NCBI GenBank assembly: GCA_003242895.1
Contig: QKMY01000022.1
Span: 1-55,602, forward strand
Source: Candidatus Margulisiibacteriota bacterium
Lineage (GTDB): Bacteria > Margulisbacteria > Riflemargulisbacteria > GWF2-39-127
Direction of reading: 5' to 3'
DNA length: 55,602 nucleotides
The position numbers and the translations under genes were made by a program. Within the stretch, counting starts at the first letter, position 1; the number at the start of each line of letters is the position of its first letter. Below are positions 1 through 55,602 of the stretch, piece by piece. The notes under the pieces were generated by a model. It did no database searches. It was not told the DNA's origin and saw nothing but the letters and a program-made list of their open reading frames with translations.

Positions 1-2
1 TC

Positions 3-119
3 TGCTTGTATTTTTGTCTCGGAGATCGACTGGACACCATCAATCTGAATCAGGTGGACAGTTTACCTGAATTACCTGAACAGCTTCATCTGAATCTGCA
101 AAAAAGCCAGCGAATATAA
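3..119 (+). CDS. C-terminal fragment of an unrecognised protein
   Basis: An open frame enters from the left edge and ends at TAA 117-119, giving the last 38 residues of a protein whose start lies outside the window. The tail is polar and rich in Leu, Asn and Gln, with a repeated Leu-Pro-Glu motif (LPELPEQLHLNL). I do not recognise a family. It lies beside insertion-sequence debris, so it could belong to a mobile or degraded gene. Confidence 0.35.
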   Translation, partial: CLYFCLGDRLDTINLNQVDSLPELPEQLHLNLQKSQRI

Positions 120-699
120 ACACCTATTTTTAAGGGACTACATTGGCCTGACTTATACCTATATATTTATTTCTTATACCCGGGGAAAATAATTGCGGCT
201 GGACAGGAATCATAGTTGACGTTAATCGAGGATATAATCCAGGCAGAAAAAGGTTTCATATATAAGAGGCATGACTACTCTATAAAAAAATATTTTAGCA
301 ATATAATGTATTATATTACATTAAATGAAATTTACTAAATAGCTAACAATTAAACCATCAAGACAAACATAAATGAGTACCTACCTTAAGTCCATAGATA
401 AGTTTCAGGCAAAACTTTTCATACCAGACAATGTACTTGCAGAATCCAATATCATATCTTAGCGAGAAGAACTTTGATGCTTGTGCAGAGCATTCCAGTC
501 ATAGGCAACGACCATCACAAAATATTTATAGGAACTAAGGAGCGCCGTATCTTCATTTGATTAACTAAAAAGCTCTCATGTGAAACAGCTGGGGCATCGG
601 ATGTTGCCTAGATAGGGTAACCTGCTTTATACAAAGATGTATTTTCTAACGGTTCCGACCACCAGACTTATCGAATTTTTTATAATTTAGGAGAAAAAA
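120..699. other. 580-base stretch without a convincing gene
   Basis: Only short open frames are present; the best, 29 codons from ATG at 373, has no ribosome binding site. An AT-rich inverted repeat (TAATGTA / TACATTA, 304-310 and 317-323) is the only structure I see. With an insertion-sequence remnant on its right and a cut gene on its left, this is probably degraded accessory DNA. Confidence 0.5.
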
Positions 700-1438
700 A
701 GGGGCTGTCCAAAAAGTAAAAATTTAGGCAGCCTCTTTTTATTATCTATAAATGTTTTTCATTAACTTTTTTCCTAAATCCGACTGTAAATTATCTCTAG
801 CTTGCTGCCTAAGTTCATTGAGCCGAAAGCTCACTTGAATAGATCGTCCTGTTTTTGAGGTCGTACATGCATCTCTACAGCTACATGTGTTGCATTCGTT
901 ACACTGATAAACACGTCGCTCCGTTTGATATCCATTTGCACTTATATGGTTTTCAATATCTTTAAAATGAAGTTGCTTACCCTCAGGACATATGTATTGA
1001 TCTTGATTTTGATCATATTTGAAATATTCTATTTTGAATCTGTTTTTCTGAAATTTGTCTGTTCAAAATGAAAATTATTGTATTTCACATATCCATTGCA
1101 CTGCTTTTTTTAAACTCTTGTCCTTGCCTATACCTGCCAGTTTTTCATTAAGTTCCTTCATCCGGTACCTTGAGCATCATTCCGGGATGATAGCTGCTTG
1201 TCCCGCCGCCTTTGTATCTTTTTAGCACCGGTTCAATATTCATCCTCTCAATTGCTGAATTTACCACCCTTACCAGATGATTCTCAGGTATTAATTCTTC
1301 CAAACTTGGGGGGAGCAAAAATTGTTGGTGCATCGAATATTCTTTGAATGTTACTTTTGTGTTGTTTTTTCTCATATCTTCATTGTACTATATCTATTTC
1401 ACAATGCAGAAGAGGCTGCCCCTTTTGGGACAGCCCCT
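700..1438 (-). mobile_element. IS1182-like insertion sequence remnant, internally deleted
   Basis: The two ends are imperfect inverted repeats. The left end starts AGGGGCTGTCCAAAAAG at 700 and the right end, read on the minus strand from 1438, starts AGGGGCTGTCCCAAAAG. Both continue to a GGCAGCCTCTT motif. Between them lie two separate pieces of one transposase with the central part and the catalytic C-terminus missing. An intact IS1182 element is roughly 1.5-2 kb; this is about 740 bases and cannot make a working transposase. Each end folds into a GC hairpin resembling a terminator. I see no clear target-site duplication. Confidence 0.75.
743..1375 (-). pseudogene. Broken IS1182-family transposase
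   Basis: The minus-strand frame from ATG 1375 gives the typical N-terminus of IS1182/DUF772 transposases (LPPSLEELIPENHLVR, then YHPGMMLK) but runs out of frame to a stop at 1148. A second frame, about 1050 down to the stop at 743, encodes the later zinc-binding segment, with YICPEGKQLHF and four spaced Cys in a CNECNTCSCRDAC pattern, then stops at LMKNIYR. The region between, including most of the catalytic core, and the C-terminus are deleted. A short intermediate piece (about 1078-1161) reads as a helical segment followed by a stop. Confidence 0.75.
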
Positions 1439-1439
1439 C
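1412..1439 (-). terminator. Hairpin at the insertion-sequence end, possible terminator for glgA
   Basis: The sequence GAGGCTG...CAGCCCCTC folds into a GC-rich stem about 30 bases beyond the glgA stop on the minus strand. It is the right terminal repeat of the IS remnant. It lacks a run of T after the stem, but the left IS end (about 700-737) has the same hairpin followed by seven T on the minus strand, so read-through from glgA would probably end at one of the two. Confidence 0.35.
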
Positions 1440-1468
1440 CTTAAATAAATATTAATATGGGATCAGTT

Positions 1469-2941
1469 TTATCCCTGTTTTTTTCCTAAAGCGCAAAAAT
1501 ACAATTCCATGTATTTTATAGCGGAGGCTTTCCAACTAAAATCATATTTCATAGCGTTTTTCATAAGTTTTTTCCAGGCTTTTTCGTCAGCATAAACTTC
1601 AACAGCTCGCTCTATTTTTTCAAGAAGCTTTTCTGAATTATAGTCTAAAAACATAAATCCGTTTGCCTTGTCTGCTTCGAATACATCAACCAAGTCGTAA
1701 TCAACGATCGTATCCGCTAATCCGCCTGTCTCACGTACTATCGGAATCGTACCGTATTTCAAGCTTATTAATTGGCCTAAACCACAAGGCTCATAACGAG
1801 AAGGCATAAGGAACATGTCACTTCCAGCATAAATCAGCTGAGCTAACATTGCATCATATTTTAGCGCAATACCTGCTTTTGCAGGATATTTTTCGGCGAT
1901 AGAAGCAAATAACTGATGATACTTCGGTTCACCTGTGCCAAGAATAACTATCTGAAGATTCTTTTGCATAAGCTGATCAATTATTTCGGCAATCAAATCA
2001 AAGCCTTTTTGATCTGCTAACCTAGAGATAACTCCGATTACCGGAGTATTTTCCTTGTACTTCAAACCATACTGCTTAAGTAGCTCTTTTTTGTTTATTT
2101 CTTTACCTTCTAATTTCTGCAAACTATAGTTTTCTTTAATATTCGGGTCAGCTTTCGGATCCCAAACTGAGTAATCTATTCCATTAATTACACCATACAA
2201 ATCTGCACTTCTTGTACTGAGTAGCCCTTGCAACCCACACCCATACTCTTCAGTTTGAATTTCCTTGCTATACATATCACTGACTGTATTGAGGAGGTCC
2301 GCGTAGATAAGCCCACCCTTAATAAAGCTGAACTTTCCCCAGAATTCCAGTTTTTCATAGCTAAAAACTTCTGCCGGCAACTGGGTAACCTGGAGTGCCT
2401 TTTTCGGCTCAAACAATCCTTGATAGGCAAGATTATGAATAGTAAACAAGGTGGCCGTATTTGTGTAAAAAGGGTCGTTCAGGTATAAAGTTTTCAGATA
2501 TACAGGCACTAACGCAGTCTGCCAGTCATTGCAATGAATAAGTTCAGGCTTATAGTCCAAATATTTACACATTTCGAGAATAGCCCTGTCAAAAAATGCA
2601 AATCTTTCATCATTGTCTATATAATCTTCACCAGATTCTTGATACAGATGATCTCGATCGAAATACTTCGGATTAGCAATAAAGTAGACCGGAACAGTCG
2701 TTTTATCTAACTTCGTCTTATATAGGTCCGCTTTCTCAATTCCGCCGGCAATCTGAACATCAAAATTACCAACTAATTCTAGCTTAAACTTGTTTTTATC
2801 AATTGTTTTGTAGCAAGGCATAACTACAACAACGTCATGCTTTAATTTTTTTATCTCTTTCGGCAATGCACCAGCAACATCAGCCAGACCACCGGTTTTT
2901 GCAAATGGCACTACTTCTGATGAGGCAATGAGTATATTCAT
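1469..2941 (-). CDS. glgA: Glycogen synthase (ADP-glucose type)
   Basis: GT5-family glycosyltransferase that extends alpha-1,4-glucan chains from ADP-glucose in the cytoplasm. At 490 residues it has the usual length. The N-terminus has the KTGGLADV motif at 15-22, whose Lys binds the nucleotide sugar. The C-terminal Rossmann domain has SRYEPCGLGQL (about 380) and ETGGLADTI (about 407), the donor-site motifs. A GGGATGG-like binding site precedes ATG. It is the last gene of a leftward operon with galT and a glycogen-binding protein, which fits storage-glucan metabolism. Downstream is the IS remnant. Bacterial family membership is clear; ADP- versus UDP-glucose preference is inferred. Confidence 0.95.
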   Translation of the reverse strand: MNILIASSEVVPFAKTGGLADVAGALPKEIKKLKHDVVVVMPCYKTIDKNKFKLELVGNFDVQIAGGIEKADLYKTKLDKTTVPVYFIANPKYFDRDHLYQESGEDYIDNDERFAFFDRAILEMCKYLDYKPELIHCNDWQTALVPVYLKTLYLNDPFYTNTATLFTIHNLAYQGLFEPKKALQVTQLPAEVFSYEKLEFWGKFSFIKGGLIYADLLNTVSDMYSKEIQTEEYGCGLQGLLSTRSADLYGVINGIDYSVWDPKADPNIKENYSLQKLEGKEINKKELLKQYGLKYKENTPVIGVISRLADQKGFDLIAEIIDQLMQKNLQIVILGTGEPKYHQLFASIAEKYPAKAGIALKYDAMLAQLIYAGSDMFLMPSRYEPCGLGQLISLKYGTIPIVRETGGLADTIVDYDLVDVFEADKANGFMFLDYNSEKLLEKIERAVEVYADEKAWKKLMKNAMKYDFSWKASAIKYMELYFCALGKKQG

Positions 2942-2972
2942 AGGTAAACCATCCCTTCTTCAACGTTATAAA

Positions 2973-2995
2973 AACTCTTTTTTATATAAAGAGTT
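2973..2995 (-). terminator. Weak hairpin between the CBM48 gene and glgA
   Basis: A perfect 8-bp stem (AACTCTTT / AAAGAGTT) with a 7-base loop is followed on the minus strand by a short T-rich tail. The stem is AT-rich, so it is a weak terminator at best, and may only reduce read-through into glgA or stabilise the upstream message. The 200-base gap around it (2942-3143) holds no other gene. Confidence 0.3.
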
Positions 2996-3143
2996 CCCCC
3001 CTACCTAATTCTATTCTGAATCCTACTAGAATACTTTTACATTAGCTACCAAATAATAAATATAATTACACCCGCAGCTTAACAAAAATAAATCTTAAAT
3101 TTTACAAAAAAAATCTTTTGAGTTATATTTGTAAAACTATTAT

Positions 3144-3455
3144 TTATTTAACTTCTTTTACATTATTGACATTGCCAGTATTATCCGTGACAGTTTCTGC
3201 TTTTGGATCTATTTGCCATGCAGAATCAATAACGTACTTATACTGATACTTCCCTGGCTTCAAAACAGCAGTTACAGTCCACTCCCCTTTTTCATTCTTT
3301 TTTAGAGGTTTTTTTGCTGAATCCCAGTTATTAAAATCCCCAGCCAAAAAAACTACTCCGGCCTCAGGTGCTGACACCTTAAAGGTCACCTTTTTCGTAG
3401 TTGATTCCTTTTTCTCTACTAATTCTTTTTTTTCTATTTGTTTTTTTACAGCCAT
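3144..3455 (-). CDS. Free-standing glycogen-binding (CBM48 / AMPK-beta-like) protein
   Basis: 103 residues with a charged, Lys/Glu-rich N-terminus (about 20 residues) followed by one CBM48 beta-sandwich. The hallmark GDFNNW is present, then a conserved GxWTV...KPGKYQYKYVID segment and a WQIDP tail. CBM48 domains bind alpha-glucans; here no enzyme domain is attached. I start it at ATG 3455 because AAAGGAG sits 8 bases before that codon; the longer TTG start at 3473 would include the binding site itself. It lies 31 bases after the galT stop and ahead of glgA, so it may tether glycogen enzymes to the granule. That role is inference. Confidence 0.85.
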   Translation of the reverse strand: MAVKKQIEKKELVEKKESTTKKVTFKVSAPEAGVVFLAGDFNNWDSAKKPLKKNEKGEWTVTAVLKPGKYQYKYVIDSAWQIDPKAETVTDNTGNVNNVKEVK

Positions 3456-3486
3456 TTGTGTTTCTCCTTTCAATTTTTAAAATATT

Positions 3487-4518
3487 TCATACGTTCATAC
3501 CCTCCCTCAAATGCAAAGCAGCATCTTCGGGAGCTATTGAATTAATATACAACCCTGTCCCCCATTCAAAGCCAGCGACTTCAATTAACCGGGGCATAAT
3601 TTCAAAATGCCAGTGATAATCGTGGGAAAGAGAACTCCAGTATTCAGGATGTCCCAGTCGAGGCAATTCATTCGGAGCAGTATGTACCATTATATTATAA
3701 GCAGGGTCACCTAAAATAGATTTAAGCTTAGACATAACTTTGATCAAAATACTCGCAAGTGATCCAATCTCTTCATCTGTAATATCATGAAATCGATGAG
3801 AATGTTTTTTTGGCATCAAACACATTTCGAAGGGAAAACGAGAAGCAAAAGGGGCTAAGACTACGAAATGATCATTAGTCGCAATTATTCTCTCTCCCGA
3901 ACTCAGCTCTTGCTTCATCATATCACAGAATACACATCGTTCTTTATTCAAATAGTACTGTTTTGCCGCCTTTAGCTCAGATCTTACAGTCCTGGGAACA
4001 ATAGGCATCGCAATTAGTTGAGAATGTGAATGTGACAGTATTGCTCCAGCGGCTAACCCATAATTCTTTGATATTATAATATATCGGAACCGCTTATCCT
4101 TATAAAGGTCTTTCAGCCTTTCACGATATGCCTTTAATATTAACTCAATCTGATCTCCACTAAGATCAATAAAATTGACAACATGTTTTGGAGATTCGAC
4201 AATAACTTCGTGAGCTCCGATGCCATTCATCATGTCGTACATCCCGACACCAGCCCGATGAATATCACCTTCTATTTCAAGGACAGGAAATTTATTTGGA
4301 ATCGCCCTTACTTTCCAGCCAGAGGTATTCGGTGCGCCTGGATCCGATCTATAGGACAGGATTTCTGGTGGAGTTTTATCTTCATTACCTTCACAAAACG
4401 GACACAAATGGACATCACGGTGTTCAGATGAGGCTTTAAAATCTGATGGTCTTCTGCCTCTTTCTTTGGCGATTATAACCCATCTTCCGATAACAGGATC
4501 TTTCCTTAACTCAGGCAA
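3487..4518 (-). CDS. galT: Galactose-1-phosphate uridylyltransferase
   Basis: HIT-superfamily nucleotidyltransferase that exchanges UMP between UDP-glucose and galactose-1-phosphate (Leloir pathway). The protein begins PELRKDPVIGRWVII, the usual GalT N-terminus. It has zinc-type CPFCEGNE (near residue 40), the catalytic HSHSQ motif (middle His is the nucleophile; many non-enteric GalTs have this instead of HPHxQ), and HWHFEIMPR near the end. I use TTG 4518 as start, since AGGAAGGA lies 9 bases upstream and homologues begin PELRKDP; the TTG at 4527 abuts the binding site. In a glycogen operon it may act with other sugar-1-phosphates, so specificity is not certain. Confidence 0.9.
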   Translation of the reverse strand: MPELRKDPVIGRWVIIAKERGRRPSDFKASSEHRDVHLCPFCEGNEDKTPPEILSYRSDPGAPNTSGWKVRAIPNKFPVLEIEGDIHRAGVGMYDMMNGIGAHEVIVESPKHVVNFIDLSGDQIELILKAYRERLKDLYKDKRFRYIIISKNYGLAAGAILSHSHSQLIAMPIVPRTVRSELKAAKQYYLNKERCVFCDMMKQELSSGERIIATNDHFVVLAPFASRFPFEMCLMPKKHSHRFHDITDEEIGSLASILIKVMSKLKSILGDPAYNIMVHTAPNELPRLGHPEYWSSLSHDYHWHFEIMPRLIEVAGFEWGTGLYINSIAPEDAALHLREGMNV

Positions 4519-4553
4519 CGAACGCAATCCTTCCTAATTTTCAAACTAGTATA

Positions 4554-4582
4554 ATTATACAGAATATTTTGATTTTCGTCGA
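4554..4582 (-). promoter_or_regulatory. Candidate sigma-70 promoter for galT operon
   Basis: On the minus strand TCGACG (4582-4577), 17 bases, then TATAAT (4559-4554), ending 36 bases before the galT start. The -10 box is perfect; the -35 box matches the consensus poorly. Confidence 0.35.
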
Positions 4583-4791
4583 TGACGCTAAGTGGCACGG
4601 AATGTTCTGATAATTTTATTATATAAAATAACTTTTATTATTATCGATAAAGCGTTGAAATACTTGAATACCCATTAGCACCTGGCTAACCCTGCTAAAA
4701 AAAGCCCCGACCATTTCCGATTAGTGTTTCATTATTAAACTACATTATTGCATTACCGCAAGAATGTCTTAACGTTGAAACGTTTAAGTAT

Positions 4792-4819
4792 TTTACATTT
4801 TTAATTTATGATATATAAT
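4792..4819 (+). promoter_or_regulatory. Candidate sigma-70 promoter for flhG
   Basis: TTTACA at 4792-4797, a 16-base spacer, then a perfect TATAAT at 4814-4819. A start site would fall near 4826, about 40 bases ahead of the gene. Confidence 0.55.
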
Positions 4820-4865
4820 AATCATAAGAATTGTTTAAACTTATAGGAAAACAAGGAGATCATGA

Positions 4866-5720
4866 ATGAACAATAGCTCGAATCAAAAAGCTAAGATTAT
4901 TACTATTACTAGTGGCAAAGGCGGCGTAGGCAAGTCCCTGTTCTCAGTTAACTTTGGTATCGCCTGTGCTAAACTTGGGAAAAAAGTATTGATTATTGAT
5001 GGAGACCTTGGTTTAGCCAATATACACATACTTACCAACACACACCCGGAACATGATCTGCTCGACATTTTAGAAAAAAGAAAAAAGATAGAAGATGTCA
5101 TCATATCAGGTCCGGAAGGGGTCCATATCATTCCAGGGGCTTCAGGGATTTTCAAACTATCAAATACAACTCATGCAAAACGACAGCTCCTTATCGATGA
5201 ATTCTCAAAACTAGAAGACAGATACGATTTTATAATTATTGATACCGAAGCAGGAATTTCCCATAACGTCATTAAATTCGTTTCTATTTCAGATGAAACA
5301 ATAGTTATTACCACCCCGGACATCACAGCCATGGCTGATGCTTACGCAACGATAAAGGTTATTAACTCCAAAAATATTACATCAAAAATATCGATTGTTA
5401 TCAACAGAATAAAATCTTTTGAAGAAGGAGAAGCAACTTACAAGAAAATCTCACTTGTGTGCGAAAAGTTCTTATCCTTAAATGTTCACAAGCTAGGATT
5501 TGTTTTCGATGATACAACCACAGTCAAGCTCGCAATAAAAAAACGAATCCCCTTCATATTGTCATTCCCAAAATCAAAAGCATCAATTTCTATCAAATCC
5601 ATAACATCATCATTTTTGGGATTATCTATAAATACTATCGAGCCAAAAATCTTCCTTAATAAGCTAGCTATGCTGATTACTCATCCTATAAAAAAAGAAG
5701 AGTTAGTGCTAAAGTCATAG
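4866..5720 (+). CDS. flhG: FlhG/YlxH-type MinD-family ATPase
   Basis: 284-residue ParA/MinD-superfamily P-loop ATPase. It has the deviant Walker A GKGGVGKS at 17-24, DGDLGLANIHIL (switch region, about 46-57) and DTEAG near 137-141. The DLGLAN segment and the GPEGVHIIPGASG stretch are typical of FlhG, which sets flagellar number and place together with FlhF. AAGGAG at 4853-4858 selects ATG 4866 over ATG 4862. It stands alone, away from the flagellar operon, and no flhF is in the window. The C-terminus lacks an obvious MinD amphipathic membrane helix, so membrane binding is unclear. Another MinD-like role is possible. Confidence 0.8.
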   Translation: MNNSSNQKAKIITITSGKGGVGKSLFSVNFGIACAKLGKKVLIIDGDLGLANIHILTNTHPEHDLLDILEKRKKIEDVIISGPEGVHIIPGASGIFKLSNTTHAKRQLLIDEFSKLEDRYDFIIIDTEAGISHNVIKFVSISDETIVITTPDITAMADAYATIKVINSKNITSKISIVINRIKSFEEGEATYKKISLVCEKFLSLNVHKLGFVFDDTTTVKLAIKKRIPFILSFPKSKASISIKSITSSFLGLSINTIEPKIFLNKLAMLITHPIKKEELVLKS

Positions 5721-5748
5721 TACAATTATAAAAGGAAATACGATATGT

Positions 5749-8565
5749 ATGCAAAAGTTAAATTGGTATTTAATAGTTACTCTTGTATTCTTTTGTACTT
5801 TGATCTCGGCAACTGTTTTTGCCGAAGATCTATTTTATGACTTAACTATTTCCATTGCAGATAACTTCTTTATTTCAGGCAATAATAGGGTTTCGATAAC
5901 CAACACATCGTCAGCTAACCTAAGGGAACTAATAATCCAGCTACCACTTAATATGGACAAAAAAATGGATCCTAGGACTGATCCTTCCCGGTATGACTAT
6001 TCCTATCCAAAAGGATTCGAAGAAAGCGCTACCTACATTAATGAAGTAAAATCGGAGGGTCGAAAACTTGAGTTTTCATATATCGACGAAGAGGACCCTG
6101 CCGTAGGGACAGTGGGGAACAAAAACTATGCGATCGTGTTACTGCCAAATGATCTGCCACCGGGAAAACTAATTACGTTTGATATATCGTTCTCCTCAAT
6201 TATCCCAACAAAACTCGGTAACGGGAAATACAACGGAGTCCTCTACCTGCAAGGCATGTGGTACCCAACTATTGCAAATTATACGCAGCAAGGTGTATTT
6301 CAAAGAAACAATGAACATTTCAAACAGGCTACTTATAAAATAACGGTCGCCAGCTCTCCAAATCTCGAAGTGGTTACAGGTACAGAGCTAATAACGATAC
6401 AGAAATCAGGGTCCGCGATAATCCGCGAGGGCACTATCAGGAACCCGATTTCATTGCTCCCTCTTTTTGCCTCGGAAAAAATTAAAAAATTCAGACATAC
6501 CTACAAAAACCTTGTTATTGACTCTTATTATCTACCTGGAGATGAAGCTTACGCTTCGTTCTCAATACAAGTTGCAGAGCGGGCTTTAAATTACTACAAA
6601 GATTTCTATAAGCTTGAGTTTCCATCAACTCACCTATCAATAGTAGACAATTACATGGGTTCTCAATCTGCATACAGCGCGGGCAATACTATATTCATGC
6701 CCAGAGAGTTGAGACGGCTTCCATCACTTTTTTCTCGGATATACGAAGTCATCCTCGCACACGAATTCGGACATATGTGGTGGGGCTTAACTGTGAGCTA
6801 TGGATTTAATGAAGATAACTGGATTGGCGAAGGACTATGTACCTTTTTTATGAATAAATACTTTGAGAATAGATACGGGATATCTCATAATCTTCTCAAT
6901 GTGCCAAAAGGTGAACATATCCCAAATTACACATTTGAAGAATTCTTTACATATCTCCCGTACCGTGAGCTTGCCGTAAGGAATCAAGACCCTCCCCCTT
7001 CTTCTGATAGAAAAAAATCGTCTGATATTTCAGCATTAGTTACAATGCAATATCAGAAAGGATTTTATATTTTCAATATTCTCTACCAGGAACTTGGAGA
7101 TAAAAAGTTTATAGAGCTTCTTCATTATTTACTCAATAATTATTCGCATAAGATACTAACAACTTCCGATCTTCTTGAAGCTATTAGTAAGGTCTCAGGA
7201 AAAGACTATTCAAAATTCTTTGAGCAATGGGTATACTCAGGGAAAACCTTTGATTATGAAATAACCTCGTTACAAGCTGCCTTAAATCCATCTTTCAACG
7301 TTATTAGCAGGGTAAATATAAAAAATTCCGGGGATATAAATGCACCGATGGTTATACAGGCAACCGATAGCAATAATAATGTTTATATCGGAAAATCTAC
7401 CGGCAAAAGCGCTGAAACAATTGAGTTCATTACATCTTCTCCCATAAAAGAAGTGATCCTAGACCCGAACAGAACGTATCCTGATATATACAGGCTCAAC
7501 AACTATTACCCGACTAGGTTTAAAGCAGCCCCATATATAGCTGTTCCTGAGTCAGATGCTTACTACCTCTCAATTAGACCATCATTCGTAATCAGCAATC
7601 TCGGGAGCTATAGCGCTGTCCAGTTAAACTATGGATATCTCGACGATTTCAACTTATCGCTCGATAATAACTCGCAGACTGACTATTGGCAGGTTTCTTA
7701 CATGAAAACCAGGCTCCTTGACCCAAAACTGGCATTTTTTAGCACCTATAGAACGTTACGAGGGATACAGAACTCAACTGCCGGGTTCAATTATTATTGG
7801 AATCATGTGCAGGAGCAAATCACGTATCCGGGAACCTTCCTTACCGTTGCTTACCAATCTGAAGATCTCTACAAATTTGTATTGCAAGATAAATTCGCAA
7901 AGTTCTATGGGTTTTATTCGTACCTGGACTTACAGAAAACCAGCCATGCAAACAAACTTATTGTAAATTTTGCGCAGAAATATGGGTTAACGCCGCTTTC
8001 TAACTCTTATTATTCCATCGACTACGAATACAATAGAAAGTTTCTTGGTTCAGACCATGATTTTGATCAAACTATTTTTGGTTCCGGGATTTCTTTTCGC
8101 GCCGGACATTTAAAAAGCATCACAGTTCAAAATATTACAAAATTAAGTAAAGGCTTTACCCCAGAAGAGAAATTTTATTATCTTTACTCCACGTTTGATG
8201 GACTAAGGGCGGTTTCGAGATATAGAGATACTAATGACCATAATAAAAACTTTTCTTTATTTCGCACATCATTTAATATGCCTCTTGCAGCTAATCTCTA
8301 TGATATACCGGTACTTTCCAGCGAGTTATGGCTGGAAAGTATATATTTTTCCTTATTCCATGAATGGGGCGCACTTTCAGACTCACCACAACGAATATTC
8401 AACTCAAACTTTAATAAAACAATCGGTTTCGAGTTCGATTTTAACGTACTCAGCTTCGGACAATTCCCTATCTCACTTAATCTCATTTGGGCCAGAGCTG
8501 TTCCAAACCACAATGCGCATAAAGAGCCTATCTACTTCACGTTGGGTATTAATAGCATTTTCTGA
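5749..8565 (+). CDS. M1-family metallopeptidase fused to a C-terminal outer-membrane beta-barrel
   Basis: 938 residues. A Sec signal peptide (about 1-26, cut near VFA-ED) leads a gluzincin domain with HEFGH at 338-342 and the third zinc ligand E361 in GEG, spaced as HEXXH-x18-E. A Tyr in the MQYQKG segment (about 440) matches the M1 catalytic Tyr. The GAMEN motif that binds the substrate N-terminus is not visible; the equivalent stretch reads SQSAYSAGN, so classical aminopeptidase activity is doubtful. After about residue 600 the sequence becomes alternating, aromatic- and Asn-rich beta-strands and ends in Phe, as outer-membrane barrels do. The barrel is an inference from pattern. It lies 28 bases after flhG. 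Confidence 0.8.
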   Translation: MQKLNWYLIVTLVFFCTLISATVFAEDLFYDLTISIADNFFISGNNRVSITNTSSANLRELIIQLPLNMDKKMDPRTDPSRYDYSYPKGFEESATYINEVKSEGRKLEFSYIDEEDPAVGTVGNKNYAIVLLPNDLPPGKLITFDISFSSIIPTKLGNGKYNGVLYLQGMWYPTIANYTQQGVFQRNNEHFKQATYKITVASSPNLEVVTGTELITIQKSGSAIIREGTIRNPISLLPLFASEKIKKFRHTYKNLVIDSYYLPGDEAYASFSIQVAERALNYYKDFYKLEFPSTHLSIVDNYMGSQSAYSAGNTIFMPRELRRLPSLFSRIYEVILAHEFGHMWWGLTVSYGFNEDNWIGEGLCTFFMNKYFENRYGISHNLLNVPKGEHIPNYTFEEFFTYLPYRELAVRNQDPPPSSDRKKSSDISALVTMQYQKGFYIFNILYQELGDKKFIELLHYLLNNYSHKILTTSDLLEAISKVSGKDYSKFFEQWVYSGKTFDYEITSLQAALNPSFNVISRVNIKNSGDINAPMVIQATDSNNNVYIGKSTGKSAETIEFITSSPIKEVILDPNRTYPDIYRLNNYYPTRFKAAPYIAVPESDAYYLSIRPSFVISNLGSYSAVQLNYGYLDDFNLSLDNNSQTDYWQVSYMKTRLLDPKLAFFSTYRTLRGIQNSTAGFNYYWNHVQEQITYPGTFLTVAYQSEDLYKFVLQDKFAKFYGFYSYLDLQKTSHANKLIVNFAQKYGLTPLSNSYYSIDYEYNRKFLGSDHDFDQTIFGSGISFRAGHLKSITVQNITKLSKGFTPEEKFYYLYSTFDGLRAVSRYRDTNDHNKNFSLFRTSFNMPLAANLYDIPVLSSELWLESIYFSLFHEWGALSDSPQRIFNSNFNKTIGFEFDFNVLSFGQFPISLNLIWARAVPNHNAHKEPIYFTLGINSIF
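8312..8341 (+). repeat. Perfect 11-bp inverted repeat inside the peptidase-barrel gene
   Basis: TACTTTCCAGC (8312-8322) and GCTGGAAAGTA (8331-8341) flank an 8-base loop. It codes for part of a predicted beta-strand hairpin, so it could be chance, or a local RNA structure. Confidence 0.5.
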
Positions 8566-8682
8566 TCATAGGTATCTAACGCTATTCTCATTAACATACT
8601 ACCGCAAAGTGAAATAATTATATTTCCTTTACATAGAACTTCTCTGCATCCCAGCATATAAGATATAATTTCTTTTGATTTC

Positions 8683-9063
8683 TTACGATTTCTCGAATTT
8701 GAGCGACACCGAATTCACACAATATCTTTTGCCAGTAGGAGCCGGACCATCGTTGAATATATGTCCAAGATGGCTTCCGCATTTCGAACAATGGACTTCG
8801 ACTCTTTCCATGCCATGACTTCGATCAATATCAGAAGCGATCTTATCATCTTCTACCGGAGCAAAAAAGCTAGGCCATCCGCTTCCCGAATTAAATTTCG
8901 TCTTCGAGCTGAACAAGGGATTACCGCAAGCAGCACAATAATACATTCCATTTTCTTCATTTTTATAGTACTTCCCGGCAAATGGCTTCTCGGTCCCTCG
9001 CTCTCGCATCACATGATATTCTTCAGACGTCAATTTTTTTTTCCATTCTTCATCATTTTCCAT
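8683..9063 (-). CDS. msrB: Peptide-methionine (R)-S-oxide reductase
   Basis: 126-residue MsrB that reduces methionine-R-sulfoxide in damaged proteins. Two CxxC zinc pairs are visible (CAACG and CSKCG), plus the [10 protein letters not shown] segment and GHIFNDGP. The catalytic Cys lies in RYCVNS near the C-terminus. GAGGTG stands 7 bases ahead of ATG. No signal peptide, so it acts in the cytoplasm. No msrA partner is in view. It converges with the preceding plus-strand peptidase gene. Confidence 0.95.
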
Positions 9064-9169
9064 ATAGAATCACCTCGCTACTAGCTGTTAAGGATACTAT
9101 ATCCCCTAAAAGTTTTTTTATATAGCTGTAATTCTGCTGTTCGTAGAGATAAAAAATGAAAAAAGCCAT

Positions 9170-9349
9170 TTACTTCTGAGAGAGCTCTGTCCCACTACGT
9201 TCCTTACGTTGGAGACAAAGCTCGCAACGATCATCACTACACCATTGGCAGGAGAAACAATCAGGACACTTATGCTTTTTACTAGCACATGAGGATTCTT
9301 CAGGAACAAATACTTTTCCGAGGATTCCTGGGATTGTAATAAAAGGCAT
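9170..9349 (-). CDS. 59-residue Cys-rich small protein
   Basis: A short minus-strand gene from ATG 9349 to TAA 9170 with AGGAG six bases before the start. It begins MPFITIPGILGKVFVPEE and then has a dense Cys region: CASKKHKCPDCFSCQWC followed by SDDRCELC, seven or eight Cys in about 25 residues. The spacing CPxCxxCxxCxxxxCxxC suggests a zinc or iron-sulfur site. I believe similar short CPDCFxCQWCS proteins occur in other anaerobes, but no function is known to me. It lies between msrB and the aldolase genes. An overlapping longer frame on the same strand has no such signals and is discarded. Confidence 0.7.
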   Translation of the reverse strand: MPFITIPGILGKVFVPEESSCASKKHKCPDCFSCQWCSDDRCELCLQRKERSGTELSQK

Positions 9350-9439
9350 AGGAGACTCCTATTAATCTATGATTATTCTTATCCGCTCAACTCGGAGCCC
9401 GGTAATGAACAGACGCCTAAAAATAAAGACTAAGTAAGG

Positions 9440-10066
9440 TTAGTTTAGGGTTACCTTTACTTGTTGTACGAAAAGTTCTGCAGCTCTTTGAATCTTATCA
9501 AATTGCTTATTTTCCATCCACTCACGGTTGAAAATCTGAGAACCGATAGCAATACAATCTATCCCGGCTGAGAAATATTCGTTGATATTTTCAGGCGTGA
9601 CCCCACCGCAAGCAAGCAACTTAACGGAAGCATAGGGTCCCCGAAGTTCTTGAATATATCGAGCGCCGCCCATAGAAGAAACCGGGAATACCTTAACCAT
9701 AGTCACACCGGCATTCCAAGCATTAATTATTTCAGTAGGCGTAAGCGCACCGGGGAAATATGGGGTCTTATTTATGGAACATAAGCCCGCGATTTCAACA
9801 TTAAAATTAGGGGCCACGATAAATGAGGCTCCTGCTTCGAGCGCACTATTGAGGTCCTCTTTGGTAATGACAGTTCCCGCTCCAATTATAGCTCTGTCCG
9901 AAAAGAAATCGGAAGCTTTTTTTATAAGTAGCGAAGAATCCGGGGTATTCATAGTAATCTCTATTGTAGTGAGTCCACCAGCAATCGCCGCTTCAATCGT
10001 CCCGACAAGATCTTTTTCTTGAATACCCCGAATAATGCCTATCAATTTTATTCCGCTAATATCCAT
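9440..10066 (-). CDS. eda: KDPG/KHG aldolase family protein
   Basis: 208-residue class I aldolase of the Eda type, which cleaves 2-keto-3-deoxy-6-phosphogluconate to pyruvate and glyceraldehyde-3-phosphate (or 4-hydroxy-2-oxoglutarate). The key residues are visible: GIIRG near 10, Glu in TIEIT (about 36-40), GAGTV (about 61), the PGALTPTEI loop, and the Schiff-base Lys in MVKVFP (about 131). It starts 5 bases after the end of the neighbouring aldolase gene, so the two are surely co-transcribed. The Entner-Doudoroff dehydratase (edd) is not in the window, so the real substrate is open. Confidence 0.88.
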   Translation of the reverse strand: MDISGIKLIGIIRGIQEKDLVGTIEAAIAGGLTTIEITMNTPDSSLLIKKASDFFSDRAIIGAGTVITKEDLNSALEAGASFIVAPNFNVEIAGLCSINKTPYFPGALTPTEIINAWNAGVTMVKVFPVSSMGGARYIQELRGPYASVKLLACGGVTPENINEYFSAGIDCIAIGSQIFNREWMENKQFDKIQRAAELFVQQVKVTLN

Positions 10067-10071
10067 TGTTT

Positions 10072-11022
10072 TTAAATAATTAGCTCTGTCTGAAAGCTAT
10101 CAAAAAACTTTGTAAACTCATCCTTCTGGGCACTATCTCGTAATTCCATTGCAGATCGAGGATGTTCATCTAAAATTCCGGTAATAGCATATGGGATTAT
10201 ATAACCCCATTCAATCTTCTCACGAAGACGTATAAATTCTTTTTCAATTAATTCGATCACCGGACGCAGACGGAATTTAGGGTTCTTTAGAAAACCAAGT
10301 AAAAGTTCTAATGGGCAATTGCCTGCTCCCCTTCCGATACCGTAGACAGTTGCATCTAACATATTTGCACCATGAATTATCGATTCTATCGTGTTTGCGT
10401 AAGCAAGCTGTTGATTATTATGTGCATGAATACCGATAGTCTTCCCAGGTAAATATTTCTGATATTTTTTTACCATGTAATCGATTTGTTCAGAGTAGAG
10501 TGCGCCATTACTGTCAACAACATAAACTGTCGGCACTTCAGACTCTGCTAGCTGTTTGAGGGCTTCTTCAAGGTCCACACTAAGTGCCCGAGAAACAGCC
10601 ATTATATTTATGGTTGTTTCATACCCATGATCGTGAAATCTCTTGACCAATTCTATAGCTTTATCAATGTCTTTAACATAAGAAGCAACTCGTACCATAT
10701 CGAAAACGCTCTTATCTGCCGGGATTATTTCGTCGGCTTCCACTCGTCCGATATCCACCATCGCAGAAAGTTTCATCCCATTAAGGTCTACACCTTCGCA
10801 TACCTTTCTAATATCATCTTCATCACAAAAACGCCATTTTCCTAAACCATCCGGCGAGATAATCTTTCTTGAAGCCTTATACCCGATTTCCATATAATCT
10901 ATCCCTGATTTTGCAAGTGCTACCAGGACCGCTTTTACAAAATCGTCAGAAAAATCCCATTTATTTATTAAGCCGCCATCTCGTATAGTACAATCAAGAA
11001 CTTTTATCTCTTTTCTGAACAT
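10072..11022 (-). CDS. DRE-TIM (HMGL-like) aldolase
   Basis: 316-residue pyruvate-carboxyltransferase-like TIM barrel. The first strand carries DCTIRDGG (10-17), the DRE-type catalytic and metal motif. The metal-binding IHAHNNQQLAYAN motif lies near 199. This pattern is closest to 4-hydroxy-2-oxovalerate aldolase, which makes pyruvate plus an aldehyde, but the MhpE-partner dehydrogenase is absent. It sits directly before the Eda-type aldolase, with only five bases between, which suggests both act on related 2-oxo acids. Citramalate- or homocitrate-synthase activity is less likely because the C-terminal regulatory domain is missing. Exact reaction unknown. Confidence 0.75.
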   Translation of the reverse strand: MFRKEIKVLDCTIRDGGLINKWDFSDDFVKAVLVALAKSGIDYMEIGYKASRKIISPDGLGKWRFCDEDDIRKVCEGVDLNGMKLSAMVDIGRVEADEIIPADKSVFDMVRVASYVKDIDKAIELVKRFHDHGYETTINIMAVSRALSVDLEEALKQLAESEVPTVYVVDSNGALYSEQIDYMVKKYQKYLPGKTIGIHAHNNQQLAYANTIESIIHGANMLDATVYGIGRGAGNCPLELLLGFLKNPKFRLRPVIELIEKEFIRLREKIEWGYIIPYAITGILDEHPRSAMELRDSAQKDEFTKFFDSFQTELII

Positions 11023-11123
11023 ATTACACCTTCCCGAATATATTTTGAGTTATTTATTATAAAATACCATGATTATTGAAAAATAGAAATTAGAAGTTAA
11101 CTATTCTTTACGTTTGGAACGTA

Positions 11124-11972
11124 TTACTCTTGAAACGGCATAATCATATTATCTATTAATCGAATTGTGCCGATGAAAACTGCTGTTGCAAGCAGTACAT
11201 GGGTTGTAGACTCAGAGACCGCTTCCAGGGTAAAGGCATCTAAGACCTCAAAATAATCTATTTTAGCATTGGGGATGGATTCGGTTATATAGGAGTCGAA
11301 TCGTTTCTTAAAGCGATCCAGATCAAATTCTCCTGAAAAAATCTCATTAGCGATGGAATGAATTCCCCGATAAAGATGGCGAGCCTGTTCACGCTCTATC
11401 TGGCTGAGGTAACTATTACGTGAACTCATCGCCAAGCCGTCGCTTTCCCTGACAATGGGACACCCAATAATAGCTATATCAAAATTTAAATCAACTGTCA
11501 TCTTTTTTATAATGACAAACTGCTGGTAATCCTTTAAACCAAAATATGCGTTTGTAGGCTTCACCAGATTGAACAACTTAGCTACGACAGTTGTAACTCC
11601 ATCAAAATGGCCAGGTCGTGACTTACCACAAAGAATATTTTGAAAGTGAGGAACAGCAACGGTTGTTAAGGCTTGAGACGGATACATCATCTTCGGAGAT
11701 GGCATAAAAACAAAATCCACCCCGGATTTTTCGAGTAAATAACAATCTTTCTCAATATTTCTTGGATATTTCTCAAAGTCCTCGCTAGGACCGAATTGCA
11801 GTGGATTAACAAATATACTTACAACGACTATGTCGTTTTCTTTTCTCGCTGCATCTACCAAACTTAAATGGCCATCATGAAGAAAACCCATAGTAGGCAC
11901 AAAGCCAATACGCTTTCCCAGTTCCCTTTTTAGAAACTCTCGCAGCCTCTCCGGATCATCATCCTTTATCAC
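11124..11972 (-). CDS. panC: Pantothenate synthetase
   Basis: 282 residues. It condenses pantoate with beta-alanine using ATP (coenzyme A pathway). The nucleotidylyl-transferase motifs are clear: VPTMGFLHDGHLSL (HIGH-like), FVNPLQFGPSEDFEKYPR, SRPGHFDGV, and FGLKDYQQ, then SSRNSYL for the KMSKS-like loop. The start is GTG 11972, with AAGGG eight bases upstream; homologues begin close to this point. It follows the 34-residue membrane peptide and topA; panB and panD are not in view. Confidence 0.95.
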   Translation of the reverse strand: MIKDDDPERLREFLKRELGKRIGFVPTMGFLHDGHLSLVDAARKENDIVVVSIFVNPLQFGPSEDFEKYPRNIEKDCYLLEKSGVDFVFMPSPKMMYPSQALTTVAVPHFQNILCGKSRPGHFDGVTTVVAKLFNLVKPTNAYFGLKDYQQFVIIKKMTVDLNFDIAIIGCPIVRESDGLAMSSRNSYLSQIEREQARHLYRGIHSIANEIFSGEFDLDRFKKRFDSYITESIPNAKIDYFEVLDAFTLEAVSESTTHVLLATAVFIGTIRLIDNMIMPFQE

Positions 11973-11993
11973 AACAGCACCCTTAATTCCGAA

Positions 11994-12098
11994 CTAAAAA
12001 CGATTTTTTGCTAATATCCATAAGACTATTGCAGCAACAAAAGAGATTATCTTCAAAATCCAATTATTAAAAATAAACTCTTTAATCTTGATCTTCAT
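11994..12098 (-). CDS. 34-residue single-pass membrane peptide overlapping topA
   Basis: ATG 12098 lies inside the end of topA, and the frame runs to TAG 11994, filling most of the gap before panC. The product is a short basic start (MKIKIKEF), then FNNWILKIISFVAAIVLW and a basic tail. This resembles the N-terminal membrane anchor of YbbR/CdaR-type proteins without the rest. The 17-base overlap with topA would allow coupled translation; no strong binding site is visible. It could be a chance frame, but the hydrophobic, positively flanked pattern argues for a real small membrane protein. Confidence 0.4.
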   Translation of the reverse strand: MKIKIKEFIFNNWILKIISFVAAIVLWILAKNRF

Positions 12099-14172
12099 TA
12101 TCTTTTTCCACTTCAGTTATATTACTGCAACTATGGCACTTTATTTTATTTTTTGCCATTTGAAGCATCATTCCACCACACAATTCACACTTCGTTGATA
12201 AAGGTTTATTCCAGGCTGCGAACTTACAATCAGGATAATTACGACACCCATAGAATATTTTCCCACGCTTGGTCCGCTTCTCGACTAACTCTCCCTTGCA
12301 TTCCGGACATGGCACATCGATCACCGAAACTATAGGCTTCGTATTTCTGCAGTTAGGAAAAGCTTTACATGCCAAAAAGGTTCCATACCTGCTTACCTTT
12401 TCCAGCATTGGACTACCACATTTATCGCACTTAATATCGGTTTCTTTTCCTTCGCTTTTCACTTTCGGCATATTATCTTCCGCCAGCTTCAGCTCTCCTA
12501 AAAATTGCTTATAGAATTCACCGAGAACTTCTGTCCATAAAAGGTTTCCACCCATTATCTCATCAAACTGACTCTCCATTTTAGCAGTAAAATCTACATC
12601 AATAATAGCGGAAAAGTAATCCTTAAGCTGTTTATTAACTATCATTCCAAGTTCAGTTGGCGATAGTTTATTTTTATCAACCTTATTAACATATCCCCGG
12701 TCGACTATTGTCGATATAATTGGTGCATAGGTCGATGGACGACCAATTCCTTTTTCTTCCAGCGTCTTAACGAGAGTAGCTTCTGTATATCGAGCCGGTG
12801 GTTTAGTGAAATGTTGCAATGAGTCTATACTTTCTAGCTTCAGCTTATCTCCCTTTTTTAATGGAGGCAACTTCTTCTCTCCATCTTCGTCTTCTTCATC
12901 GTCTTTTCCTTCAATGTACAATGTCATAAAACCAGGAAACTCTGTAATACTTCCAGTAATTTTGAACAAGTAATCACCGGCTGCTATGAATATTGTGGTC
13001 ATGGCAATATCCGCGGGAGACATTAAGGACGCAACAAACCTTTTCCAAATGAGAGTATAGAGCCTATATTCATCTCTCCCGATATGTTCCTGGAGATATT
13101 CCGGAGTTTTATCTAGATACGTCGGACGTATGGCTTCATGGGCATCCTGAATGTTTTTTTTCTGCTTAAAAATTCCTTTACCAACAAATTTCTCACCATA
13201 AGTCTCGGTGATATAGACAGACGTCGCTTGCCGGGCTTCCTCAGAAATCCTTACTGAGTCAGTTCTCATATAGGTAATCAATCCCGTATGCTCGCCATTA
13301 ATATCGAGGCCCTCATATAGCTTCTGAGCGACCATCATTGTCTTTTTTGCTGACCACCCAAGCTTACGGGAAGCTTCTTGTTGTAAGGTACTTGTAATAA
13401 AAGGAGGTTCAGGATTTCGCTTTTTTAGTTTGCATTCTATATCAGTAACACTATAGTCTTTATCTTCGATATTCTTAAGTATTTCATCTGCCTCTTGCTT
13501 AGTCGAGATAGTGATTTTCTTATCCTTAAACTTGATTAATTCTACAGTGACCACAGTGCTTTTTCCACTTATTGCTGCAAGTAAATGAACATTGATCGTC
13601 CAATATTCCACAGGAATAAATCGACTGATAGCATCTTCCCGTTCACAGATGAACCATACAGCAACTGATTGAACACGTCCGGCACTCAAGCCTTTTTTGA
13701 CTTTTTTCCATAATAACGGGCTCAACTTATATCCTACAAGCCTGTCTAATATACGACGTGCTTGCTGAGCGTTAACCCTATCCATATTGATGTCCCGAGG
13801 AGACTCAATGGCTCGCAACACTGCCGTCTGGGTAATTTCATTAAACTCAATACGCTTAACCTTTGTAAGATCGAGCTCCAAAACCTGTGCAAGGTGCCAG
13901 GCAATAGCTTCCCCTTCACGATCAGGATCGGGTGCCAGGTATATTATTTCTTTATCTTGTGCAGACTTCATTAGAGCTGAGATAATTTTTGCTTTATCTT
14001 TGATAACAGTATAATCCGGTTCAAAGTTATTCTCTACCTTTACACCTAATCGATGGGTTGGTAGATCTCTAACGTGTCCTCCAGATGCTTTGACCGTGAA
14101 ATCTTTCCCCAAGAATTTTTCTAATGTCTTTGCTTTTGCAGGCGACTCAACAATAACTAATGCTTTCCCCAC
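12082..14172 (-). CDS. topA: DNA topoisomerase I (type IA)
   Basis: 696 residues; relaxes negative supercoils by cutting one strand. The Toprim domain opens with ALVIVESPAKAKTLEKFLG and has DPDREGEAIAWH near 110. The active-site Tyr is in GLITYMRTDS (about 300). Three C-terminal zinc ribbons follow: CDKCGSPML with ACKAFPNC, CPECKGELVE with GCRNYPDC, and CELCGGMML with CHSC. The end is an acidic tail. Its 3' end overlaps a small membrane-peptide frame. The gap to mutL (14173-14433) holds no gene I can support. Confidence 0.97.
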   Translation of the reverse strand: MGKALVIVESPAKAKTLEKFLGKDFTVKASGGHVRDLPTHRLGVKVENNFEPDYTVIKDKAKIISALMKSAQDKEIIYLAPDPDREGEAIAWHLAQVLELDLTKVKRIEFNEITQTAVLRAIESPRDINMDRVNAQQARRILDRLVGYKLSPLLWKKVKKGLSAGRVQSVAVWFICEREDAISRFIPVEYWTINVHLLAAISGKSTVVTVELIKFKDKKITISTKQEADEILKNIEDKDYSVTDIECKLKKRNPEPPFITSTLQQEASRKLGWSAKKTMMVAQKLYEGLDINGEHTGLITYMRTDSVRISEEARQATSVYITETYGEKFVGKGIFKQKKNIQDAHEAIRPTYLDKTPEYLQEHIGRDEYRLYTLIWKRFVASLMSPADIAMTTIFIAAGDYLFKITGSITEFPGFMTLYIEGKDDEEDEDGEKKLPPLKKGDKLKLESIDSLQHFTKPPARYTEATLVKTLEEKGIGRPSTYAPIISTIVDRGYVNKVDKNKLSPTELGMIVNKQLKDYFSAIIDVDFTAKMESQFDEIMGGNLLWTEVLGEFYKQFLGELKLAEDNMPKVKSEGKETDIKCDKCGSPMLEKVSRYGTFLACKAFPNCRNTKPIVSVIDVPCPECKGELVEKRTKRGKIFYGCRNYPDCKFAAWNKPLSTKCELCGGMMLQMAKNKIKCHSCSNITEVEKDNEDQD

Positions 14173-14433
14173 TAAATTTACCCCTTTAAATTATAACCCT
14201 TTATCCGGGAAATCCTGCACTAATATGCAAGAAATCTATGCCCCAGCTATCAAGTAATATATAATAAGAATTTGAATATCATGAAACAAGTTGTTTTCCA
14301 GACTACGACATTCGCAAACATTATGCCGTTTCGCTAATGCCATGTCAATATATATTATTTAGGATCGTTGTTATTGTTGTAGCTAATCGCTTTTTAATTA
14401 ATAACACGCCAAGATAATATTAAAGGCTAAAAA

Positions 14434-16230
14434 TCAGGTACGGTGAAACATTTTTTCCAGATCGTGCGGGGAAAACTCTACATGAGTTGGTCTTCCATGC
14501 GGACAGGTATCAATATTCGGGGTCTTTGCCGCTTCACGGAATAGAGATTGAATCATTACATCAGACAAGCTGTCACCGGCCTTAATCGCACTCCGGCAAG
14601 CAACTATCTTCAGTACACTCTCCGTTATTTTCTCTATTGCTTCAGAGTTTCTTATTGTAAGAATATCGGTGATAATTTGAGAAAACAATTCGAGATAATT
14701 CTTGTTTGTTAAGAAGGTTGGGACTGCTCGAATAAGAATGCAATCCTGTCCAAAAAACTCTATTTCGAAGCCTGAATCTTTGAAAAAAACAAGGTATTCT
14801 TCAAGCAGGGCTAATTCTGATTTGCTCAGAAAGACCATTTCCGGGACGAGTAATTTTTGGGAAGATATCTCCCGGTCCTTTTTGAGCAGTTGCTCGAAAA
14901 GGATCCGTTCATGAAGGGCATGTTGATCATACATGGTCATATTGCCATCCTTTTCTTCGATAAGGTAGGTATTGAATATCTGAACAATTGTTCCTTTTTT
15001 CAATGTTTCGATAGGCGATAATGCCTGCATGGCATGCTGAATCTCTGCTGGTCTAGAAGCTACGGTGCTACCCGGAGAGCTCAGTTTATTAAAAGCAAAC
15101 AAGTTTTCAGCACTGTCACTGGGTCGCTCGATCATTAGACTAGGTACAGATGCCCGAGGGATCTGAACTCCCTGATTACCTAATGATTGAACCATGGGTT
15201 GGTAATTGTCGGAGGAAGGACACTCTGTAACGACAGAATGCAACAAACTTGAGACAGCAGCCTTGATAATACTATAAATTTCGGTATTATCAGCAAACTT
15301 TACTTCTCGTTTGGAAGGATGGACATTCACGTCAACATCTTTGGGATCTAGCGTTATAAATATAACGCCTACGGGCGATCTATCTTTTTCAAGGATATTC
15401 CGGTAGCCCTCTTCCATCGCCTTCGAAAGTGTGGCGTTATAAATATGCCGTCTATTAACAAAGAACACCTGCTTCGATTTATCTGAAACGGTATAAAGCG
15501 GGGAACTTATATAGCCTAGCAAGGTGATCTTCTGTATTCCATAATCAATTTTAACCAATTTTTTAACCAAGTCTTTTGGATACACTGAGGATAACGCATC
15601 CAATAGGCTTCCATTCCCTGGAGAATTATAGACTTTCTTCCCATTATGTGACAAAGAAAACTTGATTTCAGGGAAAGAAAAAATTAGCTTCTCAACAATA
15701 TCAGCTATGTGACCAAACTCCGTAATTTCCCTTTTAAGGAATTTTCTCCGGGCTGGCACATTATAAAACAAATCGGAAACCTCAATGGTAGTCCCAGGTG
15801 CTCTGCCGGCTTTCTTCAAATCAGAAACAATACCGCCATTACTTTCCAAAGTATAAGCAGATTGCCCGGCTATATTACGTTGCTGAGAAGTAATCTTCAC
15901 CCGGGCAACACTGGAAATACTCGCGAGTGCCTCGCCTCGAAAGCCCAAAGTATACAGTTTATCTAAATCGCCTATATCAGAAAGCTTACTCGTTGCATGG
16001 CGAAGCAACGCTAAAGGGATATCATCAGGAGCGATACCTTCGCCATCATCGGAAACAGTGAGGGAAATAATTCCACCGGCGATGACATCAACATCGATCT
16101 TTGTAGCTCCGGCATCGATAGAATTTTCGACCAACTCTTTCACGACTGAAGCAGGACGTGAAACCACTTCTCCGGCAGCAATCTGATCAGCAACGATTTT
16201 ATCAAGAATTTTAATTTTACGGTTTTCCAT
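14434..16230 (-). CDS. mutL: DNA mismatch repair protein MutL
   Basis: 598 residues with a GHKL ATPase N-terminus: KILDKIVADQIAAGEVV, then VKELVENSIDAGA (motif I Asn/Glu), DDGEGI (motif II) and TLGFRGEALASI (motif III). The MutL_C dimerisation region holds QHALHERILFE and CRSAIKAGDSL, followed by CPHGRPTHVEF. I do not see the DQHAxxER endonuclease metal motif with certainty, though YDQHALHERI is close to it, so it may be a nicking MutL. I prefer ATG 16230 to ATG 16239 because GGAG is only two bases before the latter; both are possible. No mutS is in view. Confidence 0.95.
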   Translation of the reverse strand: MENRKIKILDKIVADQIAAGEVVSRPASVVKELVENSIDAGATKIDVDVIAGGIISLTVSDDGEGIAPDDIPLALLRHATSKLSDIGDLDKLYTLGFRGEALASISSVARVKITSQQRNIAGQSAYTLESNGGIVSDLKKAGRAPGTTIEVSDLFYNVPARRKFLKREITEFGHIADIVEKLIFSFPEIKFSLSHNGKKVYNSPGNGSLLDALSSVYPKDLVKKLVKIDYGIQKITLLGYISSPLYTVSDKSKQVFFVNRRHIYNATLSKAMEEGYRNILEKDRSPVGVIFITLDPKDVDVNVHPSKREVKFADNTEIYSIIKAAVSSLLHSVVTECPSSDNYQPMVQSLGNQGVQIPRASVPSLMIERPSDSAENLFAFNKLSSPGSTVASRPAEIQHAMQALSPIETLKKGTIVQIFNTYLIEEKDGNMTMYDQHALHERILFEQLLKKDREISSQKLLVPEMVFLSKSELALLEEYLVFFKDSGFEIEFFGQDCILIRAVPTFLTNKNYLELFSQIITDILTIRNSEAIEKITESVLKIVACRSAIKAGDSLSDVMIQSLFREAAKTPNIDTCPHGRPTHVEFSPHDLEKMFHRT

Positions 16231-16300
16231 AAAAAACATTTCTCCGTTCTACATTTCTCATTATGAAAATGATTATCATATTAATAAGGAAAAGTATATG

Positions 16301-17280
16301 TTATCTGCGAAAGACTTCATTGATTTTTTCTAACAGGACGGGAACTTGACCAGTGGCTCTGACGATTGCAACATTTCTGGCGCCAGCGTTGAGAACGGAA
16401 GCAATATTTTCATTATTTATCCCGCCAATTGCAACAAAGGGAATAGTTATTGACTGAACAACTGCTTCTAAAAACTCAAGCCCAACGGCAGCCCTACCGG
16501 CCTTTGTAGGTGTCGCCCATAATGGCCCGACCCCGATATAATCTGCGCCTTCCGCTTGGGCAGCTTTTGCCTGGTCAATACTGTGAGTCGATTTTCCTAC
16601 TATTTTCGTAGGCCCAACGATCTCACGGGCTTCTTGAACTGACATGTCTTCTTGCCCGATGTGAACACCATCCGCGTCAATTATCTTCGCGATATCTGGT
16701 CTATCATTAATAATAAAGATTACTTTCTGGGAAACCAGACTCAAGCCGTCTTTAATCTTTCTTGCTTTGGTAATAATCTCTTGGGTATTCGATATCTTAT
16801 CTCTTAATTGTATGATACTCACACCTTCCTGACATGCCTTTAGAAGCACATCCGCGTCACTGGAGATAACGTAAAGCTTCATACAATGAAGATCGTACTT
16901 TGCCACAAATAGGCTTACGATATCTTTTTCCATTTCATAAACGGCAAACCGAAGTTCGGTGCAGTATTCTTTTTCGAGACACACTTCTTCCAAGACTCTC
17001 AACGCTTCCTGCGCTCGCTTTAGGTTGGCATGGACGAGATCTCTCACATCTTTTCGCATTGGGACAGAAGATGCACGACCAGGATCGCTTTGAGATTTTC
17101 TTGTGTAGATCTTATCTGGATAATTATTGGACAGATTATTGACTTTATGTCGAACATCCCTAATCAATGAAAATAATTCTTTATTCCCGTCAATATGGCG
17201 AATTATCTCTTCTACTACCCTCAACCCTTCAGAAGCTCGATTAATATTAACGTCGATTAGCCGCAAAAAGTTTTCATTCA

Positions 17281-17281
<1 letters not shown>
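16301..17281 (-). CDS. thiE: ThiD2-ThiE fusion: HMP-phosphate kinase and thiamine-phosphate synthase
   Basis: 326 residues in two parts. Residues 1 to about 128 match the helical ThiD2 domain, an alternative HMP-phosphate kinase known from ThiE fusions, and contain a visible internal repeat: NINRASEGLRVVEE near 12 and NLKRAQEALRVLEE near 86. The rest is a ThiE TIM barrel with QLRDK, NDRPDIA, DGVHIGQED, GKSTHS, YIGVGPLWATPTK and AIGGI, which joins HMP-PP and thiazole-phosphate. Its ATG overlaps the pyrG stop as TAATG, implying coupled translation. With thiC and thiL elsewhere in the window, most of the pyrimidine branch is present. Confidence 0.9.
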
Positions 17282-18918
<1,637 letters not shown>

Positions 18919-18941
18919 CTAAATAACCTTTCTTATTTCTT

Positions 18942-20273
18942 TTATTCTCTCGGCTCGTTTTCATCTGATTGTTCATTCAGTGGATGGACTTGCACTTGAA
19001 CAAGCAAAATCTGCTGTTTACTTGCTTCAACCACCTTGAATGTCAAGTTTTCCCACTCAATAATACGATCTTTATGAGGGATCTCCCCCACCACATCGCA
19101 AAGAAACCCGCCTAACGTATCATAATCTTCCCCTTCAGGAATTGAAACTTCCAACAACTCATCAATTTCCCAAATACTAACCTTCGCAGAAAAAAGATAA
19201 AGATGTTCATCAATTTTTTTTACCATTGGGGGTTCTTCTTCGTCGTATTCATCTTGGATATCGCCAACAATTTCCTCAAGAATGTCCTCGATAGATACCA
19301 CGCCTGACGTACCACCATACTCATCTACGACAATTGCAATATGATTCTTGGCAATTCTCATTTTAGTCAATAGCTCATCGACTTTTTTCGTTTCAGGCAC
19401 ATAATAAGCTTCCCGAAGGTATTTCTTTATTCCTGATTTTTTTTCTTCATTAGTGACTTTAAGTAAATCCTTTATATAAATAATTCCTTTGACATTATCA
19501 ATAACCTCTTCATAAACCGGAATTCGAGAATGACCAGACGCAAAAGCAATATCAATAACATCCGCTATCGTAGCATTAATCTCCACACAAGCCATATCAA
19601 TACGTGGAGTCATTATTTCTCTCACGATTATATTACTCAATTCAAAAATCCCCTGGATCATTTCTTTTTCTTCTTCTTCGATAATACCCTCTTCTTCAGA
19701 AACCTTGAGCATCATTTGCAGTTCTTCCGTGGTTAATAACGACCCCTTTTCAGGAAGCGGCCCGCCAAAAAGCCTGATAAGTAATCTAGAGATATTGCTT
19801 AATAGCGAAGAAATCGGCCCCATTAACTTCAGAACAACACTGACAACAGGAGCGAGCAGCAAAGAAACTTTTTCAGAATGAGTAATTGCAGCATTTTTCG
19901 GGATAATTTCACCAAAAATAATTATGATAATTGTCATCAACACGGTTACAACAGACGTAATCAAAGCGATATCGAAATAGCCGGACAAATACGTGATACC
20001 AATCGCAGTTGCTAATGCAGACGCAGATATATTAGCAATATTGCTCCCGATAAGCAGTGTTGTAATAACTCTTCCAGGCCTTTCTAACAAGCCATGGAGG
20101 ATTCTGGCATTTTTATTTTTTTTCTCGCTTAAGTTTCTTATTTTATATTTATTTACCGCGGTTATTGCAGTTTCGGCACCAGAAAAAAAAGCAGATAATA
20201 TGACCAACAATACCAATACTATAATCCATAAGTAGAATATATAGTGTCCAAAAAGTTCCAAAATATGGTTCAC
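18942..20273 (-). CDS. CorC/HlyC-type CBS-domain membrane protein
   Basis: 443 residues: a DUF21/CNNM membrane domain (about 10-185, with AFFSGAETAITAVNK and three to four helices), two CBS domains (about 205-330, starting REIMTPRIDM), and a C-terminal CorC_HlyC domain (DEYGGTSGVVSIEDILEEIVG before it, then the ligand-binding tail). Such proteins export or regulate magnesium; older databases call them hemolysins. It is in a block with dgkA, ybeY and pgpH, an order shared by many bacteria. Confidence 0.9.
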   Translation of the reverse strand: MNHILELFGHYIFYLWIIVLVLLVILSAFFSGAETAITAVNKYKIRNLSEKKNKNARILHGLLERPGRVITTLLIGSNIANISASALATAIGITYLSGYFDIALITSVVTVLMTIIIIIFGEIIPKNAAITHSEKVSLLLAPVVSVVLKLMGPISSLLSNISRLLIRLFGGPLPEKGSLLTTEELQMMLKVSEEEGIIEEEEKEMIQGIFELSNIIVREIMTPRIDMACVEINATIADVIDIAFASGHSRIPVYEEVIDNVKGIIYIKDLLKVTNEEKKSGIKKYLREAYYVPETKKVDELLTKMRIAKNHIAIVVDEYGGTSGVVSIEDILEEIVGDIQDEYDEEEPPMVKKIDEHLYLFSAKVSIWEIDELLEVSIPEGEDYDTLGGFLCDVVGEIPHKDRIIEWENLTFKVVEASKQQILLVQVQVHPLNEQSDENEPRE

Positions 20274-20420
20274 TCCTTAATAATTAAGTTATTAGCTAAT
20301 TTCAAAAAGTATAATGATATGAATTATCATCATGATTATTATATCATTTTTACAACAGATATATACTTTCGATTTTAAACATCCAGTTATCTGTTCAAAA
20401 AGGGAATTTTTATTATACTG

Positions 20421-20801
20421 CTATGTCAACGTTGCTATCATCTCCAGAAACTTGTCCCCAAAAATGATAATGCCAATTATAACTGCGGCAATTGCAGATA
20501 AAAACACAGCACCTGCTGCTACGTCTTTTGCAAGCATTGCCCGCGGTCTTAGTTTCTTGGTTACAAGATCAATGCTTAATTCAATAGACGTATTGATTAA
20601 CTCCGTCACCATAACGCCTGATATTGCTAACACTAGAAGCAACCATTCGATTTTTGTTATTTCGCAATTAAACCCTGCGAAAACAATAGCGGTAGCGACC
20701 GTTACATGTACCTTCATATGCCGCTGGGAACGGAACGCGTAATACAAACCTCTAATCGCATACCCAAAACTATCTAGAATTCTTACAGATCTCTTACGCA
20801 T
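20421..20801 (-). CDS. dgkA: Undecaprenol/diacylglycerol kinase
   Basis: 126-residue small integral membrane kinase with three helices. The family motifs are visible: RSQRHMKVH near residue 27, ELINTSIELSID (catalytic Glu region, about 70) and KDVAAGAVFL. Members phosphorylate undecaprenol or diacylglycerol to recycle lipid carriers. I start it at ATG 20801, overlapping the ybeY stop by 8 bases; a TTG at 20816 would extend it needlessly. Confidence 0.92.
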   Translation of the reverse strand: MRKRSVRILDSFGYAIRGLYYAFRSQRHMKVHVTVATAIVFAGFNCEITKIEWLLLVLAISGVMVTELINTSIELSIDLVTKKLRPRAMLAKDVAAGAVFLSAIAAVIIGIIIFGDKFLEMIATLT

Positions 20802-21267
20802 TATATAATCTCTCAAATTCTTTATAATAATACTGCTCCTGATCTTTCATTTTTATTGAATTTTCTTCATCATAATGAGTATACCCTAAAAGATGTAATA
20901 ATCCGTGAATCAGCAAAAAACCAATTTCCTGAACATAGTCTTTGCCAATCATCTTATCGTGCTCGGCAATATACTCTAATGACAGGTAGACCTCTCCAAG
21001 AAATTCACGGTCATCAAAAGAAAACGACAAAACATCTGTTGGCTCATTTTTGTCTCTATACCTGGAATTTAGCTGTTTAATATATTCATTATCACAAAAA
21101 ACTATATTTACTTCTGTTTCATTACAGTTATTTTTCTTCATAAGGAACCGAGTTATCGCTCTTAAGAGTTTCTCGAAATCTTTTTTTTTCATCCCATCAA
21201 TGAGATCATCCTTAGCAATTAATTTGTAGTCCCTAGATTTTTCATAATTAATAATTACTTTTGTCAT
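20794..21267 (-). CDS. ybeY: Endoribonuclease YbeY
   Basis: 157-residue UPF0054 metalloprotein involved in 16S rRNA maturation and ribosome quality control. The zinc motif HGLLHLLGYTHYDEE gives the three His ligands. The stretch EPTDVLSFSFDD is also diagnostic. It follows pgpH by 9 bases and overlaps dgkA, the usual arrangement. Confidence 0.95.
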   Translation of the reverse strand: MTKVIINYEKSRDYKLIAKDDLIDGMKKKDFEKLLRAITRFLMKKNNCNETEVNIVFCDNEYIKQLNSRYRDKNEPTDVLSFSFDDREFLGEVYLSLEYIAEHDKMIGKDYVQEIGFLLIHGLLHLLGYTHYDEENSIKMKDQEQYYYKEFERLYNA

Positions 21268-21276
21268 ATTCCGCTG

Positions 21277-23415
21277 CTAATCATCCTTTTTTTTGCCTTC
21301 TAGCTCCTGAACAATTTTCTCCGGAGAATAATCTATACGGGAATGATATATACCAATCAAGGTCTTGATAATAGAGTTTTTAATTTTTTCTATCTCAGAT
21401 AAGCTTAAGGCAGATACATTAAGTTGTCCGTCATCAATTTTTTCTTTAATTAGCTTCTTTACCATGCCTTCAATCTTCGGAGGACTTGGCTTATCCATGC
21501 TTCGAACAGCAGCTTCGATCGTATCTGCCAACATTATTATTGCAGCTTCTTTGCTCTGAGGTTTCGGTCCGCTATAACGAAATTGCTCTTCAGAAACAAC
21601 TTCTACATTTTCTTTTTGAATATATTTCTGATAAAAATAATAAACGAGACTATCTCCATGATGGCGTTCAATAATATTTATAATATCTACCGGTAAATGA
21701 TACTCTTTGGCAACCTCTGCACCATCTTTCGTGTGGGACAATATAATAATAGCGCTAAGTCTTGGAGACAATTTCTGGTGTGGATTTTCATCGTGAATTT
21801 GATTTTCAACAAAAAAATAAGGCCTTTTTAGTTTGCCGATATCATGATAATAACTTCCAACTCTTGCGAGTAAATAATTACCTCCGATAGCCTCCGTGGC
21901 TGACTCAGCAAGAGAAGCAACAACGGTTGAGTGATGATAGGTACCAGGGGCTTCCATCATGAGCCTGCGCAGCAATGGATGATTCGGGTTGCTAAGTTCA
22001 ATATACAGCATAGAGGTTGAAATACCAAAAATGCTTTCAAAATAAGGAATAATACCGATGGTAATAATTGCCGATACTGTACTTACAAGAAACCCACCTA
22101 ATAAAGTAAAGAAAATGTTTTGAGGATTATGATTTTCATAAAGGACTAATGTGGCTAATATCGAAATTACCCCGACATTAAAGCCAGCTTTCGTCAGATT
22201 CTTTCTTTCATAGACATTTGACACATTAAAAACTGCAAAGGCGGCAATAATGGAATTATAAATTGCAACTGAAACTGAAGCGAATACCACGCCGACCAAA
22301 AGAGAAGCGATGAAGCCAACAAACAATGCAACTTCCCTATTAACCAGAACTACTAACAGCATGATAAACAAGGCCATAAATGACACAAACTGCGGTTCGG
22401 GAATTGGATTAAAGGAAATCAAAAACTTCAAATTAAAACTTGGAATAAGGGATACCAATTTGGCAGAAAAGAGACAGCCTACTAAAAACAAATTAATCAA
22501 TAAAACATATTTAACTTCAGCAGCAATAGTTTTTTTAAAAAAATAAAGAAATCTCTCAATCAAAAATAACAACATGAATACCAGCATAGATAAACTGAAT
22601 ATTTTATTGTAATTTGCTGAAACGCCTACATACCCTAAATATTTTAAAACATTATAATGATCCTGATTAACGATGTCCCCGGCATATAGAATAGGTTCAC
22701 CTTTTCTATATGCAGTAACAATCGGAGAAATAGAATTCCTTGCAACCTTCTTTAACTCATTCGTCTTCTGTTCATCATAAAATATGTTTGGAATTAAAAA
22801 GTTCTTCACTAAATCAGTCAAGACTTCTTTGTATGCACGCAAGCTCTGATTTTTTTTCAATTCATTTGAAATAATTATCTGGATTTCCTCATCATTGATG
22901 TCAGAAACACCACGATTCGTGATCTTATCGATTATTCTATTAACGGTATCGGAGATAACCTCGAATTGCTGATCATTAGATTTAGATAACCGGCTAAAAT
23001 AACTCTTTGTCAAACTAGCATTTAATACTGGTTTAATTAGTTTTTTTTCATCTATCCGATATTCACGGAGGGCTTTAAAAAAATTTGTGACATTGAGATT
23101 TACATCCTGATTAACTTCTTGATTAATAGAATAAACATCTTTTACCTGGCTCGCCTTTAATTCTCTCAACTGCTCTGTTTCTTTTTTATTAGCCCTGGTT
23201 TGTATCTCAAAATATTGAGGACTCACTACCTGGACATTACTTCTTTCGCCAACTTTGAGATTTAACCCTTTTGAAATATAAGGAGATATTAAGATCAGTG
23301 ACAGGAAAAACCAAGAGATGAACCAAATTCCAAGAAGAATGATATTTTTTCCACTATAAAATTTCTTTAGCTTAGTAATTATACTTTTTATATCCGTGCC
23401 TTTTTTCTCAGCCAT
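21277..23415 (-). CDS. PgpH/YqfF-type 7TM-HD phosphodiesterase
   Basis: 712 residues: one N-terminal membrane helix (about 26-46), a long extracytoplasmic 7TMR-HDED region (about 47-260), seven membrane helices (about 265-470) and a C-terminal HD domain with HHSTVVASLAE, YYHDIGKLKRP and LSHTKDG. Homologues degrade cyclic di-AMP. No diadenylate cyclase is visible in the window, so the cyclic nucleotide is inferred from family knowledge. It is followed by ybeY as in many bacteria. Confidence 0.88.
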   Translation of the reverse strand: MAEKKGTDIKSIITKLKKFYSGKNIILLGIWFISWFFLSLILISPYISKGLNLKVGERSNVQVVSPQYFEIQTRANKKETEQLRELKASQVKDVYSINQEVNQDVNLNVTNFFKALREYRIDEKKLIKPVLNASLTKSYFSRLSKSNDQQFEVISDTVNRIIDKITNRGVSDINDEEIQIIISNELKKNQSLRAYKEVLTDLVKNFLIPNIFYDEQKTNELKKVARNSISPIVTAYRKGEPILYAGDIVNQDHYNVLKYLGYVGVSANYNKIFSLSMLVFMLLFLIERFLYFFKKTIAAEVKYVLLINLFLVGCLFSAKLVSLIPSFNLKFLISFNPIPEPQFVSFMALFIMLLVVLVNREVALFVGFIASLLVGVVFASVSVAIYNSIIAAFAVFNVSNVYERKNLTKAGFNVGVISILATLVLYENHNPQNIFFTLLGGFLVSTVSAIITIGIIPYFESIFGISTSMLYIELSNPNHPLLRRLMMEAPGTYHHSTVVASLAESATEAIGGNYLLARVGSYYHDIGKLKRPYFFVENQIHDENPHQKLSPRLSAIIILSHTKDGAEVAKEYHLPVDIINIIERHHGDSLVYYFYQKYIQKENVEVVSEEQFRYSGPKPQSKEAAIIMLADTIEAAVRSMDKPSPPKIEGMVKKLIKEKIDDGQLNVSALSLSEIEKIKNSIIKTLIGIYHSRIDYSPEKIVQELEGKKKDD

Positions 23416-23496
23416 TTACTACCTCTAACTACCCCCTGTTATTTGTCTTATCCCAGTTAGCAGAGACACAACTTCTATTCATTAAAACAATTGTTA

Positions 23497-24747
23497 TTAT
23501 AAAACTTTTTCGATGCTGGCACCGAGATTATTCAATTTCTCTTGAAACAGTTCGTAGCCGCGATATACATGGCCATTACCATAGATAACCGTATTGCCCT
23601 TTGCCGCCAACCCAGCCAGCCACAAAGCTGCGCCAGCCCGCAGATCCGAGCATTGTACCGGGGCTCCGGAGAGGCTCTCAACGCCTTCGACAATAGCAGA
23701 TCGCCCTTTAACCTTTATCTTTGCACCCATTCTGATTAGCTCAGGAATATACATGAATCTATTCTCAAAAATAGTTTCAGTTACGACACTGGTTCCCTTT
23801 GCTAGTGTAAGCAAAGAGGTAAACTGTGCTTGCATATCAGTTGGGAAACCAGGGTAAGGCAAGGTTTCCAAGTCAATTGCATTAAGCTGTTTATTTGATC
23901 TTACTAGTATACCGGATTCCCTAATCTCCATTTCCAAGCCCATCTCTCTTAGTTTATGGAGCATTGCATCGATATGGGCCGGATTAATCTTATCTACAAG
24001 AACTTCCCCACCAGCAATAGCAGCTGCAATAATAAGCGTACCAGCTTCTATCCGGTCTGGGATTATTGAATAATTAATTCCTCTTAGCGTTCTCTGTCCT
24101 TGAATAGAAATAGTACCACTATCCGCTCCTGTAATGTTAGCGCCGGCGGAATTAAGAAAATTAGCAAGATCAACGACTTCCGGCTCAGTAGCTGCATTTT
24201 CAATTGTTGTATCTCCATGTGCGAAACAAGCAGCCATCATAATATTTTCTGTAGCGCCTACACTTGGAAAATCTAAATGAATATTATTACCGTGCAGACT
24301 TTTCGCCTCAAGAACAACAAACCCATGCTCTTGACTTACTTTTGCTCCAAGCTTCTCAAAACCTTTCAAATGAATATCAATCGGCCTTGCGCCAATTGCA
24401 CACCCACCAGGCATAGGTATCTTTGCTAATCCTGACTTTGCCAAAACCGGTCCCGCAACAAAAAAGGATGCACGCATTTTGGTAATGAGCTCATAAGGGG
24501 CAATATGCCTTATTTTGCTATAATTCCAGACCTTCACTACATTTTTGCAGTATTCTGCACGAACACCTAATGCTCGTAACAACCGAATAACCGTCGTGAC
24601 ATCTGTTAAATTGGGAACGTTCTCAATAACGGATTCACCTTCCAACATTAACGTTGCAGCTAGAATTGGTAACGCCGCATTCTTAGCACCACTAACGGAT
24701 ACGGTTCCGGTTAATCTCTTATTTCCTGTTATTGTTACTGTAGACAT
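23497..24747 (-). CDS. murA: UDP-N-acetylglucosamine 1-carboxyvinyltransferase
   Basis: 416-residue enolpyruvyl transferase, the first committed step of peptidoglycan synthesis. The fosfomycin-target Cys is kept in GGCAIGARPID (about 114). Other marks are SGAKNAALPI near 20, FPTDMQAQF and DLRAGAALWLAGL (RAGAA loop). It starts four bases after the wecA/tagO-like stop. Confidence 0.97.
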   Translation of the reverse strand: MSTVTITGNKRLTGTVSVSGAKNAALPILAATLMLEGESVIENVPNLTDVTTVIRLLRALGVRAEYCKNVVKVWNYSKIRHIAPYELITKMRASFFVAGPVLAKSGLAKIPMPGGCAIGARPIDIHLKGFEKLGAKVSQEHGFVVLEAKSLHGNNIHLDFPSVGATENIMMAACFAHGDTTIENAATEPEVVDLANFLNSAGANITGADSGTISIQGQRTLRGINYSIIPDRIEAGTLIIAAAIAGGEVLVDKINPAHIDAMLHKLREMGLEMEIRESGILVRSNKQLNAIDLETLPYPGFPTDMQAQFTSLLTLAKGTSVVTETIFENRFMYIPELIRMGAKIKVKGRSAIVEGVESLSGAPVQCSDLRAGAALWLAGLAAKGNTVIYGNGHVYRGYELFQEKLNNLGASIEKVL

Positions 24748-24751
24748 AGAA

Positions 24752-25798
24752 TTAGTAATTCGTTTCTTTTTGAATTTTAATTATTCCAATTGCTATTATT
24801 ATACATATAAATATAAGAGCTAACAAACTCTGAACACCACTGAGCATCGTCATGATTAATGAACAAAAGCCTAAAAGGATACTAGCAAAATACATTATTT
24901 TCACAACCTGCTTATGCGTAAATCCAATGTATAATAATCTATGATGGATATGTTGTCCATCTGCTTTAAATATTGGCTGACCTCTTTTTAACCGCCGGAT
25001 AATTGACGAGATAGTATCATAAATTGGTATCCCGATTGCAAGAATTGGCACTGCTAACGCAATTGACGTCGTACTTTTCAAAACTCCTATAATAGAAACG
25101 GTGGCAAGAACATAACCAAGAAGCATACTGCCGGTATCACCCATGAAAATTGAAGCAGGGTTATAATTATACTTCAGAAAACCGAGGGTCGCACCAATTA
25201 TCGCAATAGTAATAAACGCCGCAGTTATCTCTCCAGTCACTAACGCACCTAAAAACAGACTAAACCCTGCGATCACTGTCACTCCGGATGCTAACCCATC
25301 TAATCCGTCAATCAAATTCATTGCATTTATTATGCCTATTATCCATAGAACTGTAATCGGAACACTCAGAGCTCCCAAATGGATAAGTCCGCCACCAAAA
25401 GGATTCGAAATAAATTCAATTTGAATACCAAAACCTATCCCATGAAAACTGATTGCAGTAATAATTGCCACAAACAATTGTCCAGCCAGCTTAACCGATG
25501 CACGCAATTCTTTTATATCGTCAAAAAAACCTAATATGACGATAAAAAAGCTACCGATCATTATACTACTTAATGTTTTTTCTAGAGGAATATTATAAAT
25601 AAAATGAACGACAAAAAAAGAGGCGATAAACCCGCAGAATATTCCAACTCCGCCTAGACGGGCAATAGGCATGGAATGAACTTTCCGTTCATTAGGAATA
25701 TCAAAAAACCCAGCCTTAATCGATAACTTTTTAACAATAGGAGTTAGTATTAATGAAATAAAAAAAGCAGAAATAAATATATCAAAGTAGTGCATCAA
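24752..25798 (-). CDS. Undecaprenyl-phosphate N-acetylglucosaminyl-1-phosphate transferase (WecA/TagO-like)
   Basis: 348 residues with about ten membrane helices. It has the polyprenyl-phosphate transferase motifs ERKVHSMPIARLGGV (near 37), NAMNLIDGLDGLASG, FMGDTGSMLLG and the QHIHHRLL loop, the latter typical of WecA/TagO rather than MraY. It starts surface-polysaccharide synthesis by loading UDP-GlcNAc onto the lipid carrier. The sigma-factor gene lies 27 bases upstream. Confidence 0.9.
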   Translation of the reverse strand: MMHYFDIFISAFFISLILTPIVKKLSIKAGFFDIPNERKVHSMPIARLGGVGIFCGFIASFFVVHFIYNIPLEKTLSSIMIGSFFIVILGFFDDIKELRASVKLAGQLFVAIITAISFHGIGFGIQIEFISNPFGGGLIHLGALSVPITVLWIIGIINAMNLIDGLDGLASGVTVIAGFSLFLGALVTGEITAAFITIAIIGATLGFLKYNYNPASIFMGDTGSMLLGYVLATVSIIGVLKSTTSIALAVPILAIGIPIYDTISSIIRRLKRGQPIFKADGQHIHHRLLYIGFTHKQVVKIMYFASILLGFCSLIMTMLSGVQSLLALIFICIIIAIGIIKIQKETNY

Positions 25799-25825
25799 TA
25801 TCTCAGCCGCTTAGAATACTAATTA

Positions 25826-26416
25826 TTATTCACCAATAATTTTTCGCATTTTAGTAACGGCTTCTTTATATATTCTCGTCACTTGCGACTCGCTCAAATT
25901 AATCTCAGTACCTATTTCTTTAAACGTCTTATCATTTTTATAACGTTTATTTATTATAGTTCTCTCGACAAAAGACAGACTCTTCATCGCATCTGACAAT
26001 TGAATACTATTCTCAATCTTCGTCTGCATATTTTCAGTATTATTAACAGTCAAATAAACATACGCAGCATCATTTATCCAGTTATAAAGACGCCCAGGAT
26101 CAGCTTTCGTCAAATATCGCAAATGATCTTTCATCGCTCCCGTCATTCTCGTATAAGCGAAAGCCCATATATCACATTTTAGGCGCGGATCCCAAGATTT
26201 AATTGTTTCAACAAACTCTATTTTGGCAATATTAGCCAAATCATCGAATTCAGAGCTTACTACATGTTTAGGAAGATGGGCGGTATAATTGTATACTATC
26301 GAAATTATTTTTGAATTAAATTTTGACAATATCACATTCGAGTATTCTTTAACCATATACCCTTTTACGTTATCCAAAACTTCGTTTTCAATTTCTTCCC
26401 ATTTCATATTGATCAT
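25826..26416 (-). CDS. fliA: FliA/WhiG-like sigma-70-family factor
   Basis: 196 residues, shorter than usual FliA (about 240). Region 2 is seen in FDDLANIAKIEFVETI and SWDPRLKCDIWAFAYTRM (a FliA-like pattern, about 60-95), and region 4 in SFVERTIINKRYKNDKTF and SESQVTRIYKEA (about 150-190). Region 3 looks shortened. Its ATG overlaps the stop of the small upstream gene (ATGA). Place at the end of the flagellar operon suggests it controls late motility genes; no anti-sigma FlgM is recognised. Confidence 0.85.
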   Translation of the reverse strand: MINMKWEEIENEVLDNVKGYMVKEYSNVILSKFNSKIISIVYNYTAHLPKHVVSSEFDDLANIAKIEFVETIKSWDPRLKCDIWAFAYTRMTGAMKDHLRYLTKADPGRLYNWINDAAYVYLTVNNTENMQTKIENSIQLSDAMKSLSFVERTIINKRYKNDKTFKEIGTEINLSESQVTRIYKEAVTKMRKIIGE

Positions 26417-26709
26417 TCGCCACTTCTATTAATCTTAACTGATGATATATATCTAAGCCCGGCTTGCTCTAATTCTTCATACATATCACATATATTTAAA
26501 TGCTCATTATTCTCAATATCTAATTCTTGTTTCTTTGGAAATCCTAACCCCACTAAAACAGTCTCAACCAACCTCTCGACATTATTGGAAAACTCGTCGC
26601 TAATCTCTGGCAACACATCGAACTTAACAATATCAAGCTCTTCCCTAATAATCGGGTGCTTAACTGATCCCCAGCCTTGCAACTCTCGCCTTGAGTACTT
26701 CTTTTCCAT
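26413..26709 (-). CDS. 98-residue unknown protein coupled to the sigma factor
   Basis: Not recognised. It is soluble and acidic in its second half, with no membrane segment or Cys cluster. AAGGA lies 6 bases before ATG, and the stop overlaps the sigma-factor start by four bases, so the two proteins are probably made together. The middle (NNVERLVETVLVGLGF) looks helical. A regulator of the sigma factor is one possibility, but nothing in the sequence proves it. Confidence 0.75.
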   Translation of the reverse strand: MEKKYSRRELQGWGSVKHPIIREELDIVKFDVLPEISDEFSNNVERLVETVLVGLGFPKKQELDIENNEHLNICDMYEELEQAGLRYISSVKINRSGE

Positions 26710-26822
26710 GGAATTCCTTCATAGCCGGATTAATAATACCACTCTCATTATAAATGGATATGAACTATATATCCACAAATATTCTTTTTATAAAAAAATC
26801 AAACCTATATTCTATCCTTTAA

Positions 26823-28904
26823 TTAATAGTCATCAGAAATAATACCGATTGATTGAACTTTCACCTGCGAAACTACCTCATTATATGACAAAACAGCCAA
26901 TACCGGGAAATTCCGTTCTGTAAATCGTTTGAAGTGCGGCCTTAACCGTGGAGAACAGAGCACGACCGGCGGTCTTCCCATTCTTGTAAAATTCTTAAAG
27001 TGTTCCGATAACTGGCTTAATATTTTTTCACCAATATTGGGATCTAAGGCAAGGAAGGAACCATATTCTGATTGATGAACGGAACCGATCATCGTTTCTT
27101 CAAGTCGAGGATCAATGGTAAGGACTGTTAACATTTCATCTTTATCAGTGTATGAGGAACATATTTGACGAGCGAGCGACTGACGAACGTACTCAGCAAG
27201 CAAATTCGTATCTCGCGACACATGAGCATAATCTGCGAGCCGTTCCAAAATAGTAGATAAATCCCTGATCGAAACTCTTTCTTTTACTAAATTCTGCAAA
27301 ACCTTATGAACCTGCCCCAAGGACAGCATATCAGGAACCAATTCACGAACAATAGCTGCATTTGTATTTTTCACCAATTCCAAGAGTGATTGAACATTCT
27401 GCCTGGTCATTATTTCATCGGCATGCCGCTTTATTACCTCAGAGAAATGGCTTGTTATATAATCTGTGGCAGTTTGCGCAGGTATTGCCAATTCCTGTAA
27501 AACTCGGCCATGGTCCTGAGAAACCCAAACGGCAGGTTCAAGGGTTACGGGATCTATGACTTCAATACCTGAAACATTTCTTTCTCTCAATTCTTTTAAA
27601 CCATGCTTAATATAATAACAATCAGTAAAGGCTTCCCCTAACGATACCTTGGTACCACGAATTTCAACTTTGTAAGCATTAGGCGCAAGGCTGAGATCAT
27701 CCATTACCCGAACACCAGGAATAACAAAGCCCAAGTCTTGTCCTATGTGATACCTGACAAGCGTAATCCGCTCAAGCAGAGGCCCGTTCTGAGCCGGGTC
27801 AATAAGAGGGATCAAGTTCCTACCGGTTTTCAAGCTAATAGGATCCAGACTCAAGGTCCCTAGCAAATTCTCCGGTTTCTTAAGGGCTTCTTTCGCAGTG
27901 GAATCCCCGGCGATTTGAGCTACTTCCATTTCGTCTTTTCTCGCTTTTAATAACGTTACACCAACCAATGCGGAGCCTCCCGCTAATGCGAGAAAAGGGA
28001 ATGTCGGCAACCCGGGTACCAAACCGAACATAAACAAAATGCCCGCAGTAAAAAGAAACGCCTTTGGTTCCTTTAATATCTGTTTCTGAATATCTGTTCC
28101 TAAGCTGACTTCTGAGGCAGACTTGGTTATTACGAGACCCGTGGCAATAGAGATGAGCAAAGCTGGCACCTGAGTCACAAGTCCGTCACCAATCGTCAGT
28201 CGGCCAAAGGTCTCCAGTGCGTCCCTTATTTCCAGGTTCTGCTGAAATTTTCCAATCAATATACCCCCGATGATATTAACGAACACAATAATAATACCGG
28301 CAATCGAGTCTCCGCGAACAAATTTATTAGCCCCGTCCATCGAACCGAAAAAAGTTGCTTCCCTTTCAATCTTTTTTCTTCTCGCCCTAGCCTCATTAGC
28401 GTCGATCAACCCTGCATTAAGATCAGCATCAATACTCATTTGTTTTCCGGGCATGGCGTCCAAGGTAAATCGAGCAGCAACCTCAGCTACTCGTTCAGAA
28501 CCTTTTGTAATAACCATAAATTGAACAATCGTTATAATAGAAAAAGCTACAACACCAACGATAAAATTACCTTTGGTTACAAATTCGGCAAAGGCATGTA
28601 TGACTTCGCCATCAAACTCCTCTCCCAGAGAGAGGATCAATCGGGTTGTCGAGATATTCAAGGATAGCCGAAAAAGAGTTAATACGAGCAAAATAGAAGG
28701 AAACGCAGCAAAATCCAAGGGTTCATTAAGAAATATCGCGACCAAAAGAACCATGATCCCGAGTGCCATACTTAGCACTAACAGGATATCCAGCATCCAC
28801 GTCTGTAAAGGAATTACCATGAGGCTTATTATTAAAACAAGCATCAAAGAAACTAAAAAGTCAGAAATTGGAATTTTTTCTCGAAATTTTTTTAGGAAAT
28901 CCAT
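26823..28904 (-). CDS. flhA: Flagellar export apparatus protein FlhA
   Basis: 693 residues: eight membrane helices in the first 310, then a cytoplasmic domain. The FHIPEP-family signature DSIAGIIIVFVNIIGGI (about 200-218) and DADLNAGLIDANEARARR are clear. It forms the nonameric export gate and binds chaperone-substrate complexes. No good binding site precedes ATG. The normal neighbour flhF is missing between flhA and the sigma factor. Confidence 0.97.
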   Translation of the reverse strand: MDFLKKFREKIPISDFLVSLMLVLIISLMVIPLQTWMLDILLVLSMALGIMVLLVAIFLNEPLDFAAFPSILLVLTLFRLSLNISTTRLILSLGEEFDGEVIHAFAEFVTKGNFIVGVVAFSIITIVQFMVITKGSERVAEVAARFTLDAMPGKQMSIDADLNAGLIDANEARARRKKIEREATFFGSMDGANKFVRGDSIAGIIIVFVNIIGGILIGKFQQNLEIRDALETFGRLTIGDGLVTQVPALLISIATGLVITKSASEVSLGTDIQKQILKEPKAFLFTAGILFMFGLVPGLPTFPFLALAGGSALVGVTLLKARKDEMEVAQIAGDSTAKEALKKPENLLGTLSLDPISLKTGRNLIPLIDPAQNGPLLERITLVRYHIGQDLGFVIPGVRVMDDLSLAPNAYKVEIRGTKVSLGEAFTDCYYIKHGLKELRERNVSGIEVIDPVTLEPAVWVSQDHGRVLQELAIPAQTATDYITSHFSEVIKRHADEIMTRQNVQSLLELVKNTNAAIVRELVPDMLSLGQVHKVLQNLVKERVSIRDLSTILERLADYAHVSRDTNLLAEYVRQSLARQICSSYTDKDEMLTVLTIDPRLEETMIGSVHQSEYGSFLALDPNIGEKILSQLSEHFKNFTRMGRPPVVLCSPRLRPHFKRFTERNFPVLAVLSYNEVVSQVKVQSIGIISDDY

Positions 28905-29096
28905 ATGTATTTTTACAACACTATTATAAATTTTGTGTTAAACAGCAGGCGCTCAGCGCACTGGGTACCTTACCTAAATCGCCTTCGTCCTTCAAACAAC
29001 TAATCCAAGCTCATAACGTATCTTATCTGCACTAATTAGGCGTAATAATCTTCTTACAATTATAGCTTGAAGACATAAATAAAACAACACACATAC

Positions 29097-30173
29097 CTAC
29101 AAAGCGCGAGGCTGCCGTTTTTGTTTTTTGATCTCGTAAACAAAGGCCAGTACTTCTGCGACAGTCCGGTACAGATCAAAAGGCACCTCTCCACCAATCT
29201 CAGCAGAAGCAAAAAGAGCCCGAGCCAACTCAACTTTTTCAACAATAGGAATATTATTCTCTTCCGCAATTGCCTTAATCTTTTCAGCCAACTTCAATTG
29301 TCCTTTGGCTATAACCTGAGGTGCTTTCATTATCGAAGCATCATATTTAATTGCCACAGCGATATGTGTCGGGTTCGTCACAACAACATCTGCACTGGGG
29401 ACTTTGCCCATTCCTCGAGACATAGCTGCCTCACGTGCCATCTGACGCATTCTCTGCTTGATTTGGGGATCTCCCTCAAGTTTTTTATACTCTTCTTTGA
29501 TCTCCTGCTTCGACATGCGCATTCCCTTCATAAATTCATATCTCTGATAAAAATAATCCAGCATAGCAATCATCAAATAAAAAATACCAACCCTGGTTAC
29601 AATTCTCATAACAATTTCGCCAGTCAACCTCATAAAGGCCATCAAGGGCAATGAACTTACGGTTAATATCTTATGTATATCCGCAAAAATAGCTTTATAG
29701 GTAATCCACAACACTATTCCGATTTTCGCTAACGATTTAATGAGCTCAATAATTCCTTTCATAGAAAACATTCGCTTAAACCCTTCAAGAGGGTTAATTT
29801 TAGATAGTTTTGGCATGAGCGGATCAGTAGAAAAGTTAAACTGTGTCTGAAGAATTTCTGCTAAAACTGCTACACCTAAAATTGTTAGAAAAAGCGGTGT
29901 TAAAACTTTGAAAAACGTAAAAACAGCCTGAGTAAGCAGAACACCAAAAATACTCGCAGTAAGGGGTTTGGATATAAAAGAGTAGTTAAAATAGAGGTAC
30001 TTGTTAATCTCTTCCCACATCATGGGAGCATTGGCCTTCAATACGTAATAGGAGGAAAGCAGCAGGAATGCCGTAGTTACTTCCTTACTCTTAACTATCT
30101 GGCCCTTTTTTCTAGCCTCCCTTAATTTGTGCGGGGTAGGTTCCTCTGTTTTATCTCCGGCTTGCTCGCCCAT
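29097..30173 (-). CDS. flhB: Flagellar export switch protein FlhB
   Basis: 358 residues with four membrane helices and a cytoplasmic autocleavage domain. The NPTH site is intact in VVTNPTHIAVAIKY, so the hook-length substrate switch should work. The N-terminus GDKTEEPTPHKLREARKKGQI is typical. It acts with FliK, encoded in the same operon. About 190 bases to flhA hold no gene. Confidence 0.97.
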   Translation of the reverse strand: MGEQAGDKTEEPTPHKLREARKKGQIVKSKEVTTAFLLLSSYYVLKANAPMMWEEINKYLYFNYSFISKPLTASIFGVLLTQAVFTFFKVLTPLFLTILGVAVLAEILQTQFNFSTDPLMPKLSKINPLEGFKRMFSMKGIIELIKSLAKIGIVLWITYKAIFADIHKILTVSSLPLMAFMRLTGEIVMRIVTRVGIFYLMIAMLDYFYQRYEFMKGMRMSKQEIKEEYKKLEGDPQIKQRMRQMAREAAMSRGMGKVPSADVVVTNPTHIAVAIKYDASIMKAPQVIAKGQLKLAEKIKAIAEENNIPIVEKVELARALFASAEIGGEVPFDLYRTVAEVLAFVYEIKKQKRQPRAL

Positions 30174-30261
30174 CAGTTAATATTCCCTTTGTTTTTTGAT
30201 ATTTAATGAAATCGATGGAAATCTAATAATTTACAACGAAAATGGAATCGAGAATTTTAGA

Positions 30262-31035
30262 TCATCCACTTTGCAGAAGTGCAAACAATTTCAGTATATG
30301 ATCATTTATTGGAAGTAAATAGGCTGTAATTCTATCAATCATCAATGGCAAAAGGAGTATAAATATTAACCCGCCAAGAACTGGCTTCACCTGAAAGCCC
30401 AGCTGAAAAACATTAACTTGCGGTGCTACTCGCGAAATAATTCCAAAAGAAAAATCCAATAAAAATATAACCAGGACAATGGGTGCTGAGATTTGTACTC
30501 CTATGTAAAAAAGTAACTTGCAAAGCTCAATAATACTGATGTATGAATTTTCTAAATTGATCATGCTCGTTACCGGAAACATCCTGAAGCTTTCATAAAT
30601 ACCACCGAGTAATATATGATGTCCTCTGAGATTAATGAAAATCAATAAACACAGGAACTGCATCAGTCTTTCCATTATAGTGACCTGAGCGCCAACCATA
30701 GGGTCAAAAGTCTGCGCAACACTGAGTCCCATTTGCATATCCATTAGCGACCCGGCAAACTGTACTCCTGAGAAAATGAAATTTGCTATGGCACCTATCA
30801 GGGCCCCAAATAAAAAGCCATGTATAAGATAAATGATGAAGTAAGAGGAAAATTCAGGGATATTTTTGGGTATCGGGATAACAAACATGATAATTAATGT
30901 CAGCCAAAAGATCAATGCGGTTTTGACTCTTGTGGAAATAAGCTTAGAGTTGAAAACCGGTGCTGTTGTAAAAAAACCAGCCAACCTTACCATGACCAAA
31001 AAGAACAAATTAATATAAATTCCAGGAATTATCAT
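30262..31035 (-). CDS. fliR: Flagellar export protein FliR
   Basis: 257-residue membrane protein of the export gate, with about six helices. It has GFFTTAPVFNSKLISTRVK near the start and GAQVTIMERLMQF in the middle. It sits three bases after fliQ, as usual. It forms the FliPQR core channel. Confidence 0.94.
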   Translation of the reverse strand: MIIPGIYINLFFLVMVRLAGFFTTAPVFNSKLISTRVKTALIFWLTLIIMFVIPIPKNIPEFSSYFIIYLIHGFLFGALIGAIANFIFSGVQFAGSLMDMQMGLSVAQTFDPMVGAQVTIMERLMQFLCLLIFINLRGHHILLGGIYESFRMFPVTSMINLENSYISIIELCKLLFYIGVQISAPIVLVIFLLDFSFGIISRVAPQVNVFQLGFQVKPVLGGLIFILLLPLMIDRITAYLLPINDHILKLFALLQSG

Positions 31036-31037
31036 AA

Positions 31038-31307
31038 TTATCTGGCATACATGGGTATATTACTCCAAGTATGAACTACGAAATCTATCATAGATGAGAA
31101 CATCCATGGAGCAAGCACGATTATCATTACCATGACCACTACCATTTTGGGAACAAAGGTTAACGTCTGCTCTTGAATCTGAGTAACCGCTTGAAAAAGC
31201 GCAACCATTAAACCAATAATTAATCCGGTAACGATAATTGGAAGCACTAATATTAGTTGAAGCATAATCCCTTCATACAAGATATTTATCGCTAAACTTT
31301 GGTTCAT
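31038..31307 (-). CDS. fliQ: Flagellar export protein FliQ
   Basis: 89-residue, two-helix member of the FliPQR gate. The conserved pattern ALFQAVTQIQEQTLTFVPK links the helices. AAAGGAGA stands 7 bases before ATG, the strongest binding site in this part of the operon. It follows the exported unknown protein, which separates it from fliP. Confidence 0.95.
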   Translation of the reverse strand: MNQSLAINILYEGIMLQLILVLPIIVTGLIIGLMVALFQAVTQIQEQTLTFVPKMVVVMVMIIVLAPWMFSSMIDFVVHTWSNIPMYAR

Positions 31308-31321
31308 GAATATCTCCTTTC

Positions 31322-32587
31322 TTATTCTTCAGTCTTCAAAACCAGATTAACAGGGTAAAAGGAACCAGGTTGCGGCATAGTTATTAGCGATATATTTTTT
31401 CTCTGGAAGGGCTCAACCTCCACGGAGATTATTTTCGCGTTATCATTTGAGAACATCGGATTAACAACACCTGTCTCGATAATATTCTTTTCATAGAGGA
31501 ATACACCTCGAGCAATACCTCCAGAAGGAACAAAGAAAAGGCTTATCTTTTTTAATTCTTTATAATTATTTATTAATTCTATATTCAATTTATAAGTCAG
31601 CCCATAGTTTCCAAGCAAATAAGAATTCGTAAGCTCGTCGCAAAGAAAGGGAGAGTCTCCGACCCTGATATTCAAAATATCATTTCCAATAACATATTTT
31701 TTATCAATAAGCTTATAACCGCCAGTAAAAATTCCTCCGACATGTCCCTTTTCTTCTTTTTCAAAACAAACATATTGGGCTACCGATTCTGTCTGTTTAT
31801 CTACCATCATCGTATATAAAGAGATTCTCCCCGGGGATAGTTTTTCTATTCGAAATACACCAGCGACAATTTGTTTTATTTTTGCAGCATTTTTATAAAC
31901 AACTCTGGTTGATAACGCAGGAATGTAAAGAAAAGCACCGGTTTTTCCCATAAAATTCTGGAAATACCTTTTCGTTGCCAAATGCCCGACAAAAACGCCA
32001 TCTTCGCTTGGACCACCCATGCCAGGAGTAACGTATATCCACACAGGATGATTTTCATGATTTGTGACTGAGAAAATTACATCCTTGTTGGCATCAGAAA
32101 GATTCTTATGATAAAAAAGAAGGACCCCTGTCTTCTCTTCCTGCATTGTTCCTTTTAACAATAGGCCGGAGTGATTTACTTCTTCAGGATTATTACTAAT
32201 AAATAACCTATCAACGCTTTCTCCTACGTTGATATCATCTAAGCGTGCAATTATTTCTATTAACAATTCCTTTTCAACACTATCATTCCGAATAATTGCA
32301 ATAGGAATGCTAAGCCTGAGCTCCTTCTCATCCATGAAGTTTATGTCAGGAATATTTTGCTCTTTAAGCTGAAACAAAGTACCTGGCTCTAACACAATAG
32401 AGTTTTCAACTCCATTATAAATCGCCATTTTCACGACAGAGGAAGGAACGACTTTTGCAGTTAGCCTAATCTCAATGGGCTTTTTTATAATCGGATACAG
32501 TGAAGCTGCGTTTATACTAGAAAACAAAAAAAGCGTGCATATTAAAAAAAAAAAGGCACTACGATATACTTTAATTAACATATTCAT
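31322..32587 (-). CDS. Exported protein of unknown function inside the flagellar operon
   Basis: 421 residues with a Sec signal peptide (about 1-27, hydrophobic FFFLICTLFLF, cut near INA-AS). The mature part looks all-beta, with no Cys cluster and no further membrane segment. I do not recognise a family. A central patch (LLFYHKNLSDANKD, then TPGMGGPSEDGVFVGHLAT) may be the most conserved part. It lies 6 bases after fliP and 14 before fliQ, so it is co-expressed with the export gate. It could be a periplasmic or envelope factor for flagellar assembly or for a surface polymer. Function unknown. Confidence 0.85.
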   Translation of the reverse strand: MNMLIKVYRSAFFFLICTLFLFSSINAASLYPIIKKPIEIRLTAKVVPSSVVKMAIYNGVENSIVLEPGTLFQLKEQNIPDINFMDEKELRLSIPIAIIRNDSVEKELLIEIIARLDDINVGESVDRLFISNNPEEVNHSGLLLKGTMQEEKTGVLLFYHKNLSDANKDVIFSVTNHENHPVWIYVTPGMGGPSEDGVFVGHLATKRYFQNFMGKTGAFLYIPALSTRVVYKNAAKIKQIVAGVFRIEKLSPGRISLYTMMVDKQTESVAQYVCFEKEEKGHVGGIFTGGYKLIDKKYVIGNDILNIRVGDSPFLCDELTNSYLLGNYGLTYKLNIELINNYKELKKISLFFVPSGGIARGVFLYEKNIIETGVVNPMFSNDNAKIISVEVEPFQRKNISLITMPQPGSFYPVNLVLKTEE

Positions 32588-32593
32588 CCAACC

Positions 32594-33364
32594 TCAATGA
32601 AAGCTTAACAATAACCCTTTGGTTATTAAGGCAAATCCATCTGCCAATACAAATAAAAGAATTTTAAAAGGTAACGAAATCATAACCGGAGAAAGCATAA
32701 ACATCCCCAAAGATAATAAAACATTTGCAACTATCAAGTCTACGAGAACAAACGGGATAAAAATAACAAAAGCAATTGAAAACCCAATAGTAATCTCAGA
32801 CATTATGAACGCTGGAATAACAACCCAGATAGGCACATCATCCGGTTTTGCAACTTTAATCTTAGATATCTGGATCAGCAATGCCAGATCTGACTCTTTT
32901 ACCTGTCTGAGCATAAAGCTTTTTAGTGGGGTAATTGCATTATTAATAGCCTGTTCCTGGCTAATTTTTCCTTTATTATAAGGAACTAATGCCGTCTTCT
33001 CAATTTGCCCCCACACACCAGACATAATGAAAACAGTTAAAAATAGGGCAACGGCAATGAGCACGGAATTAGGAGGAGACTGCTGAGTACCCAATGCCAT
33101 ACGCAAGGAACCCAGTACAATAATAATACGTAAAAAAGAAGTTGTCGTAATGAGAAAAAACGGGATTAAGGAGATAGACGACAAGGCAATTAACAAAGAA
33201 ATACTGTCACTAAATACCAACGGCTTTTTTATAGTATCTAAAGAAAAACTAATAGGTTCAGCAACTGCAGGATGTGCTACGGCAGCGTATACCGCTGACC
33301 CCGCCAAGAGGAACGTGAATATAAAAAAAAGTAATTTCATTATTTTTCTTCTGTTAATTGTCAT
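32594..33364 (-). CDS. fliP: Flagellar export protein FliP
   Basis: 256 residues. A signal peptide (MKLLFFIFTFLLAGSAVYAA after eight extra residues) is followed by the FliP core with SLIPFFLITTTSFLRIIIVLG, RMALGTQQSPPNSVL and the ISEITIGFSIAF-like family signature. GAGGAAAT supports ATG 33364; ATG 33340 would begin right at the signal peptide and is also possible. FliPQR forms the export channel. Confidence 0.95.
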   Translation of the reverse strand: MTINRRKIMKLLFFIFTFLLAGSAVYAAVAHPAVAEPISFSLDTIKKPLVFSDSISLLIALSSISLIPFFLITTTSFLRIIIVLGSLRMALGTQQSPPNSVLIAVALFLTVFIMSGVWGQIEKTALVPYNKGKISQEQAINNAITPLKSFMLRQVKESDLALLIQISKIKVAKPDDVPIWVVIPAFIMSEITIGFSIAFVIFIPFVLVDLIVANVLLSLGMFMLSPVMISLPFKILLFVLADGFALITKGLLLSFH

Positions 33365-33373
33365 ATTTCCTCG

Positions 33374-33781
33374 TTATTTCTTTACAATTTTATCCAAGAT
33401 TTCCTGGAAAGAAAAACTATTCTGCTTCAATTCAAAGTCGTCATCGGTGATGAGTTCGGAAATATCACTTATCAACTGAGTATTTTTATTGCCGACACTC
33501 AATAACCATATTTTATTTTTCAATTTAATCATGTACAAAGCTACGGTTGGCTCTATTTGCACTCTATCGAGTACCGTAATCAGGTCGCGCGATTTCCCTT
33601 CATATTTTTTCCTGGGAACTACCTTCTTAAGGATTACCATAAAAATGAATAATAAGACAAGAATAATGGTAACACTCTTGAGATAATCATAGTATGGAAA
33701 TGAGACAGAACTCTTTTCCACAGCCTCAAGTATGTCTGCGCATTCTATTATAAGTATAACTAGAGGGAATATAAACTTCAT
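33374..33781 (-). CDS. fliO: FliO-like flagellar biogenesis protein
   Basis: 135 residues: a hydrophobic N-terminus (possible signal), a membrane helix at about 35-53 (VTIILVLLFIFMVI), then a small basic domain with LDRVQIEPTVALYMIKLKNKIWLLSVG, the FliO pattern. It helps assemble FliP. Position between fliN and fliP supports the call because FliO is weakly conserved. Confidence 0.85.
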   Translation of the reverse strand: MKFIFPLVILIIECADILEAVEKSSVSFPYYDYLKSVTIILVLLFIFMVILKKVVPRKKYEGKSRDLITVLDRVQIEPTVALYMIKLKNKIWLLSVGNKNTQLISDISELITDDDFELKQNSFSFQEILDKIVKK

Positions 33782-33787
33782 AGAAAA

Positions 33788-34177
33788 TTATTTTTTATTC
33801 TTAATTATTGTTTTTATTCTTATACCGTAGTTATTGTCGACAGCTACGACCTCGCCTTGTGCAACTAATTGTCCATTGACGAGCAAATCTAACGGCTCTC
33901 CCGCATGTCTATCCAGTTCGATAATAGCCCCCTCAGAAAGCTCGTAAACATCTTTTAAAGAGACCATCGAACTACCGAGCTCAGCAGTAACTTTAACAGG
34001 AATGTTATCAAATATATCCGAATTAAAATTTGCTTTGCTATCAGGAGAATGCAAGTCTGGAAACTCGATCATATTTACTTCAAAAGCATCTCCATCTTTA
34101 TCTAATGTAATTTTATCATCATCAAGAATCATATCTTCATCATTTTTAACTTTTTTCTTGCCCTTTTCTTGCGCCAT
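33788..34177 (-). CDS. fliN: Flagellar motor switch protein FliN
   Basis: 129 residues. A charged, Lys/Asp-rich N-terminal 45 residues precede one SpoA (SPOR/C-ring) domain with VTAELGSSMVSLKDVYELSEG, then LVNGQLVAQGEVVAVDNNYGIRI. It forms the lower C-ring and docks the export ATPase. GAGGAGG lies 6 bases before ATG. Confidence 0.94.
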   Translation of the reverse strand: MAQEKGKKKVKNDEDMILDDDKITLDKDGDAFEVNMIEFPDLHSPDSKANFNSDIFDNIPVKVTAELGSSMVSLKDVYELSEGAIIELDRHAGEPLDLLVNGQLVAQGEVVAVDNNYGIRIKTIIKNKK

Positions 34178-34194
34178 TAACGCTCCTCCTCTTA

Positions 34195-35523
34195 TTATTC
34201 ATCTTCCTTTAGTTCTTTATCATTAATATCCCAGGAAAAATTATCTTCTTCAGTAAATATTTCCTCAGCGATTGTAGGTACATTCTCAGTTGGGGGGATA
34301 CTTTCTTCAATCTCGCTAGATCTCACAGCACTAACTTCGTCATAATTTAGCTCATGGCTTTCCTCTTCGGAAGATGCTTGATACTGTTCAAATTCGGCCT
34401 CTGTTAGACTATCTTCAATTACGAATGAACGATTATAAGATTCTTCTACCGGCGCTACTTCCGGTACCAATAAATTACGTTCTCGTTCTTTAGCTTCATC
34501 AAAGACAACAGAGGTATCTTTCCCTGGTTCTTTTTTTATTAATTTGGAGACAAAACTAATGCCTATATTTTTATTGGGCTCTTCATCTTCATTATGTCCA
34601 GGAACATTAACGACCTGGATAGCGTATTTGTCGTTTTTTATTCCAGGGACGCAATTAAATGACAACGAATTAACAAGATTCCCCCTGATAAAACTTTTTA
34701 TGGGCGTATCAAGTTTAATAATATCACCTTCCGATAATGACATTAGTTCCTTCATCGATATTTCAGTAGTTCCCACTTCAACATTAAATTTTATTTTTAT
34801 TTTTTGCTGTGTACTTTTCTTTAGTTCAATGGTCCTTCTCTTTGCCTTCTTTTCATTAGCTTCGTATCTACGTATTAGTTCAATAATAGATTCTCTGCCA
34901 TAACCAAAAATTATCGAACCGGGATTATTATTTCCAATCGCTACTTTACCCTCAAACATAACATAGGAGCTCTGATGATTTAATGACAAATCTTCTTTAT
35001 TGCCATTAATAACTTCCGTAACTTTTATCTTCGTGTTATCAATATCCCAGAATGCAAGGAAAGGGGATAAAATATATTCAGTTATCTTCTCAAATAATTT
35101 CTGCTCTATCTGGGAAAGATTTTCTTCAGACATCTGTCCAGCCCCGCCAAGACTTCTATCCACTAGTATATTAGCAATGATATTCTTGAAATAAAGACAA
35201 AATGTAAAGTTATCTTCTATAGTTACCGATACTTGGAAAAAATCTTCGCCCAATTGCTCTTCAACGTTCTTATATACTATTTGGAGCACATCAACAGAAT
35301 ATAATTCAACTTTAAGTTTAAAGGTTTTGATTAGATAGTCCGTTAGTTTCTCAAATCCAACATAATGCATTTTATGAGATTGAACAAGCTCTTCTCTTGA
35401 TAGCCGATCAAATTTTGAAATTCCAACCGCCCCTACCTTTACATCTTTCGAAATATCTTCAGGCAAATAGAGCGTCCAATCACCAATTTCAGGGGTAAGC
35501 AATATTTTTCTCTTATTAATCAA
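34195..35523 (-). CDS. fliM: FliM-like motor switch protein with acidic C-terminal tail
   Basis: 442 residues, about 100 longer than usual. The CheC-like middle domain has SLGGAG at 124-129 and the SpoA domain spans about 236-308 (EISMKELMSLSEGDIIKLD). The normal N-terminal CheY-binding peptide (LSQxEIDALL type) is missing; the protein starts ILLTPEIGDWTLYL. Residues 309-442 are an acidic, probably unfolded tail, containing SLTEAEFEQY at 372-381, loosely like the lost peptide. The start is TTG 35523 with AGGAG 10 bases upstream. The switch may be controlled in an unusual way. Confidence 0.88.
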   Translation of the reverse strand: MINKRKILLTPEIGDWTLYLPEDISKDVKVGAVGISKFDRLSREELVQSHKMHYVGFEKLTDYLIKTFKLKVELYSVDVLQIVYKNVEEQLGEDFFQVSVTIEDNFTFCLYFKNIIANILVDRSLGGAGQMSEENLSQIEQKLFEKITEYILSPFLAFWDIDNTKIKVTEVINGNKEDLSLNHQSSYVMFEGKVAIGNNNPGSIIFGYGRESIIELIRRYEANEKKAKRRTIELKKSTQQKIKIKFNVEVGTTEISMKELMSLSEGDIIKLDTPIKSFIRGNLVNSLSFNCVPGIKNDKYAIQVVNVPGHNEDEEPNKNIGISFVSKLIKKEPGKDTSVVFDEAKERERNLLVPEVAPVEESYNRSFVIEDSLTEAEFEQYQASSEEESHELNYDEVSAVRSSEIEESIPPTENVPTIAEEIFTEEDNFSWDINDKELKEDE

Positions 35524-35540
35524 TGTACCGATTCTCCTGT

Positions 35541-36419
35541 CTATGAACCTAGTTGCTTAGTAATAGCTTCGATTTGCTGACTCGCCATTTTTATAGCCGT
35601 TAGGCTTGCCGACATCGCTCTTTGCACTCCAAGAGCATCCAGCGTTTCTCCGATATAAAAAACGTTCGATTTCTCTTGAGAGTTTGCATAGATTTCCCCG
35701 TAGCCTTCATTCGCTAATTTGTAGGGTAAAGGTTTGCCAGATGACAAGGTTTCTTTAAAGGTAGTGCCATCATGTTGCAGCAATCCTGAGCGATTTGAAA
35801 ATGTCGTAAGTGCCAATTGGTATGTTTGTGTCACCTGAGGCAAGACAGTCCCGGCATCCTTAGCTGTTTTATAGGAAGAATAATTATTAATCAACACACC
35901 AGATTTACTCTGATACTGAAACCCCAAATCAGTGTACCCTTCCGACTTAATAGGGACCAACTCAGAGGTGATAGGGTTCCCATCGCCACCAATCTTATAT
36001 CCAAAGACTTTTCTACCTTTGGGATCCACCAAAAAACCGCTATCATTTATTTCAAAGTCGCCGGCCCGAGTATATAAATATCCACCGTCGTCTCCTTCGG
36101 TAATAAACAGCCCGCTCCCTAATACAGCGGCAGACAATGGACCGCCTTCCTTAATATCGCCTTGTTCAAAGTTAACCTTAACTCCAGAAATAGCAACACT
36201 AGATCCAGCTTGGTTGGGATTCGATCCGCCAGTATTTCGGAGGCTATCGCCGCTGCTACCCTGGGAAAGAACTTGGTTGAAAACCGTTTCAAAAGAATAT
36301 TCGAGGCCTTTATAACCAGGCGTTTCAACCTGACCCATATTCGCAGAACTTACTCGCAAAGCGTAATCGTAGGCTCGCATTGCATTTTTTCCATTTGTCA
36401 TAACATCTAAAAGTGACAT
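35541..36419 (-). CDS. flgE: Short flagellar hook/rod-type protein (FlgE-like)
   Basis: 292 residues, shorter than most FlgE. The N-terminal rod/hook helix is degenerate (SSANMGQVETPGYKG instead of NxANxxTxGFK). The central FlgE/F/G core is clear: AVLGSGLFITEGDDG, LYTRAGDFEINDSGFLVD, GRKVFGY. The C-terminal helix is also altered. With flgD and fliK beside it, hook protein is the best guess; FlgF or FlgG are alternatives. AAGGGG precedes ATG. Confidence 0.75.
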   Translation of the reverse strand: MSLLDVMTNGKNAMRAYDYALRVSSANMGQVETPGYKGLEYSFETVFNQVLSQGSSGDSLRNTGGSNPNQAGSSVAISGVKVNFEQGDIKEGGPLSAAVLGSGLFITEGDDGGYLYTRAGDFEINDSGFLVDPKGRKVFGYKIGGDGNPITSELVPIKSEGYTDLGFQYQSKSGVLINNYSSYKTAKDAGTVLPQVTQTYQLALTTFSNRSGLLQHDGTTFKETLSSGKPLPYKLANEGYGEIYANSQEKSNVFYIGETLDALGVQRAMSASLTAIKMASQQIEAITKQLGS

Positions 36420-36482
36420 AGCGAATCCCCTTCTTTGATAAGATTAGGATAAACAGTTTACCCTTTACGAGAAGTTTCGTTC

Positions 36483-36950
36483 CTATGAAATACCTACAAT
36501 ATCATCCAACGTAACTTTTTCATCACCGACGAGTAAATATGGCGCGCCATCGTTAATAACAACCTTCTGGGCAACACCCTTTTTCAGATCTTGATTATAA
36601 TCAAATACTTTGAATTCTATTGTTTTACCAATTAAAGCACTATAGGTGTTTAATTGATAAAGCTTTTCAATTGTGGGATCAACAGTTGAAGATGAAAACA
36701 AGCTGTTTTGCTGAGGTATTAACGAACTCAGGCTATTATTCCCAGCAGAATAGGGTGACATACCTAAATCAAAATTATTATCATCATTACCGCCAATACC
36801 ACTACTGCTATCACTAGTAACATCTGCCAACATTTTGTTAAAAGATTGTTGAAAATATAAATTTGCATACCCGCTTTGGTCGGTACCCTTCTTATTGTCA
36901 GGAGAAAACATGCTATTACTTAACGGTAAGCCCATAAAAGTGTCTATCAC
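36483..36950 (-). CDS. flgD: FlgD-like hook-capping protein
   Basis: 155 residues. The usual QDP-type N-terminal motif is not visible; that part is low-complexity and rich in Ser, Asn and Gly. The end matches FlgD: YQLNTYSALIGKTIEF, then GAPYLLVGDEKVTLDDIVGI. The start is GTG 36950 with AGGAG seven bases upstream. It should scaffold hook assembly, with the neighbouring hook protein as partner. Confidence 0.75.
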   Translation of the reverse strand: MIDTFMGLPLSNSMFSPDNKKGTDQSGYANLYFQQSFNKMLADVTSDSSSGIGGNDDNNFDLGMSPYSAGNNSLSSLIPQQNSLFSSSTVDPTIEKLYQLNTYSALIGKTIEFKVFDYNQDLKKGVAQKVVINDGAPYLLVGDEKVTLDDIVGIS

Positions 36951-36960
36951 AACTATTCTC

Positions 36961-37821
36961 CTAGGTAATATGATTAATTAAATTATTATTTTTATAAAAA
37001 AAACAAGTTTGATCCGGGGTCATCTCTTCATAATTATCGTTGTCTATTTGGGATAGGGTTGAGAACGTTTTAGTAGTTCCTTCTCTATTACTTCCCTGAA
37101 AATGATTATTTACAGAAACTGAAAGCTCACCGACTGATATATTTAGTTTTTCAAGTTCTTTAAGTAAATTGTTCGAATTATTCTTAAAAAAACTTTCCTG
37201 ATCTAAATCAACACTAATACTTATATTGACTTTACCATCCACCATTTTTATTGTCAAATTTATATTTCCCAAGTCTTTTGGGGATAATGCAATTTTTATT
37301 GAGCTGAAATTCATCTTACAAGCTTTTATTTGTTCAGCAAGCTTATTTGCAAAACTATTAATATTTAATGGCATATTTTCTGGCATTTGGATAATAAATT
37401 GAGGAACAAAACTATTTGTAAGACTTTGAGAAATCCAATCGGATTTAATATTACGAGAAGAAAACTTATTTAGAATTGTAAGATCATATTTGTTATTATC
37501 TTCTGTTTTATTTTTTTCAATACCCTTTTCAGTTGGAGATACTTGTTCGTTTAATTGATTCTCGGACTCATAATTATTAGAGAAAGCATCGCTGCCAGTT
37601 AACTGTACATCAGAAAAATGCTGATCCCACTGCATTATATTCCCAAAAGGAGAGTACGGCATCGGGGGCTCATTGCTGGGTTTCTTTTTTTGCTGTAATT
37701 CTTTTTGTGCCTGCCTAAGTTCAGCATCAAATCGAGGTTCGGAGGCATCGCCAGAAGATTTATTTTCTGCTATCGAATTTTGTGCGTTATCTACGCTATT
37801 AATGCTTATATTATTTAACAT
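36961..37821 (-). CDS. fliK: FliK-like hook-length control protein
   Basis: 286 residues. The first 140 are polar and of low complexity, as in FliK rulers; the C-terminal Flg_hook domain has IALSPKDLGNINLTIKMVDGK and LEKLNISVGELSVSVN. It is short for the family, which could mean a short hook. Its ATG lies within the last codons of ndk (7-base overlap), so translation is coupled to ndk. Confidence 0.82.
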   Translation of the reverse strand: MLNNISINSVDNAQNSIAENKSSGDASEPRFDAELRQAQKELQQKKKPSNEPPMPYSPFGNIMQWDQHFSDVQLTGSDAFSNNYESENQLNEQVSPTEKGIEKNKTEDNNKYDLTILNKFSSRNIKSDWISQSLTNSFVPQFIIQMPENMPLNINSFANKLAEQIKACKMNFSSIKIALSPKDLGNINLTIKMVDGKVNISISVDLDQESFFKNNSNNLLKELEKLNISVGELSVSVNNHFQGSNREGTTKTFSTLSQIDNDNYEEMTPDQTCFFYKNNNLINHIT

Positions 37822-38234
37822 CCAACAATTTCTTCATTCTTAAAAAAATGAGAGATCTCTCTTTGCGCTGACTCAAAAGAATCCGATCCATGTATTATAT
37901 TCTGTTGATTCGACATGGAATAATCTCCTCGGATTGTACCAGGCGCTGCGTCGGCGGAATTAGTTTTCCCCATCATGGCCCTGGCAATTGAAATAACATT
38001 CGGGCTTTCAAGTACCATGGCGAGAACTGGTCCGGAGGTGATAAACGATATAAGTTCATCGTAAAAACTTTTCCCAACATGCTCGGCATAATGTATCGCA
38101 GCAAAACTTTCCGATAATATCATCATTTTCATAGCGACAATTTTAATATTTCTTTGTTCAAATCTATTAATAATGCTGCCACTGAGACCTCGACTGACAG
38201 CGTCAGGCTTAATCATAACAAATGTTCGCTCCAT
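37815..38234 (-). CDS. ndk: Nucleoside-diphosphate kinase
   Basis: 139 residues; moves phosphate from NTPs to NDPs through a phosphohistidine. The active His is in NIIHGSDS, and RTFVMIKPDAVSRGL starts the protein. GGAGG lies five bases before ATG. It is the first gene of the flagellar operon and overlaps fliK. Confidence 0.97.
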   Translation of the reverse strand: MERTFVMIKPDAVSRGLSGSIINRFEQRNIKIVAMKMMILSESFAAIHYAEHVGKSFYDELISFITSGPVLAMVLESPNVISIARAMMGKTNSADAAPGTIRGDYSMSNQQNIIHGSDSFESAQREISHFFKNEEIVGC

Positions 38235-38289
38235 TTCATCCTCCGCCTTACCAAGATTTTACCCACTCTCATGATAACATAAACTTATT

Positions 38290-38316
38290 ATTATAGACTA
38301 TTCACAAAACTCTAAA
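38290..38316 (-). promoter_or_regulatory. Candidate promoter of the ndk-flagellar operon
   Basis: On the minus strand TTTAGA (38316-38311), 15 bases, then TATAAT (38295-38290), about 55 bases before ndk. The -10 box is perfect; spacing is short. The 166-base gap to argH is the only sizeable break at this end of the flagellar run. Confidence 0.35.
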
Positions 38317-38400
38317 GATATAGGAGTAGAAAAAAACATTTATTCACGTTTTTTAGGAGCTTAGGGCAGACAATACCGTTGGTTTCTCAAGGGTAGAAGA

Positions 38401-39807
38401 CTAATATATGGATGAAATAATCTTTTCAGCAGCAGAGATAGCCCTCATTACCTGTGAACGCCCAGTGCCTCCAGGTATTTCCCGTGCTTTGATGGATGCT
38501 TCCGGTGAAAGGAGATCATCCAGATCATCCGGCAAGCTGATATCTTTGGGTATAAACAAGTAAAGTTCTTCAACTGTCAGCTCATCTAAATACTTTTCAT
38601 TATCTTCACAATACTTAACAAGATTCCCGACTATACGGTGAGAGTCTCGAAACGGAACACCCTGGCAGCTCAAAAAATCAGCGAAATCCGTGGCTCCGGC
38701 AAATCCTTCTCTCGACTGGCTATAAAGGTGCTCCCGATCAACCTTTATGGTTTCAACCATGGCTGTAAACGCTGGAAGTACCAGAGACAAGGTATCGATT
38801 GTGTCGAATAGCGGTTCTTTGTCCTCTTGAAGATCCCTATTATAGGTAAGAGGAAGCCCTTTCATGATAGTGAGCATAGCCATCAAATCGCCATAGACCC
38901 GTCCAGTCTTACCTCTTGTCAACTCTGCCACGTCAGGATTACGTTTCTGCGGCATAATGCTACTTCCGGTTGTAAAGGCGTCATCAATTGAAATATAACG
39001 AAACTGTGCAGAGAGCCAGAGAATAATTTCCTCCGAAAACCGGCTCAAATGCATCATTAATATTGACGCGGACGATAAAAATTCAATAGCGAAATCCCTA
39101 TCACAAACTGCATCCATACTATTTGCTGAATATGAAGTAAATTCAAGTTCTTTCGCCAAAAACTTCCGGTCCTGGCAAAATGTACTTCCGGCTAGTGCTG
39201 CAGATCCAAGAGGCAAACTATCCATACGAGTCAAACAATCTGTGAACCGCTGCCGATCTCTTTGTAACATCTCAAAGTACGCCATCATATGATGAGAAAA
39301 AAGGACCGGCTGCGCTATTTGTAAATGAGTAAACCCCGGCATAATAATATCAATATTATTCTTGGCAAGGGCAAGAAGGACTTTTTGCAGGTCTAATATT
39401 AAAAGAACGATAAGATGAATTTCTTTTTTGAGATAAAGACGTAAATCCGTGGCAATCTGATCATTTCGGCTTCGCCCGGTATGGATCTTTTTCCCGAGCT
39501 CGCCAATCCTTTCCGTAAGAAGATACTCTACATTCATATGAATATCTTCCAGATCTTCACGAAATTCAACATTTCCGGATTCTATGTCTGCAATAATTTC
39601 ATCAAGTGCTTCAATTACTATCGTTAACTCTTTTTGAGAAATAATACCGATTTTTTCCAAGGCTTTCGCATGTGCTTTCGAGCCAATAATATCGACTCTA
39701 TACAGACGGTAATCAAAACTTATTGATTCTGTCAAATGCTCTACCAGCTCATTTGGAGAAGAGGAAAATCTCCCACCCCATAGTTTTGGGTTTATAAAAC
39801 TGTCCAT
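38401..39807 (-). CDS. argH: Argininosuccinate lyase
   Basis: 468 residues; splits argininosuccinate to arginine and fumarate. The fumarase-superfamily signature GSSIMPQKRNPD is intact, as are HTGRSRNDQ near 111 and the N-terminal LWGGRFSS. The ATG follows the argG stop directly (TAAATG). Last gene of the arginine cluster. Confidence 0.98.
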   Translation of the reverse strand: MDSFINPKLWGGRFSSSPNELVEHLTESISFDYRLYRVDIIGSKAHAKALEKIGIISQKELTIVIEALDEIIADIESGNVEFREDLEDIHMNVEYLLTERIGELGKKIHTGRSRNDQIATDLRLYLKKEIHLIVLLILDLQKVLLALAKNNIDIIMPGFTHLQIAQPVLFSHHMMAYFEMLQRDRQRFTDCLTRMDSLPLGSAALAGSTFCQDRKFLAKELEFTSYSANSMDAVCDRDFAIEFLSSASILMMHLSRFSEEIILWLSAQFRYISIDDAFTTGSSIMPQKRNPDVAELTRGKTGRVYGDLMAMLTIMKGLPLTYNRDLQEDKEPLFDTIDTLSLVLPAFTAMVETIKVDREHLYSQSREGFAGATDFADFLSCQGVPFRDSHRIVGNLVKYCEDNEKYLDELTVEELYLFIPKDISLPDDLDDLLSPEASIKAREIPGGTGRSQVMRAISAAEKIISSIY

Positions 39808-41019
39808 TTATTTTTTCTTTCTTAAGAGAGCGTCAACTTTCAGTGGCAATCCAAATAATTTTATGAACCCAATTGCATCCTTCTGATTATATATCTCGTC
39901 TTGTGAGAATGTAGCGAGTTCTTCATGATAAAGAGAATACGGAGATTTGACTCCGGCAAGAATTACATTTCCCTTATAAAGCTTAAACCTGACCACACCG
40001 GTTACATACTCTTGAGTCTTTGTCACAAAAGCATCCAGGGATTCCCTGATTTGAGTAAACCATTGCCCATTATAAACTAGGTCAGCATATTTTAGAGCAA
40101 TTTGCTGTTTGTAATGATAGGTCTCTTTATCAAGAACAAGAGATTCTATCGCCTGGTGAGCCGCATACAGAATGGTTCCGCCAGGCGTCTCATAGACACC
40201 TCGGGATTTCATTCCGACAAGCCTGTTTTCTACAAGGTCGATCTGCCCAACACCATGTTTTCCACCAATGCCGTTCAACGTCGCAACGATATTAAACGGA
40301 CTTAACTTGTTGCCATTAACAGCGACAGGATTCCCTTTTTCAAACTCTATCTCAACATATTCCGCCTGGTCCGGAGTTTTTTCCAACGGTGAGGAAATTG
40401 CCCATAACCTATCGAGTGGCGAATTCCAAGGGTCTTCAAGTTCTCCGCCTTCGTGGCTGACATGCCAGATATTTCGATCTTCGCTATAAATTTTCTCTTT
40501 GGTTACGGTAAGCGGGATATTTCTTGCTTCTGCATAAGCAATGGCATCTTCTCTTGATCTGAGTGTCCATCGATCATCTTTCCAGGGAGCGATAATCTTT
40601 ATATGTGGATTAAGGGCCATATAGGTTAACTCAAAGCGGACCTGATCATTACCTTTTCCGGTTGCACCGTGAGATACTGCATCAGCGCCCTCTTTTTCAG
40701 CAATTTCAATCTGTTTCTTAGCGATTAACGGTCGCGCAAAAGAAGTCCCGAGTAAATATTTATCCTCATAAATTGCACCAGCGCGAAGGGTCGGGAATAT
40801 ATAATCCCGAACAAATTCTTCTTTTAGGTCTTCAATATATATTTTACTAGCTCCGGTCTTAATTGCTTTTTCGTTAAGTGGATCGAGTTCTTCTCCTTGA
40901 CCCACATCAGCAGCAAACGCGATAACTTCACAACCATAATTTTCTTTAAGCCAAGGGATAATGACTGAAGTATCAAGACCTCCGGAATACGCTAATACAA
41001 CTTTTTTCACGCTACTCAT
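39808..41019 (-). CDS. argG: Argininosuccinate synthase
   Basis: 403 residues; joins citrulline and aspartate using ATP. The PP-loop [10 protein letters not shown] lies at 10-19, followed by [15 protein letters not shown], both diagnostic. It sits between argF and argH in a leftward cluster and starts six bases after argF ends. Confidence 0.98.
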
Positions 41020-41025
41020 GGTTCT

Positions 41026-41949
41026 TTACTCCTTATCTTTCTTCATAAGTTTAACCAATACAGCTTTTTGAGCATGTAACCGGTTCTCCGCCTGATCAAA
41101 AACCACGGACTGCTGCCCATCAATAACTTCGTCAGTAATCTCTTCACCACGATGCGCAGGCAAGCAATGCATTACAATGGCATCTTTTTTTGCAAAACTC
41201 AGCAACCTGGAATTAATTTGATAGGGCAAAAAAGCTTTCTTACGATCTTCTTTTTCATCTTCATGCCCCATGCTTGTCCATACATCGGTATAAATAACAT
41301 CAGCACTTTTTACCGCTTCTTCGGGACTATCAATTATCAGGATATTATTCTTCGTATTTTTTTTCACAAACTCCAAAACTTCCTTCTCCGGAAAATACTT
41401 CTCCGGGCACGCCACTCTTAAGGTTATTCCAAATCGAACAGCTACCCCGATCAAAGATTGAAGGACATTATTTCCATCACCGACATAGGAGAGTACGATA
41501 TCATTTCTCTTCCCTTTCTTTTCGAAAATGGTCATAATATCAGCCAGTGCCTGGCAAGGATGGTTGAAATCTGTAAGTCCGTTTATTACTGGAAAAGTTG
41601 CATGTGAAGCAAACTCTTCCACCATTTCGTGAGAAAAAGTACGCATAACCGCCCCGTCTACATATCTTGAAAGCGTTCTTGCGACGTCTGCTATGGACTC
41701 TCTGCCGCCAAGCTGAATTGAGGAGGGTTCCAAGTTAATAGAATATCCACCTAATTGATGTATAGCAACATCAAAAGAAACACGAGTTCTATTTGAAGGT
41801 TTTTCAAAAAACATAGCAAGCGCTTTGCCTGCAAGCAAGGAAGGATATTGGCCTTTTTTTGATAGTTCTTTAAGCTCATTGGCTAAATCGAGGATGTCGG
41901 AGAGCTCTTCTGTTGTAAAATCAAGAATACTGAGAAAGTTCTTTCTCAT
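41026..41949 (-). CDS. argF: Ornithine carbamoyltransferase
   Basis: 307 residues; makes citrulline from ornithine and carbamoyl phosphate. The phosphate-binding FEKPSNRTRVSFD (about 50-62), HPCQALAD and the ornithine site HCLPAHRGEEI are present. AAAGGA lies 8 bases before ATG 41949, preferred over TTG 41952. Anabolic role follows from context. Confidence 0.97.
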   Translation of the reverse strand: MRKNFLSILDFTTEELSDILDLANELKELSKKGQYPSLLAGKALAMFFEKPSNRTRVSFDVAIHQLGGYSINLEPSSIQLGGRESIADVARTLSRYVDGAVMRTFSHEMVEEFASHATFPVINGLTDFNHPCQALADIMTIFEKKGKRNDIVLSYVGDGNNVLQSLIGVAVRFGITLRVACPEKYFPEKEVLEFVKKNTKNNILIIDSPEEAVKSADVIYTDVWTSMGHEDEKEDRKKAFLPYQINSRLLSFAKKDAIVMHCLPAHRGEEITDEVIDGQQSVVFDQAENRLHAQKAVLVKLMKKDKE

Positions 41950-41964
41950 CAAAAATGTCCTTTC

Positions 41965-42816
41965 TTAGGATTTAATCATCGTACCAATACCAAAATCTGT
42001 AAATACTTCCAAGAGTAAACTATGGGGAATCTGTCCATTAATAATATGAATTTTTTCGATTCCGGCATTTATTGATGCTATAGCACATTTTATTTTAGGG
42101 ATCATTCCGCCAGTTATAATGTTCTGGTCAATCAGGTCCTGTGCTTTCTCAGTTGTTAGTTTTGACAACACTTTGCCATCCTTCATAACACCGTCAACAT
42201 CAGTCAGCAAAAAGAGCTTGGATGCATTAAGCTTAGAAGCAATCGCACAAGCAACCGTATCAGCATTTATGTTATAGCTCTGACCATTTTCGTCTTCACC
42301 AATCGACGAAATTATCGGGGTAAATCCAGACTGGATCAGCGTAGTAAGAATTTCCGGATTGATCTTTGTCACATCTCCAACGAATCCGAGATCAATGTTT
42401 TTATCATTAATCTTCTTTTCTGCCATTATCAGCTTTCCATCTCTTCCGCTAAGACCAACAGCTTTTCCGCCATAACGATGGAACAAGGATACCAATTCCT
42501 TATTGATTTTCCCGACAAATACCATTTCAGCCAGCTCTACTGTCTCCTGGTCAGTAACTCGAAGCCCTTCGATGAAAACAGTTTCTTTATTGATTTTCTT
42601 CAACCAATGAGTTAACTCCGGACCGCCGCCGTGAACGACAACAGCATTAATACCAACGTATTTCAATAAAACAATATCTTGAATCACTTTTCTTTTCAGC
42701 GATTCATCTATCATCGCATTGCCACCATATTTGATAACAAAGGTTTTGCCCGAATATTTTTCAATATACGGCAAGGCCTCGATAACTACATTTGCTCTTT
42801 CAATTAATCTTTCCAT
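41965..42816 (-). CDS. argB: Acetylglutamate kinase
   Basis: 283 residues of the amino-acid-kinase fold; phosphorylates N-acetylglutamate. FVIKYGGNAM (26-35) and VHGGGPE give the phosphate-binding Lys and glycine loops. An N-terminal helix (MERLIERANVVIEALPYI) suggests the hexameric, arginine-inhibited form. About 190 bases to argJ hold no gene I can support. Confidence 0.97.
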   Translation of the reverse strand: MERLIERANVVIEALPYIEKYSGKTFVIKYGGNAMIDESLKRKVIQDIVLLKYVGINAVVVHGGGPELTHWLKKINKETVFIEGLRVTDQETVELAEMVFVGKINKELVSLFHRYGGKAVGLSGRDGKLIMAEKKINDKNIDLGFVGDVTKINPEILTTLIQSGFTPIISSIGEDENGQSYNINADTVACAIASKLNASKLFLLTDVDGVMKDGKVLSKLTTEKAQDLIDQNIITGGMIPKIKCAIASINAGIEKIHIINGQIPHSLLLEVFTDFGIGTMIKS

Positions 42817-43008
42817 ATTCAGTTCAACACCTCTTTGATAAAGAGTTCAGCACGTTTTATTCAAAACATAAAACGATTCCAACTGCTTTGAAACAAATAA
42901 ATAATCTCGCACCAGCACCCATAAGAAAATTCGTCATTCCGGGCTCGCTTGTATGTGAAATAGCTACTTTAATATCTGGGAAGAGTAAACTGCAATGGCA
43001 AACGGCCA

Positions 43009-44187
43009 TCAATTGTAGGCGGTATTAATCTTAATATAATCCTCTGTCAAATCACAGCCCCAACCCGTAGCACTCTCTTCGCCTAACCCAAGAGATATAT
43101 TAATCGTTATTTCTTTTTGTTGCAAATATTTTTTTAATTCCTCTCGGGAAAAATTGTTGATTACCCCTTTTTCGACAATAGCAAATGTACCCATCGAGAG
43201 TGAGATAGTCTCAGAGGAGATTCCTTCAATGCAGGTTTTTCCTACTGCCATCATAAACCTTCCCCAGTTAGGGTCAGCCCCATAGATTGCAGTTTTTATA
43301 AGCGGCGAATTAATAATCGATTTTATTATTACTCGGGCATCTCGTTTGGTTGCAGCACCAGAAACAGTAATCTCCATTACTTTCGTAACACCTTCACCAT
43401 CTCTGACAATTTCTTTGGCAAGATAGGTACAGAGCTCCCGCAGTGTATGCGAAAAGTTCAATTTTGATTGTTCGCTTAAGGCCTCATAATCGACTTCACT
43501 AGCACCATTCGCTATCGCCAATACCATATCATTCGTGCTTGTATCTCCATCAACAGAAATCATGTTAAAAGTATCATCAACTATACCGGTAAGTATATTT
43601 TGTAATGCAGCTGCGGTTATTCTGATATCCATACAAATGAACCCGAGCATTGTCGCCATATTCGGCTCTATCATGCCTGACCCTTTTGAAATTCCGGTAA
43701 AAGAGACTTGTTTTTCGTCAACCGCTATCGTCTTTGACATGATTTTCGTTCTTAGATCCGTTGTCAAAATCGCTTCAGCAAAATCATGAGGATCTTCACA
43801 TAAGTGAGATTTCAAATTGGACAGTGCCTTTTTGATAGTATCCTTCGGAAGAGGAACGCCAATGACACCAGTTGAGGTATACGCTACATAGTCTCCAGGG
43901 ACAGCAAGAACACCAGACAATGCATCCGCAACTTCAAGGCAATCATTGTAGCCCTTCTCTCCGGTAAATGCATTTGCGTTACCGGAATTAACCAGAATTG
44001 CCTGAGCTTTTCCGTTCGCAATTATTTTCCGGCAATATTTCACCGGAGCAGCATAGATCTTATTTCTTGTTGTAACTCCGGCAATTACTGCAGGATACTG
44101 AGAAAAAATCAGGCCTAAATCTTTCTTGTTTTTTTTAATGCCGGCACTAATGCCTGAGAATAAAAACCCTTTTGCCACCGAGATCAA
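43009..44187 (-). CDS. argJ: Glutamate N-acetyltransferase / amino-acid acetyltransferase
   Basis: 392 residues. ArgJ recycles the acetyl group from acetylornithine to glutamate. The self-cleavage site with nucleophile Thr is seen in GMIEPNMATML (about 182-192). The start is TTG 44187 or GTG 44178; binding-site spacing is not decisive. It follows the first receiver-type gene by 15 bases. argC and argD are absent here. Confidence 0.96.
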   Translation of the reverse strand: MISVAKGFLFSGISAGIKKNKKDLGLIFSQYPAVIAGVTTRNKIYAAPVKYCRKIIANGKAQAILVNSGNANAFTGEKGYNDCLEVADALSGVLAVPGDYVAYTSTGVIGVPLPKDTIKKALSNLKSHLCEDPHDFAEAILTTDLRTKIMSKTIAVDEKQVSFTGISKGSGMIEPNMATMLGFICMDIRITAAALQNILTGIVDDTFNMISVDGDTSTNDMVLAIANGASEVDYEALSEQSKLNFSHTLRELCTYLAKEIVRDGEGVTKVMEITVSGAATKRDARVIIKSIINSPLIKTAIYGADPNWGRFMMAVGKTCIEGISSETISLSMGTFAIVEKGVINNFSREELKKYLQQKEITINISLGLGEESATGWGCDLTEDYIKINTAYN

Positions 44188-44202
44188 ATCCCCTTAATTG
44201 TC

Positions 44203-44910
44203 TTATTTTAATTTTACCATTTGAATTCCATCTATATATTCTTCTAATTCAATAGTATCTTTCACAAAAATATTATTAAGAATTTCTTTCATTCGTTGCA
44301 GTTGCTCTTCAATATCACTGACAAAATAAAACTGTTCTCCTTCATTTCGGAAAAATTTCAAGACAATTTGAGCATCTGAAAGAGCTGCCGCCAAAGGATT
44401 TCGCAGTTCATGATGAATTCCAACCATCAACTGACCAACAAGTGAAATCTTTTCTTGTTCTAAAATTGTCTGATGAGCATTATAAAGTTCAGTATTAACT
44501 TTTTGCAATGATTGATTTTGAATAGTCAGCTTATCAAACAAATATTTCACACGGACCATCGCATTAACTCGGGCAACAAGTTCTTGCTCCCGAAAAGGTT
44601 TTGATACATAGTCATCAGCCCCTTCGTTCAAGCCAGTGACAATATCATCGCCTTCGGCTTTAACAGTTATCAGAATAACAGGGATCTTATTGTATTTTTC
44701 ATCATTTTTTAACACTCTCAACACTTCATATCCATCCATCTTCGGCATGATAATGTCAAGCAGGATAACATCAGGATTTACTTCTTCAACCTTTTGAAGG
44801 GCAACCTCACCATTATCAGCTTCATAAACGGTGAAACCATGATGCTTAAGGATCTGAGAACATTTCATTCTCATTGTTGAAGAGTCATCTACCACCAATA
44901 TTGTTGACAT
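44203..44910 (-). CDS. Receiver domain plus histidine-kinase dimerisation domain, no ATPase
   Basis: 235 residues: a CheY-like receiver (Asp about 8/9, phospho-Asp about 52 in LLDIIMPKMDG, Lys in SKPF about 103), a coiled coil (about 115-155), and a HisKA-type H-box GIHHELRNPLAAAL near 164. No N, G1 or G2 ATP-binding boxes follow, and the protein ends about 60 residues later. It may be phosphorylated by another kinase and pass phosphate on. GAGG eight bases upstream selects ATG 44910 over the start at 44976. Confidence 0.88.
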   Translation of the reverse strand: MSTILVVDDSSTMRMKCSQILKHHGFTVYEADNGEVALQKVEEVNPDVILLDIIMPKMDGYEVLRVLKNDEKYNKIPVILITVKAEGDDIVTGLNEGADDYVSKPFREQELVARVNAMVRVKYLFDKLTIQNQSLQKVNTELYNAHQTILEQEKISLVGQLMVGIHHELRNPLAAALSDAQIVLKFFRNEGEQFYFVSDIEEQLQRMKEILNNIFVKDTIELEEYIDGIQMVKLK

Positions 44911-44986
44911 TCCCGATACCTCAACACCATAATTATTTTTTGTCTTTAAAGCTTTTTTCCATCCATCTTTCATCAAAAGAGTCGCA

Positions 44987-45721
44987 CTAGAAGATATCGA
45001 AATTTTCCGGTTTGCTATTTTTCTTAATCTGTATCATCTTTGTTCCGTCAACATAATCAATGACTTCTACCAAGTCCATCTCTTTGATCTGGTCGAGAAT
45101 ATCCCGGATCTTCTTGGCTTGATCTTCAATATCCCCTAAAAATCCCCGACCTTCCTCGGGCAATTCAAAATGGCGAAGAAGTATTTGGGAGTTAGCAAGA
45201 ACAGCAGTTAATGGATTCCTGATTTCATGATGGATACCAACCATCAATTGACCGATTAAAGCAACTTTTTCTTGTTGCCGTAACTTATCTTTCGTATTTT
45301 TTAATTCTAAATTGGTTAATTCCAATTCTTTATTTTTTTCTTTCACTTTATCATAAAGTGTTTTAATGCGAAGCATGGCAGCAATTCTAGCTTTTAGCTC
45401 AGGCTCTTTAAATGGCTTCACTATGTAATCGTCGGAACCATAGGTAAGACCTTTGACAATATCATCTTTGCTAGCCATTGTGGTAACAATAATTACGGGG
45501 ATTTCTGGATGGCGTTCTTTTATTTGCCTACATGCAGAAAAACCATCGAGCTTTGGCATGACTACATCGAGTAGAACAACATCGGGACAAACCTCTTCTA
45601 CAAGCTGGATTGCAGTTTCTCCGTTATCTGCTTCAAAAAGCTCAAAATTTTCTTCTTCTAGTATCTTTCGACACTTCATTCTAATAAACGGTGAATCATC
45701 AACAATTAAAATTTTTGACAT
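44987..45721 (-). CDS. Second receiver plus histidine-box protein, paralogue of its neighbour
   Basis: 244 residues with the same plan as the adjacent gene: receiver with phospho-Asp about 52 (LLDVVMPKLDG) and Lys in VKPF, coiled coil (about 122-155), H-box GIHHEIRNPLTAVL near 163, and no catalytic ATPase domain. The sequences are clearly related along the whole length, so this is a tandem duplication. TAGGAGAG precedes ATG. Both may form a heterodimeric phosphorelay pair. A diguanylate-cyclase or DNA-binding output domain is not present. Confidence 0.88.
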   Translation of the reverse strand: MSKILIVDDSPFIRMKCRKILEEENFELFEADNGETAIQLVEEVCPDVVLLDVVMPKLDGFSACRQIKERHPEIPVIIVTTMASKDDIVKGLTYGSDDYIVKPFKEPELKARIAAMLRIKTLYDKVKEKNKELELTNLELKNTKDKLRQQEKVALIGQLMVGIHHEIRNPLTAVLANSQILLRHFELPEEGRGFLGDIEDQAKKIRDILDQIKEMDLVEVIDYVDGTKMIQIKKNSKPENFDIF

Positions 45722-46008
45722 ATAACTCTCCTAAGGACAAATTGCAATTTTTGATTAATACATAGACTCAGGAACCCAGAATTGCTATTGTCATTCCCTA
45801 TGCAGTTCCTTTTATTATAGTATCAATTACTGACATTAGCACATTTACTTATTTATTGTACCAGCATACCCCAGCAAAACACAATTATTTGTTCCACTGC
45901 CCTTTTCAAGAAGGCTATCTGATAAACTATCGGCTTATCAAGCAAAACATATATGGTGCTACCCTCATATATGGAAAGAACTAAGAGTTTTTAAAAGGCT
46001 GTTACCCA

Positions 46009-47070
46009 TTAATAAATCTCTATATTTACTTTATTATCATATATCGTTTTAAGATATCTTTCAATCTTCGGAAGCACATGAATTTCTGACTGGTAATGCC
46101 CCATGTCCAATAGCGAAATCCCCAAAGACTCCGCCAATATTTCATCATGATAGTTAATATCCGCAGTTACATAAATATTAAGTCCTAATTTGGATACTTT
46201 TGTGATTAAGTCTGCTCCACTCCCACCGCACAAGGCGACAGCATCAACCATATCATTTTTTTTATATCCTTTTACAGTAGCATTAATCCTGGATGCAAGA
46301 TCAGTCATAGCAACTGGGACAGAAATTTTACCCCATCTTCCTAATCCGTACCTGGTTCCTTTCTGATGGAGAGGGATAACGTCATAGGCAACCTCTTCAT
46401 AAGGATGAACTTTGATCATTGCCGAGACTACTTTATCAATATCCGGCTCCTTTACAATACTCTCGAATCTGACTTCAGGGACGAGCTCACGCTTTCCTCT
46501 CTCACCAATAAATGGATTAGAATTTTCTTCCGGTTTAAACGTCCCTTCTCCCTTTAACATGAAACTACATTCGGAGTAGTTTCCGATGTAGCCAGCCCCG
46601 GCCTGAAACACTGCCTTTGTTACTATCTCCAAATATTTTTCAGGGACATAAACGACGAGCTTAAACAACGCGTCGTAGGCTGTTTGTGAGAGTACTTTCA
46701 GTGATCCCGGTTCCATGCCGATATACTCGGCCAAAGCGTCATTAACTCCCCCGGGAATGATATCCAAATTTGTGTGCATTACAAAAACTGAAATTTCTTT
46801 TCGTATAAGGTCCCTTATCAGCCTCTGACCCGGATTATCCTCGGTAATCGCAGTGACTGGTTTAAAAATAAGCGGGTGATGAGAGATGATCAAATCTACA
46901 TTCCGGTCGATCGCGTGCCGGACGGCTTTCTCATCAACGGTAAGTGTGATAAGGATATTAGAAATATCCTGTGACTTATCGCCTATGTTTAACCCAACAT
47001 TATCCCAATCCCGAGCCAATATAGGAGGCGCAAATTTATTTAGATTTTTGATTATGCTTTCCAGTTTCAA
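46009..47070 (-). CDS. Nif3/YqfO-family dinuclear metal-centre protein
   Basis: 353 residues. The Nif3 halves (about 1-120 and 240-353) have LARDWDNVGL, ISHHPLIF and, at the end, DMGHYQSEI, the metal ligands. An inserted PII-like domain (about 125-235) with LVVYVPEKYLE is typical of YqfO. The gene starts at TTG 47070, with GGAGG six bases upstream, and overlaps dgt by 35 bases. Function in the family is uncertain (proposed GTP cyclohydrolase 1 type 2). Confidence 0.88.
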   Translation of the reverse strand: MKLESIIKNLNKFAPPILARDWDNVGLNIGDKSQDISNILITLTVDEKAVRHAIDRNVDLIISHHPLIFKPVTAITEDNPGQRLIRDLIRKEISVFVMHTNLDIIPGGVNDALAEYIGMEPGSLKVLSQTAYDALFKLVVYVPEKYLEIVTKAVFQAGAGYIGNYSECSFMLKGEGTFKPEENSNPFIGERGKRELVPEVRFESIVKEPDIDKVVSAMIKVHPYEEVAYDVIPLHQKGTRYGLGRWGKISVPVAMTDLASRINATVKGYKKNDMVDAVALCGGSGADLITKVSKLGLNIYVTADINYHDEILAESLGISLLDMGHYQSEIHVLPKIERYLKTIYDNKVNIEIY

Positions 47071-48196
47071 AAAGCACCTCCGTTGATCTAAGCGTCTCTT
47101 CTGCAAAATTGTCAGTCATCAAAGCGATATAATCTCCAATCTGTCGAATAAAGCTTGTATGCTCATCAAATTTGCTAGCATCTTGCGGGAAAAGTTTCGG
47201 ATATTCAGAAAAAGCTTGAAACAGTTCCCGTATTATTCGAGCTCCCTTTTGATTCATGATTTCTACATCCGGATGCTTATAGAAATTCTTATATAAATAT
47301 TTCCTTAATATTTCATTCTTTTCTTTCATCTGAGAAGAAAAAGCAACTAAGGACGTTTTGATATCAGCCGCCGAGGAGATATTCTTTGACTCAATGAGCG
47401 CGCGAGCTGTCGTGTACACATCAACAACCTGCATCCCGATAAGAGTAGAAATATTCAGCCGATGCAGCTCCTTCGCCGTAATATTCGTATACTTGTCGCG
47501 ATTAATCCGCGACGCTTCTTTCCAAAGCTCTATATCTCGCTCCAGCTCAGCCATAGAGATGATCCCGGAAGTAATGCCATCATCCAGATCATGGTTATTA
47601 TAAGCGATTTCATCAGCGATATTAACAACCTGGGATTCCAGACTCATAATCAATGTCCGGTGACTTTCGGTATATTCGGTCTTATCATAAGGGGTCTTGT
47701 GCTTTATCAATCCATCGAGTATTTCAAAGCTGATATTAAGCCCCGGGAAATTAGGATACCGATGTTCGAGGACTTCAAGTATCCGTCGGCTCTGCCGATT
47801 ATGCTCGAACCCGCCATCGGATTTTAGCAGTTCATCAAGAACTTCCTCACCAACATGCCCGAAAGGTGTATGCCCCAGATCATGGGCTAGTGCTATCGAT
47901 TCCACCACATCTTCATTCAGTCGAAGCATTCTACCAATTTGCCTGCTAATTTGGGCAACCTCCAGAGAATGCGTTAACCTGGTTCGATAGTGATCGCCGG
48001 TCGATACAATAAATACTTGAGTTTTCTGCTTTAGTCGCCGAAAGGCTTTTGAATGGATAATCCGATCCCTGTCCCGTTGAAAACACGTGCGATACTCGTC
48101 AGGCTGCTCATCAAATTTTCTTCCGACCGACAGGCTGCTCTTCAGCGCATAAGGTGCTAGTATTTCTCTCTCCAGGTTTTCAAAATACGTTCTCAT
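47036..48196 (-). CDS. dgt: dGTPase-like HD-domain phosphohydrolase
   Basis: 386 residues. HD-domain motifs: RLTHSLEVAQI (His), AHDLGHTPFGHVGE (HD pair), EIAYNNHDLDDGI (last Asp). FQRDRDRIIHSKAFRRLKQKTQVF is the dNTPase signature. It hydrolyses dNTPs to nucleoside plus triphosphate; substrate may not be dGTP. Overlaps thiL as ATGA and nif3 at its end. Confidence 0.92.
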   Translation of the reverse strand: MRTYFENLEREILAPYALKSSLSVGRKFDEQPDEYRTCFQRDRDRIIHSKAFRRLKQKTQVFIVSTGDHYRTRLTHSLEVAQISRQIGRMLRLNEDVVESIALAHDLGHTPFGHVGEEVLDELLKSDGGFEHNRQSRRILEVLEHRYPNFPGLNISFEILDGLIKHKTPYDKTEYTESHRTLIMSLESQVVNIADEIAYNNHDLDDGITSGIISMAELERDIELWKEASRINRDKYTNITAKELHRLNISTLIGMQVVDVYTTARALIESKNISSAADIKTSLVAFSSQMKEKNEILRKYLYKNFYKHPDVEIMNQKGARIIRELFQAFSEYPKLFPQDASKFDEHTSFIRQIGDYIALMTDNFAEETLRSTEVLFETGKHNQKSK

Positions 48197-49101
48197 TTCT
48201 TTTCCTTTATTATCCTATTAAAATGATCGTACCCAAATGTTTCTAACAGCCGCTCGGTTTTATCCGGCCCCTTGATCACTATTGTAGCTTTTTCCTTAGT
48301 GATTTTTCCAATATAATAAAAATCTTTTTGCAAATTACCGGCATATTCAGTCGGAGCTGTAAACAGTATCTGATAATCTTCTCCTCCGTTAAGCGCATTC
48401 TCTAGAATGGCGTCTTCAGCCAAAGGAATTTCGGCCTCATCAATAACCACGCCAACGTTGCTGCTCTTTGTAATATCGAAAAGACTCCGAGCTAACCCGT
48501 CACTGATATCTGTCATTGAGGTAACCCGTATATGGTTAACGATATAGTCAATTTTCTCGACAGGAAGCATTGTGTGGTAATCAGGTCCGATTTCATACTG
48601 ATGGGCACTCGCACCTCCAAGTTTCCCGGTTACATAAACGTTATCGCCTACTTTGGCACCGGATCTCTTTGCCAGGTTATTTTTATTCACCTTGCCAACA
48701 ATAGTAATATTAATGACGAGCGGTCCTTTTGTTGAGGTAATGTCTCCGCCTCTTATCTTCACGTTAAAGTATATGCACGCTTCATTCAATCCCAGATATA
48801 AATTATCGAAACTTTCTTCTGTGAAGCCTTCCGGTAAAGCAAGCGACACGAATATACTCTCCGGTTTTCCGCCTTTCGCTAAAATATCGCTGACATTGAC
48901 GGTGACGGCTTTTAGGCCTACTCGATCTAATTGTTTTTCTTGAAATGGAAAATGATTGCCTTCTACCAGCATATCCGTCGAAATAAGCTGATAATGCTGT
49001 TCATCAAACGGAGATACGAAACAGTCATCACCGATACCTTCAATTGAAGGATATTTGTCTAATGCACTGAGAAACTTTAATTCTTTCAGTAATTTAGTCA
49101 T
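48193..49101 (-). CDS. thiL: Thiamine-monophosphate kinase
   Basis: 302 residues; makes thiamine pyrophosphate from the monophosphate. PurM-type motifs: GIGDDCFV near 22, DMLVEGNHF, GGDITSTKGPLVI, TDISDGLARSL. One base separates its ATG from the thiC stop. Confidence 0.94.
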   Translation of the reverse strand: MTKLLKELKFLSALDKYPSIEGIGDDCFVSPFDEQHYQLISTDMLVEGNHFPFQEKQLDRVGLKAVTVNVSDILAKGGKPESIFVSLALPEGFTEESFDNLYLGLNEACIYFNVKIRGGDITSTKGPLVINITIVGKVNKNNLAKRSGAKVGDNVYVTGKLGGASAHQYEIGPDYHTMLPVEKIDYIVNHIRVTSMTDISDGLARSLFDITKSSNVGVVIDEAEIPLAEDAILENALNGGEDYQILFTAPTEYAGNLQKDFYYIGKITKEKATIVIKGPDKTERLLETFGYDHFNRIIKEKK

Positions 49102-49102
49102 T

Positions 49103-50359
49103 TTATTTCATAGAACAAAACTCGCCGCACATAGAACAAGCAGAATGTTTTTCAGGGTTCTTCTTTGTTCTGACCTGACGAGCCGTATCTGGGTCAACGG
49201 CCAATTTCAGTTGTGTTTCCCAATCAAGGTTTTTCCTTGCCCGGCTCATTTTGTCATCCCAACTTCGGTATTTTCTGTTTTTTGCTACGTCTGCCGCGTG
49301 AGCTGCAATACGGCTCACGATAACACCATCCTTAACATCTTGCACTGAAGGTAATCCCAAATGCTCTGCCGGTGTCACATAACAAAGGAAGTCCGCACCA
49401 AAAAAAGCTGCCCAGGCTCCGCCAATAGCAGCGGTAATATGGTCATATCCAGGAGCAATATCTGTAACTAATGGACCTAAAACGTAGAAAGGAACTCCAT
49501 AACATAATTCTTTTTGTAATCGAATATTCGTTTCTATCTGATCGATCGGAACATGACCCGGCCCTTCTACCATGACGGACACGCCTTGATCAAGAGCTTT
49601 TTTGGTAAGCTCACCCAAGATAATCAGTTCTTGTATCTGGGCACGATCAGTAGCATCTGCAAGAGATCCCGGACGCAAGCCATCGCCAAGACTGAGGACT
49701 ACATCGTATTTCTTGGCTATTGAAATCAACCTGTCATAATGCTCAAAAAGCGGGTTTTCTTTTTTGGTTTCCCTAATCCACTTCGCCAGAAAGGAACCAC
49801 CGCGACTAACCACCCCAGTGAGCCTGTCGGAATCATCAAGCTGCCGAACAACTTCCCTGGTAACACCGCAATGGACCGTAATAAAATCTACCCCGTCTGC
49901 GCATTGTTTCTCAATAACCTCGAAGAGTAAATCTTCGTTCATCAGGCGCATATCGCCAAGCTTGGTGTACGCTTCGACCATTGCTTGATAGATCGGGACA
50001 GTGCCGACCGGAATAATCGAATGTTTCATTATTTCTTTACGGGTAGCGTCAATACCTGTTCCCGTACTTAGATCCATAAGTACATCGGCACCATTATCCT
50101 GTGCTATTTTAAGTTTTTCTATTTCCACCGGAAGGTTATTGCAGAGCTCACTGGTGCCAATATTGGCATTTACTTTCGTTCTTAACCCAACACCGACGCC
50201 AGAAGGAATAATCCCATGAATTTTATTCTTTAGGATAACGACCTTTCCTTGCGCTATCAGCGAGCAAAGCTGCGAAGGTTCTATATCTTCTGAAATAGCA
50301 ATCGTTCTCATCTCTTCAGTAATTATATTCGCCCGGGCTTGTTCTAATTGAGTTTTCAC
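49103..50359 (-). CDS. thiC: Phosphomethylpyrimidine synthase
   Basis: 418 residues; radical-SAM enzyme that rearranges AIR to HMP-phosphate. The C-terminal cluster motif CSMCGEFC is intact, and MVEGPGHVPIDQ, GADFLCYVTPAEHLGLP are present. It is the short bacterial form (no extra N-terminal domain). Start GTG 50359 with AGAGGTGG upstream. No TPP riboswitch motifs are visible in the leader. Confidence 0.97.
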   Translation of the reverse strand: MKTQLEQARANIITEEMRTIAISEDIEPSQLCSLIAQGKVVILKNKIHGIIPSGVGVGLRTKVNANIGTSELCNNLPVEIEKLKIAQDNGADVLMDLSTGTGIDATRKEIMKHSIIPVGTVPIYQAMVEAYTKLGDMRLMNEDLLFEVIEKQCADGVDFITVHCGVTREVVRQLDDSDRLTGVVSRGGSFLAKWIRETKKENPLFEHYDRLISIAKKYDVVLSLGDGLRPGSLADATDRAQIQELIILGELTKKALDQGVSVMVEGPGHVPIDQIETNIRLQKELCYGVPFYVLGPLVTDIAPGYDHITAAIGGAWAAFFGADFLCYVTPAEHLGLPSVQDVKDGVIVSRIAAHAADVAKNRKYRSWDDKMSRARKNLDWETQLKLAVDPDTARQVRTKKNPEKHSACSMCGEFCSMK

Positions 50360-50408
50360 ACTGCCACCTCTTTGTTTAAAGTTTAGAGCTGATGCAAAGG
50401 AAAGCTTT

Positions 50409-50440
50409 CGTATTCTCTCTATGTCATTAGAGACAATACG
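50409..50440 (-). promoter_or_regulatory. Hairpin in the thiC leader
   Basis: An 11-bp stem with one mismatch (CGTATT-G-TCTCT / AGAGA-G-AATACG) and an 8-base loop lies about 50 bases before thiC. It is not followed by a T run, so it is not a normal terminator. It could protect the message or control thiC translation. No conserved TPP riboswitch sequence accompanies it. Confidence 0.3.
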
Positions 50441-50531
50441 TTAAAACTTATAATCAGCATAATTGCAAGACACTTGCAGTCTACAGCAATTCGCATATTT
50501 TGACAATTTAGGATCTAATTCTTTCTTATAC

Positions 50532-50570
50532 AAAAAAAAAGGCTGCCCCCATCTTATTCTGGAGCAGCCT
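50532..50570 (-). terminator. Rho-independent terminator after the ROK-like gene
   Basis: On the minus strand a 10-bp GC-rich stem (AGGCTGCTCC / GGGGCAGCCT) is followed by nine T, 25 bases after the gene stop. It is the clearest terminator in the window and separates this gene from thiC. Its stem resembles the ends of the IS1182-like remnant. Confidence 0.85.
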
Positions 50571-50594
50571 CTCGTTAATGATTGGAAAAATTCA

Positions 50595-52457
50595 TTATAC
50601 TTCTTTATTTTTCTCAATATCCCAGGAAAGCAATTGAGCAGCTCCTGTGGTTTGATTATCATCATTGTAATCAATAATAAAGCTAAATTTCTCTGTATAG
50701 TTAGCTTCTTCAAAATCCTTTGCCAACGAATCCATCAGCATTTCTCGGAAAAACTCATTACCCTTCCGGAACATGCCTTGAGTAATAAAAAAAGTACTCC
50801 AGTCCTGTGCCTTACCATCAATTTCCACCTGCAACCCATCGTTATACATTATCACAAAATTTGCCGCCCAAACTTTTGCCATGAATTTGAGGACATCTTC
50901 TGTTTCCTGATTTTTTGTTGCTTTATAAAAAGCAACTATTTCTTTAGCACGTGCATTTTTAATATAATCCGTTTCTTCTTGTTCCGTACCAAGTTTGCTG
51001 CGATCAAATCCGCTATTAGACCTTATAATTTCCTTAAATTTTTCCATATCTTTATCTTCTTTAATCTGCTGATAAAGCCAGGGAGCGATATTGTCCAGTG
51101 ACGTTCCTCCGCCAAGCTTTTCAAAATCAAGCCCATTACCACACCAGCGACAAGGGATGCTCTGATGAAAGGCTAGCATATCATTAATAAAACTTTCTGG
51201 CATACCCTGCTCAATCGATTTTCTAACGATATTATCAAATTCAGGGATTGCCCGGTCCATCTCGTTGTGGCCATACTCTCCTGCAGATTGCTCCCGTCCA
51301 AGTAAAAGTTCCATCGATAAATTGCCAGAGATGTCTCTACTTACTTTTATCTGACACCCGCCGATGCCTGTACCTCCGCCATAACCAGTAATAATTCGAG
51401 AACTATCATTTTTAATTTCTTCTGCTATTCTCATAAACTCACTATATCCTGGGGTTTCAGGGTGGTGCTGGATGTCAATAAGTTTCCCGACCAAAGCAGC
51501 GATCTCACAGTCAACATCGTTTTGTGGAGATACTGGTATCCCGTAGCGCTTCTCATAATAATCAACTATATTTAAATGTTTAATGCCCTCTACACCATTT
51601 GACCGAATCACACCGGTATCCATATGTATATTCCCGGCTATGGTAAAAGCAAACCCTCGAATCCTTTTCTTCATAAAACCATCGACCGTTTCTTTTGTAT
51701 CTTCTGTTTTTGTTTTATTTTCTTCGTCTATGAATTTACTAATTAATTCTTCAATTACCTGGTCAACCCGCTTAAGCTGTACAGATTGCAAGAACGATAT
51801 GTCGTCATCAGCTAGACCATCATATTGATCTTTTTTAGCTGCAAGGTTTTGGATTACAGCATCAACTATCCCACAAATTCTACCATGTTCAGCTTCTGTC
51901 AATTTTATATTTGACAACAAATCATCAAATTCACTGATAATCTTTTTTCTTATATCCGTAAGTTTTGTAAGGATATCTTTTCGTGCAATAATAGTCCCGT
52001 TCTTATTAACCAGCATCAATCGAAAGTTAGTAGCGCCAAATGAAGCAATAATAGAAATATCGGCATCATCTTTAATAAGGTTTGAGGAGATAACTCTCCG
52101 ATGAATCGCGTCTTCTTTGATTTCTGTCGAATTGGAAGAAAAAAATTGAATTGGCTGATCTGACCGGATCCCTATTGATCCAGGTGCCGCAACGACTTGC
52201 TGTGCATCATTAATAAGGAACCGGCTTATTTCTCCGCGGATTTTGGGCGGAAGTTCTAATACGAATTTATTTTCTGACATCAAATTGCTCATTCTAGCAA
52301 TAAAATAACCGATCTTTTTTATATTTCCACCAGCGTTAATAACCAATCCGGCAACTTTTCCACCAAACACATTCATACTTCCGGTTACTTTTTCAGGAAT
52401 AATTTCGGTCCCCGATTTATTTTCTCCATCTACACAAGATATCACCTTGAAGTTCAC
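50595..52457 (-). CDS. Long ROK-like sugar-kinase-fold protein
   Basis: 620 residues, about twice normal ROK length. Residues 140-146 FGATNFR match the phosphate-1 loop, 313-318 NDVDCE the ROK acid loop, 362-367 GTGIGG the phosphate-2 loop, 392-397 AGEYGH and C436-x2-C439G the zinc motif, in the proper order. The first 130 residues have no family I know; they look like an added alpha/beta domain. No helix-turn-helix is visible, so a sugar kinase is more likely than a repressor. Start GTG 52457 with GGAGAG upstream. Substrate unknown. Confidence 0.75.
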   Translation of the reverse strand: MNFKVISCVDGENKSGTEIIPEKVTGSMNVFGGKVAGLVINAGGNIKKIGYFIARMSNLMSENKFVLELPPKIRGEISRFLINDAQQVVAAPGSIGIRSDQPIQFFSSNSTEIKEDAIHRRVISSNLIKDDADISIIASFGATNFRLMLVNKNGTIIARKDILTKLTDIRKKIISEFDDLLSNIKLTEAEHGRICGIVDAVIQNLAAKKDQYDGLADDDISFLQSVQLKRVDQVIEELISKFIDEENKTKTEDTKETVDGFMKKRIRGFAFTIAGNIHMDTGVIRSNGVEGIKHLNIVDYYEKRYGIPVSPQNDVDCEIAALVGKLIDIQHHPETPGYSEFMRIAEEIKNDSSRIITGYGGGTGIGGCQIKVSRDISGNLSMELLLGREQSAGEYGHNEMDRAIPEFDNIVRKSIEQGMPESFINDMLAFHQSIPCRWCGNGLDFEKLGGGTSLDNIAPWLYQQIKEDKDMEKFKEIIRSNSGFDRSKLGTEQEETDYIKNARAKEIVAFYKATKNQETEDVLKFMAKVWAANFVIMYNDGLQVEIDGKAQDWSTFFITQGMFRKGNEFFREMLMDSLAKDFEEANYTEKFSFIIDYNDDNQTTGAAQLLSWDIEKNKEV

Positions 52458-52559
52458 TCGAATCTCTCCTTTTCGAAAATTGATAATTGTATTTTTGATT
52501 TATATTAGTATCGAAATGCAAATTCCATTGTTGCAGAATTTCTACATTAATGGAAATAA

Positions 52560-53918
52560 TTATCTTGTTTTAACCTGATAATTAATTGTGGTTGTGCCCT
52601 GAGAATCTATTGCTACACTGAACGAAAGTTGGTTCGCATCTTTTTGTACATATTTATGGTTCGAACTTACAACTTCCCAGGAACCATAAAGACTGTCAAT
52701 AACATCAACGGTCCTTTTCTGCACACTGTTATTTTTAATAACAACTTGAAATGTATCCAGAAACTCGTTAGTAGTTATTTTCTCATGTTTTTTATGAGTT
52801 TTCTCACCAGAAAGATCAAAAGATTTTCCGATTGTTAAAGAGATTTCTTCTCCGAGAGTTAAGTTTGGAATATTTACTTTTCCTAGCAAGCTACGACTTG
52901 AACTGTTATCGTACACAAAGGCTTCTCCTGCAGGGAAACGCATACCTAATTTATTTTCTTTTGTATTTTTCATAAATAATTTAATGATAGCCCTTTGCTT
53001 TTGTACGGAAGGGTATCCACCGGAATAAAAGGAAAAAAGGTATTGTTTCTTAACCGGGATATCGGTTATCTCTCTCCAGCTCAACATTTTTTCCTCTCGT
53101 GCCTTAAGGGTAACTAAATATGGGTAAACGAACTTATAATAGTCCCCCAGGGGTTGTTCACCTATATCCTGAGCACTTTCTGGCGCAGCCTTAGCCATCG
53201 ACATTGCGTATACTCGGTGCTCCTGCTCAAAGTTGATATCCCCGGCTACAAGTTCAACTGACGTATTAGCAAAATCAGCTTTTGTATAATTATTAAGCTT
53301 GAAAAAAGCAGAAAAGTCTAAAAGCTCTCTCTTCTCATCAAGATACAGATTATAAATGGCCTTCCAGCCAACCTGGCCAGTTATATAATTAACAGGCACC
53401 TGTGTAACTTGCGATTTCCGACTATCAACCGATACCTCAATTACCATAGCTGCGACATTAAAACTCGGAATACTCTCGATAAAGACATTTTTACTCACTG
53501 CAATATCTTCTTTCGGATCAAGCAAAACCTTTCCGTGATCATCCACTGCAAGATAATCCCCGGCATAGAGCAAGTCCACATCCCGGTACACTCCGTTATT
53601 ATAAAGATAGAGCGGTTTTCCCTTCAATCTATTTAACAAATCGGATTTACTTTCGAGGCCCTCGCGATTCTGAATATTCATCTTAGAAATAGAGCGAAGA
53701 GAAACTGATTCCGGGAGATCAACAAAAAAACTATTAAAAAAAATCTCTTCCGGTAAATTTTTTATAAAAAAACTCTGAAATCCTGAACGAAACGAAACAT
53801 CTTTGGCGGCATGGACCTGGGTAATATTATTGGAATATATTACTAGTTTATTTGCAGTATGTGCGTAAGGAAAAACAAGCAGAAATAATACAAACATTAT
53901 CAATACCCGTTTTTGCAT
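52560..53918 (-). CDS. Exported DUF4139-type protein
   Basis: 452 residues. A Sec signal peptide follows MQKR (VLIMFVLFLLVFPYAHT). The mature part has the DUF4139 pattern: VNYITGQVGWKAIYNLYL, FKLNNYTKADFANTSVELVAG and, near the end, TTINYQVKTR. DUF4139 proteins lie in the envelope; function is unknown. I start it at ATG 53918, overlapping the HAD stop as TAATG, since residues before it are polar and would spoil the signal peptide. Confidence 0.75.
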   Translation of the reverse strand: MQKRVLIMFVLFLLVFPYAHTANKLVIYSNNITQVHAAKDVSFRSGFQSFFIKNLPEEIFFNSFFVDLPESVSLRSISKMNIQNREGLESKSDLLNRLKGKPLYLYNNGVYRDVDLLYAGDYLAVDDHGKVLLDPKEDIAVSKNVFIESIPSFNVAAMVIEVSVDSRKSQVTQVPVNYITGQVGWKAIYNLYLDEKRELLDFSAFFKLNNYTKADFANTSVELVAGDINFEQEHRVYAMSMAKAAPESAQDIGEQPLGDYYKFVYPYLVTLKAREEKMLSWREITDIPVKKQYLFSFYSGGYPSVQKQRAIIKLFMKNTKENKLGMRFPAGEAFVYDNSSSRSLLGKVNIPNLTLGEEISLTIGKSFDLSGEKTHKKHEKITTNEFLDTFQVVIKNNSVQKRTVDVIDSLYGSWEVVSSNHKYVQKDANQLSFSVAIDSQGTTTINYQVKTR

Positions 53919-54589
53919 TAACCAATAACCACCTTTGTTCTGATAATCTCCCAACCCTTTTTCTGGGAGATTTTTGCTAATTTGCTGCAAGGATTGACAA
54001 CAGTTGAATGTCCGACAAGTTCCAGAAGCGGGACATCGGAAATATGATCGGAATACGAGTAACTTTTGTCTAACCGGATATTTTTATCTATAATAATTTG
54101 CTTAAGTCGTTGTACTTTTTCTTCACCATAGCAAACCTCTCCTATAATCTCACCGGTATAGTAATTATCTTTAACATTAGGTATTGTTGCAACAGAATAA
54201 CCAAAACCAAGATACTCAACAATAAGGTCAACAATGGGTGATATCGTAGAAGATACAAAATATACCTGATGTCCCTGCCGATGATGATCTTTAAGTTTTT
54301 CGATTATTTCGGCATATAGTTTTGGTTTAATCTTTTCAGCAAAACACTTTCGCAACAACGTATTTGTTGCAGCTATATCCCAATCCTGAGTCATATTCAG
54401 CGCATGCGAAAGGACATTAGTAAACTCATGGAGCTTATTCCTTTTATACTGAAAATACCAGAATAATAACCGGATAAAAAAAATAACATTTATTTTCCTT
54501 CTAAAAAGAAAATATTGGCCAAAAATCTTGAGTGTCGTACCTTTGACAATTGTATTATCTATATCTACAAAAACTGCGACATTATCCAT
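53918..54589 (-). CDS. HAD-IB family phosphatase
   Basis: 223 residues. Motif I is FVDIDNTIVKGTT (nucleophile Asp near 8), motif II VSSTIS, and motif IV YSYSDHISDVPLLE. The cap between is helical and basic, typical of subfamily IB (SerB-like, lipid or sugar phosphatases). Overlap with the exported DUF4139 gene implies a shared task, perhaps in the envelope. Substrate not known. Confidence 0.85.
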   Translation of the reverse strand: MDNVAVFVDIDNTIVKGTTLKIFGQYFLFRRKINVIFFIRLLFWYFQYKRNKLHEFTNVLSHALNMTQDWDIAATNTLLRKCFAEKIKPKLYAEIIEKLKDHHRQGHQVYFVSSTISPIVDLIVEYLGFGYSVATIPNVKDNYYTGEIIGEVCYGEEKVQRLKQIIIDKNIRLDKSYSYSDHISDVPLLELVGHSTVVNPCSKLAKISQKKGWEIIRTKVVIG

Positions 54590-54969
54590 AAATGTTGACT
54601 TAATTATTCCTTTTTTATTATTAAGATATTATGCAGTAGAAATTCCGTAAATGCAAGACAGAGAAAAAAACCGCCCTCAATATTAACGTAATTTCTGCAT
54701 AAAAACGGCAAAAACAGCTCACAGAGGATTCATTCAAAATTACGAAATCTACAGAAAAGAAATGAGCTTCGAGATACAAACAGCGGCTGTCAAAAAGTAA
54801 AGCATGTTGCATATCTGACCACTGGCAGAACACCCACATTTAATTAATTTTTTTGATATGTTCAATGATAAAAACAACAGCTGGCACGCCTATCTAAATT
54901 TGCTGCTTGACCAAAAAAGTGGCATAAAAACTGCTTTACCTGGAGAATCAAGAAAGGATGTGAGTTAAT
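54590..54969. other. Divergent intergenic region before hsp20
   Basis: About 380 bases between the HAD gene and hsp20. It holds a piece that matches an IS end (54785-54801) and no gene I believe. A heat-shock element of the CIRCE type is not visible. Confidence 0.5.
54785..54801 (+). repeat. Solo sequence like the IS1182-remnant end
   Basis: GGCTGTCAAAAAGTAAA matches the left end of the element at 700 (GGCTGTCCAAAAAGTAAA) except for one missing C. No partner end or transposase piece is near, so it may be the last trace of another copy. Confidence 0.4.
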
Positions 54970-55398
54970 ATGTTAACCTTATGGAAACCACGGTCACTAG
55001 CTAGGATGGAATCACTCTTTGATGATTATTTTCAAGAAAGAGATATAAATAGATATTTGGAGACAAACTTTTCTCCGGATATAGACATTAAAGAAACCCC
55101 GAATTCCCTGCTAATAGAAGCCGAGCTGCCAGGGATGGAGAAAAAAGATATAAGGATAACCTACGAGCAAGGAGCACTAAAGATATCTGGGGAAAAGAAA
55201 ATGGATACCATAGAAGAAAATGAATTGCACCATCGAGTAGAGAGAACCTACGGAAAATTTCAAAGAATCATACCGCTTGATGAGGAATACATAAAACCAG
55301 ACCAGATAAAAGCTGAGATGATCAATGGCTTACTCAAAATAGAAATGCCTAAAGTTAACGAAACTGTTGGAAAAGAAGTAAATATAGAAGTTAAATAA
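54970..55398 (+). CDS. Small heat-shock protein (Hsp20)
   Basis: 142 residues with one alpha-crystallin domain (about 40-130). It shows SPDIDIKETPNSLLIEAELPG and MEKKDIRITYEQGALKISGEK; the C-terminal I-x-I-like segment is VNIEVK. It is an ATP-free chaperone that holds unfolded proteins. AAGGATGTGAG lies ahead of ATG. It is the only plus-strand gene in the right half. Confidence 0.95.
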   Translation: MLTLWKPRSLARMESLFDDYFQERDINRYLETNFSPDIDIKETPNSLLIEAELPGMEKKDIRITYEQGALKISGEKKMDTIEENELHHRVERTYGKFQRIIPLDEEYIKPDQIKAEMINGLLKIEMPKVNETVGKEVNIEVK

Positions 55399-55452
55399 GA
55401 AAAAAGACAGATTTCATAGTTAACTTCGCTAGGTTTAAATTTCTTCTTTACA

Positions 55453-55479
55453 TTAACCCCGTGTTACTCGCGGGGTTAA
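55453..55479 (+). terminator. Hairpin after hsp20
   Basis: A 9-bp stem (TTAACCCCG / CGGGGTTAA) lies 55 bases after the hsp20 stop. It lacks a T run, so it may stop transcription poorly or be a processing site. Confidence 0.45.
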
Positions 55480-55541
55480 GATTATAAAAATAGTTTACCA
55501 GCTGTTATTTCTCAGAATAATCCGGCTTAATGTTGCTGAAT

Positions 55542-55574
55542 AATCTGGCCGATTCAAAATAAACCGGCCAGATT
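55542..55574. repeat. 10-bp perfect inverted repeat
   Basis: AATCTGGCCG (55542-55551) and CGGCCAGATT (55565-55574) flank 13 AT-rich bases. No T run on either side. It could be an operator, a bidirectional stop or the edge of a repeat that continues beyond the window. Confidence 0.5.
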
Positions 55575-55602
55575 GAGAATAATTAAAAAGTTTCAGATGC
55601 AG

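Follow-up and report, generated by a model that had tools for sequence, protein, structure and literature searches.

A GAMEN-less family of M1-type metallopeptidases with a probable Omp85-type barrel in place of helical domain IV

A 55,602-nt stretch of DNA from a Candidatus Margulisiibacteriota bacterium (hereafter the window) carries an ORF of 938 aa with an ATG start (5749-8565, + strand) that encodes a GAMEN-less M1 metallopeptidase followed by a C-terminal domain that is probably an outer-membrane barrel of the Omp85 type. The idea that this architecture is peculiar to one protein did not hold, as about a hundred relatives were found in several phyla. Inferring topology, activity and substrate from these data, we give a probability of roughly 0.6 to the whole reading, namely that a periplasmic M1 unit is mounted on an Omp85-type barrel and acts as an active endo- or oligopeptidase.

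Results

Gene and export signal

A AAAAGGAAA element is located about 10 nt upstream of the ATG at 5749. The gene is preceded, at a distance of 28 bp, by a gene for a MinD/ParA-family ATPase (4866..5720, + strand; Pfam AAA_31, E=1.7e-21; TIGR01969 MinD below the cut-off). Both genes are on the + strand, while their neighbours are mostly on the - strand. The ATPase gene and the M1 gene are possibly co-transcribed; their linkage was not kept in the relatives examined. Read by eye, the N-terminus MQKLNWYLIVTLVFFCTLISATVFA-ED resembles a signal peptide of residues 1-25 (5749..5823, + strand), as an earlier reading of the sequence alone (the sequence-only reading) had proposed.

An M1 peptidase with an invariant catalytic site

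Pfam analysis placed Peptidase_M1 (PF01433) at residues 271-494 (E=4.1e-17; 62.9 bits vs a cut-off of 27.7), and the best solved relatives among the PDB profiles, matched over the catalytic part, were puromycin-sensitive aminopeptidase (PSA), ERAP1 and tricorn factor F3. The assignment to the M1-type metallopeptidases made from the sequence alone is thus borne out. The final residues of PSA domains I, II, III and IV are 253, 503, 594 and 914, respectively (PMC10343166), and domains I to III of the window protein are placed in the same way. Domain I, the N-terminal β domain, spans residues ~26-250 (5824..6498, + strand; approximate boundary) and matches both the family alignment and PSA domain I (51-253; PMC10343166). 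The catalytic domain II, which contains the Pfam match, covers residues ~251-500 (6499..7248, + strand), and the Ig-like linker, domain III, covers residues ~501-585 (7249..7503, + strand), ending with DPNRTYPDIYRLNN; D572, P573 and N585 of this domain are invariant in 38 members. Residues ~586-938 fill the position of helical domain IV.

The zinc site HEFGH is formed by residues 338-342 (6760..6774, + strand) and the third zinc ligand is Glu361 (6829..6831, + strand), so that HEFGH-x18-E reads HEFGHMWWGLTVSYGFNEDNWIGE (residues 338-361). The catalytic Tyr435 lies in the motif YQK (residues 435-437; 7051..7059, + strand). All of H338, E339 (the general base), H342, E361, Y435 and K437 are unchanged in 98/98 aligned members from several phyla, which agrees with and extends the earlier identification of the zinc site and the catalytic Tyr. 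Given that the zinc site is intact and strongly selected, the protein is most likely an active zinc peptidase.

Loss of the GAMEN glutamate in the whole family

Profile alignment places residues 307-311, SAYSA (6667..6681, + strand), at the GAMEN motif. The subfamily profile consensus WGMAADGL aligns with GAMENWGL of glutamyl aminopeptidase, and in the family alignment the window protein has Y where GAMEN has M and Ser310 where it has the Glu. None of the 98 members has Glu at this last position; the residue there is Ala in 59, Thr in 32, Ser in 6 and Gly in 1. The absence of GAMEN noted from the single sequence is therefore confirmed and applies to the family at large. Since the Glu is absent in 98/98 members while the catalytic residues are invariant, its loss is, judging from the alignment, an old and fixed trait of a family that retains its catalytic machinery. 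We considered the missing motif as a defect of a single gene and rejected this, as the whole subfamily lacks the Glu and its zinc site is invariant.

The accompanying statement that M1 enzymes normally carry GAMEN needs qualifying: the motif marks the M1 aminopeptidases rather than the entire M1 fold family, many M1 relatives have GMEYP instead, and some lack the Glu altogether. One protein of the same class as the window, L004, reads AGEEFPG at this place and apparently retains the Glu; the M1 tree places it outside the GAMEN-less clade, and the C-terminal region of this same-class relative (L004/L148) gave no match to the family profile. Another GAMEN-less M1 lineage, without a barrel, is represented by L006 and L007, which have YGMPSYTLLG instead of GAMEN.

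A C-terminal domain probably related to Omp85 barrels

The C-terminal region (residues 586-938; 7504..8562, + strand), which ends in ...YFTLGINSIF, is probably an Omp85-type outer-membrane barrel that has diverged in the window protein and replaces helical domain IV, judging from profile comparisons and amphipathicity. With E-values that are single-pair and moderate throughout, so that the barrel is probable and not proven, hhalign matched the C-terminal region of the window protein to the family C-terminal profile (E=1.9e-5 with 7 relatives and 5.6e-4 with 97 relatives), the family profile to the BamA barrels of the window's phylum (E=7.1e-5 over 142 columns, with flush C-terminal ends), and the GAMEN-less family, window included, to M1-barrel proteins that have a VRGY loop (E=2.4e-6). 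The BamA match scored 40.6 (44.7 when trimmed), whereas none of 30 block shuffles exceeded 30.0 and the reversed profile scored 20.6. The window barrel alone gave E=0.51 against BamA; hhalign with single sequences remained at chance level, the signal coming only from the deeper family profiles, and a direct BLAST comparison of this barrel with L003 or L014 yielded no significant alignment. Residues 819-825, LRAVSRY (8203..8223, + strand), align to the VRGF loop in a BamA-like protein encoded by the same genome and appear to be a degenerate counterpart of the VRG(F/Y) loop. This loop is degenerate in most GAMEN-less members; L003 keeps IRGY, and L050 has IRGI.

Strand amphipathicity was positive in 37/37 family members; their mean z of 1.85 lies between the values of the family catalytic domains (-1.24) and of BamA barrels (2.84). 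When averaged over the divergent family alignment it was modest (z=2.4). The alternating β-strand pattern ending in Phe that had been described for this protein is consistent with these values in the family as a whole and with the C-terminal Phe, but taken alone the window protein is weakly above chance (z=0.9).

Several searches returned nothing for this region. Pfam gave no match in the last ~440 residues of the window protein, residues ~586-938 included, no Omp85 match (PF01103) for the window protein or 25 subfamily members, no POTRA domain in the window protein, where domain III abuts the barrel, and no autotransporter β-domain for the C-terminal region at E up to 10. Searching the PDB profiles with the GAMEN-less and the GMEYP C-terminal families yielded no match. 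Given residues 585-938 as its only input sequence, AlphaFold2 reached a pLDDT of 32 and gave no usable fold, and coevolution analysis (98 sequences, Neff 74) gave similar scores for antiparallel and parallel segments, with noise too high for strand pairing. The fusion to a barrel proposed from the sequence alone therefore stands insofar as a probable barrel, of a family with a profile match to BamA, stands in the place of helical domain IV; a closed barrel is putative.

These null results in Pfam and the PDB, together with the weak amphipathicity of the window protein alone and the fact that in one phylum the last residue of many members is Leu, Gly or Met rather than Phe, would also suit a soluble β-rich C-terminal region (a β-sandwich or tandem sheets). 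The protein would then be an M1 peptidase that is secreted or periplasmic and has no membrane anchor. We regard this as unlikely, as it leaves unexplained the 142-column match to BamA, in which the ends are flush and the VRGF loop falls into line, the positive amphipathicity in every member scored, and the IRGY retained in L003.

Distribution and phylogeny

A single-sequence search recovered L003, a full-length relative from the same phylum, along with distant ones. A related-locus search found one short relative in genome contigs and none in viral contigs. A profile built from eight sequences matched proteins in 96/100 genomes of the G272 phylum, most of them over nearly all 914 positions, that is, over both the M1 and the C-terminal part. 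It also matched in 6/7 genomes of the G249 phylum, which is probably Dictyoglomota; Dictyoglomus-like genomes are among those with members, and a few more occur elsewhere. The M1 part and the C-terminal part are thus co-conserved in two phyla. Within the phylum of the window the gene has a scattered distribution, occurring in the window genome (G000), G012, G039 and, at a contig break, G007.

A separate and abundant set of M1-barrel proteins of about 930-1110 aa (L021, L014, L028-L044, L054-L060, L067 and L073) carries GMEYP and was found in the G082 phylum and elsewhere. Many of these proteins have a VRGY loop, seen as VRGYQDR, 2/21 members have Pfam Omp85 matches (up to 4e-5), and their profile matched the BamA barrels found in the window's phylum (E=2e-6). 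In the M1 tree, the window protein joins 15 further barrel proteins that lack GAMEN (SH-aLRT 96), and the GMEYP barrel proteins stand apart; M1 proteins without a barrel separate the two barrel clades, a pattern compatible with one or two gains of the fusion.

Envelope and gene neighbourhood

The window genome has two BamA-like Omp85 genes in tandem (C24:29814-32582; L024 and L025, starting at 29814 and 31695), and at least one Omp85 gene was found in 37/38 genomes searched; therefore, an outer membrane with a BAM machinery is expected. Genomes of the window's phylum often carry two or more Omp85 genes. A search of the window's own genome for LptD found none, and an LPS-type outer membrane is therefore not assumed.

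In a Dictyoglomus-like genome (L141:4509-9294), the M1-barrel gene follows genes for an ABC-ATPase and an ABC-2 permease in one run, and in a different phylum (L142:4184-8843) it precedes a GldA/F/G-like ABC-2 set (names assigned by eye). This suggests a link of the M1-barrel protein to an exporter in some lineages. In G007 (L148:1-5260), an M1 C-terminal piece with the C-terminus YGLSFMF lies at the contig start, followed by TolC-like, HlyD/MacA-like and MacB-like genes (also named by eye). The gene neighbourhood was considered as a general clue to function and rejected because it is not conserved; with a MinD-like ATPase gene upstream in the window and ABC-2 genes in L141 and L142, it fixes no substrate.

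Discussion

The window protein shares with the M1 aminopeptidases PepN, PSA, ERAP1 and tricorn factor F3 the order and similar lengths of domains I to III, the HEXXH-x18-E site and the catalytic Tyr, but it differs from them in lacking the GAMEN Glu, in its probable export and in having a probable barrel where they have the HEAT repeats of helical domain IV. We propose that Sec would export the protein and that BAM would fold the C-terminal ~350 residues, on the strength of the profile matches, into the outer membrane as an Omp85-type barrel. The M1 unit (domains I-III) would then lie on the periplasmic side, attached at the place that helical domain IV usually occupies. There, close to the outer membrane, it would most likely make internal cuts in peptides or in unfolded stretches of protein instead of trimming N-termini. 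We favour an endo- or oligopeptidase because the GAMEN Glu has been lost for good and no domain IV closes the cleft. The role proposed for the GAMEN Glu is to hold the N-terminus of the substrate (PMC10343166, PMC13039773), and some M1 enzymes cleave internally even with this Glu (PMC13039773). AplP and NosP are M1 enzymes with endopeptidase activity, NosP retains GAMEN, and barrels are not described for them in that work (PMC13039773).

The sequence-only reading had left it open whether the protease faces the surface or the periplasm. A periplasmic M1 unit is more likely, because an Omp85-type barrel leaves both ends in the periplasm and because in PlpD, an enzyme-Omp85 fusion, the patatin domain remains in the periplasm (PMC11116518); an outward orientation found no support. 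Such an orientation would follow if an autotransporter-like barrel exported the M1 part to form a surface protease, one of the two options named in that reading. An N-terminal passenger followed by a C-terminal barrel and the Phe at the C-terminus would be in keeping with this mechanism, which we nevertheless hold to be improbable: an Autotransporter Pfam match is absent, the likeness is to Omp85, whose N-terminal domains are periplasmic, the patatin of PlpD included (PMC11116518), and the junction of domain III and the barrel has no evident helical linker. Equally doubtful is an assembly or translocation factor in which the M1 fold would stand in for POTRA as a substrate-binding module and proteolysis would be secondary; an Omp85-type barrel without POTRA, a near-universal presence in one phylum suggestive of a basic envelope role, and ABC-2 exporter genes alongside in two lineages speak for it, but the catalytic residues conserved in 98/98 members point to catalysis, and most members have a degenerate VRG(F/Y) loop.

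Fusions of enzymes to Omp85 barrels have precedents. PlpD-type patatin-Omp85 proteins likewise carry an enzyme N-terminal to an Omp85-type barrel, and by analogy with them the M1 unit is placed in the periplasm; the window protein differs in having an M1 zinc peptidase rather than a patatin, no detected POTRA and a far more diverged barrel. A survey of the superfamily (Heinz and Lithgow 2014) lists ten subfamilies, including patatin, WD40 and 'Metallo' (PF00149), some of them without POTRA, and the word 'peptidase' does not occur in it (PMC4104836). The 'Metallo' and WD40 subfamilies also have a non-POTRA N-terminal domain on the barrel (PMC4104836), whereas that of the window protein is PF01433. 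The same arrangement, domains I-III with a C-terminal barrel, is found in the GMEYP M1-barrels, but those retain the motif Glu and mostly a VRGY-like loop, and form a separate clade. Searches confined to openly available full-text papers turned up no account of an M1-Omp85 protein or of this GAMEN-less family. The claim of a new architecture thus holds for the M1-Omp85 type within the literature covered, but not for enzyme-Omp85 fusions as such, of which patatin is a known case.

A bolder and rather speculative extension, to which we give little weight, is that the family is a widespread and so far undescribed kind of machine of the Omp85 superfamily, in which a GAMEN-less zinc peptidase replaces POTRA, acts jointly with the barrel and cuts substrates during their export, insertion or removal at the outer membrane. 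In some diderm phyla that have received little study, this protease would then be central to quality control or maturation in the envelope, possibly in connection with ABC-2 exporters.

If the periplasmic M1-barrel reading is correct, the Omp85 superfamily would gain a branch that bears a peptidase, M1 domain IV would prove exchangeable for a membrane barrel, and an entire family would have given up the residue to which M1 enzymes owe their aminopeptidase character. As nearly every genome of one phylum has the gene and Dictyoglomus-like thermophiles have it too, the envelope biology of poorly studied diderms would become testable through a single, expressible protein.
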